Virus record (IMG/VR): IMGVR_UViG_3300035187_001672
Coordinates: 1 to 31,449 of that record
Length of the DNA: 31,449 nt
From: a virus
Reading direction: 5' to 3' (one strand)
This document shows positions 1 through 31,449 of this stretch, piece after piece. Position 1 is the stretch's first letter. Each line of letters starts with the position of its first letter. Position numbers and translations under genes: made by a program. The notes under the pieces were generated by a model, which did no database searches, was not told where the DNA came from, and saw only the letters and a list, made by a program, of their open reading frames with translations.

Positions 1-123
1 CGCCTCATCCCGCACGGGGCCGGGAATCTTCTTAATGCCGGCCGGCACGTAGGGGTTGGATAGGCGCAGCAGGAACTCCCCGGCATTGACCACCGCACGG
101 GTGCGCTCGCTGGGCAGGGTCAT
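1..123 (-). CDS. BPSL0761-like small protein (partial, N-terminal 41 residues)
   Basis: The ATG at 123 overlaps the TGA of the preceding gene (ATGA), and the frame stays open to the window edge, so only the first 41 residues are present. They begin MTLPSERTRAVVNAGEFLLR and continue with a Pro-rich stretch and VRDEA. This matches my recollection of the BPSL0761 family, small proteins that start with an ERTRAVV..EFL motif followed by a P-rich loop and VR.EA. The family has no established function. Its position at the end of the early operon, coupled to the upstream gene, suggests an accessory early protein. The family call rests on a short segment and is moderate. Confidence 0.6.
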   Translation of the reverse strand, partial: MTLPSERTRAVVNAGEFLLRLSNPYVPAGIKKIPGPVRDEA

Positions 124-416
124 GTCCACCTCGGGTAAATAATAACACCATTAGTGCGACTGCCATTCATCACTTCCACCGCTACGATTCGGGGGAAGTC
201 CTTGGTCAACATCTCGGCCGTGTCGATCATCGCTTGGCTATCAATCACCTGCCGGTTGGCCTGCACATAGGTGTTAATAGTCACATAGTCTTCTTGGTCA
301 TTCGGCCCGTGCTTGTCCCGCTCCACCCACGCTCGGATGTTGGTACTCAGCGTGCGGAACGAGAGGATGTTTTCGTACAGGCGCTGCGGCCGGGAGAACA
401 TGGGGAGGAAGCTCAT
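120..416 (-). CDS. Hypothetical small early protein, 98 aa
   Basis: This 98-residue ORF starts at an ATG overlapping the stop of the 29-aa zipper ORF (ATGA) and ends in an ATGA overlap with the next gene. Both junctions suggest translational coupling, which is the main support for it. The N-terminal half is basic and aromatic (SRPQRLYENILSFRTLST). The C-terminal half is mixed alpha/beta with an alternating hydrophobic strand (RIVAVEVMNG). I see no signal peptide, membrane segment or catalytic motif and do not recognise the family. It sits downstream of nuclease and DNA-binding genes, so a role in early phage functions is inferred from position only. Confidence 0.65.
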   Translation of the reverse strand: MSFLPMFSRPQRLYENILSFRTLSTNIRAWVERDKHGPNDQEDYVTINTYVQANRQVIDSQAMIDTAEMLTKDFPRIVAVEVMNGSRTNGVIIYPRWT

Positions 417-502
417 GCCTCACCCCACATTCCGATTAGCTTTGCTTGGAGTCTTGCGACCTCGGCCTCTAGCTGACGGATCCGATTTATCAATTGTTTC
501 AC
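413..502 (-). CDS. Putative 29-aa leucine-zipper micro-ORF
   Basis: A GTG at 502 is preceded by a strong Shine-Dalgarno AAGGAGG with an 8-nt spacer. It opens a 29-residue frame that stops with ATGA overlap on the next gene's start at 416. The peptide (MKQLINRIRQLEAEVARLQA, then KLIGMWGEA) has hydrophobic residues at 4, 8, 11, 15, 18 and 22 (L, I, L, V, L, L), the exact 4-3 spacing of a parallel coiled coil. It lies in another frame over the low-complexity charged tail of the nuclease gene at 420-1028. It could be a genuine micro-protein that oligomerises, a leader that couples translation of the downstream gene, or chance. The good ribosome site, perfect heptads and tight junction together favour a real product. 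Confidence 0.5.
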   Translation of the reverse strand: MKQLINRIRQLEAEVARLQAKLIGMWGEA

Positions 503-1028
503 TGTCTCCGCCTCCTTGGGTGAAGAGTCCTGTGTCACCGGCGACCATCTCCAAAAGTGTGTGTGGGTACAGAAGTGTGACGAGTTCGTCCGCGGAGCGC
601 AAATGACTTTTTGGGGCGACGAGGGTGGGCACCTCATGCCCTCGCCCGCGATCAAAGACAACCTGCTCAACCCATGTCTCGTCCCGGTCCAGTGCGGAGA
701 GCCACACCCACTTTCCAGTTGGCTTGCTCTTGTAGACATAGGCAAAGTGCCGCAGGGTTTCTCTGGACAGGCCGTGCATGTCATCAACGAACACCGTGTC
801 GTAGGGGTAGTCCTCTGGGCAGGTGAACGAGATGCTCCGCTCCTTGATCTCCAGGCTCAGCAGCACCACGGCGTCGGGCGTTTCGCAGTGATCACGGTTC
901 TTGTTGTGCCCCTTGATCACCAGCTTGCGCCCGTGCGCCGCCGACCGGCCGGCGGAACGCAGGTCATCGACCCACGCCCGCTCGGCCTTGTGGCCATTAG
1001 TCAACGCCGACTTGAACGAACGATGCAT
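420..1028 (-). CDS. PD-(D/E)XK family nuclease, resolvase-like, 202 aa
   Basis: The first ~120 residues carry a restriction-endonuclease-like fold signature. There is a helical N-terminus with E16 (GHKAERAWVDDLRSAGRS), then ETPDAVVLLSLEIKER, in which PD (51-52) and E60-x-K62 form the classical metal-binding PD-(D/E)XK motif. This architecture occurs in phage Holliday-junction-resolvase-like and VRR-NUC-like endonucleases that act on branched or broken DNA. The last ~35 residues are low-complexity and charged. The ATG at 1028 has an excellent ribosome site (GGAGGAG, 5-nt spacer) inside the end of the upstream gene, so the two overlap by 32 nt. With ERF, SSB and the exonuclease nearby, resolving recombination intermediates is a reasonable role, but the precise substrate is not shown. 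Confidence 0.72.
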   Translation of the reverse strand: MHRSFKSALTNGHKAERAWVDDLRSAGRSAAHGRKLVIKGHNKNRDHCETPDAVVLLSLEIKERSISFTCPEDYPYDTVFVDDMHGLSRETLRHFAYVYKSKPTGKWVWLSALDRDETWVEQVVFDRGRGHEVPTLVAPKSHLRSADELVTLLYPHTLLEMVAGDTGLFTQGGGDSETIDKSDPSARGRGRKTPSKANRNVG

Positions 1029-1515
1029 TGCGACTCCTCCATGAGTAAGCCCGAATCCCAGACGAGAGTTGCCGCGTCCTGCCGTGCGTCACACGCACCT
1101 CCAAGGCCCGGCGGTACAGTTCTTCAGGCGGCGGGTCGGAGGGCTGCAGGCCCTCGTCCAGCCACTCCAGCTGCGCCGGGATGGGTTCCCGCTCCCGCAG
1201 CAGGTCGGCGTAACGACGGACGAACGCGGACCAGTCGGCGTCCTTGCCGAAGATTTCCCCGATGTCCGCGTCGTTCAGCCCGTAGTCCAGCTGGCAGATA
1301 ACGGCCAGCCGCTCCGCGCTTGGCACGCGGCCGACCTTCTTCAGGATGCGGACCACACCGGAACACACGCTGTGGTCGAACCCCAGGTCAGCGGCCACCC
1401 GCTTCGTCGTTTCCTGGTTGACGATCACTCGGTGCCAGAACGTGCCGGCGAAAGCCAATGGGTGCTGTAAAGAAACGCCACACCCGCCGCCAAAACCCAA
1501 CTTTCGGTTGCTCAT
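997..1515 (-). CDS. Putative HTH DNA-binding protein, 172 aa
   Basis: The chosen ATG at 1515 has a strong ribosome site (GGAGG, 5-nt spacer AAAAG). Residues ~35-60 (ETTKRVAADLGFDHSVCSGV) read like a helix-turn-helix, with helix, a Gly turn and a recognition helix. A second helical pair follows at ~81-105 (LNDADIGEIFGKDADWSAFV), resembling sigma-like or Cro-like repeats in which a DADI..IFG segment replaces the turn. A conserved-looking linker (EPIPAQLEWLDEGLQPSDPP) comes next. I do not recognise a named family. The first ~29 residues look poorly coding and overlap the 79-aa ORF at 1388-1627, so the true start may be the GTG at 1428. A regulator of early or late transcription fits the position but is inference. 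Confidence 0.62.
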   Translation of the reverse strand: MSNRKLGFGGGCGVSLQHPLAFAGTFWHRVIVNQETTKRVAADLGFDHSVCSGVVRILKKVGRVPSAERLAVICQLDYGLNDADIGEIFGKDADWSAFVRRYADLLREREPIPAQLEWLDEGLQPSDPPPEELYRRALEVRVTHGRTRQLSSGIRAYSWRSRNASFVQVGVD

Positions 1516-1627
1516 CTTTTCCTCCGTGTGTGAATGCATGCTCCGGTGGGAATGCATGCGGAACATCGAACCTCCAAAGAATCTCCGACACCGTGTCATC
1601 GACTAACAAATCGGTCTTCTCGTCCAT
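1388..1627 (-). CDS. Small hypothetical protein, 79 aa, overlapping the HTH gene
   Basis: The ATG at 1627 follows a very strong ribosome site (GGGGAGGAG, then AC, then ATG) and overlaps the end of the helicase C-terminal ORF by 32 nt. The protein opens acidic (MDEKTDLLVDDTVSEILWRF) and has an aromatic-basic amphipathic segment (KVGFWRRVWRFFTAPIGF) around residues 42-59, then a polar basic tail. Its second half shares DNA with the start of the HTH gene in another frame; both cannot be optimally coding over 1388-1515. The good ribosome site and the aromatic segment support it, and the overlap counts against it. No family recognised. A membrane-binding amphipathic peptide is one reading of the WRRVWRFF stretch. 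Confidence 0.45.
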   Translation of the reverse strand: MDEKTDLLVDDTVSEILWRFDVPHAFPPEHAFTHGGKDEQPKVGFWRRVWRFFTAPIGFRRHVLAPSDRQPGNDEAGGR

Positions 1628-2654
1628 GTCTCCTCCCCAGTTCCTTCCTGAACATAGCCTTGATCCAGCCGTTCAGTTTCTCGTTGTAAGCCGCCCAGTG
1701 AACGTAGTGGTCAGGCAGTTCGCTCAGCTTGTAGCCGGCGAACTTTCCCTTCAGCGGGTTGTTGTAAGTGCCGACTGAGCGCGTGCCCTTCCAAGTGATG
1801 TCAACATCCTTACCGTGGATGCGACCTTCGCCACGGCCCTGCGTGTTGCGGCGCATCTCTTCGATGAGCTTGGCGCTGGCGATCTTCTCCGCCTTCTTCG
1901 CCGCCTCCTCGGCCGCGAGCGCGTCTATCTCCGCCTGCGTGAGTGGATGCTGCTCCGCCGCCTTGCGGACTTTCTCTTTGACTTCCTCGTCCTGCGCGGT
2001 GCAGAACATGTCCACGCTAGTGACAACCGTGTGATCAAGCGTTCCTGCTGTGCAGTCCACAATCTTGAAGTGAGGCTTTCCAGATCGGGCGATTGCAGCA
2101 ATGCGGGATGCAGCCGTACTCCCCTCAAAGTCAACAACACCGGGGAGGGGGCGAGTGGCTCGGCCGACACACTGAAGCCAGAAACTTCTGGAGCGGGTGG
2201 GCCTTGCGAGGATGAGGGTTGCGGTCGGTGGATAATCGAAGCCCACGGCAACCACTTGGCAGTTGACCAGAACGCGGGCCTGCTTGGATTTGAACGCAGC
2301 CAGTGCATCATTCCTCTCCTCGTCGGGCATGGTGCCCCACACACAGACAGCAGGGATTCCGTAGTTGCGGTTGAGGTATTCGGTCGCGCCCTTGGCGGCG
2401 AACACACTGGCGGTAAAGAGGACGGTCTGCCCCTCCATCTCCTCGGCGGTGATCATGCAGGCGCGGTGCAGATTCGCCTCCTTGTTCAACTCCGCCTGGA
2501 GCTTCGCTTGGTGGAAGTCGCCGCCCACAATGTTCACCTTTGAGAGGTCCAGAGACTCAACCTTGCTCAGCTTGCAGAGAGGCGGAACGGACCATCCGTG
2601 TGCGATTGCCCACTGCAGGTCGTAGTTGCAGACTGACTGTTCGTAGAATTGCAT
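1596..2654 (-). CDS. DEAD/DEAH-box helicase, C-terminal RecA lobe (second half of a split helicase)
   Basis: This 352-residue ORF contains the second RecA-like lobe of a superfamily 2 helicase. VLFTASVFAAK (78-88) covers motif IV, VAVGFDYPP (135-143) motif V, and QCVGRATRP (161-169) motif VI with its arginine fingers. The first lobe, with Walker A and DEAH, is in the adjacent ORF at 2567-3157. The two overlap by 88 nt in different frames, split exactly at the inter-lobe linker. The ATG at 2654 has its own AGGAG ribosome site (6-nt spacer), and a TGA lies in-frame two codons upstream, so separate initiation is possible. A Lys/Glu/Ala-rich helix (~248-285) and a unique C-terminal domain follow. 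Likely an ATP-dependent DNA or branch-unwinding enzyme in phage replication. Confidence 0.85.
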   Translation of the reverse strand: MQFYEQSVCNYDLQWAIAHGWSVPPLCKLSKVESLDLSKVNIVGGDFHQAKLQAELNKEANLHRACMITAEEMEGQTVLFTASVFAAKGATEYLNRNYGIPAVCVWGTMPDEERNDALAAFKSKQARVLVNCQVVAVGFDYPPTATLILARPTRSRSFWLQCVGRATRPLPGVVDFEGSTAASRIAAIARSGKPHFKIVDCTAGTLDHTVVTSVDMFCTAQDEEVKEKVRKAAEQHPLTQAEIDALAAEEAAKKAEKIASAKLIEEMRRNTQGRGEGRIHGKDVDITWKGTRSVGTYNNPLKGKFAGYKLSELPDHYVHWAAYNEKLNGWIKAMFRKELGRRHGREDRFVSR

Positions 2655-3157
2655 GCTTCACTCCTAAGCATTGGCTTGCCGTCCATCCGAAACGGCGTTG
2701 CCGTGAAACCCACCACCATCGCCCCTTGTTCCTGAAAGAACTTCAGCATCTCAATGACCGGCTCGCTGCACTGCAGATGCGCCTCGTCAACGATCACCAG
2801 CTGAAAGCCGTCGAACCTGCGGTAACGCTTCTCACCACGCCGGCTGGAGAGCAGCGTCTGCTTCGATGCGACGATCACCTTGGCGGGCCAGTAGTCGCGC
2901 TCGGCAACGAAGTCGGCCATCTCAATGTCGGGATCGGTGTCGGTCGCCTGCCGCACCTTGTCCGCGGCCTGCCAGACAAGCTCACGCATCGGAGCGATGA
3001 TCAGCGTCCTGCCTTCGATGCGGTCGGCCAGCGTGGAGAAGATGACCGTCTTGCCGGCGCCGGTGAACAATCCCACCAGCGCAGACTTCACGCCGCGGCG
3101 CATCGCATCCAGCAGGCTTTCGATCACTTCCGTTTGGTAGTCGCGCAGTCTGAGCAT
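2567..3157 (-). CDS. DEAD/DEAH-box helicase, N-terminal RecA lobe (first half of a split helicase)
   Basis: Translation from the ATG at 3157 (AAGGA ribosome site, 8-nt spacer) gives a textbook first lobe of an SF2 helicase. It has a Q-motif-like RDYQ (5-8), Walker A FTGAGKT (31-37), motif Ia IAPMREL (54-60), Walker B DEAH (124-127) and motif III TAT (152-154). Homology-like sequence ends near GKPM (160-163); the remaining ~33 residues are an out-of-frame reading of the second lobe's DNA. The second lobe is the ORF at 1596-2654. The ATPase site needs arginine fingers from that lobe, so either the two polypeptides assemble or this is a frameshifted gene. The gene sits just downstream of ssb in the early operon. 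Confidence 0.85.
   Translation of the reverse strand: MLRLRDYQTEVIESLLDAMRRGVKSALVGLFTGAGKTVIFSTLADRIEGRTLIIAPMRELVWQAADKVRQATDTDPDIEMADFVAERDYWPAKVIVASKQTLLSSRRGEKRYRRFDGFQLVIVDEAHLQCSEPVIEMLKFFQEQGAMVVGFTATPFRMDGKPMLRSEACNSTNSQSATTTCSGQSHTDGPFRLSAS
2661..2665 (-). promoter_or_regulatory. Ribosome binding site for the helicase C-lobe ORF
   Basis: AGGAG on the minus strand with a 6-nt spacer (TGAAGC) to the ATG at 2654. A TGA in the same frame lies between it and the ATG. This site supports independent initiation of the second helicase lobe rather than simple read-through from the first ORF. Confidence 0.6.
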
Positions 3158-3266
3158 GGAACACATCCTTGTGTAAGAAAGACCCGGGGGAGGGCCGGTC
3201 GGAGGTCCGGCCCTCAACCCCGGGCAAGGCGCGCGTGTTAACCCGGGACACCGCGCGCCTGGAGGA

Positions 3267-3611
3267 TCAACGGAACTCCGAAGCGAACTCTTCCTCGTCG
3301 GCCGTCTCGCGCTTACCGCCCAGCAGGCGGATGTCGCTGACGTTCAGGATGACCTTGGATCGCTTCTGGCCATCCTTCTCCCAGACCTGCTGGTCCAGTT
3401 CGCCTTCGACCAGCACCGGCGTGCCACGCTGGAGGTACTCCACCACCGCGCCGCCCCGCCAGTATTCGCAGTCCATGAACAGAACCTTGCCCTTCTTAAA
3501 GGGCGAGTTCACCGCGATGGAGAACTTCGCAACGTCACGCTCACCAGCCTGGCGAACCTCAACGTCGTTGGTCAGGTTGCCGATCAGAATCGAACGGTTG
3601 TAACTAGCCAT
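3267..3611 (-). CDS. ssb: Single-stranded DNA-binding protein
   Basis: The 114-residue product begins MASYNRSILIGNLTNDVEVR, the characteristic N-terminus of bacterial and phage SSB. It continues with an OB-fold pattern including VAKFSIAVNSPFKKGK, the aromatic strand LFMDCEYWRGG, and VLVEGELDQQVWEKDGQKRS. The C-terminus ends in acidic DEEEFASEFR, a weak version of the acidic protein-docking tip. Length is short compared with the usual 150-180 residues because the flexible linker is nearly absent, as is common in phage SSBs. The ATG at 3611 is chosen because it has an AAGGAGG site 9 nt upstream; a TTG two codons earlier is less likely. It overlaps the ERF gene by 8 nt and should protect single strands for ERF annealing. 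Confidence 0.93.
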   Translation of the reverse strand: MASYNRSILIGNLTNDVEVRQAGERDVAKFSIAVNSPFKKGKVLFMDCEYWRGGAVVEYLQRGTPVLVEGELDQQVWEKDGQKRSKVILNVSDIRLLGGKRETADEEEFASEFR

Positions 3612-4263
3612 TTGCAACTACCTCCTTGGTGTCCCACTTCTTGGAAAACTCCGCCTTGCAGCGGTCAAACACATCACGCCCAATCGCCTTCTCGCGGAGT
3701 CGCAACTCAACGAGCTTCATCACCGTCACGGCCTCTGCCCGGTCGGCGGCATTGGCGATGTCCTTCTTCCAGCCCTGCTCAAGCTGCAGGTTCTGGACTG
3801 CCTTGGTCGGCTCGGGCCGGCTGGCCGGGCGATCCGGCACGCGGTTGTCCTCGCCATCGTCATCCGGCTCGCCACTGAAGCCGCCGCACAGCGCCATCAG
3901 CAGCGTCCGCTTGGCATAAGTGCAGGCGCTGCCGAACGACTGCATGTCGCCCTTCGTCATCAGCAACGGAGCGATGCCCGTGATGAACTCGCCGCTCTTG
4001 TGGCGAAGGGTGCCGACCATGACCCACTGGCCATTCGCCAGCAGGCCGGGCCGAAAGTCCGGCAGGCTGATGCCGTTCTTGGTCAGCGGTCCACGCAGCG
4101 AATCGCAGCATGTCGCATATGACGAGAACCTGCTTTTGAAGTGCGGGTTCGCGGCATCCAATGCAACGTGCTGGTACGCGGCTTGGGCAGCTGCGAGGGC
4201 CGCAGTCAGCTGGCCCGTGCTGGGGGACGATGACGGCCCCAAGATGCTGTTGTTGTCTGTCAT
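3604..4263 (-). CDS. erf: ERF-family single-strand annealing recombinase
   Basis: The 219-residue protein shows the ERF superfamily core. NPHFKSRFSSYATCCDSLRG (39-58) is the typical N-P-x-F-K-S-x-(F/Y)-A motif, a Gly-rich middle follows (GISLPDFRPG), then TLRHKSGEFITG and GDMQSFGSACTYAKRTLLMA (~104-123), which is the family's most conserved helix. An acidic DDDGED stretch closes the core. ERF proteins anneal complementary single strands in phage homologous recombination and genome circularisation. The ATG at 4263 overlaps the exonuclease stop as ATGA, so the exonuclease and annealase are translated as a coupled pair, as expected for a Red-like system. SSB follows directly. Confidence 0.92.
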   Translation of the reverse strand: MTDNNSILGPSSSPSTGQLTAALAAAQAAYQHVALDAANPHFKSRFSSYATCCDSLRGPLTKNGISLPDFRPGLLANGQWVMVGTLRHKSGEFITGIAPLLMTKGDMQSFGSACTYAKRTLLMALCGGFSGEPDDDGEDNRVPDRPASRPEPTKAVQNLQLEQGWKKDIANAADRAEAVTVMKLVELRLREKAIGRDVFDRCKAEFSKKWDTKEVVANG

Positions 4264-5114
4264 ACGATCACCACCTCCTCCTCCTGGCGCTTCGCCCAGG
4301 CGGGGAACTGAAGCTCCGTGATCTCTCCAGAGTCAGCGGACTCATAGACCCCCGTCTCCCTGCGAAGACGAACCTCCTCCATCACGCGGGTCATTCGCAG
4401 ACCCGCCTCCTCCACAATCTCGGTCGGCAGATAGAACACATGGACACCGTACGGGGCCATGGTCTGGACAAAGACGAACGGCATCCGGAAGTGATCCATG
4501 CCCAGAGCCTTGGCGCCCTGCACATAGAGCCACTCCTGCTCCGCGTATCCGAAGTCAATCGCGCTGCGGTAGACCTTGTCCCACGTTGACGAGGTGGTCT
4601 TCAGATCCCACCACAGAGCCGGCGTGCAGCCGTCCGGTCGCACCTTGCAGCGGTGGCCGTTGAGTTCAAAGAACGCACTGACCTGCGTCTCGTTCGTCTG
4701 CTCAATCAGCGCCTTGGCCGCGGGGTTCTCAAGGAGATGGGTCAGCATCATCTCCAGCTGCCAGCCTTCCTCTTGGTTGCAATCGACCAGACCCTTGCGG
4801 TCGGCCTCTTCCTTCCAGGCGTCGTAGGCCTTGCCCCGGCGGGAGCCGTTGCTGGCCAGCACCTCGGCCGGCGGAATGGCCAGAACGTCAGTCAACTTTT
4901 TCCCCTCGCAGACGGCAGTGACGATGGTGTCGAACTTGCTGCCAGTGCGAGTGCCGGCGTTCCCCCCAAACAGGGAGTAGCCCATGTCCATCCACCGCTG
5001 AGCTTCGCCGCCGTACTTGGCGACGGAGTGCAGGTACGACCTGCCAAGGAAATCATTCTGCGAGTGGTAGTCGGCATTGCTCATGCCGATCACCTTGCAT
5101 GGGAGCCTGTCCAT
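4260..5114 (-). CDS. PD-(D/E)XK exonuclease (phage recombination exonuclease)
   Basis: From the ATG at 5114, which has a perfect GGAGGT site, the product is 284 residues. Residues 13-25 (NADYHSQNDFLGR) resemble the opening of RecB/Cas4-like phage nucleases of the YqaJ or DUF3799 type. NAGTRTGSKFD (52-62) occupies the family's G-x-x-x-(H/D) position. VRPDG (158-162) and WWDLKTT (168-174) give D161 and D170-x-K172, the metal-binding PD-(D/E)XK residues. Q193/Y197 (AEQEWLYVQG) match the downstream QxxxY motif of the RecB nuclease family. It is translationally coupled to ERF by an ATGA overlap, so it most likely resects duplex ends to feed annealing. An upstream in-frame start at 5207 is possible but lacks a ribosome site. 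Confidence 0.88.
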   Translation of the reverse strand: MDRLPCKVIGMSNADYHSQNDFLGRSYLHSVAKYGGEAQRWMDMGYSLFGGNAGTRTGSKFDTIVTAVCEGKKLTDVLAIPPAEVLASNGSRRGKAYDAWKEEADRKGLVDCNQEEGWQLEMMLTHLLENPAAKALIEQTNETQVSAFFELNGHRCKVRPDGCTPALWWDLKTTSSTWDKVYRSAIDFGYAEQEWLYVQGAKALGMDHFRMPFVFVQTMAPYGVHVFYLPTEIVEEAGLRMTRVMEEVRLRRETGVYESADSGEITELQFPAWAKRQEEEVVIV

Positions 5115-5118
5115 CAGT

Positions 5119-5271
5119 TCACCTCCGTTGTGAAGAAGCCGCCTCCGTGCGGCGCACCGAATCCCTCCAACGCCGGAACGCAACAAGCGCCCGGCCAAAC
5201 TGTCCAAGAGCGAGGAACACCATGGCCGTGGCCGTGGCGTGAAAGAAAAGCAGCAAGACCAGAATGGTCAT
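5119..5271 (-). CDS. Small single-pass membrane protein, ~50 aa (start uncertain)
   Basis: From the ATG at 5271 the product is 50 residues: a hydrophobic helix (MTILVLLLFFHATATAMVFL) and a basic amphipathic tail (RALVAFRRWRDSVRR). An upstream ATG at 5355 would give 78 residues, but its first codons are the tRNA-like segment at 5329-5353, so I prefer the shorter form. The stop (TGA at 5119-5121) overlaps the GGAGGT ribosome site of the exonuclease gene, which fits a tight operon. No strong ribosome site precedes either start. One membrane span with a positive C-terminus would place the tail in the cytoplasm. Function is unknown; a superinfection-exclusion or holin-like role cannot be judged from sequence. 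Confidence 0.5.
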   Translation of the reverse strand: MTILVLLLFFHATATAMVFLALGQFGRALVAFRRWRDSVRRTEAASSQRR

Positions 5272-5328
5272 CGCCGCTGCGCCTAGAATTCGGGAGAGCC
5301 ACCCGCTCGGGGGGCCGCTTCGACCGAT

Positions 5329-5353
5329 CCTATCCAATTGAGCTAGGGGTGCC
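5329..5353 (-). other. tRNA 5'-half copy (Arg-type), candidate attP core
   Basis: The minus strand reads GCACCCC, then TAGCTCAATTGGATAG, then GATC. This is the acceptor strand, position 8-9 TA, D-stem and D-loop of a bacterial tRNA, closest in my memory to tRNA-Arg. The following bases do not make an anticodon arm, T-arm or matching acceptor strand, so no complete tRNA is present. A tRNA fragment about 100 bp upstream of an integrase ATG is the classic appearance of a phage attachment site. Unusually, it is the 5' half of the tRNA rather than the 3' half. Confidence 0.62.
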
Positions 5354-5365
5354 ATGTGGTTCGCC

Positions 5366-5393
5366 AGTATAGCAGGGGCCTTGATAGATCCAA
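5366..5393 (-). promoter_or_regulatory. Extended -10 promoter firing into the early operon
   Basis: On the minus strand, TGCTATACT (extended -10, hexamer at 5371-5366) lies 16 bp downstream of TTGGAT (5393-5388), a 3-of-6 match to a -35 box. The predicted start is near 5358-5360, just before the tRNA-like segment. It would drive the leftward genes from the small membrane protein through the exonuclease, ERF and SSB. It would also supply a promoter to a tRNA rebuilt by integration at the adjacent candidate attP. Called by eye against the sigma-70 consensus. Confidence 0.5.
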
Positions 5394-5397
5394 AAGT

Positions 5398-5415
5398 GGG
5401 GGTAGTCTCACCCCC
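5398..5415. promoter_or_regulatory. Inverted repeat, possible operator
   Basis: GGGGGT (5398-5403), six-base loop AGTCTC, ACCCCC (5410-5415): a perfect 6-bp inverted repeat. It lies a few bases upstream of the -35 of the leftward promoter and about 34 bp before the integrase ATG, so a protein bound here could affect both directions. It lacks a U-tract, so a terminator is unlikely. Could also be an integrase arm site. Confidence 0.35.
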
Positions 5416-5448
5416 CTCAACCAGATCCACAGATTTTCCGAAAACAAC

Positions 5449-6264
5449 ATGACTCTCAGAGAGTTCGCGGAGGCTTACGCCCTCCGGGTAGGGGCTAGCC
5501 CAGGCTACAGGGAGCAACTCGTTGTGCTGGCCAAGCGCCTCCCTTGGGGGGTGGCAGACTTGACCGTCGATAGCATCGATGCTTACCTGACGCAGGCCCT
5601 CGGTCATCTTGCCGCCTCCACGGTTCATAACCATCGCCGGATGCTCAGCACCCTGCGAAAGGCCGCCCTCCAAGACGGCCTGTTGGTGGACGATTGTACA
5701 CGGCCTATCCGGCGTGTCAAGCACTCTTTGCCGCTGGTCCGCGCTTGGACCCATGACGAGATGCGGCACCTGCTTTCGGTAGCCGCGGAGATGCCGGGAA
5801 ACACCCTTCACTGCCCGCTGAAAGTTCTGCTGCCGGCGTGGATTCTGGTCGGCTACTCCAGCGGCTTGCGTCTGGGCGACATGCTGGCCATCACCCATGA
5901 CTCCCTGAGAGGAGATAGGCTGGCTCTGATTCTGCGCAAGACCCGGCAACCGCATGTGATCGTCCTTGATCAGCAGGCCCTAGAAGCAATCCGTTCGCTT
6001 CCCCGGCGAGGGCCGAAAATCTTCGGCGGACTCGTCGGAAGGAGCCGGATCATAGTGGCCATGCGCGCGCTCGTCAAACGAGCCGGCCTCACCGGATCGG
6101 GCAAATACCTGCGTAGAGCGAGTGCGACTTACGCCCAAATGGCTGGGATCGACCCCAGTGGACACTTAGGTCACCTGACCCCGGGCATGAAGCGGCACTA
6201 CCTAGATCCGGTCATTCTCTCGGATCTGAAGAGGGCCGTGCCTAGCCTGGCAGGAATGCGCTAG
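5449..6264 (+). CDS. int: Tyrosine-family integrase
   Basis: From the ATG at 5449 the product is 271 residues. The N-terminal SAM-like core-binding domain occupies ~1-95 (MTLREFAEAYALRVG, then STVHNHRRMLSTLRKAALQD). The catalytic domain follows: R141 in SGLRLGD, K164 in LRKTRQ, R222 in GKYLRRASATYA, H242 in GHLTPGMK, and nucleophile Y251 in KRHYLDP. The usual box II HxxR is KxxR here. It is the only plus-strand gene in the window and probably mediates integration at the tRNA-like attP just upstream. A GTG at 5356 would add 31 residues but would read across the promoter and inverted repeat, so I prefer the ATG, although it has no clear ribosome site. Its TAG shares CTAG with the stop of the convergent 1216-aa gene. 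Confidence 0.93.
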   Translation: MTLREFAEAYALRVGASPGYREQLVVLAKRLPWGVADLTVDSIDAYLTQALGHLAASTVHNHRRMLSTLRKAALQDGLLVDDCTRPIRRVKHSLPLVRAWTHDEMRHLLSVAAEMPGNTLHCPLKVLLPAWILVGYSSGLRLGDMLAITHDSLRGDRLALILRKTRQPHVIVLDQQALEAIRSLPRRGPKIFGGLVGRSRIIVAMRALVKRAGLTGSGKYLRRASATYAQMAGIDPSGHLGHLTPGMKRHYLDPVILSDLKRAVPSLAGMR

Positions 6265-9200
6265 AACTGGTTGGTAACGCCCAGCATCTGGAGCGGGTCC
6301 ATGGACAGCTGCGCCTTCTTCTTGTCCCGGGCACGCTTGGCGGCCTCGGCCTGGATGACCTTATAGAGGAGGTACATCTGACGCTGCTCAGCGGGCATGG
6401 TCCGCAGGACATCCTCTGGGACCGTGATGTTTTCGTAGGTGCGGACGCCGGGAGTGGTGGACAGCAGGTCGTTGAGCATCTTCCTGGCGGCCTGCTGCTT
6501 AGCCCGCTCGGCAGAAATGTCGGTCACGCCAGAGCCGGAAACAAAGTTGAACCCGGTCTTCAGATACCGCTCCGCCGGCGAGAGTCTGTCATCCGTAAGC
6601 TGGCGGTACAGCCCCACGGCCCGCGATCCGAACGGCAGGAAGTTGACGGCGGCCTGCTCCAACGGGCGGCCGAACTCACCGAAGTCCCTCTCAAGGACTG
6701 AGTACAGGTCGCTCATGTCTCGTCCGCTGTACAGCTGCCGATTGGTGATGTACTCAATCGGGGCCTTAATCAGCGGGTTGGTTTGCCCAAGAAGGTTGGA
6801 GCCAGTTTCTTGGAGTGTGTTGGCAAGGCGTGAGCTAGCCGTGGCTCCAACCCCCGGGGTGAAGAGATTGAAGAAGCTCTCCCACGGGAAGTCGATGCGA
6901 GTGAGGTATCGCTGCAAGTCGGAGTTCTTTGGCCCCAGAGCGTCCGGCAGTGGGATCGACGCCGAACGGCGCAGATGCTCGGGGATGAAGTTCTCCTCGG
7001 TCGGCTGCGTGCCGCGCGTCACGGCGCGGATGGCCTGGCCCTGCAGCCCGCCTGGGCGATACAGCAGGTTGTTGAAGATGCTCGGGAGAATGCCCTTCTG
7101 GAAACTGTAGAACGGCAGCACGCGCTTCGCCCAGTTGCGCTCAAACGATGTAAACGCTTGGGGCGAATAATCGACCTGGCTCATGCGCACCACATCAGCC
7201 GCTGCGCCGGGGTCCACGCCCTTGCGCAGCTGGTTCAGGAACACGCCGCCTCGCAGCGCGTCCTCGGAGGCAGACCCAACTGCATCATTGAGAACAAGCA
7301 GCGGATTGGTGTTTCGTTTCAGCGGTCGCTGCGTAACCCCTACGCCACGCAATCCGAAGAAGTCGTTGGCAAACTCAGGCCAAGATCGCTCGGAGTCGTA
7401 GAACGCCTGCCCAACGCTCGGCCCATTGCCGGCCCCAAGCCACGTTCCTCGGATCTCCTGCTCGGGCAGGCCGCGAATGTCATCGAATATCGTACCGCCA
7501 CCAATGCGGTGCGCCCCAGACAGGTCAAGGTACTGCGCCACCCGCTGCTCGGGCGTAAGGCCAGCGAATCCAGGAGCCTGCTCTAGGCGGCGAGCCAGCG
7601 CGTCGTAGTTTCCGCGCGAGGCTTGCAGGGCCGCCCACCAGTCCAGCGGATTGAACGCATTGAACGTAGCTGCGTTGACGGCGCCAGAGTAGGTGTTGCG
7701 CGTATGGAAGGACGGGCTTGCAAGTGCGCCGACTTTGAAGGCATTGGTGAACTGGTCAAGAGCGTTGACAACACCACGCTCAGCCTCGCCCAGCCGGGAC
7801 GGGGATGCGATGGATCGCAGGTCTTCGACCAGCCTTTCGGGCACAGCAAGGTTGGTTACATCGCCATTGAACCGCTGCCGCCACATCTGCCGGAAGTTGT
7901 TGGCATCGTACCCAAGGCGGTTGGCTGCGTCGGTCAGCTGCACCATGCCGTCCTGCAGGCCCGCGGCGCCGACCGGCTGAACGGCGTCCTGGAGCCGGCG
8001 CGTAATCCTGTCGGTATTGGCAAGGATGCGGTTCTGTCCTTGCTCATAACGGCGGAGGTTTGTCCACCCGGATGTGTCGAAGATGCCTGTGTTGTTCTGG
8101 GCAAACTGCAGGTCCGATCCGCGCAGAAGATTGACAAGCTGATCCTGCCGCGACTGCATGCTCGCTGTTACTGGCTGCAGCAATTCCGCCTGCCGCTCAG
8201 GGTCAGCAGCAAGGAACTCCGGGGACATCTGCAGTTCGTCTAGCTCGCGCCGGAACGGGCGCTGGACGCCGATGGCATCGAACGCTTGATCCAAGAGATC
8301 GCGGGCGGGAAGCTGGTCGGCATTGATGAGAGACTGCTGGAAGGCCGCGGAGTCAAACGTCCTCGCCCCCGTGGCCGGATCGATCACGTTGCCGGTCAGC
8401 ATCCGGAACGTGCGCTGGCCACCGGGAATGTCCGTGTAGTCTTGGCGAGTCCGGCCGAAGTTGTCCGTCGTTTCCAGTATCTTGCTGCCGCCGGCCCAAG
8501 GCTTTTCCACACGGCCCACGGCGTTTGGTCGATCTGGGTCAAGTATGCGCTGCCACCACTTCAGCTGTCTGGGGAAGAACTCTGTTCCGGAATCCCCTTG
8601 CCAAGTGGGCAGGCGCAACCCAGCTTGCTCAGCGGCCTCGGCTGCGAGCCGCGGAGAAGTGACATAGAGATCGCGCATATCGCGGAACTCTGGCACATTC
8701 TCAAGCACCCAGTCTGCCACGTTGTCGCCGGACGTTTTGCCAAGGGGCATGCCCGCAAGCGTTGGGCCTTGCAGCTGCGGGGACTCGGCGTAGTCAACCA
8801 GGGCGCGCTGGAGATCGGTGCTTTGGAAACGTCGAAGACCTTCGGGGATGGAGGTCGGCACACCTGCTGCGCCAGCCGCCCTCATTGCCTCTGCGGCCTC
8901 TTCCGCGTTGGCTCCCATCGCGCGCCGAAGCTGGCCAGTGCGAAGCAGTTCCTGCGCTTCGTTGGCACGGTCGGCTGCAGCCTTTGCAATGCGAGAGTCC
9001 CACTGAACGTCGGGGTTGAGAGCATCGCCCGAAGGGCCGTGGAAGAGGGCGTACGCGCGATTGACAATCGGAGCCGTGTAGGGGTTGCGCTTCGACGCCT
9101 CGCCCAGTGTGTCTAGTCCGCCGGCAACAGCATCCCCGAACTCCTGCCCAAGAAAGTCGGTGCTGAAACCAATGTTGGTTCCAGGGATGCGAACGTCCAT

Positions 9201-9911
9201 TAACCGCGCAGCGGGGGCATCTAGGTTATTTGGATCCACACCAAACCGCTCGGCCTGCTGCCGCCACCTGTTCATGGCATCAAGCGGATCGTCGGCTTCG
9301 GCTATGGCTTGGCGTGGCGTAAGGTTGCGCAGATGGGATCGGATGCCTTGGCCCGCCTCCCGCTGTGCGGCCCCGCGCGCCGCCTGCTGGAACGTAGGCT
9401 CAAGCCCTTCGTACGCCGCCTCGGCAGCATTGCGCAATCTACCGGACGCCTCTAGCGCCTTGCCGGTTGGCGTCAACGCACCGCGGCCAAGAACCGAGAA
9501 CGGGTTCATGTATGTCAGCGGATCAAGCAGCACCTCGGCCGCAAGCCCGCCGGCGAAATTCCCCCATGTATCTCGGGCGCCAACAAGGCCATACTGGCGC
9601 ATCAAGTCGCGGCCAGTGACGCGCTCGTCGGAAGAACCAAGGAAGCTCAACGGCCGGCCGGCCAAGATGCCGCGGATAAGCGCGCCTGGCGTGTCCAGAA
9701 GATAGCCGGCCGTCGAAAGCCCAGAAGACCCAGCCTCCGCCAAGGAGCGAAGCATCGTCTGCTTCTCTTCCGGCGGCAGCAGGTCTGCGATCTGCGCCTG
9801 TCGGCCAACGCCCGTGAACCCACCGTCCGGCTCCGGAAGCAGGCCGTCTTCCGCCTGCTGCTGCAGGATGCCGTACGGGTCGTAGAGGTCAAATAGCGGA
9901 GAGCGAGACAT
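6261..9911 (-). CDS. Very large internal virion / ejection-type protein, 1216 aa
   Basis: The 1216-residue protein is the last gene of the structural polycistron, starting 3 nt after the previous stop. There is no signal peptide or catalytic motif that I can find. The N-terminal region has a hydrophobic segment (DTWGNFAGGLAAEVLLDPLT, ~114-133) seen in large phage polyvalent or internal proteins. The middle is helical and rich in Ala, Gln, Arg and Asp. A C-terminal block (RNWAKRVLPFYSFQKGILPS) is a pattern I associate with podophage ejection or internal-core proteins. Length and position match the last, largest ejection protein in other podophages, which forms part of the DNA-delivery channel. 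I see no lytic transglycosylase or peptidase signature, so any wall-degrading activity must lie elsewhere. Confidence 0.72.
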   Translation of the reverse strand: MSRSPLFDLYDPYGILQQQAEDGLLPEPDGGFTGVGRQAQIADLLPPEEKQTMLRSLAEAGSSGLSTAGYLLDTPGALIRGILAGRPLSFLGSSDERVTGRDLMRQYGLVGARDTWGNFAGGLAAEVLLDPLTYMNPFSVLGRGALTPTGKALEASGRLRNAAEAAYEGLEPTFQQAARGAAQREAGQGIRSHLRNLTPRQAIAEADDPLDAMNRWRQQAERFGVDPNNLDAPAARLMDVRIPGTNIGFSTDFLGQEFGDAVAGGLDTLGEASKRNPYTAPIVNRAYALFHGPSGDALNPDVQWDSRIAKAAADRANEAQELLRTGQLRRAMGANAEEAAEAMRAAGAAGVPTSIPEGLRRFQSTDLQRALVDYAESPQLQGPTLAGMPLGKTSGDNVADWVLENVPEFRDMRDLYVTSPRLAAEAAEQAGLRLPTWQGDSGTEFFPRQLKWWQRILDPDRPNAVGRVEKPWAGGSKILETTDNFGRTRQDYTDIPGGQRTFRMLTGNVIDPATGARTFDSAAFQQSLINADQLPARDLLDQAFDAIGVQRPFRRELDELQMSPEFLAADPERQAELLQPVTASMQSRQDQLVNLLRGSDLQFAQNNTGIFDTSGWTNLRRYEQGQNRILANTDRITRRLQDAVQPVGAAGLQDGMVQLTDAANRLGYDANNFRQMWRQRFNGDVTNLAVPERLVEDLRSIASPSRLGEAERGVVNALDQFTNAFKVGALASPSFHTRNTYSGAVNAATFNAFNPLDWWAALQASRGNYDALARRLEQAPGFAGLTPEQRVAQYLDLSGAHRIGGGTIFDDIRGLPEQEIRGTWLGAGNGPSVGQAFYDSERSWPEFANDFFGLRGVGVTQRPLKRNTNPLLVLNDAVGSASEDALRGGVFLNQLRKGVDPGAAADVVRMSQVDYSPQAFTSFERNWAKRVLPFYSFQKGILPSIFNNLLYRPGGLQGQAIRAVTRGTQPTEENFIPEHLRRSASIPLPDALGPKNSDLQRYLTRIDFPWESFFNLFTPGVGATASSRLANTLQETGSNLLGQTNPLIKAPIEYITNRQLYSGRDMSDLYSVLERDFGEFGRPLEQAAVNFLPFGSRAVGLYRQLTDDRLSPAERYLKTGFNFVSGSGVTDISAERAKQQAARKMLNDLLSTTPGVRTYENITVPEDVLRTMPAEQRQMYLLYKVIQAEAAKRARDKKKAQLSMDPLQMLGVTNQF

Positions 9912-9914
9912 ACG

Positions 9915-11201
9915 TTACTGCGGAGACAGCGGCGGGTCGTTGGGTATGGGTTGCCAAAAATCTCCAAACCATCCACCCCGCCCACCGGACCAGCCGGACG
10001 CATAGCCGTACCTGCGGATCAACTCCTCGCGGTAGGCGCGGTCGCTAAGCCGAGACTGCACGCCAGCCATCTCAGCCTGCCGCGCCAAGGCAAGCAAGGC
10101 GGCGTTCATGGAGCCAGCCTCGCGGCTGCCAAACCCCCCGCCCGGGAGCCACTGGAAGTTGTCAGCATCCGCAGCGGCGTTCTTCAGATACTCCTCTGCC
10201 TCCGGAGTTTGCAGGCCAACGGCCGCGTGGTAAGCCCCCGGGTTTGTGGTGGCGAAGGTGGTGCGCATGTTGTCCTTACGCCTATCATCCTCTCGCTTCA
10301 TGTTCGCAAGAGCAATGGTGGCGGGCGCACCAGCGGCCTCCGCGGCCAGCCGTGCGGCTTCCACCGATGCCTTGTTGTCGCCGCGCCCGCGCTCAAGCAT
10401 TGCCTGCGTCTGCGCTAACTGGGCCTTGAGGGAGGCGTCGGCCGCCGTCCGCTCTGATTGAAACTTTTGGTTTGTGGCCTCAAATTGCTGACGCGCCTGC
10501 TCCATGCGCTCTTCAAACTCTAGCTTCCGCGATTGACGCTCCGTTGCCCACTTCTCTTGGTCCGCAGCGCGCACGGCCTCTCGCTCAAGCCTGGCCTCTT
10601 CGCGGGCAGCGGCCTGGATTTCGGCGGCAGACTTTCGGGCGGCCTCGCCCTCCGATCGGCGGGACTCTGCCTCCATCTGCGCAATAGCCAGCCGCGGATC
10701 GTTCTGCGAGTAACTGCGCCCGCCAGTGAGACGGGCCTCAATGACGCGCTGCTTCTGCTCGTCGCTCAGCATGTCGAATGCGTTGGACATGTTGGCCCGT
10801 GAGTTAGAGCTAGCCAGCATCATCTGCGACTTCCATCGATTCATTCGCTCCGTCTCTGCGGCATCGCGAGCATTTGCTGCGGCGTCGATTAGAGGGGCGA
10901 ATTGAGAGGCGCGCTCCGTGGCGGTGAACTGCCCACGCGCGTCCTTTTCTCCGTGAACGGCAGCGCCCGAATCCGACAGCATCTGCTGCGCCTCGGACAG
11001 CGAAACACCGGCCGCCTTTGCGAGCCGCCTCAACTTCTGCCGAACCACATACGGGTTATTAGCCCAGGCATTTTCGGCAAGCGACGGATCAACAGGCTCC
11101 CCTGCAACAGGCTCCACCTCCAAAGGAGAGTCGGCACCGACTAGGCCGTCAGCCAAGTCCATGGGAAAGCTCGTTGGCGGCGTGCGGCGGTCGTACGGCA
11201 T
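9915..11201 (-). CDS. Coiled-coil internal virion protein, 428 aa
   Basis: ATG at 11201 with a good AGGAG site (7-nt spacer). Residues ~155-285 form a long, highly charged Ala/Glu/Arg/Gln helix (for example EEARLEREAVRAADQEKWAT) typical of an extended coiled coil. The N-terminus is Pro/acid-rich with a short helical segment (NPYVVRQKLRRLAKAAGVSL). The C-terminus is Gly/aromatic-rich (GYASGWSGGRGGWFGDFWQP). No enzyme motif is visible. The gene lies directly before the 1216-aa protein, separated by 3 nt, so the two are probably made together. By position and composition it resembles internal-core or ejection proteins of podophages; I do not recognise a named family. Confidence 0.65.
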   Translation of the reverse strand: MPYDRRTPPTSFPMDLADGLVGADSPLEVEPVAGEPVDPSLAENAWANNPYVVRQKLRRLAKAAGVSLSEAQQMLSDSGAAVHGEKDARGQFTATERASQFAPLIDAAANARDAAETERMNRWKSQMMLASSNSRANMSNAFDMLSDEQKQRVIEARLTGGRSYSQNDPRLAIAQMEAESRRSEGEAARKSAAEIQAAAREEARLEREAVRAADQEKWATERQSRKLEFEERMEQARQQFEATNQKFQSERTAADASLKAQLAQTQAMLERGRGDNKASVEAARLAAEAAGAPATIALANMKREDDRRKDNMRTTFATTNPGAYHAAVGLQTPEAEEYLKNAAADADNFQWLPGGGFGSREAGSMNAALLALARQAEMAGVQSRLSDRAYREELIRRYGYASGWSGGRGGWFGDFWQPIPNDPPLSPQ

Positions 11202-11211
11202 GGGTCGGCTC

Positions 11212-12381
11212 CTATCGGGTCTGTGCGGCGTTGCGGCGCTGATCGCCCAGGGCTTGGAGCCTCCGGACTTCGCCCATGATCTGCTGGGCCTGCGGCACTT
11301 CGCCGCCAGCCTGCCGCCGCATGTCGTTCAGCTTGGCGATAAGGGCCTGCGCCTGAACGTGCGGGTCGGACGATCCCTGCGCCTGCTGCGGGGTCATGGC
11401 GTTGCGGCGCTGGTTGCTCAAGGCCATAAGGCGATTGATTTCCTGCATCATTGCAGCCGCCTCTGGTACTTCGCCACCAGCCTGTCGCCGCATCTGATTC
11501 AACTGCGCGATGAGAGCCTGCGCCCGCTCGCGCGGATCGTCTTCAGTCTGCACGGCAGGTACAGGCCGGGACTCTTCCGCAAGGTCGGCCGTGCCATCGG
11601 TGCTAGTCAGCCCTTCTTCGGGGGCTGGGGCGGCGGCCGACTTGTCTGGCTTCGGCTGATTGAGAGCGTTGTATGCGGCTGCGCCGGCCACAAGACCGCC
11701 GCCCACAAGCAACGGGTTGATCCAAGATCGCGGGTCAGTGCTGCCTCCAGGCATCGGCTGCGCCGCCCCGCCGGCCTGCGCACCACCGCCTGCACCGCGG
11801 CCTCCGCCGCCAGCAGGAGCGCCGCGCGACAGCGTACGGTCGAACTGACCAGCGATGCTGTCTACGGCCTGTTGGTCGCGCATCGCAGTGCTGCTAGGGG
11901 CGCTCAGCGCAGCTTGCGATGGAGCCGGAAGGCCGCGCGGAGCCGGGGCCGGCAGGGCTAGACGGGATGGAGCCGGAAGGCCAGCGCGACCCGGATTCAT
12001 TTCCAAGCGAAGCGGTTCTGGAGCCGGCAGGCCGCGCAGCCCCGATGGCACCAAGTCAGTAGAAAGCCGCGGGCCAAGCGCCGGGGTAGTGGTTGCGTTA
12101 GGCCCAAGCACAAACCCTCGTTCGCGCGTGTACGGAACCAAGCCCGTTGGCGGGAGCAGTTGACGCACCGCATCGCCTGCGTTGTCTCCTGACAAGGGCA
12201 GGCTCATTTGCTTGGCGGGGCCCTTGGTAGCCATTTCAGCCACCGCCTTATACACGGCATCGGGCTGCATGTCGGGGGTAATCACGCCGGCCTGGAGGGC
12301 CTTGTTGAGCCAATGAGAATTGACGCCAGTGGCGGCGGTGATCGAATTGACCCAGTCAGCAAGACGGGCGGGATTGGCCAT
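11212..12381 (-). CDS. Repeat-containing putative virion protein with one membrane segment, 389 aa
   Basis: The start overlaps the previous stop as TAATG. Residues 1-60 are helical (LADWVNSITAATGVNSHWLN). Residues ~115-165 carry repeated LPAP units. A Gly/Ala linker (~188-214) leads to one hydrophobic helix (WINPLLVGGGLVAGAAAYNA, 220-239). The C-terminus holds two tandem 57-residue-period copies of an amphipathic helical unit (core 282-328 and 339-385) sharing LIA.LN.MRRQAGGEVP. No catalytic motif. The membrane helix, Pro/Ala linkers and helical repeats suit an ejected protein that inserts into the host envelope, but that is inference from architecture and neighbours. Confidence 0.65.
   Translation of the reverse strand: MANPARLADWVNSITAATGVNSHWLNKALQAGVITPDMQPDAVYKAVAEMATKGPAKQMSLPLSGDNAGDAVRQLLPPTGLVPYTRERGFVLGPNATTTPALGPRLSTDLVPSGLRGLPAPEPLRLEMNPGRAGLPAPSRLALPAPAPRGLPAPSQAALSAPSSTAMRDQQAVDSIAGQFDRTLSRGAPAGGGGRGAGGGAQAGGAAQPMPGGSTDPRSWINPLLVGGGLVAGAAAYNALNQPKPDKSAAAPAPEEGLTSTDGTADLAEESRPVPAVQTEDDPRERAQALIAQLNQMRRQAGGEVPEAAAMMQEINRLMALSNQRRNAMTPQQAQGSSDPHVQAQALIAKLNDMRRQAGGEVPQAQQIMGEVRRLQALGDQRRNAAQTR
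11227..11538 (-). repeat. Tandem protein-coding repeat (two copies, 171-nt period)
   Basis: Copies lie at 11398-11538 and 11227-11367 and encode residues 282-328 and 339-385 of the 389-aa protein. By my alignment 32 of 47 residues are identical, with QAGGEVP shared exactly. The copies have diverged, so the duplication is not recent. Confidence 0.8.
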
Positions 12382-12656
12382 TACTTGGAACCTTTCTTCT
12401 TCGGAAGCTCGGGCATCTCTTCGCCGTCCCGGGGGCCGTCATCGTCCTCAACCAGCGGCGTGTTGGGCTTGCCGTGCATCTCTTCGTCCAGGTCGGCCAA
12501 GTCGTTCTTCGGACGCTTCTCAGCCTTCTCTTCGGAGCGGCCCAGCTTGGCGATAATCTTCTTTTCCTCTTCGTCGCTGGCGGCGAGCAGCTGTTTCACC
12601 AGCCGCTTCAGGCCCGCCTGCGTGAGATCATCCAGGTCAAAGTCGATGCGGGCCAT
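12381..12656 (-). CDS. Small acidic hypothetical protein, 91 aa
   Basis: Joined to both neighbours by TAATG overlaps, which implies translational coupling. The N-terminal half is a helical segment (LTQAGLKRLVKQLLAASDEE). The C-terminal half is highly charged, acidic and Pro-containing (LVEDDDGPRDGEEMPELP) and probably disordered, ending KKKGSK. Size, charge and place among the internal-protein genes suggest a small virion or assembly factor, perhaps scaffold-like, but I see no family signature. It is too short to be a conventional scaffold. Confidence 0.65.
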   Translation of the reverse strand: MARIDFDLDDLTQAGLKRLVKQLLAASDEEEKKIIAKLGRSEEKAEKRPKNDLADLDEEMHGKPNTPLVEDDDGPRDGEEMPELPKKKGSK

Positions 12657-13033
12657 TAGTTGAGTAACCCCCCAAGGATCGAAGTCGCGAAATTAAGCGC
12701 CGAGTTCTGGCGTTGCTGGGCAGACAGTAGGTTGTTGTATTGCTGCTGCTGAAGAAGCCCCTGAAGCGCCAGCTGCTGGGTGGCGTCGGACTGCTGGTCC
12801 TGCATTGCGAATGCGTTGTTGTAGTCCTGCCCCTGCTGGCGATTGCTGTACGCCTGGGCAATGCCTTGGGCCATCTTCTGCGCGCCCTGCATGCCGGCGT
12901 TGCTCGCCTGTCCGGCGCCTCGCGACATGCCACCGCGGTCCATCTGTTTCATCTGCATCCGCGGATCGCCCATGGCCACGGCGCTGGCGTAGTCGTTGTT
13001 GAAGCCGGCCAGGATCTTGCTGTTAGGGATCAT
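12656..13033 (-). CDS. Gln-rich small virion-type protein, 125 aa
   Basis: ATGA overlap with the preceding gene and TAATG overlap with the next. The protein is Met/Gln/Asn/Ala-rich: MIPNSKILAGFNNDYASAVA, then a Gly/Met/Arg loop, then a Gln-dense helix (LALQGLLQQQQYNNLLSAQQ) and a hydrophobic end (FATSILGGLLN). It resembles the neighbouring 88-aa protein in its Gln/Asn helix and its ending (GNILRGLFE against ATSILGGLLN), so the two may be diverged paralogues. Composition matches small internal virion proteins of podophages, which line or escort the ejection channel. No catalytic residues are visible. Confidence 0.6.
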   Translation of the reverse strand: MIPNSKILAGFNNDYASAVAMGDPRMQMKQMDRGGMSRGAGQASNAGMQGAQKMAQGIAQAYSNRQQGQDYNNAFAMQDQQSDATQQLALQGLLQQQQYNNLLSAQQRQNSALNFATSILGGLLN

Positions 13034-13296
13034 TCAAACAGCCCCCGGAGAATGTTGCCCGCCGGCCCGAACACGCCATCCAAGCGGCTCTGCATGAGGT
13101 TGTTGTTCTGGCTCTGCGATTCAATCTGGTTCTGCAGGCCCTGCAGCGCATAGCGCTGGGAGAACTCCTTGGCCTGCTTGCCAAGCTCAGACTGCCGCCT
13201 AGCTGTAGCGAGGTCGTTGGTGGCCTGCGCGCCTTGCAGCAAGGATCCGAACACATCTTGGTGGCCGGCAGGGTATTGCGAATATGGGGACTGCAC
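13030..13296 (-). CDS. Gln-rich small virion-type protein, 88 aa
   Basis: The GTG at 13296 begins MQSPYSQYPAGHQDVFGSLL. The body is a long polar helix rich in Gln, Ala and Asn (YALQGLQNQIESQSQNNNLM), closing with FGPAGNILRGLFE. It starts 22 nt after the 422-aa gene and overlaps the next start as ATGA. The ribosome site is weak. The composition and C-terminal hydrophobic tail resemble the following 125-aa protein, suggesting a duplicated internal-protein unit. No family recognised. Confidence 0.58.
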   Translation of the reverse strand: MQSPYSQYPAGHQDVFGSLLQGAQATNDLATARRQSELGKQAKEFSQRYALQGLQNQIESQSQNNNLMQSRLDGVFGPAGNILRGLFE

Positions 13297-13318
13297 GCTC
13301 AGGTTCCGTAAGGTTTGG

Positions 13319-14587
13319 TCAAACCCTTCTCCACTGACCCATCGCCGGCTGCGGTCGGGAAGCCTCGCGCTGCAGCGAGCGCACCATGGCGGCGTAATAC
13401 GGGTCGTTCTCCATCATGGACTGGTGGCGCGAGCTACGCTCTTGAGCGGCCTGCGCCTCCTGCTGCTTCCGGCGCGCGGCAGCAGCGTCCTCCATCGCCC
13501 ATTGCTCCTGCTGCATCTGGGGGCGACTGCGGTAAAAAGTCCCCGCGGTGCGGTTGAACAGGTCATTCACGCCAGCAGTCGAAGCGGTGTAGTTCTGCTT
13601 GGCATCACCCCAGCCGCTGTTCAGGTCGCTTTGAACCGTGCCGATGCGCGAGGCCGAATCCGAGTAGCCACCAGCCAAGGCGTCCAGAAGCGAGCCGGTC
13701 GGGATGGGCTGTCCGGGGCGGTAAGTGCCCGCCATCGATTGTCGGTTGTTGTCGTAGAACTGATCCATTCCCGCCGCGGACGCGCCAAGGTTCATCTGAT
13801 TGAAGTTCATCAGCGCGTTGTACGCATCACCGACCATGGTGCGAGGCGTATTGCGGGCGATTTCCTGGTCGGCGTTGAGCGAGTTCAACCCGGAGGAGTA
13901 GTTGCTGTTGAGTGAGTTGAGTTCAGCGCCGTTGTTGATGTCGCCGCGCAGGCTCTCAAGCATGCTGAAGCCGGAACCACCGCCGGACGGCATGCTGCCA
14001 CCTTGCGATGGAGTGCCGGTCGCTCCGCCCACCAACCCAGGAAGCGCAGCAGACACATCCCGTCCGACCTGCATCGCAGCGCCAGACTTACCCAGCCCCG
14101 CCAGAGCGTTGTACCGCCCCACCCCCAGCTGGCTCACGGCGCTCTGGTTGGCTCCGGTCATGTCGGCCAGGGACTTCTGGTAGCCGTTCTGGTTCTGCGC
14201 CCACGCCTGCAGGCCCTGCCCGGCCACGTTGCCATAGTTGGCCATGGCGGCAGTGCCAAGATTGGAGACAGCGGCCTGCCGGGCGGCTTCGGCAGCGGAC
14301 GCCGATTGGTTCATGGCCTGCGCGTTGTTCCATGTGTTGCCTAGTGCGTTGGCAACTCCGCCGATTCCGCTGGCCATGGCCGCGTAGTTCTGCGCGTAGC
14401 TGTTCCCAAGCCCCTGAAGAGCCTGGTTGTAGGAGCCATAGCCCTGATTGTATGACCCGTACATGTTTGCCAGCGCCCCGGCAAACTGACTTGGGGCGCT
14501 GGCAACCTGGGTGCCAACTCCAGTGGCAAAGGGAATGGCGGTGTTCGCGCCCCACGGGGCAATCAGCGTGCCGTTGAATGCAGACAT
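13319..14587 (-). CDS. Ala/Asn/Gln-rich internal virion-type protein, 422 aa
   Basis: ATG at 14587 with AGGAG, 6-nt spacer. Residues ~40-170 are a low-complexity helix with Tyr/Asn/Gln repeats (MYGSYNQGYGSYNQALQGLG). A Gly/Ser hinge (PSQGGSMPSGGGSGFSML) divides it from a second helical half. The C-terminus is a charged Ala/Gln/Arg helix (AMEDAAAARRKQQEAQAAQE) ending SRPQPAMGQWRRV. No enzyme motif or membrane segment is clear. It heads the run of six coiled-coil or repeat proteins leading to the 1216-aa gene, so a structural or ejected role is likely. The repeated GSYNQ units are a minor oddity. Confidence 0.62.
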   Translation of the reverse strand: MSAFNGTLIAPWGANTAIPFATGVGTQVASAPSQFAGALANMYGSYNQGYGSYNQALQGLGNSYAQNYAAMASGIGGVANALGNTWNNAQAMNQSASAAEAARQAAVSNLGTAAMANYGNVAGQGLQAWAQNQNGYQKSLADMTGANQSAVSQLGVGRYNALAGLGKSGAAMQVGRDVSAALPGLVGGATGTPSQGGSMPSGGGSGFSMLESLRGDINNGAELNSLNSNYSSGLNSLNADQEIARNTPRTMVGDAYNALMNFNQMNLGASAAGMDQFYDNNRQSMAGTYRPGQPIPTGSLLDALAGGYSDSASRIGTVQSDLNSGWGDAKQNYTASTAGVNDLFNRTAGTFYRSRPQMQQEQWAMEDAAAARRKQQEAQAAQERSSRHQSMMENDPYYAAMVRSLQREASRPQPAMGQWRRV

Positions 14588-14596
14588 GCGTGTCTC

Positions 14597-15817
14597 CTAC
14601 CTGTTAATGCCCCGGAACGGGCGTTTCAGTGCCGACAGCGAAATCGCCGCCAAAATCAGCACTGCGCCGGCGGGCAGGGGACACCACAACTCCCGCTTCC
14701 CTGCCTCCTCCTTGAGCCAGCCGCAGATTTCGGGCAGGCGCTTCAGGCACTCCCACCCGCCCCACTGGTCCATCTGCAAGGCCCGGGCGTTGCAACTGCA
14801 GGTCGGGGAGGCGACGATCCCCACCAGACTCAGGAGCCATTTGAGTTCAGCCCCCGGCCCCGGAGGCGGCGGTTCCTCCCCGGCCGCATAAACGATTGGC
14901 TCCCCAACGGATGCTGGAGTGTAGCCGGGGCAGGGGTCCACAGAGATGGTGCCCGTGAACACGCCGAGATTGTCGCCAATCACCGTGTCGTTCTGTCGCA
15001 GGTACAAACGGCCCGCCCCGGGCGTGTTGGTGTAGCTAGATCCGACCAAGAATGGGATGCCGCCGACTCCGATCCTGCCGATCAGCGCCATGTGGCACGG
15101 ACCCGATACAACGTCTGCCGCAGGACAGCAGTTGCACGCCCCAGAGGTCACGCCGTTGGGGGTAGCTGTGCTTCCTGCCCCAGCCCAGCGAACCGTGCCC
15201 GCCACATCGCCGCCGCTGGCGGAGGCCGTGATTGTGACGGCCTGCCCTGTCGTAAGGGTGACGCCTGTGTCCACCCAGGCGTTAACTTGGACATCGACAG
15301 TGAAGTTTGCAGTGGTGGCAGCAAGGCATCCGCTGGCCCCGCAGCATTTATATCCCGCAGGGCAGCAGTCATACACCAAGTAGTAAGGGTTGTTGCCGTA
15401 GCAAAAGGTGAAACCGTCCTCGCACAGATTGCGGCATAGGCCGTAGTCGCAATACTGGCTGACCGGGCAGCATGTGCCTGAGCAGCACTCCCGCTGCCCG
15501 GTGCATGTGCTAACGCACGCTCCAGTGGACGTGTTGCATGCCTCGCACAGCAGCGTAGCGCACCCGCCGCTTGCAATGCCAGCCGCCTTAATGGCGTTGC
15601 AATTGCAAGACGCAGCAGCGACAGTCTGCCCGCCGCCGTGCGCGCACTGGCAAGGATCCACCACTTGGCAGGCAGCGGACAATGATATGCATGGCTGAGC
15701 ACCACACCCGGCACCGGTAGTGAATCCGCCCTGCCTGTAGGCGCACTCAGATTCGGTGGTCGCTATGCAGGTGGATCCGTCGCAGCATCGCCCCGCCTCA
15801 CAACACGCGCAGGGCAT
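14597..15817 (-). CDS. Cys-rich protein with LecA/PA-IL-like lectin domain and C-terminal membrane segment, 406 aa
   Basis: Three parts. Residues 1-165 hold dense Cys repeats (CACCEAGRCCDGSTCIATTE; CCSGTCCPVSQYC; CCPAGYKCCG), recalling CC..G.C...T...C modules I remember from Planctomycetota proteins. Residues ~172-293 look like a LecA/PA-IL-type lectin: VQVNAWVDTGVTLTTGQAVT opens it and GRLYLRQNDTVIGDNLGVFT (269-288) carries the N-D and D-N pairs that bind calcium and sugar in that family. A Pro linker (EEPPPPGPG) precedes CSCNARALQMDQWGGWECLK and CGWLKEEAGKRELW, a C-terminal module also reminiscent of planctomycete proteins, with a hydrophobic segment (PLPAGAVLILAAISLSAL, 381-398). The start overlaps the previous stop (TAATG). 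A sugar-binding virion surface protein is likely; the disulfide-rich part would need an oxidising setting. Confidence 0.7.
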   Translation of the reverse strand: MPCACCEAGRCCDGSTCIATTESECAYRQGGFTTGAGCGAQPCISLSAACQVVDPCQCAHGGGQTVAAASCNCNAIKAAGIASGGCATLLCEACNTSTGACVSTCTGQRECCSGTCCPVSQYCDYGLCRNLCEDGFTFCYGNNPYYLVYDCCPAGYKCCGASGCLAATTANFTVDVQVNAWVDTGVTLTTGQAVTITASASGGDVAGTVRWAGAGSTATPNGVTSGACNCCPAADVVSGPCHMALIGRIGVGGIPFLVGSSYTNTPGAGRLYLRQNDTVIGDNLGVFTGTISVDPCPGYTPASVGEPIVYAAGEEPPPPGPGAELKWLLSLVGIVASPTCSCNARALQMDQWGGWECLKRLPEICGWLKEEAGKRELWCPLPAGAVLILAAISLSALKRPFRGINR

Positions 15818-17283
15818 TAGATTCTCGGCCTCAAGTAGATGATGAAGTCCGACTTCTTGCCGACCGTGAGATTGAGCGTTTTGGTTACCGCTCCGGATTT
15901 GATGGTGACGGCGTTGTCGCGAAGGGCGGCGGTTTCAGCCTCCTTCACAAGAATTGATCCAGTGGCTTCAAACGGCGGCGAGGTTGTGCCTGCCTTAATA
16001 GTCAGCGTGGCATCTGCCTTGGTGATGGTGACCGCCGCATTGGTGCTGCCGGTGGTCGGGGAGAACGCGATCCCAGCAACCGACAGCGTCGGGGTGACGG
16101 ACGCCGTGGAACTCGTCAGTGAGACGCTGGGAGTGGAGATGGTCACCGGCACCGTGGTGGTTCCCGTGAGCGTCACAGGCCCAGAGACCTTTCCCTGCGA
16201 AGAAATGGTCACGCCGGGGGAGCCGGCCATGTTGACCGTGTAGGTCTGGTTAGTAGTGGTGAGAACCAACTTGCAGTTGGCATCCAAATATCCGCCGGTA
16301 GGCATTGGGATGACTACCGTCCCGGCCAGCGTCCCTATCGTTGCAGCCACTGCGATGCCGGTAGGCGTGACATTAAATGTGCCGCCAGTCGGGCGAGTGA
16401 CGCTGCCGGTGATGGCGCCGCAGGTTGCCGTTGGGTGGGTGGTGTAGACGATAGCCCCACTGGCGGTGCCGCCGGATACCGTGCCGCCGGTTAGCGTGGC
16501 AAGGGACGCCGTGCCGCTCGCGGAGAAGGCCGTCAGGCTGACGCTTTCCACGGTGGGCACTGTCACTGTCCCCGTGACGGAGACTGGCGTAGAGACAACC
16601 TTGTTGGTGACATCGACGGTCTTGTTGGTGACCGTGCCGGCCTCATTCACCGATACTGTCCCCCGAACAGTCACATCCTTCAGGAACGTAGAAACCTGCG
16701 TGACGGCTGGCAGCGGAAAGAAGAATGGGCCGCCACCAAATCCGCCGCCGCCCTCTCCGCCGCCACCCTCGCCTGGCCCCATTCCGCCACCTCCGCCCGG
16801 CTCCACGGGCTGGGGGGCGGCGGGGTTGTTGATGGTAAGCGTCTCTACCGTCAGGTTGGTGATGCGCGAGTTATCGACGGTCAGGTTGTTATGAAACGAG
16901 TTTGCAAACGTGCTGTTGCCAGCCACGTTGAATGTGTCGCCGCCGAAGTAGTTGCTGTAATTAAACGCCTGGTTGATCGGGAAACTGAACTGGTGCCCGT
17001 CGTAGTTCTGTGTATTGGTGTTGTTGATCGTATTGCCTGCCACGTCCACCGTTACGCTTTGCCCAGCGGACGGCATGAGGCCGGAATAATCGCTTGGGTT
17101 CCAGGTGCCGGGCCGTGCCAAGGCGCCGGCGCCTGTGGAGGTGGGCGGCTGAAGATTGATCGCGCCGCGATGCGTGAGCGGCTGCTGGCAGTTGCCGAGA
17201 GCCTGCATCAACTGCCTGAGAGCCGCTTCTGGCAGCGCCCCAGAGAGAGCCTGCGCGAGGGCCGGCATGCTCTGTGTAAACAC
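15817..17283 (-). CDS. Beta-rich, glycine-linker structural protein, 488 aa
   Basis: Starts at GTG 17283, overlapping the nozzle stop as TAGTG. Residues 1-60 are helical then Pro-rich. About 70-165 are Asn/Thr-rich with repeated strands (NTINNTNTQNYDGHQFSFPI; LTVDNSRITNLTVETLTINN), like a beta-helix or fibre shaft. A Gly-rich linker (~175-205, GGGGGMGPGEGGGGEGGGGF) leads to long Thr/Val/Ser repeats of Ig-like beta character (TVRGTVSVNEAGTVTNKTVD). It ends VGKKSDFIIYLRPRI. I recognise no named family. It is coupled to the lectin-like gene, so an elongated virion appendage carrying or flanking the lectin is plausible. No enzyme motif. Confidence 0.65.
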   Translation of the reverse strand: MFTQSMPALAQALSGALPEAALRQLMQALGNCQQPLTHRGAINLQPPTSTGAGALARPGTWNPSDYSGLMPSAGQSVTVDVAGNTINNTNTQNYDGHQFSFPINQAFNYSNYFGGDTFNVAGNSTFANSFHNNLTVDNSRITNLTVETLTINNPAAPQPVEPGGGGGMGPGEGGGGEGGGGFGGGPFFFPLPAVTQVSTFLKDVTVRGTVSVNEAGTVTNKTVDVTNKVVSTPVSVTGTVTVPTVESVSLTAFSASGTASLATLTGGTVSGGTASGAIVYTTHPTATCGAITGSVTRPTGGTFNVTPTGIAVAATIGTLAGTVVIPMPTGGYLDANCKLVLTTTNQTYTVNMAGSPGVTISSQGKVSGPVTLTGTTTVPVTISTPSVSLTSSTASVTPTLSVAGIAFSPTTGSTNAAVTITKADATLTIKAGTTSPPFEATGSILVKEAETAALRDNAVTIKSGAVTKTLNLTVGKKSDFIIYLRPRI

Positions 17284-19874
17284 TACTTCACGCCCTCCAC
17301 AATCACGGCATGGATCACAGGGGTGTTGGCAGACGAAGACTGCGTGCCGGCCATGGCGAGCGCCACATGCCGATCGGCGCCAGCGGAGCGCTCCTCGTTG
17401 CCGCCGTAGTACATGGCGCGCGCCACGCCGCTAGCGTCACCAAGAGCAGAACGCGAACGCTTCATGTTGAGCGTGCTTGAGGAACCAGGCACGGACGCAA
17501 CAAACCCATCCCCACGGTCAGTGGCTACGGCGTTGGCGCGGGGCGTGTCTGAGCCGTTGAAGTGCCGGGAGAGCGAGAGGATCGCATCCCCGGAGGTCGG
17601 CGTGTAAACCACACTGACCCCCTGCCGGCCGTCTTCGTTGACGAGCGGCATGTGTCCGGAGCGGTAGCTGTATTGCACGGCTGTGCCGCCATCCGAATAG
17701 CCGGCCATCCGCACAAACCCACCCGCGGCGGTTCCGTAGGCGATGCCCTGCTGGCCTCCTGTGGCGTACGGGGCCGCCGCGGTCAAGCCGCTGGCGTACT
17801 GCTCCTCCCACCACGCCTTGGTGATGAGGCAATAGCAGAGCGCGCGCGTGGGAGAGGAGTCGGCGGATCGGCAGTAGAAGAAACGAACAGTCTTTGCGGA
17901 CTGGTCGGCGCAGACAAAGAACTGCTCGGCCTTGGAGAAATCCACCACACCGTCGCGGAAGTAGTTGTCCACCGGGACCGAGATTGGTTCCTCGCGCTGC
18001 CCGTCGAAAGCATAGATGCCGTAGCTGTCGGCAATGAAAGCCACCCCTCCCAAGACATCCCAGCATCGGCTGTTGAGGACACCGCGATAGGCGGCCAGCA
18101 TGATGCTGGCATCCAAGACAGGCTGGGCCACGTAGGTCAGCTTGTAGAGGTGGCGGGACTGCGCGGCAATCAGCGAGGCGCCAAGAGGAATCAGCGCCAC
18201 AATCGCATCGGAGTCGCCGGCGTTTTCCTGAACGACGATCTCGTTTTCTGGTGGGATGGATTCAGGCTCGTCCACCTCGGAAAAGAACAGGCTATTCGGC
18301 TTGTCGCCAGTGGTGTCTACCGCCAGCCAGCACCTGTCTTGGAACATGCAGGCCACGGAGAAGTTCCCTGGAGGGACGCCGAATCGCCGGGCGTTCAGCT
18401 GCCCGCTGGGGAGGGTTACTGGCAAAAGCCCGTAGCCGGCGCGCTCAACGTCGGCCAGCTGTTCGTCGGTGAAGGAGTCCGAGTAGGTGCCGGAAAAGTT
18501 GCCTGCCGTGCGCTGAATAGTGGCCACGCAGAACAGGAGTACGCTTTGGTCTGCAGTGGTTCGCCAGAGTTCCACGGCAGACACGCGGTCATCCAGCCCC
18601 GCATGGGCTAGGGTCCATGTCAGCGACGAGGCGCCTTCTTGCAGGTCCACTTCCACCAACTCCGAGATGGAAGAGCAGATGGGGCCGCGAAACTTTTCGG
18701 GCGTGGAATCGATATAGCGGATGGCACACTTGTACTTTCCGCGCATCACGTTGGAGATCGTCGCCCGCGCCGTGGCGTTGTAGTCGCCCAAGACAACAGT
18801 GGGCGGAAGTGAGTACCGGCCCCCACTGGACACCGTCACCTTGGTAATGCTGCCACCAGAGACGGTTGCGGTAGCTGCTGCAGCGGAGGAGGTGGTGTCG
18901 TTGGCGTTGGGAAGAAATGTGACGGCTGGGGGCGTAAGAAACCCAGTACCGCCGGTTGTCACGGTAACCGCCGCCACGCCGTACTGCATGCCGACAGACA
19001 GACTTCCGCCAGCGCCGCCGCCGCCCGTGAGCGAGGCCGTCACGGCACCAGTGGCTCCCGTACCACCGCTCAGCAAGTCAACGGACGAGATGGTGCCGGT
19101 GTCAGAAATGGTGACCGTGGCATTAGCCTGCGTCAGACCCTGCGCGCTGGAGAACACCACCGTGGGTGCGGAGGTGTAGCCGGTGCCGCCTGTGGAAATT
19201 GTCAGCGAAGATACGGACCCCAGAACGCCAACGGAGAACGCGGCCCCGGAGGCATTGCTGGCGCTCAGGCTGACGGTCGGCGCAGCTTGATATCCGGTGC
19301 CTGGTTCCGATATGGTGATGCCGACAACCCGTCCGCCGTTCACCTCCGCTCGCGCGACCGCAGACTTTGTCGGAGTGCCGCCCGTAAACGTCACAGTCGG
19401 CGCGGCAGAATAGCCAGCCCCGGGGAACACAACATTCACGGCATCGACATACCCCGCCATCGCAGTGCTGGCGACGGTGACCGCAGGCCCCTTGTAGGGC
19501 TTCTGAAGTCCGATGGGCTGCATCGTCCCGGCAGAGCCATCCCAGCGCAGGCCGCGCCCCATGCCGTCGAACGCATACAAGTCGTTGAACCGCGACCGCA
19601 CAAAAGATGCCGGCAAGATTGATTTGGTGTAGACGCTCGCCGTGGCCACTGCGTTGCCCGCAATCGTCACCGTGGGGGCAGAGGCGTAGCCTGTCCCTCC
19701 GTTGGTGATCACCACTGACTCCACCTGCGTGCCGGCCATGTGCGCCACTGCGGAGGCCCCAGAACCGCCGCCACCCGAGAAGCTCACCGCCGGTGGCGCC
19801 GTATACCCAGACCCTCCGGTGGTCATGGAGATGGAGACAACTTGGCCGGATCGACGCTGCGCGAGGTAAGTCAT
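17283..19874 (-). CDS. Tail nozzle / tail tube B-like protein, C-terminal piece with GGTGY repeats, 863 aa
   Basis: Two regions. Residues ~18-363 hold about eight copies of a GGTGY.SAPTVTFSG repeat (near 20, 59, 151, 191, 229, 270, 308 and 351), interrupted by a nozzle-like stretch (SFVRSRFNDLYAFDGMGRGL, 90-109). Residues ~380-863 read as the beta-propeller-like body of podophage nozzle proteins: YIDSTPEKFRGPICSSISEL, CWLAVDTTGDKPNSLFFSEV, AFIADSYGIYAFDGQREEPI, ITKAWWEEQYASG. The ATG at 19874 overlaps the previous stop as TAATG. The 91-aa upstream product looks like the missing N-terminus, so the nozzle appears split. It follows the head-tail adaptor gene, the usual order. Nozzle proteins close the tail and let DNA pass. 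Confidence 0.75.
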   Translation of the reverse strand: MTYLAQRRSGQVVSISMTTGGSGYTAPPAVSFSGGGGSGASAVAHMAGTQVESVVITNGGTGYASAPTVTIAGNAVATASVYTKSILPASFVRSRFNDLYAFDGMGRGLRWDGSAGTMQPIGLQKPYKGPAVTVASTAMAGYVDAVNVVFPGAGYSAAPTVTFTGGTPTKSAVARAEVNGGRVVGITISEPGTGYQAAPTVSLSASNASGAAFSVGVLGSVSSLTISTGGTGYTSAPTVVFSSAQGLTQANATVTISDTGTISSVDLLSGGTGATGAVTASLTGGGGAGGSLSVGMQYGVAAVTVTTGGTGFLTPPAVTFLPNANDTTSSAAAATATVSGGSITKVTVSSGGRYSLPPTVVLGDYNATARATISNVMRGKYKCAIRYIDSTPEKFRGPICSSISELVEVDLQEGASSLTWTLAHAGLDDRVSAVELWRTTADQSVLLFCVATIQRTAGNFSGTYSDSFTDEQLADVERAGYGLLPVTLPSGQLNARRFGVPPGNFSVACMFQDRCWLAVDTTGDKPNSLFFSEVDEPESIPPENEIVVQENAGDSDAIVALIPLGASLIAAQSRHLYKLTYVAQPVLDASIMLAAYRGVLNSRCWDVLGGVAFIADSYGIYAFDGQREEPISVPVDNYFRDGVVDFSKAEQFFVCADQSAKTVRFFYCRSADSSPTRALCYCLITKAWWEEQYASGLTAAAPYATGGQQGIAYGTAAGGFVRMAGYSDGGTAVQYSYRSGHMPLVNEDGRQGVSVVYTPTSGDAILSLSRHFNGSDTPRANAVATDRGDGFVASVPGSSSTLNMKRSRSALGDASGVARAMYYGGNEERSAGADRHVALAMAGTQSSSANTPVIHAVIVEGVK

Positions 19875-20149
19875 TAAGCAGTGCCAGTTCTCACGGAGGA
19901 GTAGATGCGCCCGGCGGAGTCCTGGTAGACGAGATGCTCAGTGGTTCCGTTTTGGTAGCGGAACGCAGCACGCACAGGCGAGGTGGTGGAGTCGGCCGAT
20001 GTGAACGTGATGGCCTGCGTCCCGGGTCTGGCCGTCAACTGGCCGGGAACCAAGCACTGCAGGTTCACCTGCTCAACCGCTGCGCCTGCCGGGATGGAGT
20101 ACGGCGAAGCGTTGGTGACGAGGCCCGGCCATTTGTCGATGACGATCAT
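19874..20149 (-). CDS. N-terminal piece of split tail nozzle protein, 91 aa
   Basis: ATG at 20149 overlaps the adaptor stop as ATGA. The product runs MIVIDKWPGLVTNASPYSIP, then GAAVEQVNLQCLVPGQLTAR and PGTQAI. This matches the N-terminal strand of podophage nozzle proteins, which open with a G-(L/I)-x-T-x-x-(D/S)-P-x-x-(I/L)-P-x-G-A pattern, then N-L and an (R/K)-x-G end. It stops at TAA, whose last base is the first base of the ATG of the 863-aa nozzle body. A free-standing 91-residue nozzle tip is unusual; joined to the next ORF the product would be a conventional protein of about 950 residues. Confidence 0.75.
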   Translation of the reverse strand: MIVIDKWPGLVTNASPYSIPAGAAVEQVNLQCLVPGQLTARPGTQAITFTSADSTTSPVRAAFRYQNGTTEHLVYQDSAGRIYSSVRTGTA

Positions 20150-21282
20150 GGGTTCCCACCGTCGAAGTTGTCGGCTTGCAGCGGAGTCCTCCAGGCCATG
20201 GCGTCGAAGATGACGCGCTGCGGTTGCTGGAACGGCGTCAGAACATCGGACTCCATGGCCAGACGCAGGTCGCGCTGGTACATGGCGAACGCATTGTCTG
20301 GCTTGGTGCCGCGCGTGCGGGCCAGCCAGTAGGAGGCACAGGACAGGAACCCGTTGGTCATGCCCGGGGACATGTCCACAATGTCGGTGACGAGGTACTT
20401 GGCCCCAGTAGCCGTGAGAGAGGTCGCCAGCGTGCAAGAGGTCGCACTGGCTACCGCGGCGATCACCGCCTCGCCTTGGTACGGCGTCAGCGAACCCTCG
20501 GCCCCGGGAGTGTCTGTGGATGTGCCGACCCGAAGCACAGACCCAACCATCGAAGAAGTGAAGGCCGTGCCCGTCCCGGTCACCGCGGTTCCCGAAATGG
20601 TGACTGTCCCCTGCCGGGAGCTAGCCTCATGCCCAGAGATCCGCAGCCGGCGCGGTAGCCTGCGGTAGGTGAAGTCCAGGTTGGAATTCGCAACCGGATA
20701 GCCGACCACCTTGATCGCCCAGCCCGTGCCGTTGGGGTCTTTGAGTACCGTCCACGCATGCGGCGGGCCAGCGAGGTTGTTGGCGTTCTCCAGCTTCATC
20801 GCCTGGTCGGCCGACACGTAGATGAACCGCGTCCACGCCACATGGTCGATTGGCGAATCCAGCGACCGAAAGTCACTGGGAAGGGGGAACGTGTCTTGGT
20901 ACAGCGTGGCCGCCGTAGCGTTCACAAAGTCGCTGGAGGGCGTCAGCACTGGATCGCAGAGCAGGCGAGTGTTGTTCACGCGCGTGGCGATCTTGGCAAC
21001 CGTGTTGTGGACGCGCATGCGACACAGGGTGGCGTTGACGGGGAACGCATCGCCTGACGCCAAGTCGAAGAACCGGGTGTCTTGGCTGTAGGTGACAGAC
21101 CCGTACCAGTTGATGGAGAACCGGATGCGCCCGTGGGTCTGGTAGTAGTTCCAGTCGCGGATCGTAGACAGTTCGCTGTAGGCTCTTTGGATGGAGGTGC
21201 GGATGTCCGTTTGCTCAGCATCCTGCGGCCCGCCGAAGCTGCTGGTGATCAGATGTTCGACTGCGTCGTAGTAGGTCAGCAT
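20146..21282 (-). CDS. Head-tail adaptor (tail tube A / gp4-like) protein, 378 aa
   Basis: Begins MLTYYDAVEHLITSSFGGPQ with a helical bundle including IQRAYSELSTIRDWNYYQTH, the I...AY.EL..IRDW motif of podophage adaptors that bind the portal ring. A beta-rich region carries TVTISGTAVTGTGTAFTSSM-VGSVLRVG and YLVTDIVDMSPGM, blocks I know from this family. A final helical segment (YWLARTRGTKPDNAFAMYQR) and the tail TPLQADNFDGGNP follow. The start overlaps the previous stop as TGATG and the end overlaps the nozzle N-piece as ATGA. Adaptor followed by nozzle is the standard neck order. No capsid gene lies beside it, which is odd. Confidence 0.78.
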   Translation of the reverse strand: MLTYYDAVEHLITSSFGGPQDAEQTDIRTSIQRAYSELSTIRDWNYYQTHGRIRFSINWYGSVTYSQDTRFFDLASGDAFPVNATLCRMRVHNTVAKIATRVNNTRLLCDPVLTPSSDFVNATAATLYQDTFPLPSDFRSLDSPIDHVAWTRFIYVSADQAMKLENANNLAGPPHAWTVLKDPNGTGWAIKVVGYPVANSNLDFTYRRLPRRLRISGHEASSRQGTVTISGTAVTGTGTAFTSSMVGSVLRVGTSTDTPGAEGSLTPYQGEAVIAAVASATSCTLATSLTATGAKYLVTDIVDMSPGMTNGFLSCASYWLARTRGTKPDNAFAMYQRDLRLAMESDVLTPFQQPQRVIFDAMAWRTPLQADNFDGGNP

Positions 21283-21524
21283 CAGCCTTCACCTGCAAGT
21301 CTGGCTTGATAAGCCTGGATTACTTCGGGCGTCCAAACGGTGGTGGCAATAGCGACTACGCGCGCGTCCTGGCCAGCCAAGTCATCGCCCGGCGCAAGTG
21401 TGTGGCGGTGGTAAGAGCGCGCTATCTCCGCGCCGTCCTCCGCAACGACAGTGGCCTCGCGAATAGACAAGACTCCGCGACTGTCAACAGTGATAGAATC
21501 GATCTCAGAGTGTTTAGTGATCAT
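21282..21524 (-). CDS. Conserved phage small protein, 80 aa
   Basis: The product (MITKHSEIDSITVDSRGVLS, then REATVVAEDGAEIARSYHRH, ending TPEVIQAYQARLAGEG) matches a small protein I recall beside tail-fibre and structural genes in many phages and prophages. The opening is MITK..EID.I.V...G.(I/L).(V/I)R; it then has an E-DG-E...S.HR..L.PG.DL..Q/K segment and a V-W-TP-E-V-I-x-A-Y end. Function is unknown. It starts 2 nt after the fibre stop (TAATCATG) and overlaps the adaptor start as TGATG. Confidence 0.72.
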   Translation of the reverse strand: MITKHSEIDSITVDSRGVLSIREATVVAEDGAEIARSYHRHTLAPGDDLAGQDARVVAIATTVWTPEVIQAYQARLAGEG

Positions 21525-21526
21525 GA

Positions 21527-23935
21527 TTATGTTGAGTACGCCACAGAAAGCGTCAAGGAGACAGTGCCCGCGGACGGCATGAAGGATGGCGAAAAACTAG
21601 TGAGAGCGGTGTTGGATACGCCGTACACAAGAGACACAAAAGCATCGCCGTCATAAACGGCGCAAGCCGTTGGTCGTTGCGTAGTAAACCCGGAAGCACC
21701 CGCAATTGTTCCCGAGCCAGAATTGACGCCAGCCGCAAACGGCAGCCCAGTCACTCTCATCTGTCCGCTGCCTCCGCTGAAATTGCTTGCTTGGATGGAG
21801 CAATCCACAAAGACCATGCGCCCAATTTTGGTATACCGCGCACTGAACGCAACGAGCGTGTAGGAAGGGGCAGCGCTTGCAGCCGAGAACGCAGGCGTCC
21901 ACGTACCTTGCTCATAGTCCGACAGCGTATTGGCCGCGGCGGTGTCCGTGCCAAAGAGAATGCCAGTGGACGCGCGAATCGCTCCAGACACATCCAGCCT
22001 CATGGCGGGGCTGGTCGTACCAAGCCCCAAGTTACCGGCGAGGTATGAGTTCGCCGTGGCGTCTGCGTAGAGTGCGTAGTTGTTGGCGCCTGCCGGTGGG
22101 CTGACAATGCGCACGCCGTAGTTTTCGGCGGCATTGGCGGCGGTGACATATACGCCCGTGTTGGCTCCGCCCGCACCATTGGCCTGCCCCATGAGCGCGT
22201 AGTTGACCGACCCCGCTCCTCCATTGCTAATAGCGTTGATGGCTTGGCCGCCGGCCGCCACTACCTCCAGACGCGAGGCAGGGCTTGGCGTTCCAATGCC
22301 GACATTGCCGGCCGAAGTGATGCGCATCCCGGCTGCTCCGGTGGCCCACGGCCCGATAGCCAAGGCGCCAGTGTCAATTGTTCCTGCGGAGAATATAAGG
22401 GCGCTGTCGCCAGGCTGAACAAGGCCATTGTTAGCGCCAGAAGAACTGTCTGGACGCAGCCAAGACCACGCGCCAGGCCCGCGAACCATCAGCCCGTCCG
22501 TGCCCTGCGCAGCAGTGGTGACCTCTAGCCTCGCAGCGGGCGCAGTTGTGCCAATGCCGACATTGCCGGCCGAAGTGATGCGCATCCGCTCAGTATTGCC
22601 GACCGTAAACAGCGTGCAGGCGTCCGCATGTGTCTCCTCGTTCATGATCCAAAAGGAGCCGGACTTGTACTTTACAAGGTTTACGTACGTGGTTCCGGTG
22701 CCAGCCACGTTGCTAGTGGCCAATCGGAAGACGGCGCCGCTGAACGCCCCAGAGGCATCCGTGTTCACGCAGTCCACGTAGCGCAGTCCAGCCGCGAGGG
22801 TGCTCCCGAAAGCCGCGCCTGCAGATGTGGTGATCGTAGTAAAAGCACCAGTCGAAGCCGCGGTCGCGCCGATGGCTGTGCCGTTGATTGATCCGCCGGT
22901 TACAGCCACGGACGCCGCAGACTGCGTGGCCAGCGTCCCAAGACCTAGCGTCGTTCGCTGCGCCGCGGCATCGGCGCCAGCGATTAGCGCGCGTCCGGCG
23001 GAGGTGCAGGTGATCTCCTCTACCACGCCGGCGCCCACTCCGGACCTTCCCAGCAGGCGGTCGGTAGCAGAGACGTTCTGGAGCTTGGCGTAGGTGACGG
23101 CGCTGTTCGCTATGTCCGCAGTGATCACGGCGCCGGCATTGATGGTCCACGTGGCACCACTTGCGGAGACTGTGATGTCGCCCTTGTTGCCGTCCGATGG
23201 GGCGCGGGCATCGGAGAGACGCGCATCATCACCCCGGCAGGCCGTTGTAGACGTTGTCCCGTACGACACACTGACCGTGCCGCTGGCTACGCCAAGCCCC
23301 GTCCCAACGATCAGGCCGCCCAAGGTGGTTGTGGTAGCCTGGGGGAGTGTGTACCCGCTGGATGCCGAAATAATCCCGCTCGCATCGATTGAGATGCCCG
23401 AGCCAATGCGCACGCCACCCAGCGTGCTGGCACTTGCCTGCGGGAGCGAGTAGCCGGCTGGGCTACTGCCGGCGGTGATGCGACCCTTACTGTCCACGGT
23501 GACGCTTGTGTAGGTTCCGGCCGTCACTCCAGTGGCTGAGAGAGTCGGGCTGGGGTAGGTGCCTGTGAGATCGCCGCCGGCCGCCCCGGAGGGCGCGCGA
23601 GAGTCGGACAGCCGGGAATCCGTGGCGACCACAACCGCCACCCCGCCCACAGTGAGAGAACCGGAGACATTCCCCCCGGTCAGGCCCACATAGCGCACAT
23701 CAGCCGCAGCCTGCGTAAGGGCGCCAATATCCGCCGGGGACAGAGCGTCAGACCCGCCAATAGCGTGGGTGGACTTGTGGGCGGCCACTACAGCGCCGGA
23801 AATCGCGGACACGCCGCCCGCCGCCGTGCGGTAGTACAGCTTGCCGTCGCCTTGGTTAATCGCCACCTCCCCGTCTTCCAGCGAAGCGGGGGCGGCGCCG
23901 GGGGTGTTACTGCGCTTGAGGCGGGGAGGGGGCAT
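21527..23935 (-). CDS. Tail fibre protein, 802 aa
   Basis: Residues 1-45 carry the fibre-attachment module [20 protein letters not shown] then [12 protein letters not shown]. The shaft (45-~670) is a Ser/Gly/Ala/Thr-rich trimeric-fibre repeat region with [27 protein letters not shown], and two copies of [12 protein letters not shown] (near 450 and 536). Residues ~676-802 form a receptor-binding tip of common type ([40 protein letters not shown]). The ATG at 23935 has AGGA, 5-nt spacer, inside the end of the 114-aa gene. It probably recognises the host surface. The [10 protein letters not shown] block (residues ~248-279) recurs in the 99-aa gene. I see no enzyme site such as an endosialidase or intramolecular chaperone. 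Confidence 0.85.
22293..22587 (-). repeat. 37-bp perfect direct repeat within the fibre gene
   Basis: An identical 37-bp block occurs at 22293-22329 and 22551-22587, 258 bp (86 codons) apart and in frame. It encodes the [11 protein letters not shown] shaft segment in each copy. Perfect identity suggests recent duplication or ongoing recombination in the fibre shaft. Confidence 0.85.
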
Positions 23936-24251
23936 GAGCGTCCTGCAAGGGGCCTATAGGGCTATTGTCCACCCAAGTGACAGTCGCCTCGTCTAAGACC
24001 CAGCCATCGCCGGGGCATGGCGGAATGAAGGCATCTAGCGCCTCGTCGTAGCGGAACCCGCTGCCCGCGTAGTTTCCGCGAAATGGCCTGCCCTGCGGAT
24101 GCTGGTTCCCTTGGGTCCAGTAGCTCGTCCGCAGACAGCGTTGCCCGCGCACCTCCGCGTAGACCGCCTCCCAGTCTCCCTCACTCTCGTCGCGTCCGAC
24201 GATCACCTCGGTGACGATGTTGTCATCGTTCACAAATGCGTAGTGCGCCAT
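23907..24251 (-). CDS. Conserved phage protein of marine-virus type, 114 aa
   Basis: From the ATG at 24251 (GAGGA site, 6-nt spacer) the product begins [20 protein letters not shown] and continues with [31 protein letters not shown] and [20 protein letters not shown] recall this MAHYAF..NNVVTEVIVG ... RGNYAG.GF.YD...DAFI.P.P...W.L arrangement from proteins of cyanophage- and pelagiphage-like viruses, usually near structural genes, with no assigned function. The first start in frame is a TTG at 24263 overlapping the previous TGA; the ATG is better placed. It may be a small fibre- or decoration-associated protein. Confidence 0.72.
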
Positions 24252-24259
24252 CTGGTTCC

Positions 24260-25126
24260 TCAATTGAATGTCACGGTGCCCGTGCCGGCAGTGATCGTTA
24301 CGACGCTATCCCCGGCAGAGCTAGTCGTTGACGAGGTCAGGCCCGCGCTGACTGTAATTTGCATAGACGAGGCGAACCGCAAAACTACGACCCCAGAGCC
24401 TCCACCTCCACCTCCACCTCCACCTCCGCCACCGCCACCGCCACCGCCGCCCGTGGACGCAGACCCCGCAGTGCCAACGCCACTACCGACTCGTCCGTTT
24501 CCGCCGCCGCCGGTGCCACCAAGCCCCTGCGACTTGTTTCCAGTGCCGCCGCCACCACCACCGGCATAGGTGACGCTCGTCCCTGTAATGCTGGAGGCAA
24601 GCCCAGCGCCGCCATTGCCAGCCTTCGCGCTGGTGCCAGCCGCACCTGCTGCGCCAGCACCGCCGCCGCCGCCGCCGAGTCTGTAGGTCGCGCCGTCAGT
24701 TGATCCGGCGCCGCCGCCGAACCCCTGTGTTCCCGCTAGTTGCGCCGAGCCGCCCGATCCGTTAGTCGATGTCACGGTGCCGCCGCCACCGCCTGAGCCT
24801 CCGTCAACGCCAGCGAGAGCCGTAGCCGATGTCGCACCGCCGCCGCCACCGCCAATCGCCACAACCGACAGAGCAATGGAAGGCGAGCCGTTGACGCCTC
24901 GCACGGCCACGCTGCCCGCACCCCCGGCACCGACTTGAACCGCGTAAGCGACTCCAAGCGTGACGGCCACGGACGTTTCCACAACGCCGCCCCCACCACC
25001 GCCGCCGCCCTGCTCGCCGTTGCCGCCGCCGCCGCCGCCGACCACCAGCACCCTGACGGTGCGGCTAATCTGCGCCCGCAGCCGCGATGCACTAGCGAGA
25101 GATGTGGAAGCGTTGCGGAGCGTCAC
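24260..25126 (-). CDS. Polyglycine-rich adhesin / fibre-tip protein, 288 aa
   Basis: GTG at 25126 overlaps the previous stop as TAGTG. Residues ~28-50 (VLVVGGGGGG then EQGGGGGGGG) open a domain dominated by runs of Gly with Ala/Ser/Thr strands between, the pattern of Gly-rich domains whose polyglycine-II helices pack into a sandwich in phage tip adhesins (as in T4-like gp38). One run is 18 glycines. After SGVVVLRFASSMQITVSAGL a Ser/Thr strand tail ends TITAGTGTVTFN. It lies in the fibre cassette and probably binds a host receptor directly or caps a fibre. The bulk carries no enzyme motif. Confidence 0.75.
   Translation of the reverse strand: MTLRNASTSLASASRLRAQISRTVRVLVVGGGGGGNGEQGGGGGGGGVVETSVAVTLGVAYAVQVGAGGAGSVAVRGVNGSPSIALSVVAIGGGGGGATSATALAGVDGGSGGGGGTVTSTNGSGGSAQLAGTQGFGGGAGSTDGATYRLGGGGGGAGAAGAAGTSAKAGNGGAGLASSITGTSVTYAGGGGGGTGNKSQGLGGTGGGGNGRVGSGVGTAGSASTGGGGGGGGGGGGGGGGGGSGVVVLRFASSMQITVSAGLTSSTTSSAGDSVVTITAGTGTVTFN
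24399..24452 (-). repeat. 54-bp GGN trinucleotide tract encoding 18 glycines
   Basis: The minus strand has 18 consecutive glycine codons, first GGC and GGT-type units, then a run of GGT and GGA repeats (GGTGGAGGTGGA pattern). Slippage by whole triplets would change loop length without breaking the frame. Confidence 0.85.
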
Positions 25127-25455
25127 TAGCTGATCTCCACCCCGAAGGCACTGAAGGCTACGCTGGCAGACCCTGCGTACACGCTCACAACGTCAGTCGC
25201 CGCCAGTGTCACGCCAAGCGTGAGAGTCACTGTGTCACTGGCCGGGAGCGGTGCGTCGTAAACCAGATACTGCGAGGTGGCAATCGACGCCCCAGCGGGC
25301 CGCACCGCGATCCGATAGGTGGTCGCCGTCGCTGCGGTGTTGCACACGGTGATTGTCGAAACAATGGCCTGCGTGGCAGACGGTGCCACATAGAGCGAGA
25401 CTAGCGTGGTGGCGGCTGGGTTTGATTGGCCCAGTACCTTGTGTGTCTGCGGCAC
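25126..25455 (-). CDS. Fibre-cassette beta protein, 109 aa
   Basis: GTG at 25455 with a strong GGGAGG site (7-nt spacer). Begins MPQTHKVLGQSNPAATTLVS and continues as alternating hydrophobic/Thr strands (SATQAIVSTITVCNTAATAT, RIAVRPAGASIATSQYLVYD, LGVTLAATDVVSVYAGSASV). I recall this KVLGQ..PAATTL ... VVSTLVVCN ... YRVAVRPAG ... LAATDVVSVYAG layout from small beta-sandwich proteins beside phage fibre genes. The role is likely structural or as an accessory in receptor binding; no catalytic residues are evident. It ends by overlapping the adhesin start (TAGTG). Confidence 0.7.
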   Translation of the reverse strand: MPQTHKVLGQSNPAATTLVSLYVAPSATQAIVSTITVCNTAATATTYRIAVRPAGASIATSQYLVYDAPLPASDTVTLTLGVTLAATDVVSVYAGSASVAFSAFGVEIS

Positions 25456-25458
25456 GTC

Positions 25459-25758
25459 TTAGCCTCCCATGAGAAGAAACGGGTGGAATATCTGGTTGCG
25501 AACATCGTTCGACAGATCGGCCTCTGTGACGGCACCGGCATTGATGACCCACGTTGCTCCGCTGCCGCTGACCGTGATGTCGCCTTTATTGCCGTCCGAC
25601 ACTCCGCCGCCGCCGCCCGTGGGCAGCTGCGTCACCACACCTGAGCTATTGCGGTAGTAGAGTTTGCCGTCGCCTTCATTAATGGCGATCTGGCCGCTCA
25701 CCAACGAGGACGGGACGCTGCCCGCCGTTGTCGATCTCAGTATCCGGACGGTAGCCAA
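25459..25758 (-). CDS. Short fibre-module protein, 99 aa
   Basis: A TTG start abuts the previous stop (TAG then TTG) and gives [20 protein letters not shown], then [16 protein letters not shown], the same attachment module as the 431-aa and 802-aa fibres. Residues 55-86 ([20 protein letters not shown]) match the 802-aa fibre shaft closely. The C-terminus ends [13 protein letters not shown], with no receptor-binding tip. It could be a stand-alone collar piece that decorates the tail, or a truncated fibre left after a duplication. TTG is supported because translation begins exactly where the homologous proteins begin. Confidence 0.65.
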
Positions 25759-27054
25759 CTAGAACGTCCCCCCATCGATATCAGAGCTAGGCGCCAGAAA
25801 GTCGGTGCCGGCCACTGCCACGGAATAGGCAGAGCCGTTTCCTTTGAGGAGTCCATTGACGGCCGATGTAAGTCCGGTGCCGCCATAGCCCACGGCAATC
25901 GTTGTCGCCTGCCACACCCCAGTGCCGATGTCGCCCAACGTGGTAATAGAGGTCTGGCCGGCGTAGTTCCCCGGCACGCCGCCGCCGGCACCGGAGAACT
26001 GATTGAACGAGACGCTGGTCGTTCCGACCGTGATCGTCCCGGTGGTGGAAAGCACCCACGCCGTTCCGCCGCCTAATGTGCCCTGGTCAACGTAGACGAA
26101 CGACCCGGTAGTCAGCGTGGTGCTGGAGTTAGCGTCCGCAGAACGCGCCCACGCCCCGGCCGCGGCAACGTACAGACCGTTCTGGCTGGCAGTGGTCTGA
26201 TTCTTCACCAACACCCGGTCGCCGGCCAGCACCGACACGCCGTCGATGGTCTGCGTGCCGGACAGCGTGATGTTCGCCGTGGTCGCAACCTTGACTGACG
26301 CTTTGAACTCCAGGCCAATCGAAGCGTTGTCCACGTACGCCTTCGTCGCAGCATCTTGGGCGTTGGTTGGATTGACTAGATTGGTGAGTCCGAACCCGCC
26401 CATGTTGTAGTTGCCCGTCGCCGTCGCAAGCGTGTTCAGCGGGTTGGTCTGGACCTGCGTGTCGAAGCCCGTGATGTCGCCCGGCACAATGGCCAGGATT
26501 GACTTGGCCTGCGTGGGGGTCAGGTCTTCGGGCGCCCCAGTGCCCGTCGATACGCGCCCCTTGATCGTCGCCGTGCTGACCGTCGCCAGCTTGGCATTGG
26601 TCACCGTGCCGGACGGGATGGTCACCGAGATGGAAGTGGTGCCAGTGCCGGTCGCGTCTCCCGAGATGGAGATGCTCTGGTTGGTGGTCAGGTAGTTGAG
26701 CGACTTCACAAAGGCCGTGGTCGCGACCGCGGTTGAGGTGTCGCCTGGCGATTGGGTTGTGGCGGTAGCGGAGCCAAGAGCTACGGTGCTAGTGAACGTG
26801 ACGCCGCCGGCGAACGTGTATGTGCCGAATGCGGAGTGCGTGCCAGTGAGCGCCAGAAACGAACCCGGCCCCGAGATCGGCAGGACGGTGGTCGCCGTCC
26901 CACCAGCCCCACCTGTGCCCAAGCCATAGAACAGCGTGCCGGCCGTAGTCGCACTGGCATTAGACTTGTGCGCCTCGGCAAACGCGATCTCTGCATTGGC
27001 CAGCGAGCTTGGTGCCGTTCCGGCTGTGGATCGTTTGACGCGAATTGTCGCCAT
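25759..27054 (-). CDS. Tail fibre protein, 431 aa
   Basis: Overlaps the 118-aa gene as TAATG. N-terminal module IRVKRSTAGTAPSSLANAEI (3-22), then a fibre shaft with strands (QSPGDTSTAVATTAFVKSLN; GDATGTGTTSISVTIPSGTV; NYNMGGFGLTNLVNPTNAQD) and a block (GLEFKASVKVATTANITLSG; TQTIDGVSVLAGDRVLVKNQ; NGLYVAAAGAWARSADANSS) seen in many phage fibres. It ends LKGNGSAYSVAVAGTDFLAP-SSDIDGGTF. The tip is unlike that of the 802-aa fibre and may connect to another partner protein. Likely role: elongated host-recognition or linker fibre. Confidence 0.8.
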   Translation of the reverse strand: MATIRVKRSTAGTAPSSLANAEIAFAEAHKSNASATTAGTLFYGLGTGGAGGTATTVLPISGPGSFLALTGTHSAFGTYTFAGGVTFTSTVALGSATATTQSPGDTSTAVATTAFVKSLNYLTTNQSISISGDATGTGTTSISVTIPSGTVTNAKLATVSTATIKGRVSTGTGAPEDLTPTQAKSILAIVPGDITGFDTQVQTNPLNTLATATGNYNMGGFGLTNLVNPTNAQDAATKAYVDNASIGLEFKASVKVATTANITLSGTQTIDGVSVLAGDRVLVKNQTTASQNGLYVAAAGAWARSADANSSTTLTTGSFVYVDQGTLGGGTAWVLSTTGTITVGTTSVSFNQFSGAGGGVPGNYAGQTSITTLGDIGTGVWQATTIAVGYGGTGLTSAVNGLLKGNGSAYSVAVAGTDFLAPSSDIDGGTF

Positions 27055-27410
27055 TAGAAATTACCCCCGTCCAAAAGTTGGTTCTCCGAATAATTGCGCC
27101 ACTTGCCGTCCGACCAGCGCAGCACATCCCCAGTCTTTATGTCAGTCATCTCCACATCGCTGGAGGAGGGAAGAGAGAACCGCAGGGAGTTCAGCAGGTA
27201 CGGCAGTTCCCTCCATCGCGTCACCCCGTCCCCGATCTTGATCGCTCCCGAGCCGAACGCCGGATCCGAGTAGCTGAACGTGTCCAGCGACACCTCAGTG
27301 CCAGATGGCACATCCCTCTCATAGCCAATTTCGCCCGCCGCCAGAATCGGGTTAACGGCCAGCCATTCAGCGGCCGTGCCACGGCGGAACTGAACTAGCT
27401 GATAGCTCAA
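27054..27410 (-). CDS. Mtd-N-like small fibre-module protein, 118 aa
   Basis: TTG start overlaps the previous TGA (TTGA). The product (MSYQLVQFRRGTAAEWLAVN, PILAAGEIGYERDV, IKIGDGVTRWRELPYL) matches the N-terminal domain shared by major-tropism-determinant-like and other phage fibres: a Q-F-R-R-G-T start, an L-x-x-G-E-I/G-x-E turn and an I-K-I-G-D-G-x-x-x-W segment. It ends SENQLLDGGNF, like the 431-aa fibre's DIDGGTF. Without the C-type-lectin variable domain, it may form a small homotrimeric connector. There is no reverse transcriptase or template repeat in the window. Confidence 0.72.
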   Translation of the reverse strand: MSYQLVQFRRGTAAEWLAVNPILAAGEIGYERDVPSGTEVSLDTFSYSDPAFGSGAIKIGDGVTRWRELPYLLNSLRFSLPSSSDVEMTDIKTGDVLRWSDGKWRNYSENQLLDGGNF

Positions 27411-27940
27411 ACGCCCCTCCCCTTGGCGCGGTAGGCGTGCTTCTCAATCACCCTCTCGCGCAGGTCGCTCGCTTTCGCACCAGGATTCTTGCGCTTGGCC
27501 TTTGCCACTTCATCCCGAACAATCGACTCGCTGATGAGCTTCCGCTTCGGATCGGCCGGACCCGGGTCGTAGTTCACGGTCCCAGACACCGCCAGCCGGC
27601 GAGCATGAGCGACCTTCAGCACCTCGTCGTTGTTGGACACCCACGCTGCGGGGTCTTGCCAGCCACGCTTATCCGCCAAGCCGCCCACGTAATACTTGCC
27701 CGAGATGTTGATGCCCGCCTTCTTGGCTTCGGCGGCCACGTACTTCGCTTGGCGCACCGGCATGTCATCTAGCTGCTGGTTGTTCATGCGGCCCTCCATG
27801 AACGCCCGGTCTGTGCCAGACGTTCCCGGGGGAGTCTGCGTGGCAACCATCGCCGCCCACTTCTCACCGTAGGGCAGGGCACGCTTGTAGCTCTCAATGG
27901 CCTCACGGCCGGCTCGTTGGACTTCAACTGGGATTTGCAT
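27407..27940 (-). CDS. Hypothetical protein downstream of portal, 177 aa
   Basis: ATG at 27940 lies 17 nt inside the portal gene. The N-terminal half is helical and polar (VQRAGREAIESYKRALPYGE; MEGRMNNQQLDDMPVRQAKY); a Gly-Tyr segment (ISGKYYVGGLADKRGWQDPA) and basic helices (LISESIVRDEVAKAKRKNPG; SDLRERVIEKHAYRAKGRGV) follow. I do not recognise a family. Its position directly after the portal is where a scaffold or protease usually sits, but I see no protease motif, and the basic C-terminus could be RNA- or DNA-binding, or scaffold-like. Function open. Confidence 0.7.
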   Translation of the reverse strand: MQIPVEVQRAGREAIESYKRALPYGEKWAAMVATQTPPGTSGTDRAFMEGRMNNQQLDDMPVRQAKYVAAEAKKAGINISGKYYVGGLADKRGWQDPAAWVSNNDEVLKVAHARRLAVSGTVNYDPGPADPKRKLISESIVRDEVAKAKRKNPGAKASDLRERVIEKHAYRAKGRGV

Positions 27941-29915
27941 CGGGCGGTCCTTGCTGGGGTGCTTCGGGGGGCGGGCCTGGAGGAGGCGGCGGGGGAGGGG
28001 GCACCATGTAGCGTGAAACGTCCACGTTCATTGCCTTGCCCCAATCCTCCAAGAGGGCGTTGAACAGTTCTGGGCGACCGGCCTGGAGGAGGCCCTGACT
28101 GACCGGCGCGAGGATCTGCATCGCGTTGGTGATGTTCTCAATGCGAGTGGCGTTGTTGGGCTTCTTCACGGAGCCGGCTTCAACGCGGTACGAATACTCG
28201 CGGACGATGGAATCCGGGTCTTCGTTCTGAACGTGCATCTGCCACGCCTGCGCCGCCATCGGCCCAAGGAGCGGGGCAACGTCCTGCGGTGCGATCAACC
28301 ACCGCGCAAGCAAAGCCTCCTTGCGGGCTACCAAGGACAGGGCGTCCTCAAGAATCGAAGCGTAATCGTCCGGCCTGACCGAAATCTGCTCAGCCTTGAC
28401 CTGCGCCTCTGCAGCTGACCTGAACTGGTTCCGGGTCATTCCATAAATGAGTTCTGTCAAACCCACTCGCCGGTCGAAGAGTGCGGTGACCTCGGAGATG
28501 ATCTGGTACATGTCCGATGTCACGCCCGGCATCTGGAACACCGAGATCACATCGTTGACAGACCGGCCGATGGCTTCGGAAATCTCTACGATCTTGAACC
28601 CGCCCTCGTCCTTCTCCAGGATCTTGGCCTTCAGATCCGGGTCGGCAGACTTCGCCACGCCGATGAGAACCTGGGCGCTCGTCGCAATGCGAGTGGCCAA
28701 GAAGGACATGGCCCAGTTGATGAACCGAAGCTCACCGATGCCGGGACGAATGATGCTGATGGGCCAGCTGTACCCGGGCTTGCCGTGCCAAGACAGGACG
28801 GTGAACGGCCAGCCGCCCGGCTCCGCCCAGAAGGGGATCGGCCACTGAGCGGCCATGAACATTGACGGCGCCACGCCGGTTTCGTCCACCTCCTCCTGAA
28901 GCATTGCCTCTGGCATGTTCAGGGGGAAGTCGATTCCTTCCGCGACAACGATGTAGCAGTTGGGGCCGAACGCATCGAACTTGCCGCGCAGGTCTTGGTC
29001 GGCGTTCTTGAGCCGGTCACCGAAGCCAGTCTTTGAGTAAATCTCCCAGTAGCAGATCAGATCGTTGCTTAGGCCCAGCTTCTTCTTGTACTCAAAGCCG
29101 CGCTCGTTGTTGTCGGCGCGGGATGAGTAGCTCTCCATGTGCCCCTTCAGGGCGTCACGGGACAGCCCAAACTTGGCCGCGACCTCATCGACCGGCTGCA
29201 CGCGCTTGCGGGCGGCCCAGCGGATGTCCTCAAACTCGTCCGCGTCCGGATCCCAGACGAGGTTGTCGATGGTGTCGTAGAAGCTCCCAGCCATCTTCAG
29301 CTGCGAGCCTGGCGGGGAGTAAAGCTCATGCCACCACACCCCGGCACCCTTAATGAACGCTTCCTCCACCACCTTGCGGGAGTGGCGCTTCAGGTCCAGT
29401 TCGTTGGGGGTGTAGTTCAGGTAGTCTTCCAGAAGCCGGGAGACGAGCTTCCGCTTCTCAAGCATCATCTGCTGCTGCTGCAAGCCCTGCTGGTACATCT
29501 GCAGGCCGGGGTCCGGCATCATCACAGGCTGGCCATCGGGGCCGATGATTGGCTGGCCGTCCGGCCCCATGGCAGGGATGGGGGGCTGGGGCTGGATGCC
29601 AAGGAGTGCTGGCCCGATGATCGGGTACTCCTTCGGGGTGACGGCCCGGTTGGGGTTGCGGTGGTGAATGACGGCCGTGAACAGACGCACCGCCTCCCAA
29701 ACACGGTTGACCTGCATCCGGAAGGCCGGCGGGGTCATGCCCTTGTTGTAGCCGCGTTCCCCGCGCGCGTACCCGTCCTTCCACATGAAGTCCGGGTCGC
29801 CCGCGAAGAAGTTCATCGCCTCATCGGCGTCCTCGCTGAAAGGGCGCTTGTGCTTGGTGGCCTGCTTGATGCACTCAAGCCAGCGGGTGACGATAGGGCG
29901 AAGCGGCTTGTCCAT
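27924..29915 (-). CDS. Portal protein (podovirus-type head-tail connector), 663 aa
   Basis: ATG at 29915 with AGGAG, 5-nt spacer. Length 663 and motifs such as FRMQVNRVWEAVRLFTAVIH, VVEEAFIKGAGVWWHELYSP, YDTIDNLVWDPDADEFEDIR and RSAAEAQVKAEQISVRPDDY fit podophage portals, which form the dodecameric DNA gate. A Gly/Pro/Gln insertion near 110-155 (GPDGQPIIGPDGQPVMMPDP) reads as a loop repeat. The C-terminus is a Pro-rich tail (YMVPPPPPPPPGPPPEAPQQ) that probably projects from the ring. It is separated from the terminase by one small gene, the normal order. Confidence 0.85.
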   Translation of the reverse strand: MDKPLRPIVTRWLECIKQATKHKRPFSEDADEAMNFFAGDPDFMWKDGYARGERGYNKGMTPPAFRMQVNRVWEAVRLFTAVIHHRNPNRAVTPKEYPIIGPALLGIQPQPPIPAMGPDGQPIIGPDGQPVMMPDPGLQMYQQGLQQQQMMLEKRKLVSRLLEDYLNYTPNELDLKRHSRKVVEEAFIKGAGVWWHELYSPPGSQLKMAGSFYDTIDNLVWDPDADEFEDIRWAARKRVQPVDEVAAKFGLSRDALKGHMESYSSRADNNERGFEYKKKLGLSNDLICYWEIYSKTGFGDRLKNADQDLRGKFDAFGPNCYIVVAEGIDFPLNMPEAMLQEEVDETGVAPSMFMAAQWPIPFWAEPGGWPFTVLSWHGKPGYSWPISIIRPGIGELRFINWAMSFLATRIATSAQVLIGVAKSADPDLKAKILEKDEGGFKIVEISEAIGRSVNDVISVFQMPGVTSDMYQIISEVTALFDRRVGLTELIYGMTRNQFRSAAEAQVKAEQISVRPDDYASILEDALSLVARKEALLARWLIAPQDVAPLLGPMAAQAWQMHVQNEDPDSIVREYSYRVEAGSVKKPNNATRIENITNAMQILAPVSQGLLQAGRPELFNALLEDWGKAMNVDVSRYMVPPPPPPPPGPPPEAPQQGPPDANPS

Positions 29916-29939
29916 GGAGACTCCTATAGGTCAGTGTCC

Positions 29940-30257
29940 TCACTTGGCCTTTCGGGCCTCCAAGTCAGCCACTTTCCGCTCCAAGAGCGCCACTTTCTCC
30001 GCGAGAATCGCGTTCTTCTGGGGCTTGTGTTCCCAGAATCCGTACTCCTTCCAGGCCGGGAACTCGTTCACCCCGGGGTCGGTGGTGTGGTGGACGCTGT
30101 GCTTCTCGTTCCCGCCGTAGCCCGGGGCAATGGCCCAGAGCGTGAGCGTGCGGGACGAGGCCCGCGTCACCATGGCCGGCACAGCCTCGGCTCCCTCATG
30201 GGCACGGAACAGTACCCAATCCCCAACTTCCGCAGACGGCATCACAAAATCGCTCAT
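29940..30257 (-). CDS. Small protein between terminase and portal, 105 aa
   Basis: Overlaps the terminase stop as ATGA. The first ~60 residues are a small beta domain (MPSAEVGDWVLFRAHEGAEA; PAMVTRASSRTLTLWAIAPG) that may be SH3-like. The last ~28 residues are a coiled coil (AILAEKVALLERKVADLEAR). No family is recognised. Position suggests a packaging or portal-assembly factor. It is in the right place for a small terminase partner but lacks a helix-turn-helix, so I do not call it TerS. Confidence 0.68.
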   Translation of the reverse strand: MSDFVMPSAEVGDWVLFRAHEGAEAVPAMVTRASSRTLTLWAIAPGYGGNEKHSVHHTTDPGVNEFPAWKEYGFWEHKPQKNAILAEKVALLERKVADLEARKAK

Positions 30258-31449
30258 TGTCTTCGACTCCCCATTGGACCCAGGACGATGCAGGAGTCTT
30301 CGGACCCCTGCTGACGGCGGCGCTTGTCCGCCAGGTACTTAACCCACCACGGATCCGGCCCGTAGGTTTTGGGCGGTGCGTGGTATTTCGGTTCATAGGC
30401 ACAGAGATACTCCACCGACTGGATGGCGTGGACCTCACCCCGGCTCTGGGGTTCGTCGGTGACATAGACCTGACCATTGACGGTGGTTGTCTTTTTGCGG
30501 TAGCGGCGAATCTCGCGCATGAGATTCGGGCACGCCCCCTCCAGGAACTTGAGCTTGGTGGTTCCATCTCCACGGATGTGAAGCATCTGCCGGACGAGAG
30601 CCGTGCGGGCCGGGATGTCATCCGAGCCGGGTATGAACCCGAACCCGCTCATCTGGGCCTTGATGTTCTTTTTGCGTAGCTCTTCCGAATACAGTTCATG
30701 CGGCAACCGGCCCGAGCCGAGATCGCGCAGCATGCCGCCGTGCATGTCGATGATGAACGTGCGGAACGACTGGCCCTCCGCCTTCTGGGCAAACTGCTCG
30801 CCAAAGATCAGCGCATTGGCCTGACGGATGTACAGTTCGTCGTAGATCAGCAGGAACTTTTCGTCCGGGGGAACCGCGCCGAATACGCACGCGAGGACTG
30901 TATGGCCAGGGTCGATCGCCACATACCGCGTCCATTCAGCGGGCACCACGCCACCGGGTAGATCCTCGCGCCGCAGTACATGCACCGCAGGATTGAAGGA
31001 CGGGTACATGAGCGTCGATTCGGTAGTGAACTCGCCCTCCGCCCGCATGCGAAGCTCGTCCATTCCCAAGGCCGACCAGCGTTCGATGTTTTTCTTTTTC
31101 TCTTCCTGGTCGATGTGGGCGTTATCCAAGAACCGCAGCGTGAACTTCTTAATGATCGGATTTGTCTGCCCCTCTTCCTCCGCCTTGTCCGCACGTTCAC
31201 ACAGCCCCAGCAGCGCATCGTTCTTACTGTGCGGCATGGCCGACCAGACGAACCGCCCCTTGCGGTCGGCAAGGCGAGCCTGCATCTCGCCAACCCACCT
31301 TTCATTATTAATATCCTCATCAATGTGAACTAAGTCTGCCTGAAAGCCCTGCGGCGGTTCGCCCTCTGACGAGAAGCAGTTAATCGTCCAGCCATTTGTT
31401 AGCTCAGCCTTGTTCAGGTAGCCGGCGTTCTTAAGCACCCAACTCATCT
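30254..31449 (-). CDS. terL: Terminase large subunit (partial, lacks N-terminus)
   Basis: The frame is open to the window edge, so the N-terminal Walker A is not seen; the first ATG (31447) is internal. The visible part has DLVHIDEDINNERWVGEMQA, the Walker B/catalytic acid region of the ATPase, then the nuclease domain: YVAIDPGHTVLACVFGAVPP (first acid), FIIDMHGGMLRDLGSGRLPH (second acid) and SRGEVHAIQSVEYLCAYEPK near the C-terminus. This is the standard two-domain packaging motor of tailed phages. It starts the right-hand packaging block and overlaps the next gene as ATGA. Confidence 0.92.
   Translation of the reverse strand, partial: MSWVLKNAGYLNKAELTNGWTINCFSSEGEPPQGFQADLVHIDEDINNERWVGEMQARLADRKGRFVWSAMPHSKNDALLGLCERADKAEEEGQTNPIIKKFTLRFLDNAHIDQEEKKKNIERWSALGMDELRMRAEGEFTTESTLMYPSFNPAVHVLRREDLPGGVVPAEWTRYVAIDPGHTVLACVFGAVPPDEKFLLIYDELYIRQANALIFGEQFAQKAEGQSFRTFIIDMHGGMLRDLGSGRLPHELYSEELRKKNIKAQMSGFGFIPGSDDIPARTALVRQMLHIRGDGTTKLKFLEGACPNLMREIRRYRKKTTTVNGQVYVTDEPQSRGEVHAIQSVEYLCAYEPKYHAPPKTYGPDPWWVKYLADKRRRQQGSEDSCIVLGPMGSRRQ

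What the first reader, a model, noticed from the sequence alone, without database searches (positions are those of the whole stretch)
5329..5353. 5' half of an Arg-type tRNA beside the integrase: likely attP, but the wrong half
The minus strand has GCACCCC followed by TAGCTCAATTGGATAG, the acceptor strand and D-arm of a tRNA, with no matching anticodon, T-arm or 3' acceptor. It lies ~100 bp from the integrase ATG. Most phages carry the 3' half so that the tRNA keeps its own promoter. A 5'-half site would mean integration replaces the host tRNA's upstream end, and a good extended -10 promoter (5366-5393) sits exactly where it could drive the rebuilt tRNA.
Basis: partly seen in the sequence, partly recalled or inferred. 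Interest (0 to 1): 0.75.

Follow-up and report, generated by a model that had tools for sequence, protein, structure and literature searches.

The report
Phage attachment site from tRNA's front
Beside its integrase this uncultured phage carries an exact copy of the first 18-23 letters of an arginine-tRNA gene with a promoter in front, and about 65 relatives do the same with one of three tRNA types; so these phages probably insert into the front of a host tRNA gene and then supply that gene's promoter, the reverse of what most phages do.

Summary
In detail: minus strand 5352-5330 is an exact 23-nt copy of the 5' end of tRNA-Arg(ACG), 97 bp from a divergent tyrosine integrase, and no tRNA follows. 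It is a family trait. Of 21 viral contigs with this core, 19 hold it beside a relative of this integrase. A wider search gives 68 att regions (window included) with a tRNA 5' end in this place, of three types: ArgA (this one), GGGCA[A/G]C (tRNA unassigned) and ArgB. In 41 non-redundant regions the sequence is invariant or nearly so from tRNA nucleotide 1 to 18 and diverges on both sides. The most distant relatives (27-32%) carry the usual 3' fragment in the same place. A -10 box 14-19 nt before nucleotide 1 is strongly enriched. Best explanation: an attP whose crossover lies in the D-arm; integration rebuilds the tRNA on the integrase side behind a phage promoter. Use of 5' fragments is known but rare (159 of 3,919 islands; archaeal pTN3); a D-arm crossover is not among the described subsites. 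Not shown: the host, any attL/attR junction, and transcription of the rebuilt tRNA. A new variant of a known kind.

The parts
5330..5352 (-). attP core: tRNA-Arg(ACG) nt 1-23; nt 1-18 (5352-5335) is the block shared by the whole ArgA group
5335..5341 (-). proposed 7-bp overlap TCAATTG (tRNA nt 12-18, D-arm), flanked by CTA-N2 (5346-5342) and N2-TAG (5334-5330)
   Evidence: symmetry and right-hand limit of identity; inference
5366..5393 (-). promoter-like TTGGAT-16-TATACT with TGC before the -10; drives the phage operon now and would drive the rebuilt tRNA after integration
   Evidence: sequence; -10 enrichment in relatives
5449..6264 (+). tyrosine integrase, 271 aa, core-binding and catalytic domains only
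5119..5355 (-). small hydrophobic protein gene whose 5' end runs through the attP core; first gene of the leftward operon
4260..5114 (-). RecE-like exonuclease (exonuclease VIII, DUF3799)
3604..4263 (-). Erf-like single-strand annealing protein
3267..3617 (-). single-strand DNA-binding protein

Best explanation
The element is the attP of a tyrosine integrase that inserts into the 5' end of a host tRNA-Arg(ACG) gene. Phage and host share tRNA nt 1-18 (1-23 here). Strand exchange takes place inside this block, most likely in a 7-bp overlap in the D-arm (nt 12-18) between CTA-N2 and N2-TAG half-sites. After integration the integrase-side junction holds phage promoter, the tRNA front and the host's tRNA body, so an intact tRNA is rebuilt but read from the phage promoter at 5366-5393. 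The other junction joins the host's own tRNA promoter and 5' fragment to the phage recombination operon. Shown: the block, its family-wide conservation, the promoter motif, the change of tRNA type with integrase lineage, and that the joined sequence is a predicted tRNA-Arg. Inferred: the integration event, the exact crossover, and transcription of the rebuilt tRNA.
For: Core exact in 21 viral contigs, 19 of them beside a relative of this integrase, the other two full tRNAs. 39 further contigs with a second tRNA 5' end at the same place, beside relatives, no full tRNA in 35 checked. 68 att regions in three tRNA types, 8 remote relatives with 3' fragments. Conservation starts at tRNA nt 1 and drops after nt 18 in 41 non-redundant regions. 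Core third codon positions do not vary while downstream ones do, so coding does not explain it. -10 score 4.08 against at most 0.80 in shuffles. Joining the phage front to L014 or L015 tRNA bodies gives tRNA-Arg(ACG); phage alone gives none.
Against: No integrated copy, host tRNA in a chromosome, or attL/attR seen. The tRNA behind the GGGCA core is not identified. In short-spacer relatives (46-55 nt) a -10 box is found in only 2 of 11. The window is a fragment, so both ends of a prophage could not be inspected.
Confidence: 0.82

Rival explanations
1. The site is a working attP, but integration is rare and stable lysogeny absent, as in T7-like cyanophages. The promoter exists for the phage's own recombination operon, and any transcription of the tRNA is incidental.
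For: All core-bearing contigs of this family look like free phage genomes; no prophage in a scan of 84,980 species genomes. T7-like cyanophages have integrase and tRNA attP, integrate rarely and form no stable lysogens (PMC8776855). The promoter precedes a phage operon.
Against: Exact conservation from tRNA nt 1, beyond what strand exchange needs, implies selection for a working rebuilt tRNA. The genome scan used two short patterns and the host group may be poorly sampled.
Confidence: 0.3
2. The block is not an attP but a tRNA-derived leader of the recombination operon, for instance a 5' RNA element that tRNA-processing enzymes recognise.
For: It lies between a promoter and the first gene of the operon.
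Against: It is tied to the integrase lineage, changes tRNA identity with it, and is a classical 3' attP fragment in remote relatives at the same place. The block lacks the 3' acceptor strand, so no acceptor stem can form in the free phage.
Confidence: 0.06
3. It is a decayed remnant of a phage tRNA gene or a chance match.
For: L014, a remote relative, carries a whole tRNA-Arg at this place within phage-like DNA.
Against: Decay would not stop at the same nucleotide in 41 diverged regions with near-invariant sequence inside; chance expectation is nil.
Confidence: 0.02

Closest known systems
tRNA-targeting tyrosine integrases with a 3' tRNA fragment (Reiter 1989; Williams 2002; Islander, PMC4383910)
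   Same: Tyrosine integrase; attP beside int copies part of a tRNA gene so that integration rebuilds the tRNA
   Different: 5' end instead of 3' end; crossover in the D-arm instead of anticodon loop, T loop or 3' junction; the phage, not the host, would supply the promoter
The 159 of 3,919 Islander islands with a 5' tRNA fragment (PMC4383910)
   Same: Fragment of the same end
   Different: The crossover subsites listed in Islander do not include the D-arm; here a whole integrase clade of phages shares the trait. Individual islands were not compared here
Archaeal pTN3-like integrases (PMC5495485, PMC8371274)
   Same: 5' part of the tRNA; rebuilt tRNA read from the element's promoter next to the integrase
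   Different: Archaeal plasmid or virus; 41-bp site that reaches the anticodon and lies inside the integrase gene, which integration splits; here 18-23 bp outside the gene, which stays whole
dusA-targeting islands and prophages (PMC4482086)
   Same: The element replaces the 5' end of its target gene and a promoter is found in front afterwards
   Different: The target is a protein gene
tRNA-dependent lysogeny of mycobacteriophages (PMC10865867)
   Same: Short attP/attB core in a tRNA gene
   Different: There the tRNA is not rebuilt and the phage supplies a whole tRNA; here the in-silico junction rebuilds it (the remote relative L014 may be nearer to that type)

Membership tests
tRNA-targeting tyrosine integrase with attP | Tyrosine recombinase with catalytic R, K, R, H and Y | tested here: met
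   Profile aligns with lambda Int 100-344; R141, K164, R222, H242, Y251 kept; the lambda H308 position is replaced
tRNA-targeting tyrosine integrase with attP | tRNA segment next to int, identical to a tRNA gene | tested here: met
   23 nt identical to two tRNA-Arg(ACG) genes in other viral contigs; none confirmed in a host chromosome
tRNA-targeting tyrosine integrase with attP | Recombined junction restores an intact tRNA | tested here: met
   In silico only: ARAGORN calls tRNA-Arg(ACG) on the joined sequence
tRNA-targeting tyrosine integrase with attP | attL and attR found in a chromosome | tested here: inconclusive
   None found in genome or viral contigs; host unknown
Known crossover subsites (anticodon loop, T loop, 3' junction) | Shared block includes one of these subsites | tested here: not met
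   Shared block is nt 1-18 only (1-23 in the window's group), which reaches none of them
pTN3-like integrases | attP lies inside the integrase gene, which integration splits | tested here: not met
   Core lies 45-106 bp in front of int in all relatives where the start is held
tRNA-dependent lysogeny | Phage carries a complete tRNA of the same isotype | tested here: inconclusive
   No tRNA in the window, but the window is about half of a genome of roughly 59-62 kb

The most novel reading that the evidence does not exclude
Integration is a promoter swap. One phage promoter drives the small-protein, exonuclease, Erf and SSB operon in the free phage; on integration that promoter is handed to the host tRNA, while the phage operon loses its promoter and upstream start codon and comes under the host tRNA promoter. 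The integration state would itself set expression of the recombination operon, and the lysogen's supply of an arginine tRNA would depend on a viral promoter.
Probability: 0.35. Interest if true: 0.78.

Novelty: new variant of a known kind. Interest (0 to 1): 0.62.

Why it matters
tRNA genes are among the commonest phage integration sites, and the usual account is that elements leave the host promoter in charge by carrying the 3' end of the tRNA. A phage clade that does the reverse through a D-arm crossover would add a fourth tRNA subsite, offer a natural series of site changes (3' to 5' fragment, one tRNA to another) within one integrase family, and make expression of a host tRNA depend on a viral promoter. 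Searches that expect 3' fragments would miss such att sites. The small integrases with sites of about 18 bp may also be of use for targeted insertion.

Tried and rejected
L014 as a natural attL/attR: rejected, since the far side of its tRNA is also phage-like (repressor-like HTH, CsrA-like). The 117.8-kb contig with two att modules as tandem prophages: it is two related phage genomes head to tail that share a nearly identical stretch of about 4 kb, with no tRNA, so most likely an assembly join. Matches in Roseobacter phage CRP-9 and phage J1: full phage tRNA-Arg genes with other anticodons. L015: a tRNA in a phage with no related integrase in the parts read. Verrucomicrobiota as host: core absent. 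A planctomycete plasmid record gave no route to its phylum. Cultured phages: no match to integrase or portal. Coding constraint as the cause of core identity: rejected. A tRNA-like pairing CACCCC...GGGGTG seen by eye downstream in some close relatives: absent in others, put down to the coding sequence. Root of the integrase tree with one remote outgroup: unresolved (AU p 0.36), so 3' to 5' as the direction of change rests only on 3' being the general rule.

Full report
What was checked. The window is an IMG/VR virus record of 31,449 bases, GC 62.6%. The block GCACCCCTAGCTCAATTGGATAG lies on the minus strand at 5352-5330, exact, unique within 3 mismatches, chance expectation zero. ARAGORN finds no tRNA in the window. 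The integrase (5449-6264, plus strand) starts 97 bp away and is a tyrosine recombinase: PHROG 1 at 9.7e-17. By profile it aligns with lambda Int 100-344, so without the arm-binding domain; the catalytic R, K, R, H and Y are kept and the position of lambda H308 is replaced.

The block is a tRNA 5' end. Two intact tRNA-Arg(ACG) genes in other viral contigs, L014 and L015, begin with the same 23 nt. If the phage front up to nt 18 is joined in silico to the body of either, ARAGORN calls tRNA-Arg(ACG) from base 1 of the block; the phage alone and the opposite junction give nothing.

It is a family trait. A scan of 2.9 million viral contigs for the 22-mer gives 21 contigs. Nineteen hold it in front of a relative of this integrase and divergent from it; the other two are the full tRNAs, of which L014 has a remote relative (33%) beside it. 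Relatives at 51-53% identity carry a second 5' end, GGGCA[A/G]CTAGCTCAGTTG, in the same place; a scan for it gives 39 contigs, again in front of relatives, and none of 35 checked holds a full tRNA. A profile scan with 20 diverse integrases gives 76 loci. With the window, 26 att regions carry the ArgA end, 39 the GGGCA end and 3 a third end, GCGCCCGT[A/G]GCTCAATTG. The 8 most distant loci that hold the int start (27-32%) carry the 3' part of a tRNA (CAT or CCC anticodon arm, T-arm, 3' end) in that place. In the tree the 5'-fragment integrases fall on one side of a supported branch and the 3'-fragment ones on the other; the core types need 7 changes against 29 in shuffles. The root is not fixed. 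Phages with different att types share structural genes: two genomes in one 117.8-kb record (GGGCA and ArgB types) match the window's portal at 80-82% and its 30254-31447 protein, probably the terminase, at 76%, while their integrase reading frames are 60% identical to each other. The integration module thus diversifies faster than the rest.

Boundaries. In 41 non-redundant att regions the information is 2 bits at tRNA nt 1-18, apart from A/G at nt 6 of the GGGCA type, one T/C at nt 16 in ArgA and A/G at nt 9 of the two ArgB rows. It falls at once before nt 1 and at nt 19-20 in the two large groups, and TAG at nt 21-23 is mostly kept. A start exactly at nt 1 is what selection for a correct tRNA predicts; strand exchange alone would not need it. 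Coding does not explain it: a small hydrophobic protein gene runs through the core in most relatives, but third codon positions hardly vary in the core (0 of 6; 1 of 6) and vary downstream (26 of 38; 38 of 38). The limit at nt 18 places the crossover inside nt 1-18. The symmetry CTA-N2-TCAATTG-N2-TAG suggests a 7-bp overlap at nt 12-18 in the D-arm; this last step is inference.

Promoter. The window has TTGGAT-16-TATACT with TGC before it; the -10 box ends 14 nt before tRNA nt 1. Over the 41 regions the best -10 score for boxes that start at -22 to -13 averages 4.08, against a largest mean of 0.80 in 300 shuffles. All 14 long-spacer ArgA and 9 of 16 long-spacer GGGCA representatives exceed 3, but only 2 of 11 short-spacer ones. 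A phage promoter for the rebuilt tRNA is therefore likely in the window's group and unsettled in the short-spacer group. The same promoter precedes the small gene, a RecE-like exonuclease (4260-5114), Erf annealase, SSB and helicase. After integration this operon would face the host tRNA promoter. That promoter swap is the most novel reading and is untested.

What is missing. No integrated copy was found. The genome scan gave two remote integrases in Verrucomicrobia without tRNAs nearby. The Arg core is absent from 289 Verrucomicrobiota genomes and the GGGCA core from 96. Other phyla could not be reached with the tools. No cultured phage matches the integrase or portal. L014, which at first seemed a natural junction, has phage-like genes on both sides of its tRNA.

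Comparison. Islander lists 3,760 islands with a 3' tRNA fragment and 159 with a 5' one, and three crossover subsites: anticodon loop, T loop, and the junction of T and acceptor stems (PMC4383910). The review of archaeal recombinases says that pTN3-like integrases use the 5' half, that the rebuilt tRNA is then read from the integrase promoter, and that this is seldom met in bacteria (PMC8371274). The pTN3 site is 41 bp, reaches the anticodon and lies in the integrase gene, which is disrupted (PMC5495485). dusA islands likewise replace the 5' end of their target, with putative promoters in front afterwards (PMC4482086). In tRNA-dependent lysogeny the tRNA is not rebuilt (PMC10865867). Williams 2002 was not held and is cited through these papers. 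The present case works like the known tRNA integrases but uses the opposite end and a subsite not among those described: a new variant of a known kind.

Noticed in passing
L014:9515-10524: A remote relative of the integrase (33%) lies 87 bp from a whole tRNA-Arg(ACG) inside phage-like DNA; perhaps a phage that carries the entire tRNA at its att region.
   Followed up: partly
window 5119-5355 (-): The attP core lies in the 5' coding end of a small hydrophobic protein gene (motif LxLGQ(F/L)xxA) that heads the recombination operon; its ATG sits 10 nt after the -10 box, so the mRNA may be nearly leaderless.
   Followed up: partly
L154, L156-L162, within 330 bp before int: Remote relatives carry the 3' part of a tRNA (CAT or CCC anticodon) where the window's group carries a 5' end, so one integrase family has changed the end of the tRNA it uses.
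   Followed up: yes
IMGVR_UViG_3300049595_001870 (L167-L172): A 117.8-kb virus record is two related phages of about 59 kb head to tail with different att types, joined through a nearly identical stretch of about 4 kb; probably an assembly join.
   Followed up: yes
window 5398-5415: A hairpin (GGGGGTGAGACTACCCCC, then ACTTTT) between int and the promoter, kept in close relatives; it could insulate the promoter or lie in the int leader.
   Followed up: no
short-spacer relatives such as L136, L140, L141: Only about 46 nt separate int from tRNA nt 1 and TGTCAAG is conserved there instead of a -10 box; how a rebuilt tRNA would be transcribed is unclear.
   Followed up: no
window 21527-27410 (-): Several neighbouring genes begin with a similar domain (MAxxRxKRSxxxGxxPxSLxxGExAxN...), probably repeated tail-protein units.
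   Followed up: no
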